A stretch of 47,562 nucleotides of DNA. Source: Deltaproteobacteria bacterium. GTDB taxonomy: Bacteria; Desulfobacterota; Desulfobaccia; Desulfobaccales; 0-14-0-80-60-11. Under the pieces are notes generated by a model. That model saw nothing but the letters and a program-made list of their open reading frames with translations, was not told the origin of the DNA and searched no databases. The stretch lies in the NCBI GenBank assembly GCA_021813445.1, contig JAKAKP010000154.1, positions 1 through 47,562 on the forward strand, written 5' to 3'. Position numbers and translations under genes: made by a program. Each line of letters opens with the position of its first letter. The first letter of the stretch is position 1. Shown here in pieces: positions 1 through 47,562 of this stretch.

Positions 1-41
1 TTCGCCCCGGACGTGCGGGCGAACACAAGGTTCGCCCCTAC
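1..41. repeat. Truncated dispersed GC-palindrome (GGGCGAAC...GTTCGCCC family)
   Basis: Positions 17-41 are identical to the 25-nt right arm of the perfect inverted repeat at 30761-30820. The unit is itself palindromic (GGGCGAAC, 5 nt, GTTCGCCC). The left part of the element is cut by the window edge. Related palindromes of the GGGGCGGAC/GTCCGCCC type occur near 5832, 6985 and 11538. Confidence 0.85.
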
Positions 42-99
42 GGTAAATTTCTTTGATTCCAAAACGGGATCAGCAGAATTTATGGGATAACGTGTATCT

Positions 100-843
100 A
101 TGAAAAACCTGGGTTTTTGGGGGCCCGGCAGGGCTCATGGCAAGATTCTGGTTCTGGCTGGGGTTATCTCCCTGGCGGTGATGTTCCTGGCTGTGGGGAT
201 AGCCGCGGGGGCTTCGCCCCGGGTGGCGTTGACCGAAAGTACCCATGATTTCGGCAAGGTGTTTGAAGACAAGGCCTTGATCTATACCTTTCTGGTCAAA
301 AACGAAGGCAATGCGCCTTTGCGGGTGGAGGACGTGGACCCGGACTGCGCCTGCACTGTGGCCGACTATGACCGCACCATCCCCCCCGGGGGGCAGGGGC
401 GGATCACCCTGAGCATCAAGCCCTATTCAGTGTTGCGGGAGTTTATCAAGCAGGCCAAAGTGAAATTCAACGACCCGGATACGCCGGAGATGGATCTGAC
501 CTTAAAGGGCTACGTGCAGCCCATCATCGAGATTCAGCCCAGCCACATCGTCCGCCTGCGGGGCAGGGTGGATGAAAACGTGCAGGGCCAGGTGCGTTTT
601 ATCTCGCACCTGGCGGCCCCCTGGCAGATTACCGGGGTTGACAATAGTATTCCCCGGCGCCTCGCCGTCAATCTGAAGACCGAACAACCGGGAAAGGTCT
701 ATGTCCTGGAAGTCCGGAACATCTCCCGGGAATCGGGACATTACGGCGGTAAAATCGAGCTTCGCACCACATCCGCGGAAAGGCCCCGGCTCATTGTCCG
801 GGTGTTTGCCAATATCTACCCTGCCGCTTCCGGTACGCCCTGA
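100..843 (+). CDS. DUF1573-family exported protein
   Basis: A 247-residue protein. Residues about 15-38 form a hydrophobic signal or anchor segment ending in AAGA, so the protein is probably exported or tethered. The part after it (THDFGKVFEDKALIYTFLVK, then NEGNAPLRV and DPDCACTV) is the typical immunoglobulin-like DUF1573 fold, whose hallmark is the short Cys-rich turn. A second beta-rich stretch follows (residues about 130-240), which suggests two tandem Ig-like modules. No enzyme motif is visible and the function of the family is unknown. It ends convergently with the lipoprotein gene on the other strand, overlapping it by 28 bp. The start is the only ATG that keeps the full signal segment. 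Confidence 0.8.
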   Translation: MKNLGFWGPGRAHGKILVLAGVISLAVMFLAVGIAAGASPRVALTESTHDFGKVFEDKALIYTFLVKNEGNAPLRVEDVDPDCACTVADYDRTIPPGGQGRITLSIKPYSVLREFIKQAKVKFNDPDTPEMDLTLKGYVQPIIEIQPSHIVRLRGRVDENVQGQVRFISHLAAPWQITGVDNSIPRRLAVNLKTEQPGKVYVLEVRNISRESGHYGGKIELRTTSAERPRLIVRVFANIYPAASGTP

Positions 844-1403
844 AGCAGGAGTTCAGTCAGGAGGTGGTTCAAAAAGGCCTGCACCGTTTGCCTTAGCAGC
901 AATTCGCGTTCTTTGGGGGCCGGAGGGCCGGGGTTCACCGGGGAATTCACCTCGACCCGGTCGCTGAAGGCAAAGAGGGTTTTGTCGCCCTGGGTGATGG
1001 CGCCGGAGACCTCCAACCGGGCGGAGATCTTGCCCGTAAGGAAACGGAAGATTTCTCCTTTGATGCGCACCCCCCAGACAGTGCCGGAAACGCGGCAAGC
1101 CGCAGGCGTGCTTTGCAGCTTCAGGCCGTTGGCTGCAAAGGCCCGGGCCATCTCCGCCTGCAGCAGGTCCCGGAAGGCGGCGGGGTCAACCCCCTGGGCG
1201 CCTTCCACGACAAAGGGCTCCAGGGTGTAGACGACCCGGTCGGCCTCGAACCCGGGAGCGCGGTAACATTCCTCCAGATAGCGCCCCGGTTGCAGGGTTA
1301 CCCCTGGAACCGGGGCCGGCAGCGGCCTTTGCACGCAACTGCTGCCGCCAACCATTAACAGGGCCAGGCAAAGCCCTAGGGCGATTCGCTTGGTAAACCA
1401 CAT
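816..1403 (-). CDS. Putative lipoprotein of unknown function
   Basis: Read from the ATG at 1403 the protein is 195 residues. It begins with a classical lipoprotein signal: basic MWFTKR, a hydrophobic core, and the lipobox-like GSSC followed by VQRP. An upstream in-frame start would add 48 residues ahead of the signal peptide and is therefore rejected. The mature part is a single alpha/beta domain of about 170 residues (RVVYTLEPFVV, then an AxRDLLQAEMARAF helix and KISARLEVSGAI strands). Its layout recalls outer-membrane assembly or transport auxiliary lipoproteins, but I cannot name a family. The 3' end overlaps the convergent DUF1573 gene. Confident as a gene, not in function. Confidence 0.75.
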   Translation of the reverse strand: MWFTKRIALGLCLALLMVGGSSCVQRPLPAPVPGVTLQPGRYLEECYRAPGFEADRVVYTLEPFVVEGAQGVDPAAFRDLLQAEMARAFAANGLKLQSTPAACRVSGTVWGVRIKGEIFRFLTGKISARLEVSGAITQGDKTLFAFSDRVEVNSPVNPGPPAPKERELLLRQTVQAFLNHLLTELLLQGVPEAAG

Positions 1404-1476
1404 GGTCCTCTCATTATCATAATCATCCAGCCTCTGGCAAAGAAAATGCTGCACCGGGGGAGAAAGGAGGATTCTG

Positions 1477-3396
1477 ATGGGCGCGGCAGAGAAGATCACC
1501 CTGTCGGTAATCAAAGCGGATGTAGGCGGTTGGGTGGGCCACAGCACTTGTCACCCGGACATGATGGCGCTAGCCCGGGAGATCGTGCAAAAGGCGGTGG
1601 CTCGTGGTTTCCTGGTAGACGGTCAGGTGCTTAATGTGGGTGATGACGCCGAGTTGATTATGACCCATGAGCGGGGCGAAAACGACACGGAGGTCCACAA
1701 GTTCGCCTGGGACACCTTCATGGAGCTGACGGCCCTGGCCAAGAAGCTGAAGCTTTACGGGGCCGGGCAGGATATGCTGGCGGACGCCTTCTCCGGCAAT
1801 GTCAAGGGCATGGGCCCCGGCGTGGCGGAGTTGGTCTTCGCTGAGCGCAAAAGCGAACCCATCCTCATCTTCATGGCGGACAAGACCTCCCCGGGGGCTT
1901 GGAACCTGCCGCTCTTTCGCATCTTCGGCGACCCCTTCAACACCATCGGTCTGGTCATCGACCCCAACATGCACCGGGGTTTCCGCTTCCGGGTTCTGGA
2001 TGTGATGGAACACAAGGAGTGGATCCTCTCCTGTCCGGAGGACATGTACGACCTGCTGGTGCTGGTGGGGGCCACGGGCCGCTACGTCATCGAAAATGTC
2101 TACCGCAAGAAGGACGGCGAAGTGGCCGCGGTGGCCTCTTCCCAGAGGCTGGGCCTGATTGCCGGCCGTTATGTGGGCAAGGACGACCCGGTGATGATCG
2201 TCCGTTGCCAGTCGGGCTTTCCCGCGGTGGGCGAGGTCCTGGAACCCTTTGCCTTTCCCCACCTGGTGGAGGGCTGGATGCGGGGCTCGCACCACGGCCC
2301 CCTGATGCCGTGCGCCTTCAAGGACGCCATCCCCAGCCGCTTTGACGGCCCGCCCCGGGTCATCTGCGCCGGTTACCAACTCACTGACGGCAAGCTCCTG
2401 GGACCCATGGACGTGTTCGCGGATGTGGCCTTTGACGAGGCCCGGAAGCAAGCCAACCGCATCGCCGATTACATGCGGCGCCACGGGCCCTTTGAGCCGC
2501 ACCGCCTGGGCCTCCATGAGATGGAATATACCACCATGCCCCAGGTCATGGCCTTTATCTTCGAAAAATCGGCCATCCCCCGGCGCGGCGACCTGGAAGA
2601 GAAGCTCAAGGAGCAGTACCCCCATCTCCGGGAAGTGCGGGTGGTGGATCCGGGGCTCAAGGACCTGGACGCCATCCAGAAGACCGTGGCCCGGGAAGGG
2701 GCCTATTATCTGGAAGAGATCGTCCCCCAGGGGGCCAGAATCGGCCTCTCCGGGGGCAAGACCCTCTATTATCTGGTAAACTACCTGGAACCCGAGCGCC
2801 TCAAGGGGCTGCAGTTGTACCCCTTGACCCTGACGCCCATCCTGACCATGCCCGGTTTGACGGCCAACGCCATGGTGGGCATGATGAGCACCAAGTACCC
2901 GGATGCCAAGGCCTATAATCTCCCCACCATCCCGGTGACCAGCAGAGAGGAGTATGAAAAACGGATGGCCGCCAATCCGGAGATGCTCAAGATTTACCGG
3001 GACATCTGGGAAACGGAGATCATGGTCTTAGGCGTCGGTTACCTCACCGGCCCCTTGCCGGGATTCCGGGCCCTGGCCCAGCAGGAAATGAAGCTGACCG
3101 CCGAGGACCTGGCGTCCAAGGGGGTGGTGGCGGAAATCAACCATACCCCCATCGATGCCCAGGGCGAACCCCTGCTGGACTCCCCGGACAAGGACCTGGC
3201 GGCCCTGACCGATCGGGTGATCGGCGTCGGGGCCTTAGACCTGCGGGAGCGGGCGGCCCGGCCGGACCGGTATGTGGTGGCCGTGGCCGGTGGTCTGGAG
3301 AAAACCGCGGCCATCCGGGCCTGCCTCAAAGGGCGGTATTTTAACGTGCTGGTCACGGATGCCTATGTGGCGGAGGCGCTGCTGCCCGGTGAATAG
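1477..3396 (+). CDS. Bifunctional FBP aldolase/phosphatase fused to a SorC/CggR-type sugar-binding domain
   Basis: A 639-residue protein with an AAGGAGG ribosome site six bases before the ATG. Residues 1 to about 365 are the complete archaeal-type (class V) fructose-1,6-bisphosphate aldolase/phosphatase, which condenses triose phosphates and dephosphorylates the product to fructose-6-phosphate in gluconeogenesis. Visible landmarks are VIKADVGG (Asp15), VGDDAELIMTH, FMADKTSPGAWNLP, and the aldolase residues Tyr232 and Lys235 in RYVGKDDP and Tyr351 in EMEYTTMP. Residues about 373-639 look like the effector domain of SorC/DeoR/CggR regulators: AREGAYYLEEIV, GLSGGKTLYYLV, VLGVGYL, VVAEINHTPIDAQGEPL, VAVAGGLEKTAAIRA, VLVTDAYVAEALL. 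There is no helix-turn-helix. The family enzyme is normally about 370 residues, so this is a genuine C-terminal fusion. CggR is known to sense FBP; allosteric or localisation control of the enzyme is my inference. Confidence 0.9.
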   Translation: MGAAEKITLSVIKADVGGWVGHSTCHPDMMALAREIVQKAVARGFLVDGQVLNVGDDAELIMTHERGENDTEVHKFAWDTFMELTALAKKLKLYGAGQDMLADAFSGNVKGMGPGVAELVFAERKSEPILIFMADKTSPGAWNLPLFRIFGDPFNTIGLVIDPNMHRGFRFRVLDVMEHKEWILSCPEDMYDLLVLVGATGRYVIENVYRKKDGEVAAVASSQRLGLIAGRYVGKDDPVMIVRCQSGFPAVGEVLEPFAFPHLVEGWMRGSHHGPLMPCAFKDAIPSRFDGPPRVICAGYQLTDGKLLGPMDVFADVAFDEARKQANRIADYMRRHGPFEPHRLGLHEMEYTTMPQVMAFIFEKSAIPRRGDLEEKLKEQYPHLREVRVVDPGLKDLDAIQKTVAREGAYYLEEIVPQGARIGLSGGKTLYYLVNYLEPERLKGLQLYPLTLTPILTMPGLTANAMVGMMSTKYPDAKAYNLPTIPVTSREEYEKRMAANPEMLKIYRDIWETEIMVLGVGYLTGPLPGFRALAQQEMKLTAEDLASKGVVAEINHTPIDAQGEPLLDSPDKDLAALTDRVIGVGALDLRERAARPDRYVVAVAGGLEKTAAIRACLKGRYFNVLVTDAYVAEALLPGE

Positions 3397-3420
3397 AAGC
3401 TGTTTGAATAAGGTGTGAGA

Positions 3421-4494
3421 ATGGCTGGAACCGTACCTGCAGATGTGATCGGTGAGCTACGCGAGGCCGTCGTCACCCTCAATAAGACGGCTATTTACAG
3501 AGATATCTTGGAACCTAAAGATGCAGTACTGGCGCGATTCCAGCCCATCTTTTCTGCCGAACACGCATCTAACATCACTGAGGAGGAGTTTCGTAGCTTT
3601 CTTTTGCTTGAAAATAACCACCATTGGAGCGGACTGCATAGGCAGGGACCCCGGATGTGCTCTAATTTGCCCAAGCTTCGTACAGCCCTGGCAACGCTCC
3701 TCAACGAAGCCAAGCCAGTGTCTGAACGTCTTGACGAAGCCATAGAGATGGTCTCCGGGATGGGTAAGAATGTGGCTTCGGCCATCCTCATGATTGCACA
3801 ACCAAGTCGATATGGCGTGTGGAACAACCGTTCCGAAGCCAACATGAAGCGAATCGGCATTTGGCCTATTTTTGAACGTGGCGAGTCCTTCGGCAATCGG
3901 TATGTAAAGGTCAACCAGATACTGCTCCAGCTTCGAGATGCGCTCCAAATCGACCTCTGGACTCTGGATGCCCTCTGGTGGTTTCTCGATCAGCAGGAAT
4001 CTGGTGAAGTCCTTGTTGCCGAGGGGGCCGAGCCTAGTGCTACGAGTGTATCGGGCGATAACGAGCAACGATTCGGCCTTGAGCGACACCTGCATGAGTT
4101 TCTTCGTGATAACTGGAATTATCTGGACCTTGGCAGGGAATGGCCGCTCTATAAGGAGCCTGGTGATGAGGAGGCAGGGTACGAGTACCCCTGTGATGTC
4201 GGCCGCATTGATCTGCTGGCAAAGCACAAGACGCAACCTCACTGGCTGGTTGTCGAATTGAAGCGAAATCAGACCAGCGACCAGACGGTTGGCCAGCTCC
4301 TTCGGTACATCGGCTGGGTCAAGCGACACTTGGCCGAAGAAAAAGATGAGGTACATGGGCTGATCATCTGCCGCGAGGCGGATGACGCCCTCCATTATGC
4401 ATTGACCACGGTTCCAAATGTGGCACTTCGGCTATACGAGGTCGAATTCCGCCTGAAGGAAGAAGAGGAAAAGATACTGGGAAGTAAAAAATAA
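3421..4494 (+). CDS. Accessory nuclease with NucS-like PD-(D/E)XK C-terminal domain
   Basis: Read from the ATG at 3421 (AGG seven bases upstream) the protein is 357 residues; a GTG two codons earlier is possible. The C-terminal third (about 215-345) carries the NucS/EndoMS-type nuclease core: GRIDLLA with Asp264, VVELKR with Glu279 and Lys281, and VGQLLRYIGWVK with Gln292. The N-terminal part differs from NucS. It has FLLLENNHHWSGLHRQG and a helix-hairpin-helix-like GMGKNVASAILMIAQP (113-128), patterns I associate with N-terminal domains of restriction-type enzymes. Codon use is less GC-rich than in the neighbours and a repeat element follows it, both consistent with transfer. A DNA-cleaving or defence role is likely; the substrate is unknown. 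Confidence 0.75.
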   Translation: MAGTVPADVIGELREAVVTLNKTAIYRDILEPKDAVLARFQPIFSAEHASNITEEEFRSFLLLENNHHWSGLHRQGPRMCSNLPKLRTALATLLNEAKPVSERLDEAIEMVSGMGKNVASAILMIAQPSRYGVWNNRSEANMKRIGIWPIFERGESFGNRYVKVNQILLQLRDALQIDLWTLDALWWFLDQQESGEVLVAEGAEPSATSVSGDNEQRFGLERHLHEFLRDNWNYLDLGREWPLYKEPGDEEAGYEYPCDVGRIDLLAKHKTQPHWLVVELKRNQTSDQTVGQLLRYIGWVKRHLAEEKDEVHGLIICREADDALHYALTTVPNVALRLYEVEFRLKEEEEKILGSKK

Positions 4495-4507
4495 TGATTC
4501 GGTGAGC

Positions 4508-4783
4508 GGCATCCCAGGAATAACTTACAAAATATCGACCCTAAAACTCCCCTCCACACGGGGGAGAGGTTGGAGAAAGGGGAGGGATACTTTGGGTAAC
4601 TATCTGTAATCAGACCTCAAATACGCCACCCCCACCCTAACCCTCCCCCCTCAAAGGGGGAGGGGATAAGAGGGCTCCAGTCAGGTCACAGTCAGGAAAT
4701 GTATTTGAATTTACGCTATTAAGTCAATTGGGTACTTATGGAAACCATTTTTTCTTTTAACCGAAAACCGGGAACCGGAAACC
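4508..4783. repeat. Composite intergenic repeat region before the K+ channel gene
   Basis: The 313-bp spacer holds no gene. Positions 4508-4533 match the terminal inverted repeat of the 372-bp element at 37607-37978. Two C-run/G-run palindromes follow (about 4547-4592 and 4620-4672), the second embedded in sequence also found inside that element (GTAATCAG, CGCCACCCCCA). At 4760-4783 there is a heptad array (ACCGAAA, ACCGGGA, ACCGGAA, ACC). I read this as a truncated, rearranged copy of the larger element plus a heptad array directly upstream of the next gene. Confidence 0.7.
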
Positions 4784-4807
4784 ATCTTACAGGCCCAGCC
4801 TGGTAGT

Positions 4808-5800
4808 ATGCTGACTTTTCGCAAGATCACCATGCTTACAGGCAGCCTCCTGGCCATCCTGTTATTGGGCAGCCTGGGTTACGTCTGGCTGGAAGGCTGG
4901 TCCTTCTTTGACGCCTTGTACATGACGGTGACCACCCTCACCACCGTGGGCTACGGGGAGGTCCACCCATTATCGCGTCTGGGCAAGGCCTACAACATGG
5001 TCCTGATCCTGGCGGGCATGGGGGTGCTGTTCTACATCATCACCTCCCTGGCCCAGGTGGTGGTGGAAGGGGAAATCGCCGCGGCCATGGGGAAGCGAAA
5101 ATTGTTGAAAAGCATCAAAAAACTCAACGGCCATTATATTATCTGCGGTTTCGGGCGCATCGGCCAAACCATCGCCCGGCAACTGCGGCAGCGGGGCGTG
5201 CCCCTGGTGATCATCGACAATAACCCGGAAATCCTGGGGGAACTGGAGCAATCGAATTATTACTTTATCCCCGGGGACGCCACCAAAGAGGAGGTCCTCC
5301 AGGAAGCGGGCATCGAGCGGGCCAAAGGCCTGGTCTCGGTGGTCCGGTCTGACGCGGCCAACGTCTACATCACCCTTACGGCCCGCAGCCTCAACCCGGG
5401 GATCTTTATCGTCGCCCGGGGCGAGGAGCCGGGCTCCCAGCAGAAGCTCCTCCGGGCCGGGGCCGACAGGGTGGAGTCTCCTTATGAGATGGGAGGCCGG
5501 AAGATGGCCTTTACCATCCTGCGGCCCACGGTGACCACTTTCATGGAATTGGCCATGCATGAAGGGGTGGAGTGGAGCATGGAAGAGATCAGGGTGGGCG
5601 AGGCCTCGGCCATGATCGGCCAGCCCCTCAAAGACTCCGGCATCCGCCAGAAATACAATCTGATCGTGGTGGCCATCAAACGGGCGGACGGGGAGATGCT
5701 CTTCAATCCCACTCCGGAGACCCCCATTGAGGGAGGGGATACCCTGATCCTCCTGGGGATGCGCTCATACCTGGAGGCCTTGGAGGAGATACTGCATTAA
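4808..5800 (+). CDS. MthK-like potassium channel with RCK (TrkA-N/TrkA-C) domain
   Basis: A 330-residue two-helix K+ channel. TM1 is about residues 8-28, the pore helix is followed by the selectivity filter TTVGYG (45-50), and TM2 is about 62-86. The cytosolic part starts with a Rossmann RCK-N domain (YIICGFGRIGQTIARQL, nucleotide loop GFGRIG at 114-119, acidic IIDNN after strand 2). A TrkA-C subdomain ends the protein (about 245-330, AMIGQPLKDSGI, GGDTLILLG). It is a ligand-gated potassium channel of the inner membrane; whether it is gated by Ca2+, nucleotides or another ligand cannot be told. The ribosome site is weak and a heptad array ends only about 25 bases before the start. Transcribed alone. 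Confidence 0.92.
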   Translation: MLTFRKITMLTGSLLAILLLGSLGYVWLEGWSFFDALYMTVTTLTTVGYGEVHPLSRLGKAYNMVLILAGMGVLFYIITSLAQVVVEGEIAAAMGKRKLLKSIKKLNGHYIICGFGRIGQTIARQLRQRGVPLVIIDNNPEILGELEQSNYYFIPGDATKEEVLQEAGIERAKGLVSVVRSDAANVYITLTARSLNPGIFIVARGEEPGSQQKLLRAGADRVESPYEMGGRKMAFTILRPTVTTFMELAMHEGVEWSMEEIRVGEASAMIGQPLKDSGIRQKYNLIVVAIKRADGEMLFNPTPETPIEGGDTLILLGMRSYLEALEEILH

Positions 5801-6163
5801 AGACAGTTTTCTGTTTCCTGTTGGCGCCGTAGGGGCGGGCGTCCCGCCCGCCGAGCGCTGAACTCCGTATCGGGCCTCGGATTTTGCAGACGGATAAAAA
5901 GCGCGTAAACGTACCTACAAAGGAATCCGTATTTTTTGGAAATTCAAGGCCTCGGAAGGCAAAGGGTATCTAAAATCCCCCTTTGAAAAAGGGGGACTTA
6001 GGGGGATTTCAAACGCTTATCAAATCCCCCCTAACCCTCCTTTTCAAAGGGGGGGATAAAACTTCATCTATTCAGGCTCACAATCTATTTTGCAACCGCC
6101 TGTTAATGGTGCGTAAGATGCACCCTACAAAGACCTTGGAACTCTTCTATGCGGGAGGAAATC
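5801..6163. repeat. Intergenic region with palindromic C/G-run element (copy 1)
   Basis: No gene is seen in this spacer. It contains a GGGCGGGCG/CGCCCGCC palindrome (about 5832-5851) and, at 5976-6057, an approximately 82-bp element. The element has two inverted arms, each made of TCCCCCTTTG...AAAGGGGGA-type runs, around a centre containing CGCTTA. The same element recurs at 27938-28018. A short GTGCGTAAGATGCACC palindrome lies at 6109-6124. Confidence 0.8.
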
Positions 6164-6877
6164 ATGTCCCCAACGACCATCGGCCGGGGGGTGAGCATCA
6201 CCTGGTATGGGCACTCGGCCTTCAAACTAACGGACGGCAAAGTGAGCGTGGTCATCGACCCCTGGCTCAGCAACCCCCTGCGCAATACTCCTCTGGAGCA
6301 AGTGGGTAAAGTGGACCTGATCCTGGTGACCCACGGCCACGGCGACCATGTGGGGGAAACCGTGCCCCTGGCCAAGAAGACTGGGGCCACGGTGCTGGCC
6401 ATCCACGAGCTCTCCGTCATCCTGGCCAACCAGGGCGCAGCGGCGACCATCGGCATGAACAAGGGGGGCATGGTGCCCTTCCACGGTCTCCAGATCACCA
6501 TGACTAACGCCATCCATTCCTCGGCCGTGGACGAAGGGGGCAAACTCGTGGCCGCGGGGGACCCCGGGGGCTTCGTCATCCGCTTCCCCAACGGCTTCAT
6601 CGCCTACCACGCCGGAGACACCGCAGTCTTCAAAGACATGGAACTCATCCGGGAATTATATAAGCCGGATTTGGCCATGTTGCCCATTGGCAGTCACTAT
6701 GTCATGACCCCCCGGGAAGCGGCCCTGGCCTGCCGGCTGCTCCAACCCAGGTGGGTCATCCCCATGCACTACGGCACCTTCCCGGTCCTCACCGGCACCC
6801 CGGAAGAACTGCGGCAGCTCATTAAGGGAGAGGGCATCGAAGTCATTGCCCTGAAGCCGGGGGAGACGGTAGATTAG
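6164..6877 (+). CDS. UPF0173-family metal-dependent hydrolase (metallo-beta-lactamase fold)
   Basis: Starting at the ATG at 6164, six bases after GGAGG, the protein is 237 residues; an ATG five codons earlier lies upstream of the ribosome site and is less likely. ITWYGHSAFKL opens the fold and the metal-binding signature is THGHGDH (His57, His59, Asp61, His62). Further metal ligands are expected from AYHAGDT and from PMHYGTFP near the C-terminus. The length and order of motifs match the UPF0173/YtkL family of cytosolic hydrolases, whose physiological substrate is unknown. It stands alone between two repeat-rich spacers. Confidence 0.9.
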   Translation: MSPTTIGRGVSITWYGHSAFKLTDGKVSVVIDPWLSNPLRNTPLEQVGKVDLILVTHGHGDHVGETVPLAKKTGATVLAIHELSVILANQGAAATIGMNKGGMVPFHGLQITMTNAIHSSAVDEGGKLVAAGDPGGFVIRFPNGFIAYHAGDTAVFKDMELIRELYKPDLAMLPIGSHYVMTPREAALACRLLQPRWVIPMHYGTFPVLTGTPEELRQLIKGEGIEVIALKPGETVD

Positions 6878-6884
6878 CTTTTGG

Positions 6885-6943
6885 CTATCAGCTATCAGCT
6901 ATCAGCTATCAGCTATTAGCTATCAGCTATTAGCTGTCAGCTA
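6885..6943. repeat. Heptad tandem array, unit CTATCAG (8 units)
   Basis: Eight contiguous 7-bp units (CTATCAG four times, then CTATTAG, CTATCAG, CTATTAG, CTGTCAG) start eight bases after the stop codon of the hydrolase. The array is an inverted partner of the array at 7069-7096, with a GGGCGGAC/GTCCGCCC palindrome (6985-7006) between them. Confidence 0.95.
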
Positions 6944-7068
6944 AAAAATAGACAAAAAAAACGTCAAAGATATTCTTTATGTAGGGGCGGACCCGCGTGT
7001 CCGCCCATGGGGGTTGCCAATAGGGCTATGTCCCTATAATCAGGAAGCGATAATTGGCGTTTATTGTA

Positions 7069-7096
7069 AGCTGAAGGCTGAAAGCTGACAGCTTAC
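7069..7096. repeat. Heptad array in front of recJ (AGCTGAA type)
   Basis: Four 7-bp units (AGCTGAA, GGCTGAA, AGCTGAC, AGCTTAC) end 16 bases before the recJ start. The reverse complement resembles both the 6885 array and the array just after recJ, so recJ is bracketed by inverted heptad arrays. The GGGGGAG ribosome site lies between this array and the ATG. Confidence 0.9.
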
Positions 7097-7112
7097 TACT
7101 GGGGGAGTATTA

Positions 7113-8819
7113 ATGCGCCGCAAGAAGCGCTGGCAGGTGCATCCGGAGCAGCCGGACGCGGTGCGGGAGTTGAGCGCCCGGCACGGGGTGCCGCCTTTGA
7201 TCGCCCGCATCCTCTTGAACCGCGGCCTCGCCGATCCCGAGGACATCCTGGCCTTTCTGGAGCCGAACCTGGAGCGGCTGCATCCTCCCTTTGCCCTGCC
7301 CGACCTGGAGAAGGCCGCGGCCCGGCTGGGGGAGGCGGTGCGGCGGCGGGAGACGGTGGCCGTCTATGGGGACTACGATGTGGACGGCCTCACCTCCACC
7401 TGCCTGCTCCACCAATTCCTCCGGGAATTGGGGCTCCCTTGTCTGACCCATATCCCCGACCGCCTCCGGGAAGGCTATGGTCTGAAGATTCCGGCGCTTC
7501 AGGAACTGGGCCGCCGGGCCCGGCTGCTGGTGACGGTGGACTGCGGCATCAGCGACGCCGGGGAGGTGGCCTGGGCCCGGGAGCAGGGCTTGGAGGTGAT
7601 TGTCACCGATCACCATGAGCTGCCCCCGGAACTGCCCCCGGCCCTGGCGGTGGTCAATCCCAAGCGGGGGGGCGAGGACTACCCTTTTCCGGATCTGGCC
7701 GGGGTGGGGGTGGCCCTGCTTCTGGCCCTGGGGGTCCGGGCCAACTTAAGGGAGAGCGGCTGGTTCAAGAAACACCCGGAGCCCAACCTCAGGTCCTACC
7801 TGGACCTGGTGGCCCTGGGCACGGCCGCGGATGTGGTCCCCATGGTGGGGGAAAACCGCATCCTGGTGCGCCAGGGTCTCAAGGTCCTGGAGGAGAGCCG
7901 CCGCCCCGGGTTGGTGGCCCTAAAGGAAGCCGCGGGCCTGGAGGGGAAACCCATCTCCTACCGGGACGCCGTCTTTCGCCTGGCGCCCCGCCTCAATGCC
8001 GCGGGGCGTCTGGGCCAGGCCCGGGCGGCTCTGGAGCTGCTCCTGAGCGAGGACCTGGCCCAGGCCAGAACCCAGGCCCGGTACCTCACCGATCTCAACC
8101 GGGAGCGGCAGGGTCTGGAAGAGATGGTTCTGCGCCAGGCCCTGGCCCTGCTGCGGGCTCCGGGGATGATGGACCGGCGGGTCTGGGTCCTGGCCGGGGA
8201 GGGCTGGCATCCGGGGGTGCTGGGGATCGTGGCCGCGCGGCTGGCGGAGGAGCATCAGCGGCCCGTGGCCCTGGTGAGCCTGGCGGACGGCCAGGGCCGG
8301 GGCTCGGCCCGGAGTGTTGAGGGGTTTCATCTCTTCCGGGGGCTCCATGCCTGCCGGCAGCTTTTATCCAGATACGGCGGACACGAGGCGGCCGCGGGCT
8401 TTGAAATGGCGGCCGCGGACCTGGCGGCCCTGCAAGAGGGATTGGAGCAGGCCCTGGAGCAGCAAGTGGGGCCGGAGCCCCTGAAGCCTACCCTGAAAGT
8501 GGACGCCCAGGTGGACCTGGGGGATTTGGATAGCCAGTTTTACCAGCATCTGGAGCGCCTGCGGCCTTTTGGGCCCGGCAACCCGGAGCCGGTGCTGGCG
8601 TGCGCCGGGGTGGAGTGCCTTACTTCCCGGGTGGTGGGGGAGAGGCACCTGAAGGTGCGGCTGGCCCAGAACGGCTGCCTGACGGAGGCCATCGCCTTTG
8701 ACATGGCTGCCTGTCATCCCCTCTCCGGCGCCCTGGAAGTGGCCTTCAGCCCCAGATTCTCTTACTTCCAGGGGCGGCTGCATCCGGAACTGCGGGTGCT
8801 GGATTGGGGGAAGGTATAA
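7113..8819 (+). CDS. recJ: Single-stranded-DNA-specific exonuclease RecJ
   Basis: A 568-residue protein of normal RecJ length. It is the 5'-3' single-strand exonuclease used in recombination, mismatch and base-excision repair, acting in the cytoplasm with SSB. The DHH phosphoesterase motifs are present: VYGDYDVDG (84-92), VDCGIS (142-147) and VTDHHE (164-169), followed by the DHHA1 and OB-fold parts (GHEAAAGFEM and RPFGPGNPEPVL near residues 430-495). The ATG follows GGGGGAG at a good distance. ssb lies next downstream, which fits the known RecJ-SSB partnership, although a heptad array and about 160 bp separate them. Confidence 0.96.
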   Translation: MRRKKRWQVHPEQPDAVRELSARHGVPPLIARILLNRGLADPEDILAFLEPNLERLHPPFALPDLEKAAARLGEAVRRRETVAVYGDYDVDGLTSTCLLHQFLRELGLPCLTHIPDRLREGYGLKIPALQELGRRARLLVTVDCGISDAGEVAWAREQGLEVIVTDHHELPPELPPALAVVNPKRGGEDYPFPDLAGVGVALLLALGVRANLRESGWFKKHPEPNLRSYLDLVALGTAADVVPMVGENRILVRQGLKVLEESRRPGLVALKEAAGLEGKPISYRDAVFRLAPRLNAAGRLGQARAALELLLSEDLAQARTQARYLTDLNRERQGLEEMVLRQALALLRAPGMMDRRVWVLAGEGWHPGVLGIVAARLAEEHQRPVALVSLADGQGRGSARSVEGFHLFRGLHACRQLLSRYGGHEAAAGFEMAAADLAALQEGLEQALEQQVGPEPLKPTLKVDAQVDLGDLDSQFYQHLERLRPFGPGNPEPVLACAGVECLTSRVVGERHLKVRLAQNGCLTEAIAFDMAACHPLSGALEVAFSPRFSYFQGRLHPELRVLDWGKV

Positions 8820-8822
8820 GAA

Positions 8823-8909
8823 AGCTGTCAGCTATCAGCCATCAGCTTTCAGCCAAAAGCGTGGGGCAGTTCTGGATGTGGAATACGGAAAACAGAAAAC
8901 AGAAAACTG
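8823..8909. repeat. Two heptad arrays after recJ (AGCTATC and AGAAAAC types)
   Basis: At 8823-8850 there are four units (AGCTGTC, AGCTATC, AGCCATC, AGCTTTC) beginning three bases after the recJ stop. At 8887-8907 there are three units of a different heptad (GGAAAAC, AGAAAAC, AGAAAAC). Two unrelated heptads in one spacer show that the 7-bp period, not the sequence, is the shared property. Confidence 0.9.
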
Positions 8910-8981
8910 TATTATCCCTTGCCCCCCATAACCGTTCTGTGATAAGGATGATAACGCCCAAAGGGTCATCAAGGAGGACTC

Positions 8982-9386
8982 ATGGTTGGGGTCAATAAGG
9001 TTATTCTGGTGGGCAATCTGGGGGCTGATCCGGAGATGCGCTACACTGCCAGTGGCACTGCAGTGTGCAAGTTCAGAATAGCCACTACTGAAAAATATAA
9101 AGACCGCCAGGGCAATATGCAGGAGCGCACCGACTGGCACCGGGTGACAGTCTGGGGCAAGCTGGCGGAAATCTGTGGTCAATACCTTTCCAAGGGAAAA
9201 CAGGTTTATCTCGAGGGACGGCTGGAGTACGGGTCTTACGAAAAGGACGGGGTGAAGCACTACACCACCGATATCATCGCCAACACCATGCAGATGTTGG
9301 GAGGCCCCGGCAACCGGGTGCAAGAACCGGAGCCGCCCTTCGGCCCGCCGGAAGGGGGCGTCCCGGAAGACGACATCCCCTTCTGA
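8982..9386 (+). CDS. ssb: Single-stranded DNA-binding protein
   Basis: A 134-residue OB-fold protein starting [18 protein letters not shown], with the usual [15 protein letters not shown] and [16 protein letters not shown] blocks. A short Pro/Gly linker ends in the acidic tip EDDIPF. That tip is the docking site for SSB partners such as RecJ, encoded immediately upstream. The linker is short compared with E. coli SSB (134 against about 178 residues), which is common outside the gammaproteobacteria. AAGGAGG lies four bases before the ATG. Confidence 0.97.
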
Positions 9387-9543
9387 TCTGAGAAAGAGGA
9401 GTTATTCAGGGGAAAAACCAGGGGTTTTCAGGCCCTTGCCGGTTATAAGTCACATAACCTTGATCGGGCGTTGATCTGCCCGGCATCGCCTAGTTGCGCC
9501 CCCCGCGTCCAGCGGCACTGTTTTCCCCGGACTTTCCCAGCTC

Positions 9544-10200
9544 ATGAGCACCTTAAACCGACGCCGTGCCCTCCGGGAGCGCATCGTGGCCTTGCTGCAG
9601 GCCGGGGATTTTCCTGGTCTGACGGACCTGGCCAGCCGGGAAAACGGGGTAGCCGATCAACTCCTGAATTACCTGTTCGACCCCGAAGACCTGTTGCACT
9701 GGCGGGCGGTGGAAGGGCTCGGTTGGGTGGCCGGGGCCCAACCGGAGCAGGTGCGGAAACTTATCAGCAGGCTGCTTTACCAGCTGAACGAAGACTCGGG
9801 CAGTTTCGGCTGGATGGCCGCCGCCGCGCTGGGGGAGATCGGACGCCACCAGCTCCCTGTAGTGGCAGAGATCGTCCCCATGTTTTACGGGTTTCTGGAG
9901 CAGGAATTTCCCCGGGTGTCCATGCTTTGGGGCCTGGGACGGTTCTGGGAAGTCCACCCCCGGGCCTTGCCGGAAGCGGTGCCCCTGTTGCTGGACTTAC
10001 TTCAGGACCCTGATCCCCGGGTGCGGGGGTTATCAGCCTGGTGCCTGGGCCGGGCCGGGGCCCGGGAGGCGCAAGAGGCATTAAAGGGGCTGCTGGAGGA
10101 TGGCAGCGAGGTGGAACTTTACGATCAGGAGCAACTGCACCGCACTTCCGTGGGCCGGTTGGCAAAGGAAGCCTTGGAGAAAATATCCGGGCAGGAGTAA
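9544..10200 (+). CDS. HEAT-repeat protein of unknown function
   Basis: A 218-residue, almost entirely helical protein. Repeats of about 35-40 residues are visible, for instance DLLHWRAVEGLGWVAG, FGWMAAAALGEIGRHQ, FPRVSMLWGLGRFWEV and DPRVRGLSAWCLGRAGAR, each with the small/hydrophobic helix pattern of HEAT or PBS-lyase-type repeats. Such proteins act as scaffolds or adaptors; no catalytic residues are apparent. No strong ribosome site precedes the ATG. The 157 bp between ssb and this gene contain only a weak AAAACC/GGTTTT hairpin near 9415-9429. Confidence 0.8.
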   Translation: MSTLNRRRALRERIVALLQAGDFPGLTDLASRENGVADQLLNYLFDPEDLLHWRAVEGLGWVAGAQPEQVRKLISRLLYQLNEDSGSFGWMAAAALGEIGRHQLPVVAEIVPMFYGFLEQEFPRVSMLWGLGRFWEVHPRALPEAVPLLLDLLQDPDPRVRGLSAWCLGRAGAREAQEALKGLLEDGSEVELYDQEQLHRTSVGRLAKEALEKISGQE

Positions 10201-10254
10201 TAACTGTAGGCTAATTTGTGAAAAAAATATCTTGTCAAAGAGAGGATGATCCGT

Positions 10255-10413
10255 ATGTTCTTGTTGATTGTGGGATTCGTGGCAGGCGTGTTCGTGGGCT
10301 ATAAATATCCCCAGCAGGTGGAGCAGGTGGTGGGAACCTCGAAAAAGCTGTTCAACGACGTCAAGGAAAAATTTTCCAAAGGATCGACCCCTCAGGGTCC
10401 TTCCGGCCAGTAA
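10255..10413 (+). CDS. 52-residue single-pass membrane peptide
   Basis: A short frame (MFLLIVGFVAGVFVGYKYPQ to the stop TAA at 10411-10413). The first 17 residues form one membrane helix with glycines at helix-packing spacing (GFVAGVFVGY). A charged, probably amphipathic helix follows (KKLFNDVKEKFSK) and then a Pro/Gly/Ser tail. GAGG lies nine bases before the ATG; an upstream in-frame ATG at 10246 is too close to it. The layout recalls YtxH/PspB-like small stress membrane proteins, but I cannot assign a family. It sits 54 bp after the HEAT gene and may be co-transcribed with it. Confidence 0.65.
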   Translation: MFLLIVGFVAGVFVGYKYPQQVEQVVGTSKKLFNDVKEKFSKGSTPQGPSGQ

Positions 10414-10416
10414 TAA

Positions 10417-10496
10417 GTGAGCAGCGAGCGGTGAGCAGTAAGCAGTTAAAAATAAGGTATATCGGGGCCCCTCTTTAACACTGCTTACTGCTCACT
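10417..10496. repeat. Inverted heptad element, GTGAGCA/GTAAGCA type
   Basis: Left arm 10417-10444 is four 7-bp units (GTGAGCA, GCGAGCG, GTGAGCA, GTAAGCA). The right arm (about 10475-10496) is the inverted complement, ending ACTGCTTACTGCTCACT. The arms can form a stem of about 20 bp around a loop containing GGGGCCCC. The element starts three bases after one stop codon and ends directly against the stop codon of the convergent pgeF gene, where it could act as a bidirectional terminator. A near-twin lies at 14143-14225. Confidence 0.9.
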
Positions 10497-11267
10497 CTAA
10501 TCTCCCCGCAAGCCGATCACTGCGCCCTGGCGGCCGGTGTGGCGGTCCCGGCGGTAGGAGAAGAACCGGTCCCCCCGGCAGCGGGTGCAGATGCCGGCGA
10601 TATCGATCTGCGGCGCCTTCAGACCCGCGGCCAGCAACTGGTCCCGGCTCAGGGCCCAGAGATCGAAGTAGGTGGGCCGTACCTGGTAGGACCACAACTC
10701 CGGGGGGAATTCCTGGCGAAAATTGCGGAATTCGGCGCAGCAGGGGCCTAAGCTGGGGCCGATGGCCGCGACCAGGTCTTCAGGGCGGCAGCCCCAGGTA
10801 TTTTGTAAACTATTTATCGCTTCTGCCAGAATATTTTGGACCTGGCCGCGCCAGCCGGCGTGGATATTGGCCACCACCCGGCGCACCGGGTCGTAAAGCA
10901 TCACTGCCTGGCAGTCCGCCTGCTTGATGAGCAGGCCCAGCCCGGGTTGCCCGCTGATGAGGATATCCGCGTCCTGAATCTCTTCTGGAGCGGCCGGGGC
11001 TGCAGTAACCAGGGCCTGCTGGCAGCCGTGCACCTGGGTGGCGCTGGCGAGGGCCGTGAGACCCAGGGCCTGTTGCACCAGAGTGCGGTTGCGGACTACC
11101 TGGCGGCGTTGATCCCCCACTGCGAAACTCAGGTTGAGGCTGTGGTAAGGTTCCGGGCTTACTCCCCCCCCGCGGCCAAAGAAGCCGTGGACCACCTCCG
11201 GGAATGCGGCCAGGAGGGGAGAGCAGTAGCAGGGAAGGCCGCCTGCTTCCATCAACAAAAAAGACAT
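10497..11267 (-). CDS. pgeF: YfiH/PgeF-family purine nucleoside phosphorylase-like protein
   Basis: From the ATG at 11267 (preceded by AAAGG) the protein is 256 residues; an upstream start at 11303 lacks a ribosome site. It has the YfiH/LACC1 signature: GFFGRGGGVS, the metal-ligand set SATQVHG (His), KQADCQAV (Cys) and NIHAGWRG (His), and AAIGPSLGPCC. E. coli YfiH has been described both as a peptidoglycan editing factor and as an adenosine/inosine phosphorylase/deaminase. All conserved metal-binding residues are in place, so the protein should be active. It is transcribed convergently to the small membrane peptide gene. Confidence 0.93.
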   Translation of the reverse strand: MSFLLMEAGGLPCYCSPLLAAFPEVVHGFFGRGGGVSPEPYHSLNLSFAVGDQRRQVVRNRTLVQQALGLTALASATQVHGCQQALVTAAPAAPEEIQDADILISGQPGLGLLIKQADCQAVMLYDPVRRVVANIHAGWRGQVQNILAEAINSLQNTWGCRPEDLVAAIGPSLGPCCAEFRNFRQEFPPELWSYQVRPTYFDLWALSRDQLLAAGLKAPQIDIAGICTRCRGDRFFSYRRDRHTGRQGAVIGLRGD

Positions 11268-11335
11268 AGGCACACCTTTCTGTAATTCCCGCCAATTTAA
11301 CATACCAGGCTGCAGACCGGAAGATACGCTCTGAA

Positions 11336-11461
11336 AGCCATTTCAAAACCTCTTTTTCTGTCATCCTGAACGCAGTGAAGGATCTCAACCCTCCGAAAAT
11401 ACTAGATTCTTCACTGCGCTCAGAATGACAATTCGGGGTTATTTGAGGTTTTGAAATGGCT
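11336..11461. mobile_element. MITE-like palindromic element (CHSERSEE-type), copy 1
   Basis: A 126-bp element bounded by a perfect 17-bp terminal inverted repeat (AGCCATTTCAAAACCTC at 11336-11352 and its complement at 11445-11461). Inside are two further inverted arms (TGTCATCCTGAACGCAGTGA and the complement of TGTCATTCTGAGCGCAGTGA). Translated, the inner arm gives the notorious spurious peptide CHSERSEE. No transposase and no clear target duplication are seen. A second copy in the opposite orientation lies at 37481-37604. Confidence 0.85.
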
Positions 11462-11687
11462 CCTATTAGTCTTGCCAAACCGATTTCCGGTGTTATCTTG
11501 ACTGCAGCAAGCCGTCAGCTAATGACCATTTTGGCAGGGGCGGACCCAGGTGTCCGCCCGAGAGAGGGCGCATTCACGGGTGCGCCCTTACAATTAGAGG
11601 CAGATTGATTGCGATTTGATCGAAGGTCAAAAAGCTTACCCCCTTTAAGAAGGGGAATTAAAAAATCCGCGGGGCTATGGAGGCGCA
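11462..11687. repeat. Spacer with two GC palindromes
   Basis: Together with the preceding MITE-like element this fills a 420-bp gap without a gene. It holds GGGCGGAC/GTCCGCCC (11538-11559) and AGGGCGCA/TGCGCCCT (about 11565-11588), both members of the dispersed palindrome family, and a CCCCCTTTAAGAAGGGG run near 11639-11655. Confidence 0.75.
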
Positions 11688-12404
11688 GTGAAGGAAAAAA
11701 GTTTTTTGATCGTCCAGCATATGGACTGGGAAGGGGCGGGCGAGCACCTGCTGGCCGCTCTGGCTGAGGGCAAGGCGAGTTATCAGGTTGTAGAGGCGTG
11801 GCGCGAGCCCTTGCCGCGGCTGGAGCCGTTTGCCGGCATGATCGTCCTGGGCGGCTCTCCCAATGTGGATGAGGAGGAGCAATTCCCATATCTGCGCCCC
11901 CTCAAGGCCGCGATCTGGGAGATTATCGCCGGGGGCAAGGCCTATCTGGGATTCTGCCTGGGACATCAACTCCTGGGGCATGTGCTGGGTTGCCGGGTGG
12001 GGCCGCTGCCGCAAAAATCGGTGGGGTTCATCACCGGGGAGCTGACCGGGGCGGGTCAGGCCCACCCGGCGTTTCAAGGTCTGCCGGACCGGCTGGACCT
12101 CTTTAAATGGCACGGCCAGGGGGTGTTGCCGCCCTTGCCGCCGGGGGTGGAAATTTTGGCCCATTCCCCTGCGGCCCCGGTGGAGGCCCTGGGTCTGGCG
12201 GGCAATCCCCGGGTGCTGGGGCTCCAGTATGACAACCACGCGGGCCCCGGGGATGTGAAGAAATGGCTGGAGCACGACGGCCCCTGGGCTCTGAGCGGCA
12301 GCGGCGCGGACCCTCAGATCATGCTGGCTGCCGCGGCTGCCAAAACCGAGACCATGGGCCGGCTCTTCCGCCAATTTATGGCCCGTTTTCTGGAACTGGC
12401 CTAA
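11688..12404 (+). CDS. Class I glutamine amidotransferase-like protein with altered His motif
   Basis: A GTG start five bases after GGAGG gives 238 residues. The fold is the triad glutamine amidotransferase seen in GMP-synthase-like stand-alone proteins: GMIVLGGSPNV for the oxyanion strand, and the nucleophile elbow YLGFCLGHQLLG with Cys90. At the position where the family usually has QFHPE (catalytic His and Glu) this protein reads LQYDNHAG (179-186), so the His is displaced or lost. The downstream WLEHDGPW does not restore the motif. It may be a non-hydrolysing paralogue or use His184. No synthase partner is adjacent; the substrate is unknown. Confidence 0.8.
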   Translation: MKEKSFLIVQHMDWEGAGEHLLAALAEGKASYQVVEAWREPLPRLEPFAGMIVLGGSPNVDEEEQFPYLRPLKAAIWEIIAGGKAYLGFCLGHQLLGHVLGCRVGPLPQKSVGFITGELTGAGQAHPAFQGLPDRLDLFKWHGQGVLPPLPPGVEILAHSPAAPVEALGLAGNPRVLGLQYDNHAGPGDVKKWLEHDGPWALSGSGADPQIMLAAAAAKTETMGRLFRQFMARFLELA

Positions 12405-12416
12405 TTACCGGTTGTC

Positions 12417-12439
12417 GGGGCGCACCGGGGGTGCGCCCC
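12417..12439. repeat. GC hairpin GGGGCGCACC/GGTGCGCCCC
   Basis: A perfect 10-bp stem with a 3-nt loop lies 13 bases after the amidotransferase stop codon. It belongs to the dispersed palindrome family and lacks a T-run, so a terminator role is uncertain. The rest of the 200-bp spacer is AT-rich (about 12500-12590) and leads into the next small gene. Confidence 0.75.
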
Positions 12440-12605
12440 CCTACCAAGAGCGGACCATCGGGTCCCCCCCTGGCATTTCCCTCCAGCAAATCTGCTTTAA
12501 AGTCAGCCGCGCTTCATATTTCTTCGCTTTTTTATTAATGATATTGCGGTACTTGGCATTAAAATTGAAGTTACTTAGAAGAAAATTAACTCGGAGGGGA
12601 TGGAA

Positions 12606-12788
12606 ATGAAGCGGAATAAGCGCACCATGGTCATGGCCCATGAAGATTTGACTCCCCTGACGGAACATATCCTGTCGCAGATGGGCCACGAGGGAACCAG
12701 CATCCGCAAGCGTTTGAAGCATTTTTACCGGGAGCGGACCGCCATCGAAGTCATGCCTTATGAGGAGACCCTGGAAAACCAGATTTAA
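12606..12788 (+). CDS. Small hypothetical protein, 60 residues
   Basis: GGAGGGG lies six bases before the ATG at 12606; the ATG at 12600 abuts the ribosome site and is unlikely. The product is charged and soluble (MKRNKRTMVMAHEDLTPLTE, then a basic IRKRLKHFYRERT helix and an acidic tail). No membrane segment, signal or known motif is visible. The strong ribosome site and the clean frame support a real gene. Function unknown. The AT-rich stretch just upstream is a plausible promoter region. Confidence 0.65.
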   Translation: MKRNKRTMVMAHEDLTPLTEHILSQMGHEGTSIRKRLKHFYRERTAIEVMPYEETLENQI

Positions 12789-13206
12789 ACGGGAGTGTCA
12801 ATTTTCTGGCAGATTTATCTCTGGCAGCAGGAAATATTTGCCGCGCCGGGCAGGAAATTACTAGGAAGATTCTGTCCGGTTGCCCCCTGCAGTGCAGGAA
12901 ATGCCTGTGATTTGCTTTGCTGCCCCTGCCAGCGGGCAATGGCTTGAAATTCCAGTAAGATAAATGTCAATTTTTTCACTGGTGTCCAAATCCCCACGCC
13001 CCTAAAGAGGATCACTCCGGCCCTGGCGGCATCGAAACCAGCCAGGGCCTCCTTTTTTGCCACCCCTAGCCAGGCGCCTCTGCTTTCTGAAGCTCCTGAA
13101 ACCCTTGAAGCTGTTTGTCGCCCGATCTGCAATAATTTTTTTCCCCCGGCAGCCGCGGCTTGAGCGAAAAACCTGCCGATATTCCCGGAACCGTCGCCCC
13201 TTTTTG
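12789..13206. other. Gene-free spacer, nothing recognised
   Basis: About 420 bases with no credible frame. An open frame beginning at 13057 runs into the lipoprotein gene but has no ribosome site and would place residues in front of a signal peptide. I see no terminator, tRNA or long repeat here. Confidence 0.6.
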
Positions 13207-13235
13207 TTGACTCTATCTGCGCCGGTGACTATATT
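13207..13235 (+). promoter_or_regulatory. Sigma70-type promoter for the lipoprotein gene
   Basis: TTGACT at 13207-13212 and TATATT at 13230-13235 are separated by exactly 17 bp, 25 bases before the start codon at 13261. This supports the shorter start of the downstream gene. Confidence 0.75.
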
Positions 13236-13260
13236 GGGGGGGAATTCAAGGGGGACATGC

Positions 13261-13659
13261 ATGGCTTGGCTGCAAATCATCTTGGCCCTGGGGCTGCTGG
13301 CCACCGGTTGTGACCAGGTGCTCTACCCGCGCTTCGAAAAATCCATGTGGACTACCTATATCCACCTGCAGGATGTGCACCCGGGCATGACTACGACCGA
13401 AGTGCAAGGCATAATGGGGCCGCCCCAGATCAGAGAAGAAGGGGACTATACGGGCGGGCATTACGTTTTTTATTTTTATCTGACCCATTCCATGGACTAT
13501 GAAGGGGGGGAAACCGTGCGCAACGGCTATACTCCTCTAGTCTTTAAGCATGGCAAATTAATAGGTATGGGCAGACGGACGTACCGGGCCGCAGTGGATC
13601 GTCCGGAAGGCGCGGTATTCCCAGGTGATAATGTTTATAAAACGGTGGCACCCAGGTAG
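13261..13659 (+). CDS. BamE/DUF3192-like small lipoprotein
   Basis: A 132-residue protein with a lipoprotein signal (MAWLQIILALGLLATGC, lipid-anchored Cys17). The mature part has LQDVHPGMTTTEVQGIMGPP, the helix-turn pattern of SmpA/BamE and DUF3192 proteins in which a VxxGMT-type turn precedes a helix. A beta segment follows (YVFYFYL, PLVFKHGKLIGMGRRTY). Such proteins sit on the periplasmic face of the outer membrane. Whether it belongs to the Bam complex cannot be told. It has its own promoter and ends in an intrinsic terminator, so it is a single-gene unit. Confidence 0.78.
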   Translation: MAWLQIILALGLLATGCDQVLYPRFEKSMWTTYIHLQDVHPGMTTTEVQGIMGPPQIREEGDYTGGHYVFYFYLTHSMDYEGGETVRNGYTPLVFKHGKLIGMGRRTYRAAVDRPEGAVFPGDNVYKTVAPR

Positions 13660-13717
13660 ACCGCGGCAGGGAAAAATATCTGGGCTCGGGCCGATTAACC
13701 CGGAAATGCCCAATCGG

Positions 13718-13745
13718 AGCGGGGCTGGCAGCCCCGCTTTTTTTT
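13718..13745 (+). terminator. Intrinsic terminator
   Basis: A GC-rich stem (AGCGGGGCTG/CAGCCCCGCT with a minimal loop, 13718-13738) is followed at once by eight Ts. It lies 58 bases after the lipoprotein stop codon. Confidence 0.92.
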
Positions 13746-13786
13746 GTGTCGACGCCCCAGTCATTGTAGGGGAGGCGAATTTTGCC

Positions 13787-13815
13787 TTGACAGGGACAAG
13801 GGACCTCTTTAAGCT
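13787..13815 (+). promoter_or_regulatory. Probable promoter of the cobalamin riboswitch transcript
   Basis: A perfect -35 TTGACA (13787-13792) is followed after 17 bp by TAAGCT (13810-13815), which keeps the most conserved first, second and last bases of the -10 box. The start point would fall just ahead of the riboswitch P1 stem at 13831. Confidence 0.6.
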
Positions 13816-13830
13816 AGAACCCATAGAGAA

Positions 13831-13992
13831 GATGGGTACCCCTGCCGGGGTTTAAAAGGGAAGCCGGTGGAAAGCCGGCACGGTCCCGCCGCTGTAGCCG
13901 GGGACGAAACCTGCGAGAAGCCACTGTTTCCTTTAGGGAAACGGGAAGGCGCAGGGCTGAGGATGATCCGGAAGTCAGAAGACCTGCCCATC
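13831..13992 (+). ncRNA. Cobalamin riboswitch aptamer
   Basis: The P1 stem GATGGG (13831-13836) pairs perfectly with CCCATC (13987-13992). Between them are the conserved core blocks in order: AAAAGGGAAGCCGGTGGAAA, GCCGGCACGGTCCCGCC, GCTGTAGCCGGGGA, and the closing AGTCAGAAGACCTGCC. These are the class-defining sequences of the adenosylcobalamin-binding riboswitch (B12 element). The aptamer appears intact. Confidence 0.95.
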
Positions 13993-14005
13993 GGTTATGG
14001 CCCGC

Positions 14006-14116
14006 GTCCCCGCGGAAGGGACTGAAGGCCGGTCCGGGGGTCAAGCCCCGGACTCCCCTGGGATCAAGAAAGCTGGGTGCCATCCCTGGGTCTTTGCGGA
14101 CCCGGGGATTTTTTTT
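14006..14116 (+). terminator. Expression platform with intrinsic terminator
   Basis: After the aptamer come two strong hairpins (GTCCC/GGGAC at about 14006-14022; GTCCGGGG/CCCCGGAC at 14032-14053). An 11-bp terminator stem follows, ATCCCTGGGTC (14082-14092) with GACCCGGGGAT (14099-14109), running into eight Ts (14109-14116). This is the layout expected for transcriptional attenuation by the riboswitch. Confidence 0.88.
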
Positions 14117-14142
14117 GCCCAGAACGCGGCGGGCGCCAGGGG

Positions 14143-14225
14143 AGCGAGCAGTTAGCAGTAAGCAGTTAAAAAGAAAGCATGATCTGTCTTTTTTACTGCT
14201 CACTGCTTACAGCTTGCTGCTTACT
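14143..14225. repeat. Inverted heptad element, AGTAAGC/ACTGCTT type
   Basis: Left arm 14143-14163 (AGCGAGC, AGTTAGC, AGTAAGC, then AGTTAAA). Right arm 14195-14222 (ACTGCTC, ACTGCTT, ACAGCTT, GCTGCTT). The loop is A/T-rich, about 25 nt. The element closely resembles the one at 10417-10496 and sits inside the leader between the riboswitch terminator and the gene at 14246. Confidence 0.9.
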
Positions 14226-14245
14226 AAACTAAAAAGGAGGGTTTT

Positions 14246-14506
14246 ATGAAGGACGGTCTGATCGTTTATCTGGTGAGTGCGCCCGGTCTGCCGGAGGAGT
14301 TCGATGCCTCCGCCGCCACTAAGGATCTGGGCTACACCGCGGATCGGGTGGAAATGGTGGCCCCGGACCAGGGCTTCTTCACGGTGGAGGATGCCTGGCA
14401 CTTTCTTTTGACCCGGGGCTGCGGCCGCATCCGCCTGCTGGTGGGCCAGGCTGAGGGCTCGGACCACCTCCACCCCTTAGGCCCCGTCGTGCGCCTGTAC
14501 GGATAA
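14246..14506 (+). CDS. Small protein of unknown function downstream of the cobalamin riboswitch
   Basis: An 86-residue soluble protein with an excellent ribosome site (AAGGAGG before TTTTATG). It reads as one alpha/beta domain: a first strand DGLIVYLVSAP, an Ala-rich helix (FDASAATKDLGY), a helix around TVEDAWHFLLTRGCGR, and a strand IRLLVGQAEG. I do not recognise a family and it does not look like a known cobalamin biosynthesis or transport protein. As the only gene in the 400 bp after the riboswitch on this strand, it is the candidate regulated gene, though the heptad element lies between them. It converges with the next gene, five bases apart. Confidence 0.7.
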   Translation: MKDGLIVYLVSAPGLPEEFDASAATKDLGYTADRVEMVAPDQGFFTVEDAWHFLLTRGCGRIRLLVGQAEGSDHLHPLGPVVRLYG

Positions 14507-14511
14507 AGTCT

Positions 14512-15027
14512 TTATTCCACCTGGAACTCCACGGTTTTTTGGGACTGGCCGAAGCCGGTGCTGATGGTGGTGGCCAGGTTATAGGTCCCCCGCGCGGCAT
14601 TGGCGGGCAGTTGGAAGTTGACCTCCTGGTCGAAGCTGCCGTTGCGCTGACGGGAATCCATGGACTTGGTTCTGCCCAGGGATTTGCCCTGGAAAAATAT
14701 CTCCCGGGTGATGGTGATGGGAATGTCGATCTTCTCCGGGGTGAGGAGGGTATAGGAGGTGGTCAGCAGCAGGGTATCTCCGGCCCGGGCCTGGGGCGGA
14801 GTGACGCTGATCCGGTCCAGGCGGATGACGCAGCCGCCGGTGGGGCAATATCTTTCTTTGGCCACGGTCTGCTCCCGGCCCAGGCGGCTGGTCTCCCGGG
14901 TGCTGCCCCACAGGGCCCAGGACTTGCCGTTTAAGGGGAACTCCAAAGCTGCGCCTGGAAGGCTCCAGGCGGCCAGAATGACGCACAGCAGGCCGATGAT
15001 CCAGCCCGTTTGCCGCGGTTTTGTCAT
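14512..15027 (-). CDS. Exported protein of unknown function
   Basis: From the ATG at 15027 (AAGGAG six bases upstream) the protein is 171 residues. A signal peptide with a hydrophobic core (GWIIGLLCVILAAW) ends in PGAALE. The mature domain is beta-rich (GDTLLLTTSYTLLTP, IPITITREIFFQGK, GTYNLATTISTGFG) and looks like a periplasmic Ig-like or immunity-type sandwich. Two Cys (RYCPTGGC) could form a disulphide. There are no catalytic motifs. It lies 39 bp downstream of the NlpC/P60 lipoprotein gene on the same strand, so the two probably form an envelope-directed operon. Confidence 0.72.
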   Translation of the reverse strand: MTKPRQTGWIIGLLCVILAAWSLPGAALEFPLNGKSWALWGSTRETSRLGREQTVAKERYCPTGGCVIRLDRISVTPPQARAGDTLLLTTSYTLLTPEKIDIPITITREIFFQGKSLGRTKSMDSRQRNGSFDQEVNFQLPANAARGTYNLATTISTGFGQSQKTVEFQVE

Positions 15028-15066
15028 GACGGTCTCCTTCAACGAATATTCTCCCAAAAATTATCC

Positions 15067-15639
15067 TCACTGGTCCGGCGGGCCGTTGGGCAAAAAGCGC
15101 CGGGCGCCCATGAAGGAGACTCGCCAGACCTCGGCGTCCAGGCGGCTGACAGCCACCCCCCGGGGGGAGGCGTGGACAAAACGGCCATGTCCCAGGTAGA
15201 TGCCGTTATGGCAAACCTGTCGGCCCGAGGAGAAATGAAACATGCTGGCCAGGTAATAATCATGGCTCCGGGTCTGGCAATAACGGTTAAAAAAGAGCAC
15301 GTCCCCGAAACGCAGATCGCTCCGAGCCACCGGTTGTCCCTCACCGAACTGCTGGGCCACGGTGCGGGGGAGATTAACCCCGGCCTGGTGAAAGGTGGCC
15401 TGGACCAACCCGGAGCAATCCACCCCCCCGGGGCTGGTGCCGCCGACCCGGTAAGGCGCGCCGTGGAACCTGGCAATGGCCTGCTCCAGGGCCTGCTCCT
15501 GCTGGGTGCGGGAGACCGGCGGCGGCAGCAGGAGCTCTGCGGGCACTGGCCGCGGGCGCGGCGGCGCCCCGGCGCAGCCGCCCAGGAGCAGGGCCATTCC
15601 CAGGACAACTACCCAATACCCCCGAATCCTGGCAGCCAT
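15067..15639 (-). CDS. NlpC/P60-family lipoprotein (cell-wall endopeptidase)
   Basis: A 190-residue lipoprotein (hydrophobic LGMALLLGGC, lipid Cys22). A Pro-rich linker leads to an NlpC/P60 domain: PYRVGGTSPGGVDCSGLVQ with nucleophile Cys75, LRFGDVLFFN, then HNGIYLGHGRFVHAS carrying the catalytic His. Family members cleave stem peptides of peptidoglycan (gamma-D-Glu-diaminopimelate bonds). The domain is complete, with an insertion around NRYCQTRSHDYYLASMFHF between the Cys and His motifs. It probably shares a transcript with the exported protein gene that follows. Confidence 0.92.
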   Translation of the reverse strand: MAARIRGYWVVVLGMALLLGGCAGAPPRPRPVPAELLLPPPVSRTQQEQALEQAIARFHGAPYRVGGTSPGGVDCSGLVQATFHQAGVNLPRTVAQQFGEGQPVARSDLRFGDVLFFNRYCQTRSHDYYLASMFHFSSGRQVCHNGIYLGHGRFVHASPRGVAVSRLDAEVWRVSFMGARRFLPNGPPDQ

Positions 15640-15701
15640 TTTTCACCGTCCCTGAAAGCTTAAGGGGCTGGGGGATGGGGTTTGGGGAAGGGGAGGCCAA
15701 G

Positions 15702-15728
15702 GTCCACAGGCGGGACGCCTGTGCTACC
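15702..15728. repeat. Palindrome CACAGGCG/CGCCTGTG
   Basis: A short inverted repeat around GGA between the NlpC/P60 gene and metG. The same unit, in either orientation, occurs near 44968-44990 and in variant form near 29200, 29320 and 37795-37850. Confidence 0.7.
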
Positions 15729-15746
15729 GGCCCCCTTCCCAAGTCT

Positions 15747-17285
15747 TTACTTCTCCTCCCCCTCAATTCTCGGAAACAGGGCCGGGCCTTTGTGCAGCGT
15801 GCTGCCGGGCAGCAGGCGGCCCCAGTTCAAGACCTGGGGCAGGGGCAAGTCCCAGAGGCTCAGGCCCAACCCCAGTTGTTCGCTCATTTTCAGGGCGCTT
15901 CCGGGCATCACCGGCCGCAGCAGCGCCGCCAGCCAGCGCAGGCCCTCCAGGAGGTGATAGAGCACCGTATCCAAACGGCTGGCGGCCTGGGGGTTCTTGG
16001 CCAGTTCCCAGGGCGCGCTGGCCACGATGTAGCGGTTGAGATGATTGATAAATTCCCAGAGCCGGGACAGGGCCTTGGCAAACTCCAGATGCGGAAAGAG
16101 TTTGAGAAAGTCCCCGGCCACTTCCTGGGCCAGGAGGACCACTTCCTGATCCTGGGGCTCCGGCGTCCCCGGCGGCGGCACCACCCCTTTGCGGTACTTG
16201 AAAGCCATGCCCAGGCTGCGGGCAAAGAGGTTGCCCAGGTCATTGGCCAGGTCGGCGTTGATTCGGGTCCGCAAGGCCTCGTCGCTGAAGTGGGCGTCCA
16301 GGCCGAAGACCATCTCCCGGAGGAAGAAATAGCGGACCTGGTCGATGCCGTAGGCGGCTGCCAGGCTGCGGGGCTCCACCACGTTGCCCAGGCTCTTGGA
16401 CATCTTGCCCTGGGGCATCTGCCAGTAGCCGTGGACGCTGAGGTGCTGGAAGGGCTCCACCCCTCCGGCCTTGAGCATGGTGGGCCAATAGATGCCGTGG
16501 GGTTTGAGGATATCCTTGGCGATGAAGTGCTGGGCCCCCGGCCAGAACCGCCGGTAATTCTCCCCCTGGGGATACCCCAGGCCGGTGAGATAGTTGAGGA
16601 GCGCGTCGAACCAGACGTAGGTCACGTAGCGCTCGTCAAAGGGCAGAGGGATGCCCCATTCAACCCGGCTGCGGGGCCGGGAGATGCACAGATCCTCCAG
16701 GGGCTCTTTCAGAAAAGACAACGCCTCGTTGCGGTAGCGCTCCGGCCGGATCCAGTCGGGGTGCTGGTGGATATAGTCGATGAGCCAATCCTGGTAGCGG
16801 CTCATGCGGAAGAAATAGTTCTCTTCCTTGATATAGGTGGGCGCCACCTGGTGGTCCGGACATTTGCCGTCCACCAGATCCCGCTCCAGGTAAAAGGCCT
16901 CGCAGCCGAAGCAATAGAGGCCGCCGTAGTCGCCGAAGTAGATGTCCCCGGAGTCGTGGACTTTTTGCAGGAAATTTTGTACGACCTGCACGTGCTCAGT
17001 CGCAGTAGTACGGACAAAGTGGTCGTAGCTGATGTCCAGCTCGTCCCAGGTCTGTCGGAACCTGGCGCTGACGCGGTCCACGAATTCCTTGACGGGGAGG
17101 CCCGCTTTGGCCGCGGCCTCCAGCACCTTTTCCCCGTGCTCGTCCGTGCCGGTCTGGAACCGGGTCTCTTCCCCCAGGAGGCGGTGGAAGCGGGCCAGGG
17201 CGTCGGCCACCACCGTGGTATAGGCATGGCCCAGGTGGGGCTCGGCGTTCACATAATAGATGGGAGTAGTTGCGTAAAAAGTCAT
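15747..17285 (-). CDS. metG: Methionyl-tRNA synthetase, short form
   Basis: A 512-residue class I synthetase that charges tRNA-Met. TPIYYVNAEPHLGHAYTT contains the HIGH-equivalent HLGH (17-20) and KMSKS is at 294-298. A zinc knuckle is formed by Cys125, Cys128, Cys142 and His145. The anticodon-binding helical domain follows, with the WEFINHLNRYI and APWEL blocks. The protein ends there: the C-terminal tRNA-binding (Trbp111-like) domain of many homologues is absent. Odd point: the ATG is preceded directly by a heptad repeat (reverse strand reading GACTGGCCACT before ATG), so no purine-rich ribosome site is visible. Confidence 0.96.
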   Translation of the reverse strand: MTFYATTPIYYVNAEPHLGHAYTTVVADALARFHRLLGEETRFQTGTDEHGEKVLEAAAKAGLPVKEFVDRVSARFRQTWDELDISYDHFVRTTATEHVQVVQNFLQKVHDSGDIYFGDYGGLYCFGCEAFYLERDLVDGKCPDHQVAPTYIKEENYFFRMSRYQDWLIDYIHQHPDWIRPERYRNEALSFLKEPLEDLCISRPRSRVEWGIPLPFDERYVTYVWFDALLNYLTGLGYPQGENYRRFWPGAQHFIAKDILKPHGIYWPTMLKAGGVEPFQHLSVHGYWQMPQGKMSKSLGNVVEPRSLAAAYGIDQVRYFFLREMVFGLDAHFSDEALRTRINADLANDLGNLFARSLGMAFKYRKGVVPPPGTPEPQDQEVVLLAQEVAGDFLKLFPHLEFAKALSRLWEFINHLNRYIVASAPWELAKNPQAASRLDTVLYHLLEGLRWLAALLRPVMPGSALKMSEQLGLGLSLWDLPLPQVLNWGRLLPGSTLHKGPALFPRIEGEEK

Positions 17286-17286
17286 A

Positions 17287-17367
17287 GTGGCCAGTCAGTT
17301 GTCAGTGGCCAGTGGCCAGAAATTTTTTTCTTCTGCTGACCACTGACCACTGATCACTGACAACTGT
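17287..17367. repeat. Inverted heptad element upstream of metG (GTCAGTG/CCACTGA)
   Basis: Left arm 17287-17321 has five units (GTGGCCA, GTCAGTT, GTCAGTG, GCCAGTG, GCCAGAA). Right arm 17333-17367 has five units (CTGCTGA, CCACTGA, CCACTGA, TCACTGA, CAACTGT). The arms are inverted complements around an 11-nt T-rich centre. The element starts two bases upstream of the metG start codon, in the metG leader. Confidence 0.93.
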
Positions 17368-17440
17368 ATTTATTTTCCTTCCAGTTGAGTTTTCATCATG
17401 GCGGACCATGCCGCCCCAGGGTTCTTAACTTGGAACTTTT

Positions 17441-18241
17441 TTATCCCTTCGCCGGCTGGCTGCTGTCGGTGCCTTCCAGCTGCTTGAGATGCTGCAGGGC
17501 CTTCTGCAACAGGTCCCGGTCTTTTTCGGGATTGCCGGTATTCAGAAAGACGCGGTAGGCAGCCATGGCCTCGTACTTCTGGTTCAGTTTTTCCAGGGCC
17601 TGGGCCCGGACGAACTGGGCCCGGGCGAAATTGGGGTTGAGTTGCAGGACCTTGTCCGCGTCCGCCAGGGCCTGGTCGTATTTTTTCAGGTCCAGGTAGG
17701 CCAGTCCCCGGTTGAGGTAAGCCTCCGGGGCCTTGGGATTGAGTTTAAGGGCGTGATCGTAATCTTTCAGCGCTTCCGCGGATTTGCCCTGGTCCAGATA
17801 GGCGTTGCCCCGGTTATAGTAAATCTGCCAATCCTTGGGCGAGAGTTTGAGGGCGTGGGTGTAGTCCTCCACGGCTTTGTCATAAACGCCCGAGAGGCTG
17901 TAGGCCAGGGCCCGGTTATAGTAAGCCTCGGGGGACTTGGGGGCCAGCTTCAGGGCCTTGTCGAAATCTTCCACCGCCTCCACGGACTGCCCCAGCCGGG
18001 TTAAGGCGATGCCCCGGTTGATGTAGGCCTCCGGAAACTCCGGGTCCAGTTTCAGGGCGGCGTTGAATCTTTCCAGGGCCAGGTTGGCATTATTCTGATT
18101 GAGCGCGTCCACGCCCTGGGAGAAGAGCTCCTGGGCCTGGTCTTCCTGTTCCTTGTCAGTGGCGGAAAATGCCGGAGGTAAAATAAGAACCGCCAGTAAA
18201 AGAGCCAAAAGAATACTTCCGAGTCGGTTGCGTCTGGTCAT
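17441..18241 (-). CDS. Exported TPR-repeat protein
   Basis: From the ATG at 18241 the protein is 266 residues; the longer frame would translate a dispersed repeat. A signal peptide (basic MTRRNR, core SILLALLLAVLILPPAFSA) is followed by six or more tetratricopeptide repeats of 34 residues. Nearly perfect copies contain PEAYINRGIALTRLG, PEAYYNRALAYSLSG, WQIYYNRGNAYLDQG and PEAYLNRGLAYLDLK. It is a periplasmic scaffold for protein interaction; the partner is unknown. The close similarity between repeats suggests recent internal duplication. The ribosome site is weak. Confidence 0.88.
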   Translation of the reverse strand: MTRRNRLGSILLALLLAVLILPPAFSATDKEQEDQAQELFSQGVDALNQNNANLALERFNAALKLDPEFPEAYINRGIALTRLGQSVEAVEDFDKALKLAPKSPEAYYNRALAYSLSGVYDKAVEDYTHALKLSPKDWQIYYNRGNAYLDQGKSAEALKDYDHALKLNPKAPEAYLNRGLAYLDLKKYDQALADADKVLQLNPNFARAQFVRAQALEKLNQKYEAMAAYRVFLNTGNPEKDRDLLQKALQHLKQLEGTDSSQPAKG

Positions 18242-18256
18242 GGATCGGCAATTCCT

Positions 18257-18317
18257 GTAGGGTGGGCGCTCCCCACCGGTGCGAGTGAATAAATGGTGGG
18301 CCATGCCCACCCTACAA
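18257..18317. repeat. Palindromic repeat GTAGGGTGGGC...GCCCACCCTAC
   Basis: An inverted pair of about 20-nt arms around a centre containing GTGAATAAA. A second copy (18957-19013) lies at the other end of the flavodoxin-fold gene, with the centre AATGAATAAA. The gene at 18334-18930 is therefore bracketed by two copies. Confidence 0.85.
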
Positions 18318-18333
18318 AAAAACTTCTAATATC

Positions 18334-18930
18334 CTAAATCTTGGAAAAATAACGCTCCACCAGGTCCCGGACTTCCTGCAGCCAGGTTTTCCGGTCCTCC
18401 GGGGTGCTGGTGACCACCACCGCGAAGTTTTTCCGGAAAAAATTATCCACCCCGCAGAGGCCGAAAATACAGTTTCCCCAGATAGTTTCCAAGGGATCGC
18501 CGAATACCGCGGCCTCCCTTTCCGGGGGGGTGTTGGAAGTATTAAATACCAACGCGGCTTTGGCTGTCAATAAGCCCCGGGGGATTCCTTCACCTTTATC
18601 CCCTTCCAGGAATTTATAAGCCCATCCCGGGCGGAAAACCCGGTCCACCCAGCCTTTGAGGATGGCCGGAGGCTGCCCCCACCAGTTGGGGTGGATGATG
18701 ACCAGCCCCTGGGCCTGGGCCACCTCGCGGCAGTGCTGTTCCAGGAGGGGAGGCAATGGCGCGTCCGCGGGGATCTCCTCCCCCGGCAGCAGAGGATCGA
18801 ATTTTTCGGCGTAAAGGTCGTGGAAGATGACCGCATAGCCGTGGTGGTGCAGGGTTTGCACCACCGTCGCGGCTATGGCGTGATTGAAACTACCGGGTTG
18901 GGGATGGGCCAGGATGACGCAGATCGCCAA
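18334..18930 (-). CDS. Flavodoxin-fold NAD(P)H-dependent oxidoreductase
   Basis: The frame is open upstream to an ATG at 18972, but that part is a dispersed repeat. A TTG at 18930, six bases after GGAG, starts the protein exactly at the first beta strand (AICVILAHPQPGSFNHAIA), giving 199 residues. The FMN-binding features of the Flavodoxin_2 family are present: HPQPGSFN phosphate loop, HPNWWGQPPAILKGWVDRV and FRPGWAYKF, and a second loop around FNTSNTPP. It likely reduces quinones or similar acceptors with two electrons in the cytosol, like MdaB/KefF proteins. Confidence 0.85.
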   Translation of the reverse strand: MAICVILAHPQPGSFNHAIAATVVQTLHHHGYAVIFHDLYAEKFDPLLPGEEIPADAPLPPLLEQHCREVAQAQGLVIIHPNWWGQPPAILKGWVDRVFRPGWAYKFLEGDKGEGIPRGLLTAKAALVFNTSNTPPEREAAVFGDPLETIWGNCIFGLCGVDNFFRKNFAVVVTSTPEDRKTWLQEVRDLVERYFSKI

Positions 18931-18956
18931 GAAATGCTCCGACTTGGTTCCTGAGG

Positions 18957-19015
18957 GGTGGGCACGGCCCACCAGTAAGTAATGAATAAACGATGGGCCA
19001 CGCCCACCCTACATC
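18957..19015. repeat. Palindromic repeat, second copy
   Basis: The same family as 18257-18317 (GGTGGGCACGGCCCACC arm, AATGAATAAA centre, GGGCCACGCCCACCCTACA arm). It ends about 10 bases short of the stop codon of the FBP aldolase/phosphatase gene. Confidence 0.85.
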
Positions 19016-19024
19016 CCGCTGCCG

Positions 19025-20128
19025 CTAATCGGGGATTTCTTCCCACCGCCCCTGCAATTTATCCATGACTTGGGGAAGGGTGGTGTACTCCATCTCCTCC
19101 ATGGGCAAACGGTGGGGCTCAAAGGCGCCGTGGCGCCGCATATGGTCGGCCAGATCGTTGCATAGCTGGCGGGCCTTGTCAAAGGCCGGGTCGTCAAACA
19201 TGTCCCGGGGGCCCACCAGGCGGCCCTCCGCCAGTTGGAACCCCAGGGCCACGACCCGGGGCGGCCCGTCGAAGCGGCTCGGGGTGGCTTGGCGCACGGG
19301 TACAGGCATCAGGGGCCCGTAATGGGAGCCGCGCATCCACCCTTCCACAATATGAGGCATGGTGAAAGGCTCCAGGACTTCGCCCACGGCCGGAAACTTG
19401 CCCTGGCTGCGGACAATGCAGACCGGGTCATCCTTGCCCACGTATTTGCCGGCAATAAGCGCCAGCCGTTGGGTGGAAGAGACCGCGGCGACTTCTCCAT
19501 CCTTGGCATAGACCGCTTTGACGATATAGCGCCCCGTAGCGCCAATGAAAACCAGCAGATCGTAGAGTTCTTCCGGAGTATCAAAGAAGATACGCTTCTT
19601 GCCTTTGACGTCGTGGACCTCGTAGCGGAAGCCGTCATGCATGCTGGGAGCAATGATCAGGCCGGCGGTATTGGCTGGATCGGCAAAGACCTTGTAAAGC
19701 GGAAGGTTCCAAGCTCCCGCGGAAGTCTTGTCCGCCATAAAGATAATGATGGGCTCGGACTGGCGTTCCTTAAATTCCATCTCGGCCACGCCCGGCCCCA
19801 TGCCTTTGACGTTTCCGGAAAAGGCGTCGGCCAGGAGGTCCTGCCCGGCGCCGTACAGCTTGAGTCGCCGGGCCACCTCCGTGCAGGCCTCGAAGATTTC
19901 CCAGGCCAGGAGGTGGATGGCCTGGTTATCAACCCCTTGCCGGTGGGTCATGATCAGTTCCAGGTCGTCGCCACAGGAGGTGACGTGGAAATCCAGGATC
20001 TGATTTTGGGTCCGGGCGCTTCCCAGACGACGTTTGGCCTCTTCCAGCAAATCGCCATGCATGGCCGAATGACCGACATATCCGCCAACATCCGCCTTGA
20101 TGACGCTAAGAGTTACATTCTCTGCCAT
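19025..20128 (-). CDS. Stand-alone bifunctional FBP aldolase/phosphatase
   Basis: Started at the ATG at 20128 (GGAGGGG upstream) it has 367 residues, the usual family length. It begins VTLSVIKADVGGYVGHSAMH. With this start the aldolase residues fall at Tyr229 and Lys232 (KYVGKDDP) and Tyr348 (EMEYTTLP), the same numbers reported for the Thermoproteus enzyme, which supports the start. Metal-binding parts (CGDDLELIMTH, GAGQDLLADAFSGN, FMADKTSAGAWNLP, RFDGPPR) are intact. One usual Asp is Ala here (GLIIAPSMHDG instead of VIDPxMH). It makes fructose-6-phosphate from triose phosphates in gluconeogenesis. It is clearly a paralogue of the fused enzyme at 1477-3396 but lacks the SorC part. Confidence 0.93.
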   Translation of the reverse strand: MAENVTLSVIKADVGGYVGHSAMHGDLLEEAKRRLGSARTQNQILDFHVTSCGDDLELIMTHRQGVDNQAIHLLAWEIFEACTEVARRLKLYGAGQDLLADAFSGNVKGMGPGVAEMEFKERQSEPIIIFMADKTSAGAWNLPLYKVFADPANTAGLIIAPSMHDGFRYEVHDVKGKKRIFFDTPEELYDLLVFIGATGRYIVKAVYAKDGEVAAVSSTQRLALIAGKYVGKDDPVCIVRSQGKFPAVGEVLEPFTMPHIVEGWMRGSHYGPLMPVPVRQATPSRFDGPPRVVALGFQLAEGRLVGPRDMFDDPAFDKARQLCNDLADHMRRHGAFEPHRLPMEEMEYTTLPQVMDKLQGRWEEIPD

Positions 20129-20179
20129 TTTTTTCCCCTCCACGTCTTCCAAGCAGCCCGGTAATTGTGGGCCGCCTTG

Positions 20180-20590
20180 TCAGGGGTTATTCTTTCCTGC
20201 CTGCAAGGCCGCGTCGACGAAGTCCGCGTGGCTGCACTCCGGGTTGATGCCCGGGCAGGCGCCCTTGGCGGCTTCGAACTCCTCGGCGTCCACCAGCAGC
20301 GCCGGCAAAAACGGCCACTGGCGGCAGATGAAGGGCTTCACCGGGTGGACCCGGCAGCGGTTATTCTCCACAAAGACACAGACGCCGTTGGCGATGGTCA
20401 GGCGGTTCCCCAGGGGGGAAGACTCCACGAAGCGGCGGTAAAATTCCGGTTCATCCATTTCCAGGAACGCGGCCATATCCCCCACTTCCTCGGGCCGCAC
20501 AAAGATTCCCCCCCGTCCGGCGCAGCAGTCGCCGCATTGCTGGCAATGAAAAACGGGCCGCTTCTCCGCCGAAGATTTCGCCTTGGTCAT
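20180..20590 (-). CDS. YkgJ-family cysteine cluster protein
   Basis: A 136-residue protein (ATG at 20590; a GTG two codons earlier is possible). It has the typical Cys pattern: FHCQQCGDCCAGRGG near the N-terminus, then CVFVENNRCRVHPVKPFICRQWPF, and a final CPGINPEC. Proteins of this family bind a metal or Fe-S centre through these cysteines; their function is not established. It lies between the phosphofructokinase and FBP aldolase/phosphatase genes on the same strand with short gaps, so co-transcription is plausible. Confidence 0.85.
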   Translation of the reverse strand: MTKAKSSAEKRPVFHCQQCGDCCAGRGGIFVRPEEVGDMAAFLEMDEPEFYRRFVESSPLGNRLTIANGVCVFVENNRCRVHPVKPFICRQWPFLPALLVDAEEFEAAKGACPGINPECSHADFVDAALQAGKNNP

Positions 20591-20626
20591 TGGCACACCC
20601 AGATTAATTATCCTTAACTACCGGCA

Positions 20627-21964
20627 TCATAGATTAATCAGAGGCGGTTGGCCGGTGGACTCCAGGACGCTGCGCCAGAGAGGGGAGTCCAGTTGCAACT
20701 CTTTGCGTCGGCCCATAGTGGCCTTGATGGGAACGTGGACGTAATGGCGGTGCAGCCTGCTCACCAGCATGGCGGTCTTGCCCGCCATGCCTGCGTGCAC
20801 TGCGTTCTGCCCCAGAAAACCGCAATAGATGCGGTCATTGTAATTGGCCGGCATGCTGCGGATCAAGTAACTGGGGTCGATGTATTTCAGGTTGATTTCG
20901 ATATTCTTGGAATTGAAGTATTCCTTGATTTTTTCCTGCAAGAAGAGCCCGATGTCTCCGGGCTTGATATTGCCCGAGGGATCCAAGGGCAATTCTTCTT
21001 CCTTGAAATACTTTTGTCCGGCGCCTTCCGCCACCACGATCACTGCATGATCCCGTTGTTTGAGGCGGGTCTCCAAATTAACCAGCAGCCCGTGGTCCCC
21101 GTTGATGTCAAAATCCGACTCAGGAATCAGCACAAAGTTGACTTCCCGCAGGGCCAAAGTGGCGTTTGCGGCGATGAATCCCGAATAACGGCCCATGAGC
21201 TTCACCAGGCCGATGCCGTTAGGGGCACCCAGGGCTTCGGTATGGGCGGCCCGGATGGCGTCGGTGGCCACTTCCACTGCCGTATCGAACCCGAAGGACC
21301 GGTAAACAAAGGGGATGTCATTGTCAATCGTCTTGGGAATGGCGATGACGCTGATTTGCAGACCCCGGTCGGCGATTTCGTCGCAGATGTGGTCTGCGGC
21401 TCTGAGGGTGCCGTCCCCGCCAATCAGGAACGTGATCTGGATGTTAAGCCGTTCCAGGGCGTCCACGATCTCTCCAACGTCTTGAGGCCCCCGGGACGAA
21501 GACAGGATGGTACCCCCAAAAGTATGAATATTGGCCACTAGATCCGGACTCAGCTTCATCAGATCATGATGATACCGGGGAATGAAGCCTTGGAAGCCGT
21601 AGCGCACTCCAAAAATGTGACGCACTTGGTAAAGGTAGTGCAATTCCAAGACGATGGCCCGGATGACGTCATTGGTGCCGGGGCACAGACCCCCGCAGGT
21701 GACGATGGCGCAGTGGACTTTGGAGGGGTCGAAATATATCTGGCTCCGGGGACCGGCCATCTCGAAGTAAAGAGCGTCCTCAATCTTTTTCAACTGGGAC
21801 AGATAATCCCGGGTGTCATAGACCAGGACGCCTTCGCGATCCTCGACAAAATTGGTTGTCACCTGTTTCCCATCCCGGTTGTGCATAGGGGCAGTGGAAA
21901 TGGGAGAAGCCACTTTAGGTGTCCCGAGGGTAGTGATCTTGGTATTTACTGATTCGAAGGACAT
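20627..21964 (-). CDS. 6-phosphofructokinase (PfkA superfamily, ATP-type signature)
   Basis: From the ATG at 21964 the protein is 445 residues; a GTG at 22015 would overlap the TATAAT box at 22007-22012 and is disfavoured. Core motifs: VTCGGLCPGTNDVIR, ILSSSRGPQD, LIGGDGTLRA (182-186), PKTIDNDIPF (210-216), MGRYSGFIAA. GGDG, rather than GGDD, points to ATP as phosphoryl donor. The Lys in PKTIDND is shared with PPi-dependent and plant-type ATP enzymes, so this is the long ATP-PFK clade rather than the E. coli type. It catalyses fructose-6-phosphate to FBP, opposing the two aldolase/phosphatases in the window. Confidence 0.9.
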   Translation of the reverse strand: MSFESVNTKITTLGTPKVASPISTAPMHNRDGKQVTTNFVEDREGVLVYDTRDYLSQLKKIEDALYFEMAGPRSQIYFDPSKVHCAIVTCGGLCPGTNDVIRAIVLELHYLYQVRHIFGVRYGFQGFIPRYHHDLMKLSPDLVANIHTFGGTILSSSRGPQDVGEIVDALERLNIQITFLIGGDGTLRAADHICDEIADRGLQISVIAIPKTIDNDIPFVYRSFGFDTAVEVATDAIRAAHTEALGAPNGIGLVKLMGRYSGFIAANATLALREVNFVLIPESDFDINGDHGLLVNLETRLKQRDHAVIVVAEGAGQKYFKEEELPLDPSGNIKPGDIGLFLQEKIKEYFNSKNIEINLKYIDPSYLIRSMPANYNDRIYCGFLGQNAVHAGMAGKTAMLVSRLHRHYVHVPIKATMGRRKELQLDSPLWRSVLESTGQPPLINL

Positions 21965-22006
21965 GATCGCTCTCTGGCTGGTAGGTTTGGGAAACTTATC
22001 AGGCAC

Positions 22007-22012
22007 ATTATA
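22007..22012 (-). promoter_or_regulatory. Putative -10 box (TATAAT) of the pfk transcript
   Basis: On the minus strand a perfect TATAAT lies about 43 bases before the ATG at 21964. No good -35 match sits 16-18 bp upstream. The hexamer makes translation from the more distant GTG at 22015 unlikely. Confidence 0.45.
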
Positions 22013-22094
22013 CACCTGCGGTGGTCATTAATCAGAAAATATTGCCCCTGTCTCTTCGAAGTTATCAAACCACCTGGGATTGCACGCGGCTGTT

Positions 22095-23147
22095 TTACCA
22101 GATTTCGGTCATGGCCTCCAGTTCATCTTTGAGTTCCCGGGTCATCAATTTCTTGATGGCATCCCGGGGAACCAGCCCTTCATAAAGAATCTTGTATACC
22201 GCGTCCACGATGGGCATGTCCACCCCCAGGCGCTGGGCCAGGAGATGCACGGCCCGGGCGGTTTTCACCCCTTCGGCCACCTCGGTCATCTCTTCCATGA
22301 TTTCTTGGAGGGCCAGACCTTTTCCCAGCTTCATCCCCACCTGGAAATTGCGGCTCAAGGAACTGGTGCAGGTGAGGACCAGGTCCCCCAGGCCCGCCAG
22401 GCCCATGAGGGTCATGGGGTTGGCTCCCAACCGCACCCCCAGCCGGGTCATCTCCGCCAGGCCCCGGGTAATGACCGCGGCCCGGGAATTGACCCCCAGG
22501 CCCATGCCTTCCAGGATGCCGGTGCCGATGGCGAAGATGTTCTTCAGCGCCCCGCCCAATTCGACGCCGGTGACTTCATGGGTCGTATACACCCGGAAAT
22601 AAGGCGTGGAAAAAAGACGTTGCAGATTGTGTGCCACTTCCTTGCGGCGAGAGGCGATGGTCACGGCGGTGGGGGTCTTCTGGGATACCTCCCGGGCGAA
22701 ACTGGGGCCGGAGAGCACCGCGTAGGGCACGGCCGCGCCCAGTTCCTCCCGCACCACCCCTTCCATGGTCAGGAGGGACTCGATCTCCATACCCTTGGTG
22801 GCGCTCACCAGCACCGTTTCCGGGGACAGGTGCGGGCGCAGTTCCCGGAGCACTTCCCGGAAGCAGTGGGAAGGGACGGACATCAAGGCTACCCGGGCCC
22901 CCTGGAGGGCCACCGCAAATTCCTGGGTAAACATGATCCGGGCGGACAGCCTCACTCCCGGCAGAAAAGTGTGGTTGACACGATCCTTAACCAGAGCGGC
23001 AAAAACCTCCGGCTCCCGGACCCAGAGGCGCACCGGCACCCCCTTATCCGCCAGGACCTGGGCCAGGGTGGTGCCCCAGGCGCCGGCGCCGATCACCGCC
23101 ACGGCCTGCACGTCAGGAGAGTCCAAGGTCGGCCTCGCCGCTGTCAT
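22095..23147 (-). CDS. gpsA: NAD(P)+-dependent glycerol-3-phosphate dehydrogenase
   Basis: A 350-residue protein making sn-glycerol-3-phosphate from dihydroxyacetone phosphate for phospholipid synthesis. Motifs: nucleotide loop [12 protein letters not shown] (18-29), [28 protein letters not shown], catalytic Lys202 in [13 protein letters not shown], and [12 protein letters not shown]. With the ATG at 23147 it overlaps the end of gyrA by 35 bp. A GTG at 23111, one base after the gyrA stop, would give a more typical N-terminus ([10 protein letters not shown]), and I cannot decide between them. Transcribed with gyrA. Confidence 0.93.
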
Positions 23148-25632
23148 CGTCGTCGCCGTTATCGCCCTGTTCCGCCACCTTGGCCAGGCTTACCACCTGC
23201 TCTCCCGGCTCCGCCTCCATCAGCTTGACGCCCTGGGTGACCCGGCCGATCAGCGAGATGTCCTTGACCGCCAGACGCAGGATTTTCCCGCCGTTGGTGA
23301 CCAACATGACCTCATCTACATCCTGGACCTGGAGAATGCCCATCACCGGCCCGTTCCTGGGGGTGATGCGGATACCCAGGCGGCCCTGGCCGCCCCGGTG
23401 CTGCCCCGGATATTTCTCCGGACTGGTGCGTTTCCCGAAGCCCCGCTCGGTGACGGTGAGGATGGTGCCCCCGGGGGTGAGCACCTCCATACCCACTACC
23501 GCATCATCATGGGCTACGCCGATGCCCCGCACCCCCCGGGCGGCCCGGCCCATATCCCGGACCTCCTCCGAGGGAAAGCGGATGACCTTGCCCAGCCGGG
23601 TTTCGATGAGGATTTCCTGGCTGGAGTCGGCCAGGGCCGCGCCCACCAGTTCATCCCCCTCGTCCAGGCTCACGGCGATGAGGCCGCCACTCCGGGGCCG
23701 CTGGAAGTTCATGATATCGGTTTTTTTCACCACGCCCCGGCGGGTGGCCATGACCAGGGACGGCCCTTCCACGAACTCCCGGATGGGCAGAACAGTGGCC
23801 ACTTTTTCATCCAGACCCAACTGCAAAAGATTGACAATGGCCTTGCCCTGGGCCGAAGGCATGCCCACGGGGATCTCGTGGACTTTCAGCCAAAAGACCC
23901 GGCCCCGGTTGGTGAAGACCAGAAAGACACTGTGGGTGGAGGCCACGTAAAGCTGGGAGACAAAGTCGTTTTCCCGGGTGACCATGCCCATGCGGCCTTT
24001 GCCCCCCCGGCGCTGACTGCGGTAAATGTTCAAGGGGGTGCGCTTGATGTAGCCCCGGTGGCTGACGGTGACCACCATCTCTTCTTCGGCGATGAGGTCT
24101 TCCGCGGTGAATTCCTGGGCCTGGGGGATGATCTCGGTGCGGCGGCCGTCGCCGTAGCGCTCCTTTAACTCCGTTAACTCCTGGGTGATGAGGGCCCGGA
24201 CCTGGGCTTCGTCCGCCAGGATTTGCCGGAAGCGGGCAATTGCGGCCTCCACCTCCTGGGCCTCCTGCACGATCTTCTGCCGCTCCAGGCCGGTGAGGCG
24301 CTGCAAGCGCATATTGAGAATTTCCTGGGCCTGGATGTCGGACAGGGAATATTGGGCCCGGCTTTCTTCCAAGCTCATGGCCGGCAGCGGCTCCAGGATG
24401 AACATCCCGGCCATCAACTGCTCTTTGGCTGCCGCAGGCGTGGCCGCAGCCCGGATCAGGTTGATCACCGCGTCCAGGTGATCCAACGCGATGAGCAGCC
24501 CGGCCAGGATATGGGCCCGGGCCTCGGCGTTTTTCAGTTCGAATTTGGTGCGCCGGATGATCACTTCCCGGCGGTGCTCCAGGAAATGGCGCAGCAGGTC
24601 CTTGAGTGGCAGCAACTCGGGGCGGTTGTGGACGATGGCCACCAGGTTGATGCCGAAGGTGACCTGCATCTGGGTGTGCAGATAAAGCTGGTTAAGGATG
24701 GCCTGGGAGGCCTCATCTTTCTTGAGGGTGACCACCACCCGCATGCCTTCCCGGTCCGATTCGTCCCGGATGTCGGCGATGCCCTCCACCTTCTTTTCCT
24801 TCACCAACTCGGCGATGCGCTCGATCAACCGGGCCTTGTTCACCTGGTAGGGCAGCTCCCGGATGACCAGGGCCTCCCGGCCCCCGCTCTTCTTCTCCAC
24901 GGCCACCTTGGCCCGGAGGCGGATCAGGCCCCGGCCGGTGCGGTAGGCTTCGGCGATGCCTTCGGCCCCGTAGATGAAGCCGCCTGTGGGGAAGTCCGGC
25001 CCCGGACAGACCTGCAGTAATTCTTCCACGGTGATGTCCGGGTTATTGAGCAGCGCCAGCAGGGCGTCGCAGACCTCGCCCAGGCTGTGGGGCGGGATGT
25101 TGGTGGCCATGCCCACGGCAATGCCCGAGGCGCCGTTGACCAGGAGGTTGGGCAGGCGGGTGGGCAGCACCAGGGGCTCTTTTAACGACCCGTCATAGTT
25201 GCCCACGAAGTCCACGGTGTCCTTGTCCAGGTCCTGGAGCAGCTCGTGGGCCAACCTGGTGAGGCGCACCTCGGTATAACGCATGGCCGCGGGCGCGTCC
25301 CCGTCCACTGAGCCGAAGTTGCCCTGGCCGTCTACCAGGGGGTAGCGCAGGGAAAAGTCCTGGGCCATGCGCACGATGGCGTCGTAGACCGCGGTGTCGC
25401 CGTGGGGATGGTATTTACCGATGACGTCACCGACGATGCGGGCGCTTTTGCGGTAGGGCCGGTTCCAGTCGTTGCCTGCCTCGCTCATGGCGAAAAGGAT
25501 GCGGCGGTGTACGGGCTTGAGCCCGTCCCGCACGTCCGGCAAGGCCCGGCCGATAATGACGCTCAGGGCGTATTCCAGGTACGACTTACGGATTTCATCC
25601 TCGATGTTGATGTGTACGGCTCGTGCTTCCAT
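23113..25632 (-). CDS. gyrA: DNA gyrase subunit A
   Basis: An 839-residue protein (ATG at 25632; a TTG eight codons earlier is possible). It is the breakage-reunion subunit of gyrase. Landmarks: [37 protein letters not shown], and the catalytic Tyr119 in [11 protein letters not shown], followed by the coiled-coil and the C-terminal beta-pinwheel. The pinwheel carries the GyrA-box-like stretch [14 protein letters not shown] and further [11 protein letters not shown] and [13 protein letters not shown] blades. The quinolone-region position equivalent to E. coli Ser83 is Thr (GDTAVYD), a natural variant, while the Asp87 equivalent is kept. gpsA follows and overlaps it. Confidence 0.96.
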
Positions 25633-25665
25633 GTTGAATAGACCTGTCTGTTTCAAAGGCGTAGT

Positions 25666-25875
25666 TTATTCCAGTTCTTTTTCTTGAATGTCGGCCATCT
25701 TCAAGAGATGTCGCAAAAGTCCCAATTTCAGAGGCGAGTTGCCATGGATAGGCACAGATAGACGTACTATACTCCCTGCCTTTCCATAGATATGGTGGCT
25801 ACCGCTAACCCGCAACAGTTTCCAGCCGTGGCGCTCCAGAATTTTTGCGAGCTCCTTGCCGGAAATCGATTTCAT
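25666..25875 (-). CDS. hicA: HicA-family toxin
   Basis: A 69-residue double-stranded-RNA-binding-fold protein: GKELAKILERHGWKLLRVSGSHHIY with the catalytic His in GSHH, then VPIHGN and LKLGLLRHLLKMADI. HicA cleaves mRNA when released from its antitoxin. The start overlaps the end of hicB by four bases (ATGA), so the order is antitoxin first, toxin second. It ends 34 bp upstream of gyrA on the same strand. Confidence 0.92.
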   Translation of the reverse strand: MKSISGKELAKILERHGWKLLRVSGSHHIYGKAGSIVRLSVPIHGNSPLKLGLLRHLLKMADIQEKELE

Positions 25876-26069
25876 ATGGCAATTTCAAAAACCCGGCCTG
25901 AGGATTTTGGTTCTTCGATATCCACCGAGAGGCAACCTTCCACGGCTTCGTAGAGATTTTTTAATAGTTCCTCAAAAGTATCTCCTTGAGTGGCACAGCC
26001 GGGAATGGCAGGCACTTCCGCCCAATAGCCGCCCTCCTCCGCTTCATGGACAATAACCTTGATTTTCAT
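25872..26069 (-). CDS. hicB: HicB-family antitoxin (minimal form)
   Basis: A 65-residue protein with the HicB partial RNase-H fold: VIVHEAEEGGYWAEVPAIPGC, then TQGDTFEELLKNLYEAVEGCL. It ends shortly after, without the ribbon-helix-helix or helix-turn-helix domain of longer HicBs, so autoregulation of the operon may be weak or act differently. Translationally coupled to hicA. The LivJ-like gene ends only 12 bp upstream on the same strand. Confidence 0.9.
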   Translation of the reverse strand: MKIKVIVHEAEEGGYWAEVPAIPGCATQGDTFEELLKNLYEAVEGCLSVDIEEPKSSGRVFEIAI

Positions 26070-26081
26070 GATGTTCTCAAA

Positions 26082-27203
26082 TTATGGATTAATCGTCGTC
26101 TGATACACGAACTTGCCCTGCTCCACCTTGATCACCGTCACCCCTTTGATGGGGTTGTGATCCGGGCCCATGGTGATCTTGCCGGTGACCCCGGAGAAAT
26201 CCTTGGTCGCGGCCAGGGCCTGGTTGATCTTGCTGTGGTCCAGGCTGCCGGCCTTGTTGGTGGCCGCAGCCAACAGGAAGTAGCTGTCGCCGCCCAGCGC
26301 GGCAAAGGCATCCAGTTCCTTCTTATAGGTCTTTTCGAAGAGCTCCACGAATTTGCGGCCCAACTCGCTGGTGGCCCCCTGGCGGTGGAACAGGGCGGTG
26401 AAATACCAGCCATTGACCGCAGGGCCGCCGATGCCGATGAACTCCGGCACCTGGGCCCCGTCGCCGGTGAGCACCGGGATCTTCACTCCCAGGTCCTGGA
26501 GCTGCTTGGCCAGCAAAGCGTCTTCGGCGTAATAGTTGGGCGCGTAAATCAAATCGGGCTTACTGCCCTTCAGGGCTGAAATCTGGGCGCTGAAGTCCTG
26601 GTCGCCGGTTTGCATGTAGCTGGTGGAGACGACCTGTCCGCCCAGGCGTTTAAACTCCCGGGCGAAGAAATTGGCCAGGCCCACGCAATAGTCCTGGGCC
26701 TGGTCGATAAGCAGGGCCACCCGCCGGGCCTTGAGGTGTTCATAAGCGAACCGGGCCGCGACCTTGCCCTGCAGATTATCGACATAGGCCACACGGAAGG
26801 CGTATTTGCGCCCCTGGGTCACCAGGGGGTTGGTGGCCGTGGGCGTAATATTGGGGATGCCGGCCCGCTCGGCGATGGGCACCCCGGCCAACGTGTCGCT
26901 GCTGATGACCTCGCCGATAATGGCCGCGACTTTGTCTTTCTCAATGAGGCGGCTCACCGCGTTGGCCGCTTCGATGCGGTCGCTGCGGGTATCCACCAGC
27001 ACCAGTTCTACGGGTTGCCCCAATATCTGGGGCTGCATTTTATGAGCGATCTGGATCCCTTCATAAACCATCTGGCCCATGGCCGCGGCCGGGCCGGTCA
27101 TGGGCAGATAGAGGCCGATCTTGATCTCTCCGGCGGCCGCGGCCGGAGACAGAAGCCCCCAACCCAGCAGCCAGATGCTCAACAGATATAAAATTTTCCT
27201 CAA
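26082..27203 (-). CDS. Branched-chain amino-acid-type ABC transporter substrate-binding protein
   Basis: Read from a TTG at 27203 (GGGG eight bases upstream) the protein is 373 residues with a clean signal peptide (RKILYLLSIWLLGWGLLSP, then AAAAG). Longer starts would put about 30 residues ahead of it. The mature part is a LivJ/Peripla_BP_6 protein: IKIGLYLPMTGPAAAMGQMV, IIGEVISSDTLAG, DLIYAPNYYAEDALLAKQL, LGGDSYFLLAAA. It binds a ligand in the periplasm for an ABC importer. No permease or ATPase genes are nearby, so the partner transporter must be encoded elsewhere. The ligand cannot be told; homologues bind amino acids, amides or aromatic acids. Confidence 0.88.
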   Translation of the reverse strand: MRKILYLLSIWLLGWGLLSPAAAAGEIKIGLYLPMTGPAAAMGQMVYEGIQIAHKMQPQILGQPVELVLVDTRSDRIEAANAVSRLIEKDKVAAIIGEVISSDTLAGVPIAERAGIPNITPTATNPLVTQGRKYAFRVAYVDNLQGKVAARFAYEHLKARRVALLIDQAQDYCVGLANFFAREFKRLGGQVVSTSYMQTGDQDFSAQISALKGSKPDLIYAPNYYAEDALLAKQLQDLGVKIPVLTGDGAQVPEFIGIGGPAVNGWYFTALFHRQGATSELGRKFVELFEKTYKKELDAFAALGGDSYFLLAAATNKAGSLDHSKINQALAATKDFSGVTGKITMGPDHNPIKGVTVIKVEQGKFVYQTTINP

Positions 27204-27259
27204 TTCATAAACCCCAAAGAACAGGTGTGGTGGGATTCCCCGGTATCCTCGGAAAAGGC

Positions 27260-27289
27260 TTGTCACTATCCCCTTAACACGCCTATAAT
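27260..27289 (+). promoter_or_regulatory. Sigma70-type promoter before the adenosine-specific kinase gene
   Basis: TTGTCA (27260-27265) and a perfect TATAAT (27284-27289) with an 18-bp spacer lie 57 bases before the ATG at 27347, between the two divergent genes. Confidence 0.7.
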
Positions 27290-27346
27290 ACCACAAAAAT
27301 CAGGGATCGGAAAGGTTTTCCGGTCAGGGAATTAAGGGGGCAAGGT

Positions 27347-27829
27347 ATGGAACTCCTGGTGGAAAAATTGGAGATTCCCGAGGGCGCCAACCTCATTTTG
27401 GGCCAAAGCCATTTCATCAAGACCGTGGAAGACCTCTATGAAATTCTGGTGGGCACCACGCCGGGCAGCAAGTTCGGCCTGGCCTTTTCCGAGTCCTCCG
27501 GTGACTGCCTCATCCGGGTGGAGGGCAACGACCCGGAACTGATGGCCACGGCCACGGAAAACGCCCGGCGCCTGGCCGCGGGCCACACCTTCAACATCTT
27601 GCTCAAAAACGCGTTTCCCATCAATGTCCTCAATGCCATCAAACTCTGCCCCGAGGTCTGCCGCATCTTCTGCGCCACCGCCAACCCGGTGGAGGTCATC
27701 CTGGCCCAAACCGGGCAGGGCCGGGGCATCCTGGGCGTGGTGGACGGCCTCTCTCCCAAGGGCGTGGAAGACGACGCTGGCCGGGCGTGGCGCCATGAAA
27801 TTTTGAGGAAGTTTGGCTACAAGAAGTAG
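27347..27829 (+). CDS. Adenosine-specific kinase family protein (DUF355)
   Basis: A 160-residue protein matching the family first defined from an archaeal adenosine-specific kinase: [75 protein letters not shown] and [10 protein letters not shown]. Family members phosphorylate adenosine or bind ribose-containing ligands; activity here is inferred. Length and motif order are normal. It has its own promoter, and a palindromic repeat field follows it. Confidence 0.88.
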
Positions 27830-28123
27830 GGTTTGAGGCACCAGGGGCCAGGGGCCAGAACTATAGGGCGTGTCGTGCACCCCGCATCCGGCGGCCACAG
27901 GCCGTCCTATATCTGACAGGGTTAACGGCGGCTTCTAAGTCCCCCTTTGGAAAAGGGGGATTTAGGGGGATTTCGGGGCGCTTAAAAATCCCCCCTTCCC
28001 CCTTTTTCAAAGGGGGGGAATTCGCTCCTCATCAACCTTATCCTGATTTATGAAAATTGACTCCGGAAACAGGTTTTGAAATGAATTATAATCTCCATCA
28101 GACGTGATCAGGCCTTTAATGCT
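27830..28123. repeat. Spacer with the palindromic C/G-run element (copy 2)
   Basis: There is no gene. At 27938-28018 is the second copy of the approximately 80-bp element seen at 5976-6057: a TCCCCCTTTGG/AAAGGGGGA arm, a centre containing CGCTTA, and a reversed arm. The sequence ahead of it (27836-27860) contains short CCAGGGGCCAGGGGCC repeats, again with a 7-bp step. Confidence 0.8.
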
Positions 28124-29134
28124 ATGCAAACTCAGACACCGGACACCGGACACCGGAAACCGAAAACCATATTAAAAGCAGCCGTCCTGGCCGCGGGCCT
28201 GGGCACCCGGCTCCGGCCCCTGACGGAGTTGGTGCCCAAGGTCCTGCTGCCGATTCTGAACCGGCCGCTGCTGGGGCTGATCCTGGAACAGGTGGAGGAG
28301 GCCGGTTTCCATCAGGTGGCGGTGAACACGCACCACCTGGGGGAGCAGGTGCAGCGGTTTCTGGCCAGCCGGCCCTGGTCCTTCAACCTCAGCCTCAGCC
28401 CGGAACCGGAGTTGCTGGGCACCGGCGGGGGCTTAAGGCAACTGGGGGAAATCCTGGGACAGGAGCCGTTTTTGGCGGTGAACGGCGACATCCTCACCGA
28501 CCTGGACCTGGTCGCCATCAGCCGGGGCCATCGCCCGGAGGCCGTAACCACACTGGTGCTCCATGATTTTCCCCGGTTCAATAACGTCTGGATCGATGCC
28601 CAGGGGAAATTGGCGGGCATCGGCGCTCCGCCGCCCGCCGCGGCCGGACCGCCCCTGGCCTATACCGGCGTGCAGGTGGTGGGGCCGGGGCTGCTTTCTT
28701 ATCTGCCCGCCCAGGGTTATTATGATCTGGTGGCCGCCTGGCGGCAGGCCCTGGCCGCGGGGGAACGGATCGACACCCTGGTGGTGTCCGGCCATTTCTG
28801 GCAGGAGCTGGGGAGCCTGGAGGGGTATCTCCAGGCCCATTGCCGCCTGCTGCAAGGCGGCAGCCCCGGCCTGGCCCGCTTCCTGCCGCGTCTCACCGAC
28901 CCCCTGTTGGGACCGGGAGTGATTTTAGAGCAGGAAGTGCAATGCGAAGGTTGCGTCTGCCTGGGGGGAGGGGTGCAGGTGGGCCGGGGCGCATCTTTGC
29001 GAAATACCGTGGCCGGGGAGGGCGCCTGGATCGGCCCCGGGGTGCGCCTGGAAGGCTGCCTGGTGGCGCCCATGGCCAGGGTAACCGAGTCGGCCCGGGA
29101 CCGGATCGTGATGGGCGATGCAAGTGGGCAGTGA
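28124..29134 (+). CDS. Sugar-1-phosphate nucleotidyltransferase (MurU/GlmU-like) with C-terminal hexapeptide domain
   Basis: A 336-residue protein. LKAAVLAAGLGTRLRPLTELVPKVLLPILNRP is the nucleotidyltransferase signature loop, AVNGDILTDLD the metal site, and the C-terminal part (about 265-335) has left-handed beta-helix hexapeptides. The normal family start would be just before LKAAV, but no start codon exists there. The only ATG lies upstream so that a heptad array (28136-28170, ACACCGG units) is translated as QTQTPDTGHRKPKT. The stop codon also lies inside a heptad array (29128-29148). With the kinase two genes downstream it resembles MurU-AmgK cell-wall sugar recycling. MurU itself lacks the extra domain, so the sugar is open. 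Confidence 0.85.
   Translation: MQTQTPDTGHRKPKTILKAAVLAAGLGTRLRPLTELVPKVLLPILNRPLLGLILEQVEEAGFHQVAVNTHHLGEQVQRFLASRPWSFNLSLSPEPELLGTGGGLRQLGEILGQEPFLAVNGDILTDLDLVAISRGHRPEAVTTLVLHDFPRFNNVWIDAQGKLAGIGAPPPAAAGPPLAYTGVQVVGPGLLSYLPAQGYYDLVAAWRQALAAGERIDTLVVSGHFWQELGSLEGYLQAHCRLLQGGSPGLARFLPRLTDPLLGPGVILEQEVQCEGCVCLGGGVQVGRGASLRNTVAGEGAWIGPGVRLEGCLVAPMARVTESARDRIVMGDASGQ
28136..28170. repeat. Heptad array inside the 5' end of the nucleotidyltransferase gene
   Basis: Five 7-bp units (ACACCGG three times, AAACCGA, AAACCAT). Because seven is not a multiple of three, each unit is read in a different frame. Confidence 0.93.
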
Positions 29135-29423
29135 GCAGCGAGCAGAAAAAAATGGACCGACGGGTTACAAAATCTGCCTAAAGAGTTCCTGAGCGGTAGC
29201 ACAGGCTTTCCAGCCTGTGCGGATCACCAGGGCGGGGGAGACGCCCGCCCCACCAATATTTCCATATTTTAGGGGTGAGCCAGGGGCTCGTGAGCAACTG
29301 CCTTGAAAGTTTCTTGGTGGCGCAGGCGTCTCGCCTGCGTTAAAAGGAAAGGGGAGATGGCCGTCCGAAACTTTTCGTAACCCACGGGTGAGCCAAAGGA
29401 TCACGGATTGCTCACTGCTCACT
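29128..29423. repeat. Inverted heptad arrays bracketing a palindrome-rich spacer
   Basis: The left array, 29128-29148 (GCAGTGA, GCAGCGA, GCAGAAA), contains the stop codon of the nucleotidyltransferase gene. The right array, 29410-29423 (GCTCACT twice), is its inverted complement. Between them lie three palindromes of dispersed families: GCACAGGC/GCCTGTGC (about 29200), GGCGGG/CCCGCC (about 29232) and GCAGGCGTCTCGCCTGC (about 29324). There is no gene in the 323-bp spacer. Confidence 0.85.
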
Positions 29424-29457
29424 TGATTCACCAACTAGTCAGCAAAGGAGGATGTCC

Positions 29458-29748
29458 TTGATAACCCATGTGGTGCTGTTCAAGCTGAAAGACCGCAGTA
29501 AGGAGAGCATCGAAAAGGCCAGGGCCGCCTTGGCTTCCCTGGACGGAAAGATTCCTCAACTGCGCCATTTGGAAGTGGGCGCGGACGTGCTCCATACCGA
29601 GCGGTCCTATGACCTGGCCCTGGTGGCCAAATTCGACAATCTGGCGGACCTGAACGCCTATCAGATCCACCCCCTGCATCAGGAAGTAGTCAAATATATC
29701 CTGTCCGTCAGGGAGTCCATTGTGGCCGTGGATTATGAGGGGAGTTAA
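29458..29748 (+). CDS. Dabb-family stress-responsive alpha/beta-barrel protein
   Basis: A TTG at 29458, six bases after AAGGAGG, gives a 96-residue protein starting with the usual ITHVVLFKLKD. The ATG two codons earlier abuts the ribosome site and is rejected. It is a dimeric alpha-beta barrel protein (Dabb): a ferredoxin-like fold of about 95 residues with IPQLRHLEVGAD and SYDLALVAKFDNLADLNAY. Bacterial members have no assigned reaction. Its stop and the start of the kinase gene are three bases apart, so the two are translationally coupled. Confidence 0.9.
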   Translation: MITHVVLFKLKDRSKESIEKARAALASLDGKIPQLRHLEVGADVLHTERSYDLALVAKFDNLADLNAYQIHPLHQEVVKYILSVRESIVAVDYEGS

Positions 29749-29751
29749 CCG

Positions 29752-30753
29752 GTGGCCCAGGAGTTCCTGATTACCTTCCATCTGGAGGCCGCGGCCAGGG
29801 AGCATGGTGTATCTTTGGCCGGGGCCCAGCCCCTGGCCGGGGACGGCTCGGACCGCCTCTTTTTCCGGCTGCCGGGCTCTCCCACCAAGGTCCTACTCTG
29901 GCACCCCTACGCGCCCGGCCGGGAAGTCAATGAGAACGACTCATATTATAAGATCGGCAGCCATTTGCGGGCCAAAGGTGTGCCGGTGCCGGAGATTTAC
30001 CACTACTGCCGGGAAGAGGGCTGGATGCTCCTGGAGGACCTGGGGGATATGAGCCTGGAAGCGTCCTTGAAGAGCCAGCAGGCCGGCACCCAGATGCGCT
30101 TCTGGTACCGCCAGGCTTTGGAGATCCTGGTGGACATGCAGGTGCGGGGCCTGGAGGGCTTTTCTCCGGCCTGGTGCTTTGACACCCCCAGGGTGGACGC
30201 CCCTTTCCTGAAGGAGCGGGAGTGCCTCTATTTTGTCCTGGCTTTTCTCCAGGGCTACCTGGGCTTAAAAATGGCGGCCATCGAGCTGGAACCGGATTTT
30301 GACCGGCTGGTGGGTCTGGCTGCCTCCAGCCCGGAACGTTATTTGTTGCACCGGGATTTTCAATCCCGGAACCTGATGATCAAAAACGGCCGCCTGCGGC
30401 TCATCGATTTCCAGGGAGCGCGGCTGGGGCCTTTGGGCTACGACGCCGCGGCCCTGCTCATCGATCCCTATGTGGGGTTGGAACCTCCATGGCAGGAAGA
30501 ATTGCTGGACTATTATCTGCAAGAATTGCAGAAGCAGGTGACGCTGGACGAGGCGGCCTTCAGGGAGCAATACCGCTACCTGGCCCTTAGCCGCAATCTG
30601 CAGATCCTGGGGGCCTTCGGGTTTCTCACCAAAGTCAAGAAAAAGCCCCAATTCGCCCGCTATATCCCCGGGGCCGCGGCCTCCTTGAAGCGGCGGCTGC
30701 AGGAAAAGCCGGGGGAATTCCCGGAGCTGGAGAAGGTGGCCGCGGGGCTGTAA
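29752..30753 (+). CDS. Aminoglycoside-phosphotransferase-fold sugar kinase (AmgK-like)
   Basis: A GTG start with GGGGAG overlapping the previous stop region gives 333 residues. The kinase fold is complete: the glycine-rich GDGSDRLFFRL, hinge-like WMLLEDLGDMSLE, catalytic loop LLHRDFQSRNLMI (HxDxxxxN), and the DFG-equivalent LIDFQGARLGPLGYD. This combination is that of AmgK-type kinases, which phosphorylate the anomeric carbon of MurNAc or GlcNAc. In Pseudomonas amgK neighbours murU. Here a nucleotidyltransferase lies two genes upstream, so a kinase/uridylyltransferase salvage route for a cell-envelope sugar is a reasonable inference. Confidence 0.85.
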   Translation: MAQEFLITFHLEAAAREHGVSLAGAQPLAGDGSDRLFFRLPGSPTKVLLWHPYAPGREVNENDSYYKIGSHLRAKGVPVPEIYHYCREEGWMLLEDLGDMSLEASLKSQQAGTQMRFWYRQALEILVDMQVRGLEGFSPAWCFDTPRVDAPFLKERECLYFVLAFLQGYLGLKMAAIELEPDFDRLVGLAASSPERYLLHRDFQSRNLMIKNGRLRLIDFQGARLGPLGYDAAALLIDPYVGLEPPWQEELLDYYLQELQKQVTLDEAAFREQYRYLALSRNLQILGAFGFLTKVKKKPQFARYIPGAAASLKRRLQEKPGEFPELEKVAAGL

Positions 30754-30760
30754 AGGATTC

Positions 30761-30820
30761 GTAGGGGCGAACCTTGTGTTCGCCCCAGACCGTTCGGGCG
30801 AACACAAGGTTCGCCCCTAC
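30761..30820. repeat. Perfect 25-bp inverted repeat (GTAGGGGCGAAC family)
   Basis: Arms 30761-30785 and 30796-30820 are exact complements around a 10-nt loop, and each arm is itself palindromic. It lies between the convergent kinase and rlmN genes and could form a very stable hairpin or cruciform. The right arm is identical to positions 17-41. Confidence 0.95.
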
Positions 30821-31875
30821 ACTACTGCCCACTCCTCCCGCAATCCATCGTCCTCCCCGCCCACCAGATGGCCGCAGGCCGCGGCGATTTCCTGGCCCCG
30901 GCTCTCCCGGATGAAGACCGCGAAGTTTTGCTCCCGGAGGATTTCCTGAAATTCCAGGACGCGCGCCTCTGGTGGCGGCGAGAAGGGCAGGCGGGCGTGG
31001 GGGTTGAAGGGGATGAGGTTGATCTTCACCCGCAGGCCCTTGAGCAGTTTGGCCAATTTCCGGGCCTGGTCCGCGGCGTCGTTGAAGTCTTTCAAGAGCA
31101 CGTAGGCAAAGGTGATGCGCCGGTGCCGGGGCAAAGGAAAGGCGCGGCAGGCCTGGAGCAGCGTCTCCAGGGGATAGCGGTCGTTGACCGGCATGATCTG
31201 GCTGCGCCGCGCATCCTCCGGCGCGTTCAGGGAAATGGTGAGGTTGAACTTGGCCTCCTGGGCCAGGCGGGGGATCAACGGGGCCAGGCCCACGGTGGAC
31301 ACGGTGATATGCCGGGGGGAGAAGTTGAGCCCCCAAGGCGCGGTGATGATTTTCAGGGACCGGGCCACCGCGGCGAAATTGGCCAGGGGCTCGCCCATGC
31401 CCATGAAGACCAGGTTGGTCAGGGGCAGGCTGGCAGGCAGCAGCTTCCGGGCGGCCAGTATCTGGTCGACGATTTCCGAGACCGAAAGGTTGCGGACAAA
31501 GCCCCTCTGGGCGGTGAGGCAGAAACGGCAGCCCTGGGCGCAGCCCACCTGGCTGGAAACGCACAAGGTGGCGTGACTTGCTTCGGGAATGAGCACTGCT
31601 TCGATGCGCTGGCCGTCTTCCAGCCCCAGGAGCAGCTTGCGGGTGCCGTCTGCGGCTTCCTGTTGGCCGTCCAGGGACACGCGGCTGATGTGGGAGTGTT
31701 GGGCCAGTTCCTCCCGGAAGGGCCGGGCGATATCCGTCATCTCCTGGAAATCTGTCACCCCTTTATAGAGCCACTTCAAAACCTGGCGGGCCCGAAAGCT
31801 GGATTGCCCACAGGTGGCCATGAGCTGCTCCATCTCCTCCAGGGTAAATTCTTTCAGATTCAGGGGATGGGTCAT
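30817..31875 (-). CDS. rlmN: 23S rRNA (adenine(2503)-C(2))-methyltransferase RlmN
   Basis: A 352-residue radical-SAM enzyme that methylates A2503 of 23S rRNA (and A37 of some tRNAs). The cluster motif is CAQGCRFC (Cys112, Cys116, Cys119), preceded by IEAVLIPE and followed by MGMGEPLANF. The methyl-carrying Cys is expected in AAACGHLVG near the C-terminus. The N-terminal helical RNA-binding domain (SSFRARQVLKWLYKG) is present. As with metG, no purine-rich ribosome site precedes the ATG: the upstream sequence is a heptad array. The last bases overlap the perfect inverted repeat at 30761-30820. Confidence 0.95.
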   Translation of the reverse strand: MTHPLNLKEFTLEEMEQLMATCGQSSFRARQVLKWLYKGVTDFQEMTDIARPFREELAQHSHISRVSLDGQQEAADGTRKLLLGLEDGQRIEAVLIPEASHATLCVSSQVGCAQGCRFCLTAQRGFVRNLSVSEIVDQILAARKLLPASLPLTNLVFMGMGEPLANFAAVARSLKIITAPWGLNFSPRHITVSTVGLAPLIPRLAQEAKFNLTISLNAPEDARRSQIMPVNDRYPLETLLQACRAFPLPRHRRITFAYVLLKDFNDAADQARKLAKLLKGLRVKINLIPFNPHARLPFSPPPEARVLEFQEILREQNFAVFIRESRGQEIAAACGHLVGGEDDGLREEWAVV

Positions 31876-31883
31876 AAAAGGAA

Positions 31884-32075
31884 GGTCTTCGGTCTTTGGT
31901 CTTCGGTTAGGAAATTTGCTGAGTCAATAATCATGCAGCTTAAATTGGCAGGCTTGGTAAAGGAAGAATGACTTACACCAATTATTGATTTTAAATGAAG
32001 AAGCTATCTAACTAATGGGAAAATATTGCGACCTTAGAAAACAGAAAAAACCGAAAACCGGAGACCGAAGACTTT
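31884..32075. repeat. Inverted heptad arrays between rlmN and dksA (GGTCTTC/AAACCGA)
   Basis: Left array 31884-31911 (GGTCTTC, GGTCTTT, GGTCTTC, GGTTAGG). Right array 32048-32075 (AAACCGA, AAACCGG, AGACCGA, AGACTTT), its inverted counterpart. The right array ends two bases from the dksA stop codon. The left array ends nine bases from the rlmN start codon. The 136 bp between are AT-rich with no gene. Confidence 0.9.
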
Positions 32076-32077
32076 CT

Positions 32078-32440
32078 TCATTGTCCCCGGGACCGTTCCA
32101 GGGCTTCCTGCCGGGATTTGCAGGCGATGCACATGGTGGTCACCGGCCGGGCGATGAGGCGCTTTTCACTGATCTCGCCCCCGCAGATCTCGCAGTAGCC
32201 GTAGGTGCCGCTCTCAAGGCGCTCCATGGCCTCCCGGATCTTGGTGATCAGTTTGCGCTCCCGGTCCCGGATGCGCAGGGTGAAATTGCGGTCGGTCTCC
32301 AGGGTGGCCCGATCCGTGGGATCGGGAAAAGGGGAGGCCGCGCCGGTCATGTCCGTCCGGGTCTTATCGGCTTCGCCTAAAAGGGCGGCCAGACGTTGTT
32401 GTAATAGCTGGCGGAAAAATTCAATTCGGTCCGGTTCCAT
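32078..32440 (-). CDS. dksA: DksA/TraR-family RNA polymerase-binding regulator
   Basis: A 120-residue protein with a coiled-coil N-terminus, the tip-like PDPTDRA motif, LRIRDRERKLITKIREAM, and a four-cysteine zinc finger (YCEICGG, then MCIACK). DksA binds in the secondary channel of RNA polymerase and works with ppGpp in the stringent response. The ATG follows the moaC stop codon with no gap, so it is the last gene of an unknown-dnaJ-moaC-dksA operon. Confidence 0.93.
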   Translation of the reverse strand: MEPDRIEFFRQLLQQRLAALLGEADKTRTDMTGAASPFPDPTDRATLETDRNFTLRIRDRERKLITKIREAMERLESGTYGYCEICGGEISEKRLIARPVTTMCIACKSRQEALERSRGQ

Positions 32441-32962
32441 TTACCTGACTCCAACCTTTTCACATTCTACCAAATTTTCCTGGGTCTGCAAGCGCCGGTA
32501 GACCCCGCTGGCGCCACCGCTTTTTTCCTCCAATTGCAAGTTGTGAATGACCAAGCCCCGGTCCACGGCCTTGCACATGTCGTAGATGGTCAAGGCCGCC
32601 ACCGCCGCAGCCGTCAAAGCCTCCATCTCCACCCCGGTGCGACCGTAAGTGCGCACCCTGGCCTGTACGGTCACCGACAAGTGTTCCGGGTCAGGGGCGA
32701 AATCGATACTGATGCCGGTTAATGGGAGGGTGTGGCAGAGAGGAATAAGTTGGGCCGTGTTCTTGGCCGCCATGATGCCGGCGATCCGGGCTGCGGCCCA
32801 GACATCGCCTTTGGGCAGGCTGCCGGACATCAACAGAGGAAAAACCTTGGGACCCACGACGACGCGGCAAGAGGCCAGGGCCTGACGCTCGGTGTCGGGC
32901 TTGTCACCCACATCCACCATGCGCAGTTGGCCTTGCTCGTCCAAGTGGGTGAAATCGTTCAT
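32441..32962 (-). CDS. moaC: Cyclic pyranopterin monophosphate synthase MoaC
   Basis: Starting at the ATG at 32962 (GGAG six bases upstream) it has 173 residues. MoaC catalyses the second part of the first step of molybdenum cofactor synthesis, making cyclic pyranopterin monophosphate. Motifs: LDEQGQLRMVDVGDK, IAGIMAAKNTAQLIPLCHTL, VRTYGRTGVEMEALTA, TIYDMCKAVD. The catalytic Lys/His region is intact. No other moa genes are nearby. It is sandwiched between dnaJ (one base upstream) and dksA (zero bases downstream). Confidence 0.96.
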   Translation of the reverse strand: MNDFTHLDEQGQLRMVDVGDKPDTERQALASCRVVVGPKVFPLLMSGSLPKGDVWAAARIAGIMAAKNTAQLIPLCHTLPLTGISIDFAPDPEHLSVTVQARVRTYGRTGVEMEALTAAAVAALTIYDMCKAVDRGLVIHNLQLEEKSGGASGVYRRLQTQENLVECEKVGVR

Positions 32963-32963
32963 A

Positions 32964-33992
32964 TCAAGCTCCGGATAAGTGCTCCCGTTCCAGGCTGGCA
33001 AACTCTTCCAAAATCGCCTTCTGGCCCGGGCTCAGATCGGCGGGGGTGGTGACCACCACCTCCACCACCTGGTCTCCCGGGGGTTGATGAGGTCCGCCGG
33101 GGGCCCCGCCGCCCTCGAAACGGAAGACCTTGCCGCTTTGGGTGCCCCGGGGCAGGTCCAGGTCGCGGCCGCCGTCCAGGGTGGGGACGCGCACCTGCCC
33201 CCCCAGGGCTGCCTTAGCAAAGGAGACTTGCAGCCGGCAATGGAGATCGTTGCCCACCCGGGTGAAAAAGAGGTGGGGCTCCACGTGGATGATTATTTCC
33301 AGGTTGCCCGGAGGGCCGTTGCGGAAGCCCGGGCCGCCTTCCCCGGCGATGCGCAGCCTGGTGCCGTCTTCAACGCCAGGAGGAATCCGCAGATGGTATC
33401 GACGCGTCTCCCAGACGTGGCCCTCCCCGCCGCAATGGGAGCAGGCCTGGGCCGAGGTCTTGCCGAGTCCCTGGCAGCGCTCGCAGAGGGGGCCGAAGCG
33501 GAGCAGACCGGGCCCGCCTTTGCGGCCCCGTCCCTGGCAATCAGGGCAATCCTGGTAGGTGCCGCCAGGGGCCAGGCCGGTGGCCTGGCATTGCCGGCAA
33601 TCCAGGTCCCGGGGCACCTGGATGTCGATTTCCAGGCCGCGGATCGCCTCCAGAAAGGGGACCTGGAGGTCATAACGGAAATCGGCTCCAGGGGATTGCT
33701 GCAGAAAGGCGCCGCTGCTCTCGATCCCGAAGAATTCCTCAAAAACCTGCTTCTTGTTCCGGAAACGGGGCCGCACATAGGCCTGGGCCGCAGCCCGGCG
33801 GGGTTTGGACCTGGTCTGCCGCAGGGCCTCGTAAGCCTCTACCAGGAGGCGGAATTGGGCTGTGGCCTCCGGATCATCCGGGTGGTGATCGGGGTGGAAT
33901 TGCCAGGCCAGGGCCCGGTAGCGGCGCTGGATTTCCTCCCAGGTGGCCCGGGGCGAAACTCCTAAAATCCGGTAGTGATCCAGCGTGGCCAT
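32964..33992 (-). CDS. DnaJ-type co-chaperone with zinc-finger domain
   Basis: A 342-residue Hsp40. The J domain has FHPDHHPDD with HPD at 33-35. A short linker without a clear Gly/Phe-rich stretch leads to the four-repeat zinc domain (CRQCQATG, CPDCQGRG, CERCQGLG, CSHCGGEG). A C-terminal substrate-binding region follows (IPPGVEDGTRLRIAGEGGPG). It would stimulate DnaK ATPase. The combination of zinc domain and missing G/F region sets it apart from canonical DnaJ, and no dnaK or grpE gene is adjacent, so it is probably a secondary DnaJ. Operon with the unknown gene upstream (10 bp gap) and moaC downstream. Confidence 0.9.
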   Translation of the reverse strand: MATLDHYRILGVSPRATWEEIQRRYRALAWQFHPDHHPDDPEATAQFRLLVEAYEALRQTRSKPRRAAAQAYVRPRFRNKKQVFEEFFGIESSGAFLQQSPGADFRYDLQVPFLEAIRGLEIDIQVPRDLDCRQCQATGLAPGGTYQDCPDCQGRGRKGGPGLLRFGPLCERCQGLGKTSAQACSHCGGEGHVWETRRYHLRIPPGVEDGTRLRIAGEGGPGFRNGPPGNLEIIIHVEPHLFFTRVGNDLHCRLQVSFAKAALGGQVRVPTLDGGRDLDLPRGTQSGKVFRFEGGGAPGGPHQPPGDQVVEVVVTTPADLSPGQKAILEEFASLEREHLSGA

Positions 33993-34002
33993 GGTGTTCG
34001 GT

Positions 34003-34404
34003 TTAGTGGAGCGTTGGCTCCTCTGGCGGCTCGGTGCTCAAAGCCGCAGCCTTCTCGGTGTCGCCGGCCATCTCCCAGGCCCGGCGTGCGAATTGCACCT
34101 TGCCTAAGGCCATGGCCTTCTCGGCCACCCGGCGCCAAAGGTCCGGGTCCCAATTTTTCCCCAGCCGGCCCAAAAGGAAGGCGTCCCCGCTTTCCAGACA
34201 ATGGGCCCTGATCTTTTCCAGGCCTTCCTGATGGTTGCATTTCTGGAAGAACTCCAGGGCATCTTCCCACCATTCCAGGGCCAGGAATTTTTCTCCATAA
34301 TCCCGGCATAATTCCTGGCTTAAGTCTTTTTCGTTCAAAAGACGCCTTTTCTTTAAGCAGCCAGGCAGCCCCTGGGGCAATGACATTTTTGTCTTCAGGC
34401 TCAT
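34003..34404 (-). CDS. Hypothetical helical protein at the head of the dnaJ-moaC-dksA operon
   Basis: From the ATG at 34404 the protein is 133 residues, highly charged and helical. The central stretch (LALEWWEDALEFFQKCNHQEG, then LWRRVAEKAMALGKVQFARRAWEMAGDTEKAAAL) alternates helix pairs much like degenerate tetratricopeptide repeats. No membrane segment or metal motif is seen. It starts the four-gene transcript, ten bases ahead of the dnaJ start, and may be a client adaptor for the co-chaperone; that role is inferred from position only. Confidence 0.7.
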   Translation of the reverse strand: MSLKTKMSLPQGLPGCLKKRRLLNEKDLSQELCRDYGEKFLALEWWEDALEFFQKCNHQEGLEKIRAHCLESGDAFLLGRLGKNWDPDLWRRVAEKAMALGKVQFARRAWEMAGDTEKAAALSTEPPEEPTLH

Positions 34405-34516
34405 GATCACCACGTCTACTAAGGACTATCGATTATTTATAAAATATCCGGAGAGCGAAGTAAACTGGAATTTGCAAGGCCTGCAGGGCTAAGAAGAGGG
34501 GGGAGAAGGCAAAAAG

Positions 34517-34648
34517 ATTTAACCACCAAGACACAAAGACACAAAGGTTCACAAAGGAAAATCAAAAGCTTATGTCTTGGCACAGCCAAGACGTAAGTTT
34601 TCTTTATTCTTGGTGATTCTTTGTGTCCTTAGTGTCTTGGTGGTAAAT
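34517..34648. repeat. Nested inverted repeat (ACCACCAAGACAC family)
   Basis: Outer arms 34517-34534 and 34632-34648 pair with a one-base offset (ATTTAACCACCAAGACAC and the complement). An inner 8-bp stem, GTCTTGGC (34574-34581) with GCCAAGAC (34585-34592), has a 3-nt loop. The left arm contains ACACAAAG units with an 8-bp step. The element fills the 254-bp spacer before the PEBP gene. Confidence 0.8.
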
Positions 34649-34658
34649 CCTTCTCCCC

Positions 34659-35207
34659 TCAGCGGCCGAAGTGGCCGGTGATGGAGCCCGAAGCCAGGAC
34701 CTTGCCTTCCAAAGCCTTCTGAAAGGCAGTAAGGCTGGTCTGGCTGCCCAGGTCGAGCCGGGGCACGTTCAAGGCGTAGATGGTGGCCACATAGGGATGG
34801 TCGCCGGTGCCTTTGGGCGGCTGTGGCCCGCCATAGCCGGGAGCGCCGAAGGAGTTTTGCAGCTCCCGGGCCCCCGCAGGCATTTTCTTCCCGGATGCGC
34901 CTGCGGCCAGGCCATGGACGTCCGCGGGGATATTGATCACCAGCCAATGCACCCAGTTGCGGGCCACCTGGTGGTGATCGACCAAGGAGAGGACAAAGGA
35001 CTTGGTGCCCGGCGGCGCGTCCGTCCAACTCAGGGGCAGGGAGACATTTTGGCCCCCGGCCCCGGGCATGACGCAAGAAACGGGAATTTTGCCGCCATCG
35101 GTGAAGGCAGAGGATGTCAGTTTCATAACTGGTTCTCCATTACTTTTGGCGATAAAGAGGCAAAGAAAAAAGCCGATAAGTGCCAAGGGGAGCAAAAGCC
35201 GCTTCAT
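34659..35207 (-). CDS. Exported PEBP-family (YbhB/YbcL, Raf-kinase-inhibitor-like) protein
   Basis: From the ATG at 35207 the protein is 182 residues with a signal or anchor segment (MKRLLLPLALIGFFLCLFIA). The PEBP fold is clear: LTSSAFTDGGKIPVSC, SLPLSWTDAPPGTKSFVLSL with the ligand-site Asp, then NWVHWLVINIP and FGAPGYGGPQPPKGTGDHPY. Family members bind phospholipid headgroups or small anions; the bacterial role is not settled. The secreted form suggests a periplasmic function. It is transcribed in the same direction as the protease gene upstream but about 145 bp from it. Confidence 0.9.
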   Translation of the reverse strand: MKRLLLPLALIGFFLCLFIAKSNGEPVMKLTSSAFTDGGKIPVSCVMPGAGGQNVSLPLSWTDAPPGTKSFVLSLVDHHQVARNWVHWLVINIPADVHGLAAGASGKKMPAGARELQNSFGAPGYGGPQPPKGTGDHPYVATIYALNVPRLDLGSQTSLTAFQKALEGKVLASGSITGHFGR

Positions 35208-35352
35208 GCCGGGAACCCTCACTAATTTGAATTCTCTTCAAACTTGTAATATCGATTTGTCATTAAAGGAAAATTTGTAGCCGCACACACTGTTTGATTA
35301 CCATCTTCATGATAATCACGGTTACGGTCGTTGGCACGGAATAACTCGGAAT

Positions 35353-37167
35353 TTAATTTTCATTCAGCAGATTCAGCAAGATGCCGGTCAGGGAAGAAGA
35401 GCGCAGAATGTTCAGGCCTCTGTCGGCCATAACAATGCCATACCCGCCAACTTCGTTCCAGGTTGCTGGTGAAGGGAGGGCCGACTGGGTTAAGGCCTTG
35501 CGGATGTTGGCAATGGAGACGGTTCGATGGGCCGAAAGGAGCAAAGCCCCAATGGCCGCGGCGTGGGGCGCGGCCGCGGAGGTGCCGTAGAAGGGGTTGA
35601 ACCCCGGGGTGGCGGTGGCTACGCCATCCGCTGCGGTGATATCGGGCTTTAAGCGGACCCTGCCGCCGGTGGAGGAAAAATTCCCCGGGGTAATGGCCGA
35701 GCCGTCCGGATTATAAAAGATCCGCCGGGGACCATCGCTGGTAAAATCTTCCAAGGTCTCGGAACCGGTAAAGGAGGTGGTTCGCCCCTTGGCGCTGACC
35801 GCACTGACGCAAAACGCACGGTCCACGGTGTTATGCCCTCTGATGTTGCCTCGAGTGGTATATTGCAGGGTGCTGTCGTCGGCGATGAGATGAAGAAACC
35901 TGTCCGCAGCTCCTGACTTCTTGTTAATAAGCACAAAATACCCCGTGTAATCTTTTTTGAGCTTATTAATCTCAATATATTCACCAGGATCCTGAGTGCC
36001 GGTCTGGGGATCGGTGGAGGAGGCCTTAATAGTGCCTCTATCATCAACCACATAAAGATCATAATCATTATTGGATTTGCCGAGGGGATCGGACCAGAAG
36101 AGGGCGATGTATCCCGGATTCGTTAAAATTTTGTTAGTAACTACCCCGCTGGCAAAAGCGTGGGGATGGGAGAAGGAAGTGAAAGATCCCCCATCCACAT
36201 AATCCCCCTCCCAGGTGCCGGCGGTCCCTGCTTGTTTATTCCCGGAATTGCCTGCCGAGGAAAAATAGGCGACTCCGGCTGCCGTCACGGTGCTGACCGC
36301 CTGGGAGAGGACATCGTCCTGAAAAGGCGACTCATCGGGGTAACCGACATCATCCACAATCACTTTGCAGCCGGCATCTTTTAAGGCAATGATATTGTTG
36401 GCAAAACTTGCCGATCCCTCCCAGGCCGTGGCAAAGTAGAGGGAAGCCCCGGGGGCCAGATCGTAAACGATCTCCAGCATGGCCGTGCCTTCACCATTCG
36501 CGCCCGGATGATCCTGGAGGACGGTAACGACTGGAGGCAGGTCACCCGTGGCTTGCACCTGCTGGAGATAATCCACGGAATCGGAAATAACTCCGACTTT
36601 AATACCGGCGCCGTTATACCCTTTGCTGCGGACCACCGGAGCGTTGTGGGCCACGTCCCCTTCGGAAGTGTTGACTTTGCGGGTCGTGGCTTTGGCGGCG
36701 ATATTAATAAACTGCACGTCGGGATGCGCCGCAACCACTTCCACTGCGGTTATGGGGATGAGGGCGCGTATGGCCCGGTACTGCGGGAATTGATTGATGA
36801 TGGTGCCGCCGTTGGCAGTAATCGCAGAGAGAAGCGAATCAGTAACATTGGCCTTGATGTCCGTCAAAATTTCATTTTTGGGGGTGAGGACCACAGGGCT
36901 TTCAAGTTGAGGCAAGTTATCTACTTGATCTTTTAGCACTCTGGTGTGCAAGTACCGGATAATGTTGAAATTTACCTTTCTTTGCACCGGGGTGAGCGCT
37001 TCTTTTTCAGCTTTTAATATTTCCGCCTGTACCTGAAAATTTTGCATTGCCCCGGGTGCTAATTCTTGCCCATCCGCGGGGCCGGTACTTGACTGGAGAA
37101 CGATTAACAGCAACAGGCACTGCCAGGCGATTGATACCCAATAAGGAATTCTTACTTGTCTTTTCAT
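35353..37167 (-). CDS. Secreted S8/S53-like serine peptidase
   Basis: A 604-residue protein with an N-terminal signal segment (WVSIAWQCLLLLIVLQS). A subtilase-fold catalytic domain lies at about 185-550. The first catalytic Asp is in VGVISDS (Asp196), the oxyanion region is YFSSAGN, and the nucleophile is Ser530 in YGTSAAAPHAAA. Where subtilisins have HGT with the catalytic His, this protein has GEGTAMLEI (Glu226), and VDDVGY supplies Asp272/273. That is the Glu/Asp/Ser arrangement of sedolisin-like (S53-like) members. A beta-rich insert at about 345-435 resembles a pre-peptidase domain. GC content is lower than in the neighbours, perhaps reflecting transfer. Confidence 0.85.
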   Translation of the reverse strand: MKRQVRIPYWVSIAWQCLLLLIVLQSSTGPADGQELAPGAMQNFQVQAEILKAEKEALTPVQRKVNFNIIRYLHTRVLKDQVDNLPQLESPVVLTPKNEILTDIKANVTDSLLSAITANGGTIINQFPQYRAIRALIPITAVEVVAAHPDVQFINIAAKATTRKVNTSEGDVAHNAPVVRSKGYNGAGIKVGVISDSVDYLQQVQATGDLPPVVTVLQDHPGANGEGTAMLEIVYDLAPGASLYFATAWEGSASFANNIIALKDAGCKVIVDDVGYPDESPFQDDVLSQAVSTVTAAGVAYFSSAGNSGNKQAGTAGTWEGDYVDGGSFTSFSHPHAFASGVVTNKILTNPGYIALFWSDPLGKSNNDYDLYVVDDRGTIKASSTDPQTGTQDPGEYIEINKLKKDYTGYFVLINKKSGAADRFLHLIADDSTLQYTTRGNIRGHNTVDRAFCVSAVSAKGRTTSFTGSETLEDFTSDGPRRIFYNPDGSAITPGNFSSTGGRVRLKPDITAADGVATATPGFNPFYGTSAAAPHAAAIGALLLSAHRTVSIANIRKALTQSALPSPATWNEVGGYGIVMADRGLNILRSSSLTGILLNLLNEN

Positions 37168-37480
37168 AGGTTGTTCTCCTGGTGCCCTACAATTTGGAAC
37201 CCAAAGTGATGAGTGGTTTTCTCAATTAACAGCAACCGCTACCCACCACCAGGAATTATTGACGATACTACGTTGTTATTTATGGAGGGATTGGCAGCCA
37301 TTTCATAGGATGAAATTTTATAAAATTTATTCGCGCTGCCAATAATTCTCTAAAGGCTAAAAGGATAGCAAGAATTGCGATGGAAAGATACTGTTTTTAA
37401 AGGTGGATTTAATAAGAATTTCGGATAATTATTAATTGCTTAGAGCAGAAGGATTTCCGGGGGGGGCACCACCTGCCAGA
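37168..37480. other. AT-rich upstream region of the protease gene
   Basis: No gene is seen. The part next to the gene is AT-rich and likely holds its promoter. An 8-bp perfect stem, TTGGCAGC (37291-37298) with GCTGCCAA (37335-37342), encloses a second palindrome ATTTCAT/ATGAAAT. Confidence 0.5.
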
Positions 37481-37604
37481 GGCCAATGCAAAACCTCAAT
37501 TATCCCAATTTGTCATTCTGAGCGCCGCGAAGAATCTCGTATTTTCCAGGCGTTGAGATCCTTCACGGCGTTCAGGATGACAGAAAAAGTGGTTTTGCCA
37601 TGGC
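37481..37604. mobile_element. MITE-like palindromic element (CHSERSEE-type), copy 2
   Basis: Reverse complement of the 126-bp element at 11336-11461 with divergence: terminal parts GGCCAATGCAAAACCTC (37481) and GTGGTTTTGCCATGGC (37589), and the same internal TGTCATTCTGAGCG and CAGGATGACA arms. It directly abuts the next element. Confidence 0.82.
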
Positions 37605-37606
37605 TT

Positions 37607-37978
37607 CTAGTGTGACGTCCCAGAAATACCTTACAAAAGTTGCGCTGTCTTTCTCCCTCCCCCTTCGAGGGGGGGAGGGCCGGGCTGGGGGTGGCGTCTT
37701 TTGGCTGATTACAGCCACTTAGCCAAAGCCGCCCCCCTCACCCTAACCCTCTCCCCCGAGGCTCATCTTTACCCACAAGTTTCTGTAACTGGTGGCGCAG
37801 CCTTTCCAGGCTGCGCCGAAAAACTGCGCAGGCTGGAAAGCCTGCGCCACCAAAAGAAAGCTTTAAATCAACTACTTTCTGACTTATGGCTAATGCTCAG
37901 CCCCCGAGGGGAGAGGGAAAAATAATGGGCATATCCATAGGTAATTTTTTGTAACTTATTCCTGGGACGCCACACTAG
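37607..37978. mobile_element. 372-bp non-coding element with 33-bp terminal inverted repeats
   Basis: Positions 37607-37639 and 37946-37978 are inverted repeats matching at 28 of 33 bases by eye; both ends begin CTAGTGTG and continue CGTCCCAG. The interior holds no credible gene but several palindromes: a CCCTCCCCC/GGGGGAGGG run (about 37650-37680), GGCGCAGCC/GGCTGCGCC (37795-37818), GCGCAGGC/GCCTGCGC (37826-37850) and a CCCTCTCCCCCGAGG/CCCCGAGGGGAGAGGG pair. Parts of it recur at 4508-4672. It looks like a non-autonomous (MITE-like) composite element; no transposase is present. Confidence 0.8.
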
Positions 37979-38094
37979 TGCCTTTACCCTTGAGGTGGTA
38001 AGGCGGTTGGCATGATTTAGGGCTTCTTAAACTGATTTTGAGAAGAAAAATTGAAAGTTTCGGGAGGGGCAATCTTGGCCACAAGATAGAGAAA

Positions 38095-38442
38095 TCATTC
38101 TTTTTCCTCCAGGAATTGTTTCAGGGCCAGGGCGGCGTTGTGCTCTTCATCCCGGGCCGCATAGACCAAGGTGACGTTGCCGTTTTTGCCCTCTTGCTGG
38201 AGAAAGTCCGTCTCCCTTTGCTTCTCCGCCAGTTCCTGCCAGTAGCGCCGGCGAAACTCCGGCCACTTGGCGGGGTCGTGCCCGAACCAGCGGCGCAGCT
38301 CGGGGCTGGGGGCCACCTTTTTCAACCAGACGTCCAGGGCGGCTTGCTCCTTGGTGAAGCCCCGGGGCCAGAGGCGCTCCACCAGGACGCGCAAGCCGTC
38401 ATCCGGAGCCGGGGGCAGGTAGACGCGTTTGAGTTTGATCAT
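38095..38442 (-). CDS. DUF488-family protein
   Basis: A 115-residue protein with the family pattern: VYLPPAPDDGLRVLVERLWPRG near the start, LDVWLKKVAPSPELRRWFGHDPAKW, and TLVYAARDEEHNAALALKQFL near the end. The conserved Arg/Trp/His/Asp residues suggest a small catalytic or nucleic-acid-related pocket, but no reaction is established for DUF488. It is a single gene, downstream of the uspA operon terminator on the same strand. Confidence 0.9.
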   Translation of the reverse strand: MIKLKRVYLPPAPDDGLRVLVERLWPRGFTKEQAALDVWLKKVAPSPELRRWFGHDPAKWPEFRRRYWQELAEKQRETDFLQQEGKNGNVTLVYAARDEEHNAALALKQFLEEKE

Positions 38443-38494
38443 AAAAAAAAGATAATTTCGTCCGCGCCGGTATGCAAGGGCAAGCCGGGAAATG

Positions 38495-38521
38495 AAAAAG
38501 GCAACCCGCCAGGGTTGCCTT
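38495..38521 (-). terminator. Intrinsic terminator of the TSUP-TIGR02186-uspA operon
   Basis: On the minus strand, AAGGCAACCC pairs with GGGTTGCCTT (TGGC loop) and runs into five Ts, 74 bases after the uspA stop codon. Confidence 0.85.
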
Positions 38522-38594
38522 GGAGAATGGAGAAATGGAGAAGGAGGAGCGGTCCCAGGAGTCGGCCGCTCCCCGGAGATGTTCTGAGTCAGTC

Positions 38595-39068
38595 TTACCC
38601 TTCAGGCGGGGCCGCGGGCACCACCAGGATGGGTACGGACATGCCCCGGTGGGTCACTTCCCGGATTACCCGCTCCGTAGTGGAGCCCAGAATGTGGCGG
38701 CCGATGAAACCGTGCCCGTGGCTGGCCAGGACCAGAAATTTCACGGGCCCGGCGCCTTCCAAGTAATTAATGATGGCTTCGGAGATATCCTTCTCACTTT
38801 CCAGCATATGGGGGCGCACTTCCACCCCCGCTTTCTTGCCCCTTTCGGTGGCTTCGGCCAGCAGTTTTTTGGCGTAGTCCTCGGCCTCCTCTTTGAGGTG
38901 CCGGTCAATGAAGGCAAAATAACCGGCTTTGCGCAGTTGTATGACCGTGAGGACATCCACCGGCCTGGAGATCAGCCCGGCCAAGTACAGGGCGGTTTCC
39001 AAGGCTTCCCAGGACGGGGCCGACCCGTCAATCGCCACCGCGATGGGTTTGCCGTTTGCTTCGGCCAT
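38595..39068 (-). CDS. Universal stress protein (UspA family)
   Basis: A 157-residue Usp-fold protein: PIAVAIDGSAPSWEALETAL at the start, then LVLASHGHGFIGRHILGSTT and VPILVV. The last part carries the Gly-rich ATP-binding loop of ATP-type Usps (GHG then GST). It is cytosolic and usually dimeric, and modulates stress or transport responses. Its ATG overlaps the stop of the TIGR02186 gene by one base, so it is the third gene of the TSUP operon and may regulate the transporter. Confidence 0.93.
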   Translation of the reverse strand: MAEANGKPIAVAIDGSAPSWEALETALYLAGLISRPVDVLTVIQLRKAGYFAFIDRHLKEEAEDYAKKLLAEATERGKKAGVEVRPHMLESEKDISEAIINYLEGAGPVKFLVLASHGHGFIGRHILGSTTERVIREVTHRGMSVPILVVPAAPPEG

Positions 39069-39865
39069 TAATGGTGCCCTCCTTTCCGAAAGATCACGCC
39101 CACCAGCAGGCCGGCGCCCAGGGCGACGACCACCGCCATGATGCCGAAAAATACCGGCTGGTTCTGGGAGGTCTGGGTCAGCCAGTTTTCCAGGCCCACC
39201 TTTTTGATTTCAATGACGTCCTTGCCGTAGCCCACCAACTGGCCCTTGGAGAAACAAAAGGACTCCACCAGGTAACGCCCTTCCGTGGCCGCGGACGGAA
39301 AACGGAAATAGTGCTTGAAGAGTTTCCCTTCCGCTTCTTCCAGGCGTTTGGGGTCCTGGACGATGTTATAGAGGTTGGCCTCTTCTTTGATCTTCACCAG
39401 GCCCTTAAAGACCAAATCCGCGTCTTCGGGGGCCGCGTCGCCCCGGGCCAGATGCAGCTGCATCTTCTTTTTGACCGCGGAATAACCCAGTTCCAATTCC
39501 TCGGCCGTCTCCGCGGAGATTATCCGCTCCAGGGGTTTGCTGGCATGAATCTTATAGATGAAAGGCGCACCGCTGACCTCATATTGTTTCACCGTCATCC
39601 AGAAAGGCCCGACCCTGCCTTTGACCGAAAGCTTCACGTCTTCCTGTTTCTCGGCGGTCAGACGGATGATGACATCCGAGCCGGGCAAGGGGTTGACCCC
39701 GAAAAAGTGGATCTGGTCCCCTCGATAGGAGAGGCCGATTTCAATGAGGTTCTTGGAAGCCGCGGTTAATATCTTCTGTTTGGCGTCCGCAGTAACCGCG
39801 ACTGCCGGAGCTGGGTCGAGTAAGCCCAGACCCAGGACCAAAAGGAAAGGCAGAAGTCGCGTCAT
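39068..39865 (-). CDS. TIGR02186-family membrane-anchored periplasmic protein
   Basis: From the ATG at 39865 (GGAGG eight bases upstream) it has 265 residues. A signal peptide (RLLPFLLVLGLGLLDPAPAVA) is followed by a beta-rich periplasmic domain (IEIGLSYRGDQIHFFGVNPL, VKGRVGPFWMTV, YSAVKKKMQLHLARGD) and one C-terminal membrane helix (FFGIMAVVVALGAGLLVGVIF). This is the TIGR02186 layout, a family found next to TSUP permeases. The reaction is unknown; a role as periplasmic partner of the permease is the natural reading of the one-base gap to the TSUP gene. Confidence 0.85.
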   Translation of the reverse strand: MTRLLPFLLVLGLGLLDPAPAVAVTADAKQKILTAASKNLIEIGLSYRGDQIHFFGVNPLPGSDVIIRLTAEKQEDVKLSVKGRVGPFWMTVKQYEVSGAPFIYKIHASKPLERIISAETAEELELGYSAVKKKMQLHLARGDAAPEDADLVFKGLVKIKEEANLYNIVQDPKRLEEAEGKLFKHYFRFPSAATEGRYLVESFCFSKGQLVGYGKDVIEIKKVGLENWLTQTSQNQPVFFGIMAVVVALGAGLLVGVIFRKGGHH

Positions 39866-39866
39866 C

Positions 39867-40811
39867 TTAGTGACCTCCACCTTTGGCCGGGGCCAGGCTC
39901 ACCAAATCACTGGGAGTGAGGACCAGATCCAGAAAGATTTTTACGGTCAAGGCCAGAACGATGATGGCCAGCAGGATGCGAATCTGTTCCCCCTTCAGGC
40001 GCTTGCCGGCTTTGGCCCCGAACTGGGCGCCGATGGTGGAGCCGAACAGGAGAATCAGGGCCAGCAGCAGGTCCACGGTTTTGTTGACCATGGCCTGCTG
40101 CAGGGTGACGTTGGCGGAGGTGAGCACAATCTGGAACAGATCAGTGCCGATGGCGGCAATGGTGGGCATGCCGATGATATAGATCATGGCCGGAACCATG
40201 ATGAACCCGCCGCCCACGCCCAGGAGCGCGGCCATGATGCCCACGGTGGTGCCGATGGAGAAGGGGAAGATGGCCGAGGTGTACAGGCCGGAGCGATGAA
40301 AGTGCATCTTCAAGGGCAGCTTGGCGAAGAGCTTGCCGAGCTTCGGTTCGGAAACCTCCGCCACTTCGGCCGCGGCTGCCTCCTGGTTGCGGCTGCGCAG
40401 GATGGTGCGCAGGCTTTCCATGAACATGGCGCTGCCCACCAGTCCCAACATGAGTACGTAGACCACTTTCATTACGAATTCGAAATTGCCCGCGGCCCTC
40501 AGGACCTTAACGAACTGGACGCCGATGGTGCCGCCGAAGATACCTCCGGCCAGGATGATCAGGCCCATTTTGAAGTCCACGTTGCCCAGCCGCCAATGGG
40601 CAAAGGCCCCGGAACTGGCTGCAGCCACAATCTGGTTGGAGTCGGAGGCTGCCGCTACCGCTGGAGGAATGCCGATCATCATCATCAGCGGGGTGAGCAG
40701 GAATCCTCCCCCTACTCCGAACAGGCCGGAGAGGAAACCCACCAGGCCGCCGATGCCCAAGATCAGAAAAAAATTGATGCTAATGCCGGCAATGGGAAGA
40801 TAAATTTCCAT
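39867..40811 (-). CDS. TSUP-family (TauE/SafE) anion exporter
   Basis: A 314-residue inner-membrane permease with about eight helices in two homologous halves. Each half has the family signature: GLFGVGGGFLLTPLMM in the first, ALLGVGGGFIMVPAMI in the second. A cytoplasmic loop of about 50 residues, charged and Ala-rich (RSRNQEAAAAEVAEVSEPK), separates them. TSUP proteins move sulfite, sulfonates or related organic anions. In a probable sulfur-cycling anaerobe, export of sulfite or an organosulfur compound is plausible but not shown. First gene of the operon; GGGAGGG precedes the ATG. Confidence 0.92.
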   Translation of the reverse strand: MEIYLPIAGISINFFLILGIGGLVGFLSGLFGVGGGFLLTPLMMMIGIPPAVAAASDSNQIVAAASSGAFAHWRLGNVDFKMGLIILAGGIFGGTIGVQFVKVLRAAGNFEFVMKVVYVLMLGLVGSAMFMESLRTILRSRNQEAAAAEVAEVSEPKLGKLFAKLPLKMHFHRSGLYTSAIFPFSIGTTVGIMAALLGVGGGFIMVPAMIYIIGMPTIAAIGTDLFQIVLTSANVTLQQAMVNKTVDLLLALILLFGSTIGAQFGAKAGKRLKGEQIRILLAIIVLALTVKIFLDLVLTPSDLVSLAPAKGGGH

Positions 40812-40864
40812 CCCTTTTTGCCCTCCCTGGAAAGTCGTTAGGATGCCGCGGTCGCTGACCTCAA

Positions 40865-40892
40865 TATGTAATAATTATCACAAGCTTGTCAA
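40865..40892 (-). promoter_or_regulatory. Promoter of the TSUP operon
   Basis: On the minus strand a perfect TTGACA (40887-40892) is followed after 16-17 bp by TACATA/ACATAT (40864-40870). The start codon is about 55 bases downstream. The remaining spacer to the divergent kinase gene (40893-41190) is partly AT-rich with no other feature seen. Confidence 0.6.
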
Positions 40893-41190
40893 GGCATTTT
40901 TTCTTGAAAATTTCATATGTTGCAAATTGCATCACCGGTTCAAATATGATTTAATAAATTTACGAAAGAACGCAGACTCAGGACTGGTGAGCGAGATAGG
41001 TTAATGCTATCCATATGTCCCAGGGTGATGGAGACCCCGGTGATTTCTTGGGGTTCCGGGGCTGAATCTGGCTTTCTGGCAATAGGCCGGCAAATTATAG
41101 ACGTAAGAGAAGGGCAAAATATAGTAAGATACTCAGCGGGCCGCGGAGGAGGCTGGTGGTTTCTCCCCAGTCTCCGGGAGGGACCTTTCG

Positions 41191-42639
41191 ATGACCGCAG
41201 GGAGAATCAACTTATTGCATCTGAACATCCGGCAGAAGGTGATCATCGGCCTGACTGCCTGTATATTGGCCATCGGCTTCATCGGCGGCCTTTCCTATAC
41301 TTATTTGGCCCAGATCGAAACCAAGCAGCGCTTCGTGGAGATTGCCGACGACCTGAGCAATACCATCCTGGAGATTCGCCGTTACGAAAAGAATTATCTC
41401 CTGTACGGCTCGGCCGATGACCTGAAGGAGAACCGGCGCTACATCCAGTTGGGCCTGGAGACCCTGGACAAGATCGCCCCGGAAGTGAAGTCCCTGAAGA
41501 TTGCCCACCAGTTTCCCCTCTTCCAGAAAGAATTTTTAGCTTACCGTCAACTCATGGAGGAGTTGCCGCAAAGCGGCGGCTCTCGCTCCCGGGTGGAAGA
41601 ACAATTGCGGGAGCGGGGTAAGAAACTGGTGGATTTGTCTCATTACCTGGTGAAATTTGAGCGCCAGCGCATCCTGGAGATCATTTCCACCCTCAAAACC
41701 CAGCTTCTCTCTTCCATGGTGGTATTTTTGGGGTTCATGGCCTTTTTCGTCTTCATTGTCAGCCGGAAAATCATCCGCCCCTTGCGGGTGATTGAAGATA
41801 CTACGCTGCGGATCGCCGACGGGAATTTTCGGCCCCTGCCGGTACTGGATACCCGGGATGAGACCCAGCGGGTGGTGGAAGGCTTCAACCGCATGGTGGC
41901 GGAACTGGAAAAACGGCAGGACCAACTGGTGCAGGCCAAGAAAATGTCCTCCCTGGGGGTGCTCACCGCGGGCATCGCCCACCAGTTGAACAACCCCCTG
42001 AATAACATCTCCACTTCCTGTCAGATCGTTCTGGAGGAACTGGGTCACGGCGATCTGGATTTTCTAAAAAGGATGCTGAATAACGTAGAGCAAGAGGTCA
42101 TCAGGGCCCGGGATATCGTCAAAGGGCTGCTGGAATTCTCCCGGGTAAGGGATTTTGAGCTTAAACCTACTACTCTGGAAGAAGTGATCAGCCGCTCCGT
42201 CAGGCTTATATCCAGCCAGGTGCCGCCGGGCATCGACGTCGTCCAGGAAGTACCCCCGGACCTGGTCCTGCAGATCGACGCCCAACGCATGCAGGAGGTC
42301 TTCCTCAATCTGCTGATGAACGGGGTGCAGGCCATCAAAGAGCCTCCCGGGGAGATCAGGATCGCCGCGCACGCGGACCCGGGAGGCCGGGACGTGGTGA
42401 TCACCGTGGAAGACACCGGGATAGGCATTCCCAAAGAGGAGATCGACCGGGTCTTCGATCCCTTTTTTACCACCAAGGAGATCGGCGCGGGCACGGGGTT
42501 AGGGCTGTCCATCGTCTATGGCATCATCGATAAGCATCATGGCTCCATCACCGTTGAGAGCAAAGAGGGGGAAGGGACGCGCTTTCTGATCCGCCTGCCT
42601 TTCCAGCTGCCGCCCAACGAAGCGAGGCTATCTCCATGA
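41191..42639 (+). CDS. Membrane sensor histidine kinase
   Basis: A 482-residue kinase. TM1 is about 17-39, and a helical periplasmic sensor (41-170) has no recognisable ligand motif but the LEIRRYEKNYLLYGSADDL pattern of four-helix-bundle sensors. TM2 is about 172-190, HAMP 191-243. The HisKA domain has GIAHQLNNPLNN (phosphorylatable His264). The ATPase core follows: N box LLMNGVQAI, G1 VEDTGIGIP, F box FDPFFTTKE, G2 GTGLGLSIVYG. It overlaps the regulator gene by four bases (ATGA) and is its obvious partner. The signal is unknown. Confidence 0.94.
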   Translation: MTAGRINLLHLNIRQKVIIGLTACILAIGFIGGLSYTYLAQIETKQRFVEIADDLSNTILEIRRYEKNYLLYGSADDLKENRRYIQLGLETLDKIAPEVKSLKIAHQFPLFQKEFLAYRQLMEELPQSGGSRSRVEEQLRERGKKLVDLSHYLVKFERQRILEIISTLKTQLLSSMVVFLGFMAFFVFIVSRKIIRPLRVIEDTTLRIADGNFRPLPVLDTRDETQRVVEGFNRMVAELEKRQDQLVQAKKMSSLGVLTAGIAHQLNNPLNNISTSCQIVLEELGHGDLDFLKRMLNNVEQEVIRARDIVKGLLEFSRVRDFELKPTTLEEVISRSVRLISSQVPPGIDVVQEVPPDLVLQIDAQRMQEVFLNLLMNGVQAIKEPPGEIRIAAHADPGGRDVVITVEDTGIGIPKEEIDRVFDPFFTTKEIGAGTGLGLSIVYGIIDKHHGSITVESKEGEGTRFLIRLPFQLPPNEARLSP

Positions 42640-43994
42640 AGAGCGCCCGGATTCTCATCGTGGAAGACGAGCCCATCGCCAGGGAAAACCTGGACCATGT
42701 CTTACGCAAAGAAGGCTACATCACCATGGCCGTGGAATCGGGCCAAGAGGCCTTCAAGGCGCTGGAGAAGGGCGAGTTCGACCTGGTGATGACCGATCTG
42801 CGCATGCAGCAGGTGGACGGCCTCCAGGTGCTGGAGCGCACCAAGGAACTCTTCCCGGATACCGAAGTGATCATGATCACCGGCTACGCCACCGTGTCCT
42901 CCGCGGTGGAGGCCATGCAGAAAGGTGCGTATCACTATCTGGCCAAGCCCTACAAAATCGAAGAAATGCGCATTCTGGTGCGCAAGGCCCTGGAAAAGAG
43001 GTGGCTGCGCCAGGAAGTGGTGGACCTGAAGCGCCAGGTGGAGAGCCAGAAAGGCCTGCCCCTGCTCATCGGCAAAACCCCCCAGATCGAGGCTTTAAAA
43101 AGCACCATCCAGCAGATTGCACCCACCGACGCCACCGTCCTCATCCTGGGGGAAACCGGCACCGGCAAGGAACTGGTGGCCAAGGCCATTCACCACTTGA
43201 GCCTCCGGGCCGAGAAAAGATTCCTGGCCATCAATTGCGGGGCCTTCACCGAGGAACTGCTGGCCAGCGAACTCTTCGGCCACGAACGGGGGGCCTTCAC
43301 CGGCGCCCGGGCCGTCAAGAAAGGCCTGCTGGAATCGGCCCCCGGGGGCAGCATCTTCCTGGATGAAATCGGCGACATGCCCCTGTCCATGCAGGTGAAG
43401 CTGCTCCGGGTCCTCCAGGAAAAGAGCCTGATCCGGGTGGGGGGCACCAACGAAATCCCGGTGGATATCCGCATCCTGGCCGCCACCAACAAGGACCTGA
43501 AAGGGCAGGTGGAACGGGGAACTTTCCGCCAGGACCTGTACTACCGCATCAACGTGGTGACCCTGTACGTGCCCACCCTGGCGGAGCGCCGGGACGACAT
43601 CCCCTTGCTGTGCCAGCATTTCCTGCAGAAATTCGCCGCGGCCCAGGGCAAGCAGATCGACCGGATTGCTAGCGAGGTGATGGACCGGTTGATGGATTAT
43701 GAATTTCCCGGCAATATCCGGGAGCTGGAAAACATCATGGAACGGGCCGTGACCCTGGCCGCGGGGCCCGTCATCGAAGTGTCCCACCTGCCCAAGGATT
43801 TTCAGCAGCCCGGCTTCCAACTGCAGCGCCGCCCGAAAAAGGAATTCGCCACCCTGGAAGAAAACGAACAGGAATACATCGCCTACATCCTTAAACAGAT
43901 GAACGGCAACAAAACCAAGGCCGCGGAAGTTCTGGGGATAGACCGGGTCTCTTTATGGCGGAAGCTGAAAAAGCTGGATATGAACGGGGAGTAA
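42636..43994 (+). CDS. NtrC-family sigma54-dependent response regulator
   Basis: A 452-residue regulator. The receiver domain has Asp54 in VMTDLRM, acidic pocket VEDE, Thr in MITGYA and Lys in LAKPYK. The AAA+ domain has Walker A GETGTGKE (about 172-179), the sigma54-contact loop GAFTGA (219-224), and SIFLDEIGDM. The C-terminal Fis-type helix-turn-helix is NKTKAAEVLGIDRVSLWRKL. It activates sigma54 promoters on phosphorylation by the upstream kinase. Its receiver aligns without gaps to the receiver inserted in the Lon protease of this window (about half of the positions identical). Target genes cannot be read off here. Confidence 0.96.
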   Translation: MKSARILIVEDEPIARENLDHVLRKEGYITMAVESGQEAFKALEKGEFDLVMTDLRMQQVDGLQVLERTKELFPDTEVIMITGYATVSSAVEAMQKGAYHYLAKPYKIEEMRILVRKALEKRWLRQEVVDLKRQVESQKGLPLLIGKTPQIEALKSTIQQIAPTDATVLILGETGTGKELVAKAIHHLSLRAEKRFLAINCGAFTEELLASELFGHERGAFTGARAVKKGLLESAPGGSIFLDEIGDMPLSMQVKLLRVLQEKSLIRVGGTNEIPVDIRILAATNKDLKGQVERGTFRQDLYYRINVVTLYVPTLAERRDDIPLLCQHFLQKFAAAQGKQIDRIASEVMDRLMDYEFPGNIRELENIMERAVTLAAGPVIEVSHLPKDFQQPGFQLQRRPKKEFATLEENEQEYIAYILKQMNGNKTKAAEVLGIDRVSLWRKLKKLDMNGE

Positions 43995-44026
43995 GAGAAC
44001 TGAAGGAAGGCTTGTTTACTACCTTC

Positions 44027-44293
44027 CTAAAGTTTGCGGTAAGCTCTTCCTCGGGGTCTGACGGCAGTTATGTTGACGGTGCGGGTATCTTCGTCGATTT
44101 CGTAAAAGATTCTCCAGCTACCTACCCTGGATTTGCGCTCCGCTTGGCTCATCTCCAACGGACTTGATATGCGAGGGTCAAGCGGGTCTTGCGCCAACTC
44201 TCTAAGCCTTCTATATATCCGGTTTACAGTCGTTCTATCCAAGTCCTTTATAATCTTGACGGCGCTTTTGTCAATGTGAAGGGAATAACTCAT
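44027..44293 (-). CDS. RelE/ParE-family toxin
   Basis: An 88-residue toxin of the RelE fold: YSLHIDKSAVKIIKDLDRTTVNRIYRRL, SPLEMSQAERKSRVGSWRIFYEIDEDTRTVNITAV. The Arg-rich centre (KSRVGSWRIFYEI) and the closing RPRGRAYRKL fit ribosome-dependent mRNA interferases. The start overlaps the antitoxin stop by four bases, antitoxin first. The gene ends convergently 32 bp from the response regulator stop. Confidence 0.92.
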   Translation of the reverse strand: MSYSLHIDKSAVKIIKDLDRTTVNRIYRRLRELAQDPLDPRISSPLEMSQAERKSRVGSWRIFYEIDEDTRTVNITAVRPRGRAYRKL

Positions 44294-44520
44294 AGATCAA
44301 GGTCTTTTTCCAACTCTTCCAAGGTCACAAATTCACCGCGTTTGATGGCCTCCCTTCCTTCCCTGATAGCAGCCCAATCCTCTTCGGTTAAAGGTTCCCG
44401 GTCATATTCCTCCTGCCGGTAGTAAAGCATATCGAGAAAATCCTTTAATAAATCGGCGTCCGGGCCTTGGGCCACGGCCTTAAATTTATCGAACAGATCT
44501 TTATCTATCCCTTTTTCCAT
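44290..44520 (-). CDS. Antitoxin of the RelE-type pair
   Basis: A 76-residue acidic protein. The N-terminal half is helical (DKDLFDKFKAVAQGPDADLL). The C-terminal tail EAIKRGEFVTLEELEKDLDL is the typical toxin-wrapping segment of antitoxins paired with RelE proteins. No classic Phd/RHH DNA-binding motif is obvious, so autoregulation is uncertain. Translationally coupled to the toxin gene. Confidence 0.85.
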   Translation of the reverse strand: MEKGIDKDLFDKFKAVAQGPDADLLKDFLDMLYYRQEEYDREPLTEEDWAAIREGREAIKRGEFVTLEELEKDLDL

Positions 44521-44701
44521 GGGGTCGCCTCATTCTTGGAGGACTATATTTCTCTTGTAATTCAAGGTAATAAAAGAGCCCGCTTATGTCAATCCGGGCC
44601 TCTATGTGGATAGCCATTTGATTTAGGAAAAAGAAGAACTATGACTGAAATCCAGTCGGCACGGCCCGCTATTTTTGGAGGGCCGCTCCCACTCTGCATT
44701 T

Positions 44702-44941
44702 CTAGTCGTCGCCGCCCAGATAATCGCCCAGAAGCCCCCGGCTGTGTTCGTCTTCGTGGCAGTAGACGCAGAGGTTCTCCCAGTTGGAGCCGTCCGGGGG
44801 GTTATGCAGGTGGTTGCCGTCTTTGTGATGCACCGTTAAAAGTTGCCGGTTCCTGTGATTGAACTCCCGGCCGCATTTGGCGCAGATCAGGCCGTGCATC
44901 TTGAGGGAGCGTTCCCGGTAGTCACTGCTGGGAGGGCGCAT
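44702..44941 (-). CDS. HNH nuclease, YajD-like
   Basis: From the ATG at 44941 (GGAGAG upstream) the protein is 79 residues; a TTG six codons earlier lies ahead of the ribosome site. It is a minimal HNH domain: CAKCGREFNHRNRQLLTVHHKDGNHLHN with the HH core, NWENLCVYCHEDEH with the second zinc pair. Four Cys bind structural zinc. YajD-type proteins are small stand-alone nucleases of unknown role. Flanked by repeats and toxin-antitoxin genes, so the local context is accessory. Confidence 0.88.
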   Translation of the reverse strand: MRPPSSDYRERSLKMHGLICAKCGREFNHRNRQLLTVHHKDGNHLHNPPDGSNWENLCVYCHEDEHSRGLLGDYLGGDD

Positions 44942-44959
44942 CTTGGGGCTCTCCGGCAA

Positions 44960-45157
44960 TTTTGAGGGCGCACAGGCGAGACGCCTGTGCCACCAAAATT
45001 AAGGAGATGTAGGGTGGGCATGGCCCGCCTTTTTTTCTCGTTCCTAGGTTGCACTTGGGAACGGAACTGGCCCGCCAAGCTGGGCTTGGCTCCGGTGGCA
45101 TTACCAAGCACAGGCTGGGACGAGATTAAAAGGCGGGATGCGCTTCGCTTTCCCGCC
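44960..45157. repeat. Spacer packed with dispersed palindromes
   Basis: It contains CACAGGCG/CGCCTGTG (about 44970-44990), GTAGGGTGGGCATGGCCCGCC (45009-45029), CGTTCC/GGAACG around AGGTTGCACTTG (45038-45062), CCAAGCTGGGCTTGG (45074-45088) and GGCGGGATGCG/CGCTTTCCCGCC (45132-45158). No gene of its own. Confidence 0.75.
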
Positions 45158-45487
45158 CTACGCCTGGTATGCCTGCTGAAAAAAAGAATTATAATAATTC
45201 CTTAAATGATTACACCAGTCCGTAACATCAGATTTTTTTCGAAATTTAATTCCCTTTATTTTGTCATTGTACAACCAAATTCCGGCTCGATAAAAAAATG
45301 TTCCAAGATGACTAGCGGTTTGGCAGTCTGTAGTTTTAAGCCCTTGAATGTATAAATATTTTCCTATTCCATCCACTTCTGTTTCGTTTGCCAATTTTTC
45401 AACATTATTTGCCAGAGGGAACCATTCCTTATTTGGTAACCAATCAATTAAACCATTAATACAATCGGATGGTATTACTGTTTCATG
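45158..45487 (-). pseudogene. AT-rich fragment of an unknown gene
   Basis: A minus-strand frame is open from just after a TGA at 45488-45490 to the stop at 45158, about 110 codons. It has no ATG in frame; a TTG at 45394 gives only 78 residues. The whole stretch reads like real protein (GLIDWLPNKEWFPL, then YLYIQGLKTTDCQTASHLG, RKKSDVTDWCNHLRNYYN). Composition is far more AT-rich than the neighbours, indicating foreign origin. I interpret it as the 3' remnant of a transferred gene whose start is lost. No family recognised. The 140 bp beyond it, up to the Lon gene, show nothing more. Confidence 0.5.
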
Positions 45488-45627
45488 TCACTGATTAGCG
45501 GGTTGCATATTGAATTTCCGCAAAATTATAATGTTACAAGCTTCGTCTATTCTCCAACAGAAATTTTTGGCACGGCCAAGCGTCTCAGACCTCACAAAGT
45601 CTCGATAAGAAAGCATCTACTGCATCC

Positions 45628-47562
45628 TTAACCCGGCAGCAGCACCAAGTCCAGCAGGGGTTTGATCTCGGCGGCCAGGAAGATTTCCAGGCCTTCCTTC
45701 ACTTCCGGTTCCAGGTTGTCGATGTCCACTTCGTTCTGTTTGGGAAAGACTACCATTCTTACCCCGGCCCGCTGCGCGGAGAGAATCTTCTCCCGGATGC
45801 CGCTGACCGGCAGGATGCGGCCGGAAAGCGTCAGCTCCCCGGAGAGGGCCACGTCCCGCCGGGCCGGGCGGCCGGTGAGGAGGGAGATGAGGGCCAGGGC
45901 GATGGTCACCCCCGAGGACGGGCCGTCCTTGGGGATGGCCCCCGCGGGCAGGTGGATATGGATGTCTTTGTCCATGAAAAAGTCGGGGTCCAAGCCAAAA
46001 TCCTCGGCGTAGCTGCGGACGAAGCTGAGCGCGGTCTGGGCCGATTCCTGGAGGACGTTGCCCAGGGAGCCGGTGAGGATCAATTGCTGGCGCCCCCGCA
46101 TCTGGGAGGCCTCCACGAAGATGAGTTCACCCCCGAACTCGGTCCACACCAAGCCGGTGGTGACGCCGACGCGGTTGCCCGCCTCCGCCACTTCATGGGT
46201 GAACTTGCGGGGACCCAGGAGCTTTTCCACCAGGACTTCGTCCACGGTGAGGGCGCAAGCCTCACCCTTGCTCTGGAGGCAGATGCGGGCCAGTTTGCGG
46301 CAGACGGTGGCGATCTCCCGGTCCAGGTTGCGCAGGCCCGCCTCCCGGGTGTAGTCGTGGATGATCTTGGCAATGGCCGGACCGGTGAAATCCGGAGTCA
46401 AATGCCCCAGGCCGTGTTCCCGCAACTGCCGGGGGATCAAATACTTGCGGGCGATATTTTTCTTTTCGGATTCGGTGTAGCCGGGGAAGTTGATGACTTC
46501 CAGGCGGTCGAGCAGCGGATGGGGCAGGTTTTCCACGACGTTGGCGGTGGTGATGAACATCACCCCGGAGAGATCGAAGGGCACATCCACGTAATGATCT
46601 ACAAAATGGCTGTTCTGTTCCGGGTCCAGGATTTCCAAAAGCACCGAGGCCGGGTCGCCCCGGAAGTCCTGGCCGATCTTGTCGATCTCATCCAGCATAA
46701 AAACCGGGTTTTTCAGGCCGACCTTGCGAATTTCGCTGATGATGCGGCCGGGCATGGCCCCCACGTAGGTGCGGCGGTGGCCCCGGAGTTCCGCCTCATC
46801 CCGCAGGCCCGCAAGCGACACGCGCACGAATTTGCGTTCCAGGGCCTCGGCAATGGAGCGGCCGATGGAGGTCTTGCCGGTGCCCGGCGGCCCCGCGAAG
46901 CAGAGGATGGGGCCCCGGCTCATCTGCACGTGTCTTTTTTTCTCGATGATCTCCCGGACGGTGTCCCGCAGCTCATCCAGCTTGATGGGTTTGGAGAGGT
47001 AATGGGCCGCGCCCTTTTTCAGGGCGTCCACCGCGGAGGAAACCGTGGCATAGCCCGTAACCATGATGATTTCCGTGTGAGGCGCGAGCTGCTTGGCGGA
47101 TTCCAGGAGCTGCAAACCGTCCATCTTCTCCATCTTTAAGTCGGTGAGAATCAGGTCGTACTCCTGGGCCTTGATCATCTCCAGGGCGGCGGCGCCGTTG
47201 GCCGCGCCGCTGACCTGGTGGCCTTCTTTGCGGAGGATGTACTCCAGGTTGGTGCGGGCGATCTCCTCATCATCCACCACTAATACCCGGGCGCTCTGGA
47301 GGCTGCAGAGGGTGCGCACCGCCAGGTACTCGAGAATCCGCTCCTTCACGTGCTGGAGCCCGTAATGCTGGGTTTCCAGCAGGCGCTCAGCCCGTTTCAG
47401 GTCCAGATTGTCCTCGGTAAAGCGGTTCCAGGGCAGCGAGATCAGATAATCCAGATAATTCAGGCCGATGGAGTATTCGGCCACCGCGGGGTCGGTTTTT
47501 TCCACCCGCTCCAGCTCTTTCAAGGCAACGGCCAGAACCTCCGGTGGCAGTTGGGCCTTATG
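45628..47562 (-). CDS. Lon protease with a receiver domain inserted before the AAA+ module (partial at window end)
   Basis: The reading frame continues past the window end, so the N-terminus is missing. In residues counted from the Met at 47523: the end of the Lon N-domain (LPWNRFTEDNLDLK, then HYGLQHVKERILEYLAVRTL, up to 72). Next comes a complete receiver domain (about 78-196: LVVDDEE, Asp128 in LTDLKM, VTGYA, LSKPIK). The AAA+ domain follows with Walker A GPPGTGKT (211-218), RDEAELRGHRRTYVGAMPG and MLDEIDKIG. The S16 protease domain has KDGPSSGVTIALAL (catalytic Ser) and GIREKILSAQRAG (catalytic Lys). In ordinary Lon, EYLAV and the Walker A region are separated by about 15 residues only. 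All phosphorylation and catalytic residues are intact. ATP-dependent cytosolic protease; control by phosphorylation is my inference. Confidence 0.93.
   Translation of the reverse strand, partial: HKAQLPPEVLAVALKELERVEKTDPAVAEYSIGLNYLDYLISLPWNRFTEDNLDLKRAERLLETQHYGLQHVKERILEYLAVRTLCSLQSARVLVVDDEEIARTNLEYILRKEGHQVSGAANGAAALEMIKAQEYDLILTDLKMEKMDGLQLLESAKQLAPHTEIIMVTGYATVSSAVDALKKGAAHYLSKPIKLDELRDTVREIIEKKRHVQMSRGPILCFAGPPGTGKTSIGRSIAEALERKFVRVSLAGLRDEAELRGHRRTYVGAMPGRIISEIRKVGLKNPVFMLDEIDKIGQDFRGDPASVLLEILDPEQNSHFVDHYVDVPFDLSGVMFITTANVVENLPHPLLDRLEVINFPGYTESEKKNIARKYLIPRQLREHGLGHLTPDFTGPAIAKIIHDYTREAGLRNLDREIATVCRKLARICLQSKGEACALTVDEVLVEKLLGPRKFTHEVAEAGNRVGVTTGLVWTEFGGELIFVEASQMRGRQQLILTGSLGNVLQESAQTALSFVRSYAEDFGLDPDFFMDKDIHIHLPAGAIPKDGPSSGVTIALALISLLTGRPARRDVALSGELTLSGRILPVSGIREKILSAQRAGVRMVVFPKQNEVDIDNLEPEVKEGLEIFLAAEIKPLLDLVLLPG

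What the first reader, a model, noticed from the sequence alone, without database searches (positions are those of the whole stretch)
13787..14506. Complete cobalamin riboswitch with terminator controlling an 86-residue protein of unknown function
All core blocks and a perfect P1 stem are present, followed by an 11-bp terminator stem with eight Ts. The only downstream gene on the strand encodes a small protein that matches no cobalamin biosynthesis, transport or B12-independent isozyme family I can recognise. It may define a new B12-regulated function. An inverted heptad element lies between terminator and gene.
Basis: partly seen in the sequence, partly recalled or inferred. Interest (0 to 1): 0.65.

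Follow-up and report, generated by a model that had tools for sequence, protein, structure and literature searches.

The report
B12-riboswitch gene, chelatase-like mini protein
A vitamin-B12-sensing RNA switch controls a small, previously unnamed protein that is kept under the same kind of switch across many sulfate-reducer-type bacteria, sits beside B12-uptake and cobalt-insertion genes, and looks like a shrunken relative of the cobalt-inserting enzymes that has lost its catalytic residues.

Summary
Window 13817-14005 (+) is a full-length cobalamin riboswitch (126 bits), followed by an intrinsic terminator and an 86-residue gene at 14246-14506. The protein matches no Pfam or NCBIfam family, but it belongs to a conserved Desulfobacterota family. 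The home genome has three copies, and all three follow a cobalamin riboswitch. Of 68 family loci examined, 63 lie downstream of one on the same strand; three of the other five sit at contig ends and a fourth follows cbiZ. Neighbours are B12/cobalt genes: signal-peptide-bearing cbiK, TonB receptors, FecCD permeases, cobN. Profile-profile comparison places residues 2-65 on the catalytic domain of type II sirohydrochlorin chelatases (CbiX: probability 86%, E 5e-6); the best structural look-alikes are CfbA and SirB (weak, Z 5). Both metal-ligand histidines are missing, so it should not act as a chelatase. My best reading is a cytoplasmic pseudo-chelatase that helps handle corrinoid, tetrapyrrole or cobalt when B12 is scarce. 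Regulation and regulon membership are well supported, remote chelatase ancestry is likely, and the biochemical role is inferred. The "inverted heptad" is a dispersed repeat of this genome, unrelated to the gene.

The parts
13787..13815 (+). possible promoter: TTGACA (13787-13792), 17-nt spacer, TAAGCT (13810-13815)
   Evidence: Read directly. The second hexamer is weak and the consensus scan did not list it.
13817..14005 (+). cobalamin riboswitch aptamer (RF00174)
   Evidence: cmscan 126.3 bits, model 1-189 complete
14056..14090 (+). antiterminator: 14056-14064 pairs with 14082-14090 (one T-T mismatch), enclosing the conserved loop CAAGAAAGCTGGGTGC (14065-14080)
   Evidence: Pairing present in 35 of 35 leaders of the window and relatives, loop nearly invariant
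14082..14116 (+). intrinsic terminator: stem 14082-14109, then 7 T
   Evidence: -21.5 kcal/mol, z -4.59; listed by the terminator scan; a terminator at the matching place in 34 of 35 leaders
14147..14230 (.). inverted heptad repeat (not part of the regulation): dispersed repeat of this genome
   Evidence: 205 hits of the heptamer array in the own genome, 0 in the reversed control; folds as a hairpin, z -3.0
14235..14241 (+). ribosome-binding site AGGAGGG
   Evidence: read directly
14246..14506 (+). 86-aa protein, new B12-regulon family with a remote, histidine-less type II chelatase domain
   Evidence: homologues; riboswitch linkage; fold and profile comparison

Best explanation
This is a transcription-terminating cobalamin riboswitch that turns a small B12-regulon gene off when adenosylcobalamin is plentiful. 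Without ligand the antiterminator 14056-14064/14082-14090 forms and the 86-aa protein is made; with ligand the terminator at 14082-14116 forms (architecture shown; ligand response inferred from the riboswitch family). The protein defines an unnamed Desulfobacterota family. It belongs to the corrinoid/cobalt acquisition regulon (well supported) and most likely descends from a type II sirohydrochlorin chelatase domain of the CbiX/CfbA/CbiK group (likely). It has lost both metal-ligand histidines and the C-terminal third of that domain and has no signal peptide. I infer a non-catalytic cytoplasmic pseudo-chelatase that binds or hands over a corrinoid, tetrapyrrole or cobalt species arriving through the co-regulated TonB receptor, BtuCD-type permease and exported CbiK; that last step is inference.
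For: Riboswitch 126 bits. Terminator in 34/35 and antiterminator in 35/35 leaders. Homologues in 28 of the 29 own-order genomes listed and in 44 of 395 phylum genomes. Riboswitch upstream on the same strand for 63 of 68 loci; naive chance for the first 37 loci is about 2e-104, ignoring relatedness. Of 67 loci scanned locally, 26 have cbiK, 18 a TonB receptor, 7 FecCD and 2 cobN nearby on the same strand (Pfam checks). cbiZ lies upstream of one homologue that lacks a riboswitch. AF2 model pLDDT 86, pTM 0.78; top VIA-align hits CfbA Z 5.0 and SirB Z 4.6. hhalign versus CbiX 86% (E 4.9e-6), CbiK C-terminal half 78%, CbiK N-terminal half 1.2%, rhodanese 2.7%; column-shuffled decoys score at most 17.7 versus 32.9. 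The position of the first catalytic His is His in 1 of 67 sequences.
Against: The fold match is weak: Foldseek found nothing significant, and Z near 5 is shared with unrelated pyruvate kinase and HisRS domains. The hhalign E-values are for single comparisons, with only 12 other real families plus rhodanese as controls. In the window's own genus the gene stands alone, so its partner is unknown. Two homologues have no riboswitch although upstream DNA is available: L119 and L076. The co-operonic CbiK is exported, whereas this protein has no signal peptide, so the two should not meet directly. No ligand has been shown for either the RNA or the protein.
Confidence: 0.5

Rival explanations
1. The protein is a regulatory or assembly partner, for example a cytoplasmic factor controlling synthesis or export of the co-transcribed CbiK or the TonB receptor, and does not itself bind tetrapyrrole or metal.
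For: In several operons its start is within 9 nt of the cbiK stop or overlaps it, which suggests coupled translation. It has no export signal while its partners are exported.
Against: In the window's genus it is monocistronic with no such partner adjacent. Its profile resembles an enzyme domain, not known chaperones.
Confidence: 0.17
2. It is a cobalt (or nickel) metallochaperone or buffer feeding cobalt to the early-insertion chelatase.
For: It neighbours cbiK and cobN. Position 52 is His in 38 of 67 sequences and position 42 is Glu or Gln in 42 of 67.
Against: No invariant Cys, His or acidic metal site in the family (invariant or near-invariant residues are M1, G4, I6, Y8, W51, G58, R83, L84, G86).
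Confidence: 0.15
3. It is an active small chelatase of the CbiXS type.
For: Profile link to CbiX and weak structural link to CfbA and SirB.
Against: Both histidines that mediate catalysis in CbiXS (His10 and His74 in A. fulgidus, PMC7689651) are missing, and the segment carrying the second one is absent.
Confidence: 0.04
4. It is a degenerate rhodanese (sulfurtransferase) domain.
For: Weak PDB profile hits to 3-mercaptopyruvate sulfurtransferase and rhodaneses, best E 0.0087, residues 20-65 only.
Against: Profile-profile probability with rhodanese is only 2.7% against 86% for CbiX, and no catalytic Cys is conserved.
Confidence: 0.06

Closest known systems
Cobalamin riboswitch (RF00174)
   Same: Complete aptamer with a transcription terminator and competing antiterminator.
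   Different: Controls a gene family not described in the papers I could search; the expression-platform loop CAAG..AAGCTGGGTGC is conserved among these leaders.
Type II sirohydrochlorin chelatases: CbiXS/CfbA, C-terminal half of CbiK, SirB (PF01903, PF06180)
   Same: Collinear profile match over residues 2-65 (probability 78-86%); weak structural similarity (Z about 5); often beside cbiK.
   Different: 86 aa against about 120; both metal-ligand histidines and the C-terminal segment are missing; not recognised by Pfam or NCBIfam.
BtuG/BtuH accessory proteins of Bacteroides B12 uptake loci (PMC8941943)
   Same: Accessory proteins of formerly unknown function found next to B12 transport genes; an analogy in how they were found.
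   Different: BtuH binds B12 directly; Bacteroidetes; no sequence relation was tested here.
B12 regulon of delta-proteobacteria: B12-element before cbiK-cbiL and btuCDF (PMC545781)
   Same: Same riboswitch and the same neighbouring gene types.
   Different: The passages I read do not mention this small gene.

Membership tests
Cobalamin riboswitch (RF00174) | score above the curated gathering threshold over the whole model | tested here: met
   126.3 bits against 31.5, positions 1-189
Cobalamin riboswitch (RF00174) | expression platform (terminator or sequestered ribosome site) downstream of the aptamer | tested here: met
   terminator and competing antiterminator, both conserved in relatives
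Cobalamin riboswitch (RF00174) | binds adenosylcobalamin and changes expression | not testable with these tools
   needs in-line probing or transcription assays
Type II chelatase (CbiX/CbiK/SirB) | match to PF01903 or PF06180 above cut-off | tested here: not met
   no Pfam family for the window protein and neither chelatase family listed for members of A2 or A4
Type II chelatase (CbiX/CbiK/SirB) | two catalytic histidines (His10 and His74 in A. fulgidus CbiXS, PMC7689651) | tested here: not met
   first position is G, D, S or N in nearly all, His in 1 of 67; the segment with the second is absent
Type II chelatase (CbiX/CbiK/SirB) | chelatase half-domain fold or remote profile homology | tested here: inconclusive
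   hhalign 86% with CbiX, E 4.9e-6, well above decoys; structural Z only 5.0, Foldseek not significant
Rhodanese | profile homology over the domain | tested here: not met
   hhalign probability 2.7%; PDB hits partial and weak

The most novel reading that the evidence does not exclude
A phylum-wide family of catalytically dead mini-chelatases, kept under cobalamin riboswitches, forms a new kind of cytoplasmic corrinoid or tetrapyrrole carrier that works with an exported CbiK and TonB receptor in cobamide or cobalt salvage.
Probability: 0.35. Interest if true: 0.75.

Novelty: new variant of a known kind. Interest (0 to 1): 0.58.

Why it matters
Riboswitch linkage is one of the strongest clues to function for an unknown gene. 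Here it is held across many genera and three gene arrangements, so the protein is very likely a missing part of how these anaerobes acquire or process B12 or cobalt. If the chelatase link holds, it shows a cobalt-inserting enzyme domain reduced to a non-catalytic helper. The role of the exported CbiK in these bacteria is itself unsettled (my own knowledge of the field), so the small protein offers a new handle on that question.

Tried and rejected
Pfam and NCBIfam gave no family for the window protein. Rhodanese ancestry was considered because of weak PDB hits and rejected by profile comparison. A single-sequence fold was poor, pLDDT 51, and was replaced by an alignment-based model. Foldseek against PDB gave no significant match; no cellular AlphaFold library was available. 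The first CbiX control profile used the wrong strand and was redone. An alignment call with a dummy second row has no meaning. The CbiK N-terminal half was tested as the alternative origin and does not match. The idea that the heptad element takes part in regulation was dropped after finding 205 hits in the genome. Low-threshold Rfam scans found no hidden riboswitch at L119 or L076. Literature searches found no description of the family; subscription papers are not in the library.

Full report
Observation. The window carries one Rfam match, a complete cobalamin riboswitch at 13817-14005 on the + strand (126.3 bits, gathering score 31.5). About 76 nt after it lies an intrinsic terminator, 14082-14109 plus seven T, -21.5 kcal/mol, z -4.6. 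A ribosome site and an 86-codon ORF follow (14246-14506). Next on the other strand are a 181-aa protein with no clear family and an NlpC/P60 protein, so the gene stands alone here.

The gene is real and conserved. Searches found homologues in 28 of the 29 genomes listed from the window's order, more than one copy in several, and three in the home genome. A profile of 28 sequences found it in 44 of 395 genomes of the phylum, in 29 genera. A scan of named genomes returned only records labelled Deltaproteobacteria/Desulfobacterota, Syntrophales, Syntrophobacterales, Desulfobacca and the like, plus one uncultured bacterium; that scan relies on exact peptide patterns, so absence elsewhere is not shown. 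Codon-position changes between close relatives are mainly at third positions.

Riboswitch linkage. I fetched wide regions around the homologues and scanned them with Rfam. Counting the window, 63 of 68 homologue loci have a cobalamin riboswitch within 2.6 kb upstream on the same strand, 60 of them within 1.3 kb. The script counts 61 and 58 of its 67 loci; to these I add the window and L135, whose start codon was mis-extended through the riboswitch, the domain itself starting about 208 nt after it. Of the five without, three lie within about 410 nt of a contig end (L043, L115, L121). L076 follows a cbiZ gene, and L119 is a true exception. For the first 37 loci the naive chance is about 2e-104; the loci are related, so this overstates independence, but the linkage spans many genera. 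The other riboswitches of the home genome precede a btuC-like/ABC/binding-protein cluster, a cbiK, a radical SAM gene, and (on contig C129) a TonB-receptor reading frame cut by the contig end.

Gene arrangements. Three recur: riboswitch, small gene alone (the window's genus); riboswitch, small gene, TonB-dependent receptor; and riboswitch with cbiK before or after the small gene, sometimes overlapping. The paralogue on contig C129 lies behind cobN and a chlI/D-like gene. The cbiK genes in these operons encode N-terminal signal-like segments, unlike the second, cytoplasmic cbiK copies (judged by hydrophobicity, no signal-peptide predictor was available). They therefore resemble the periplasmic CbiKP known from Desulfovibrio, where a cobalamin riboswitch was also reported (PMC11124144; PMC545781).

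Switch mechanism. Thirty-four of 35 leaders in the order have a terminator 53-90 nt after the aptamer. In all 35, the segment just upstream can pair with the terminator's 5' arm (4 to 9 continuous pairs), and it encloses a nearly invariant loop CAAG..AAGCTGGGTGC. This is the anatomy of a ligand-induced terminator: B12 present, gene off. The ligand response itself was not measured.

What the protein is. The alignment-based AlphaFold2 model is confident (pLDDT 86, pTM 0.78; beta-alpha-beta-alpha-beta with a C-terminal hairpin). Foldseek finds nothing significant. VIA-align puts CfbA, the small nickel/cobalt sirohydrochlorin chelatase, first at Z 5.0, with SirB at 4.6, but unrelated domains score 4 to 5 as well. 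Profile-profile comparison is clearer: 86% probability with CbiX, 78% with the catalytic C-terminal half of CbiK, 1.2% with its N-terminal half, 2.7% with rhodanese. The best of 60 column-shuffled decoys scored 17.7 against 32.9, and CbiK ranked first of 13 real families from the same loci. The match covers residues 2-65. The catalytic His of the GHGS motif is replaced by G, D, S or N, and the segment with the second His is missing. In CbiXS both histidines, His10 and His74, mediate catalysis (PMC7689651). I therefore do not file it as a chelatase; it looks like a descendant that lost the chemistry.

How it probably works. Shown: riboswitch, terminator/antiterminator, family, linkage, neighbours. 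Likely: chelatase-derived fold. Inferred: a cytoplasmic helper that binds or passes on a corrinoid, tetrapyrrole or cobalt species when B12 is low. I give the combined statement 0.5. A metallochaperone or a regulator/assembly partner of the co-transcribed genes are the main rivals.

Known versus new. The riboswitch is ordinary. The gene family is unnamed in the libraries searched and absent from the papers I could search. Finding unknown genes through B12 loci has a precedent in BtuH of Bacteroides (PMC8941943).

Noticed in passing
window 14147-14230; genome-wide: Heptamer repeat arrays (GCAGTNA)n, here as an inverted pair that folds into a hairpin; 205 hits of the array pattern in the home genome, none for the reversed control.
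   Followed up: partly
L112-L119, downstream of the small gene: In one clade the small gene is followed by a protein with a nitrite/sulfite reductase 4Fe-4S domain plus a PCP_red domain and ferredoxin motifs, hinting at a siroheme or tetrapyrrole link.
   Followed up: partly
L038 and L048: cobN and chlI/D-like genes directly upstream of the riboswitch and 104-aa paralogue; the paralogue carries a C-terminal extension of about 18 residues.
   Followed up: no
L042:6371-6509 and 6886-8367: A shorter cobalamin-riboswitch match (75.7 bits, positions 47-167) precedes a radical SAM/SPASM gene in the home genome.
   Followed up: no
L046:4282-4392: Two CRISPR-DR9 repeats near a homologue locus in a same-genus genome.
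   Followed up: no
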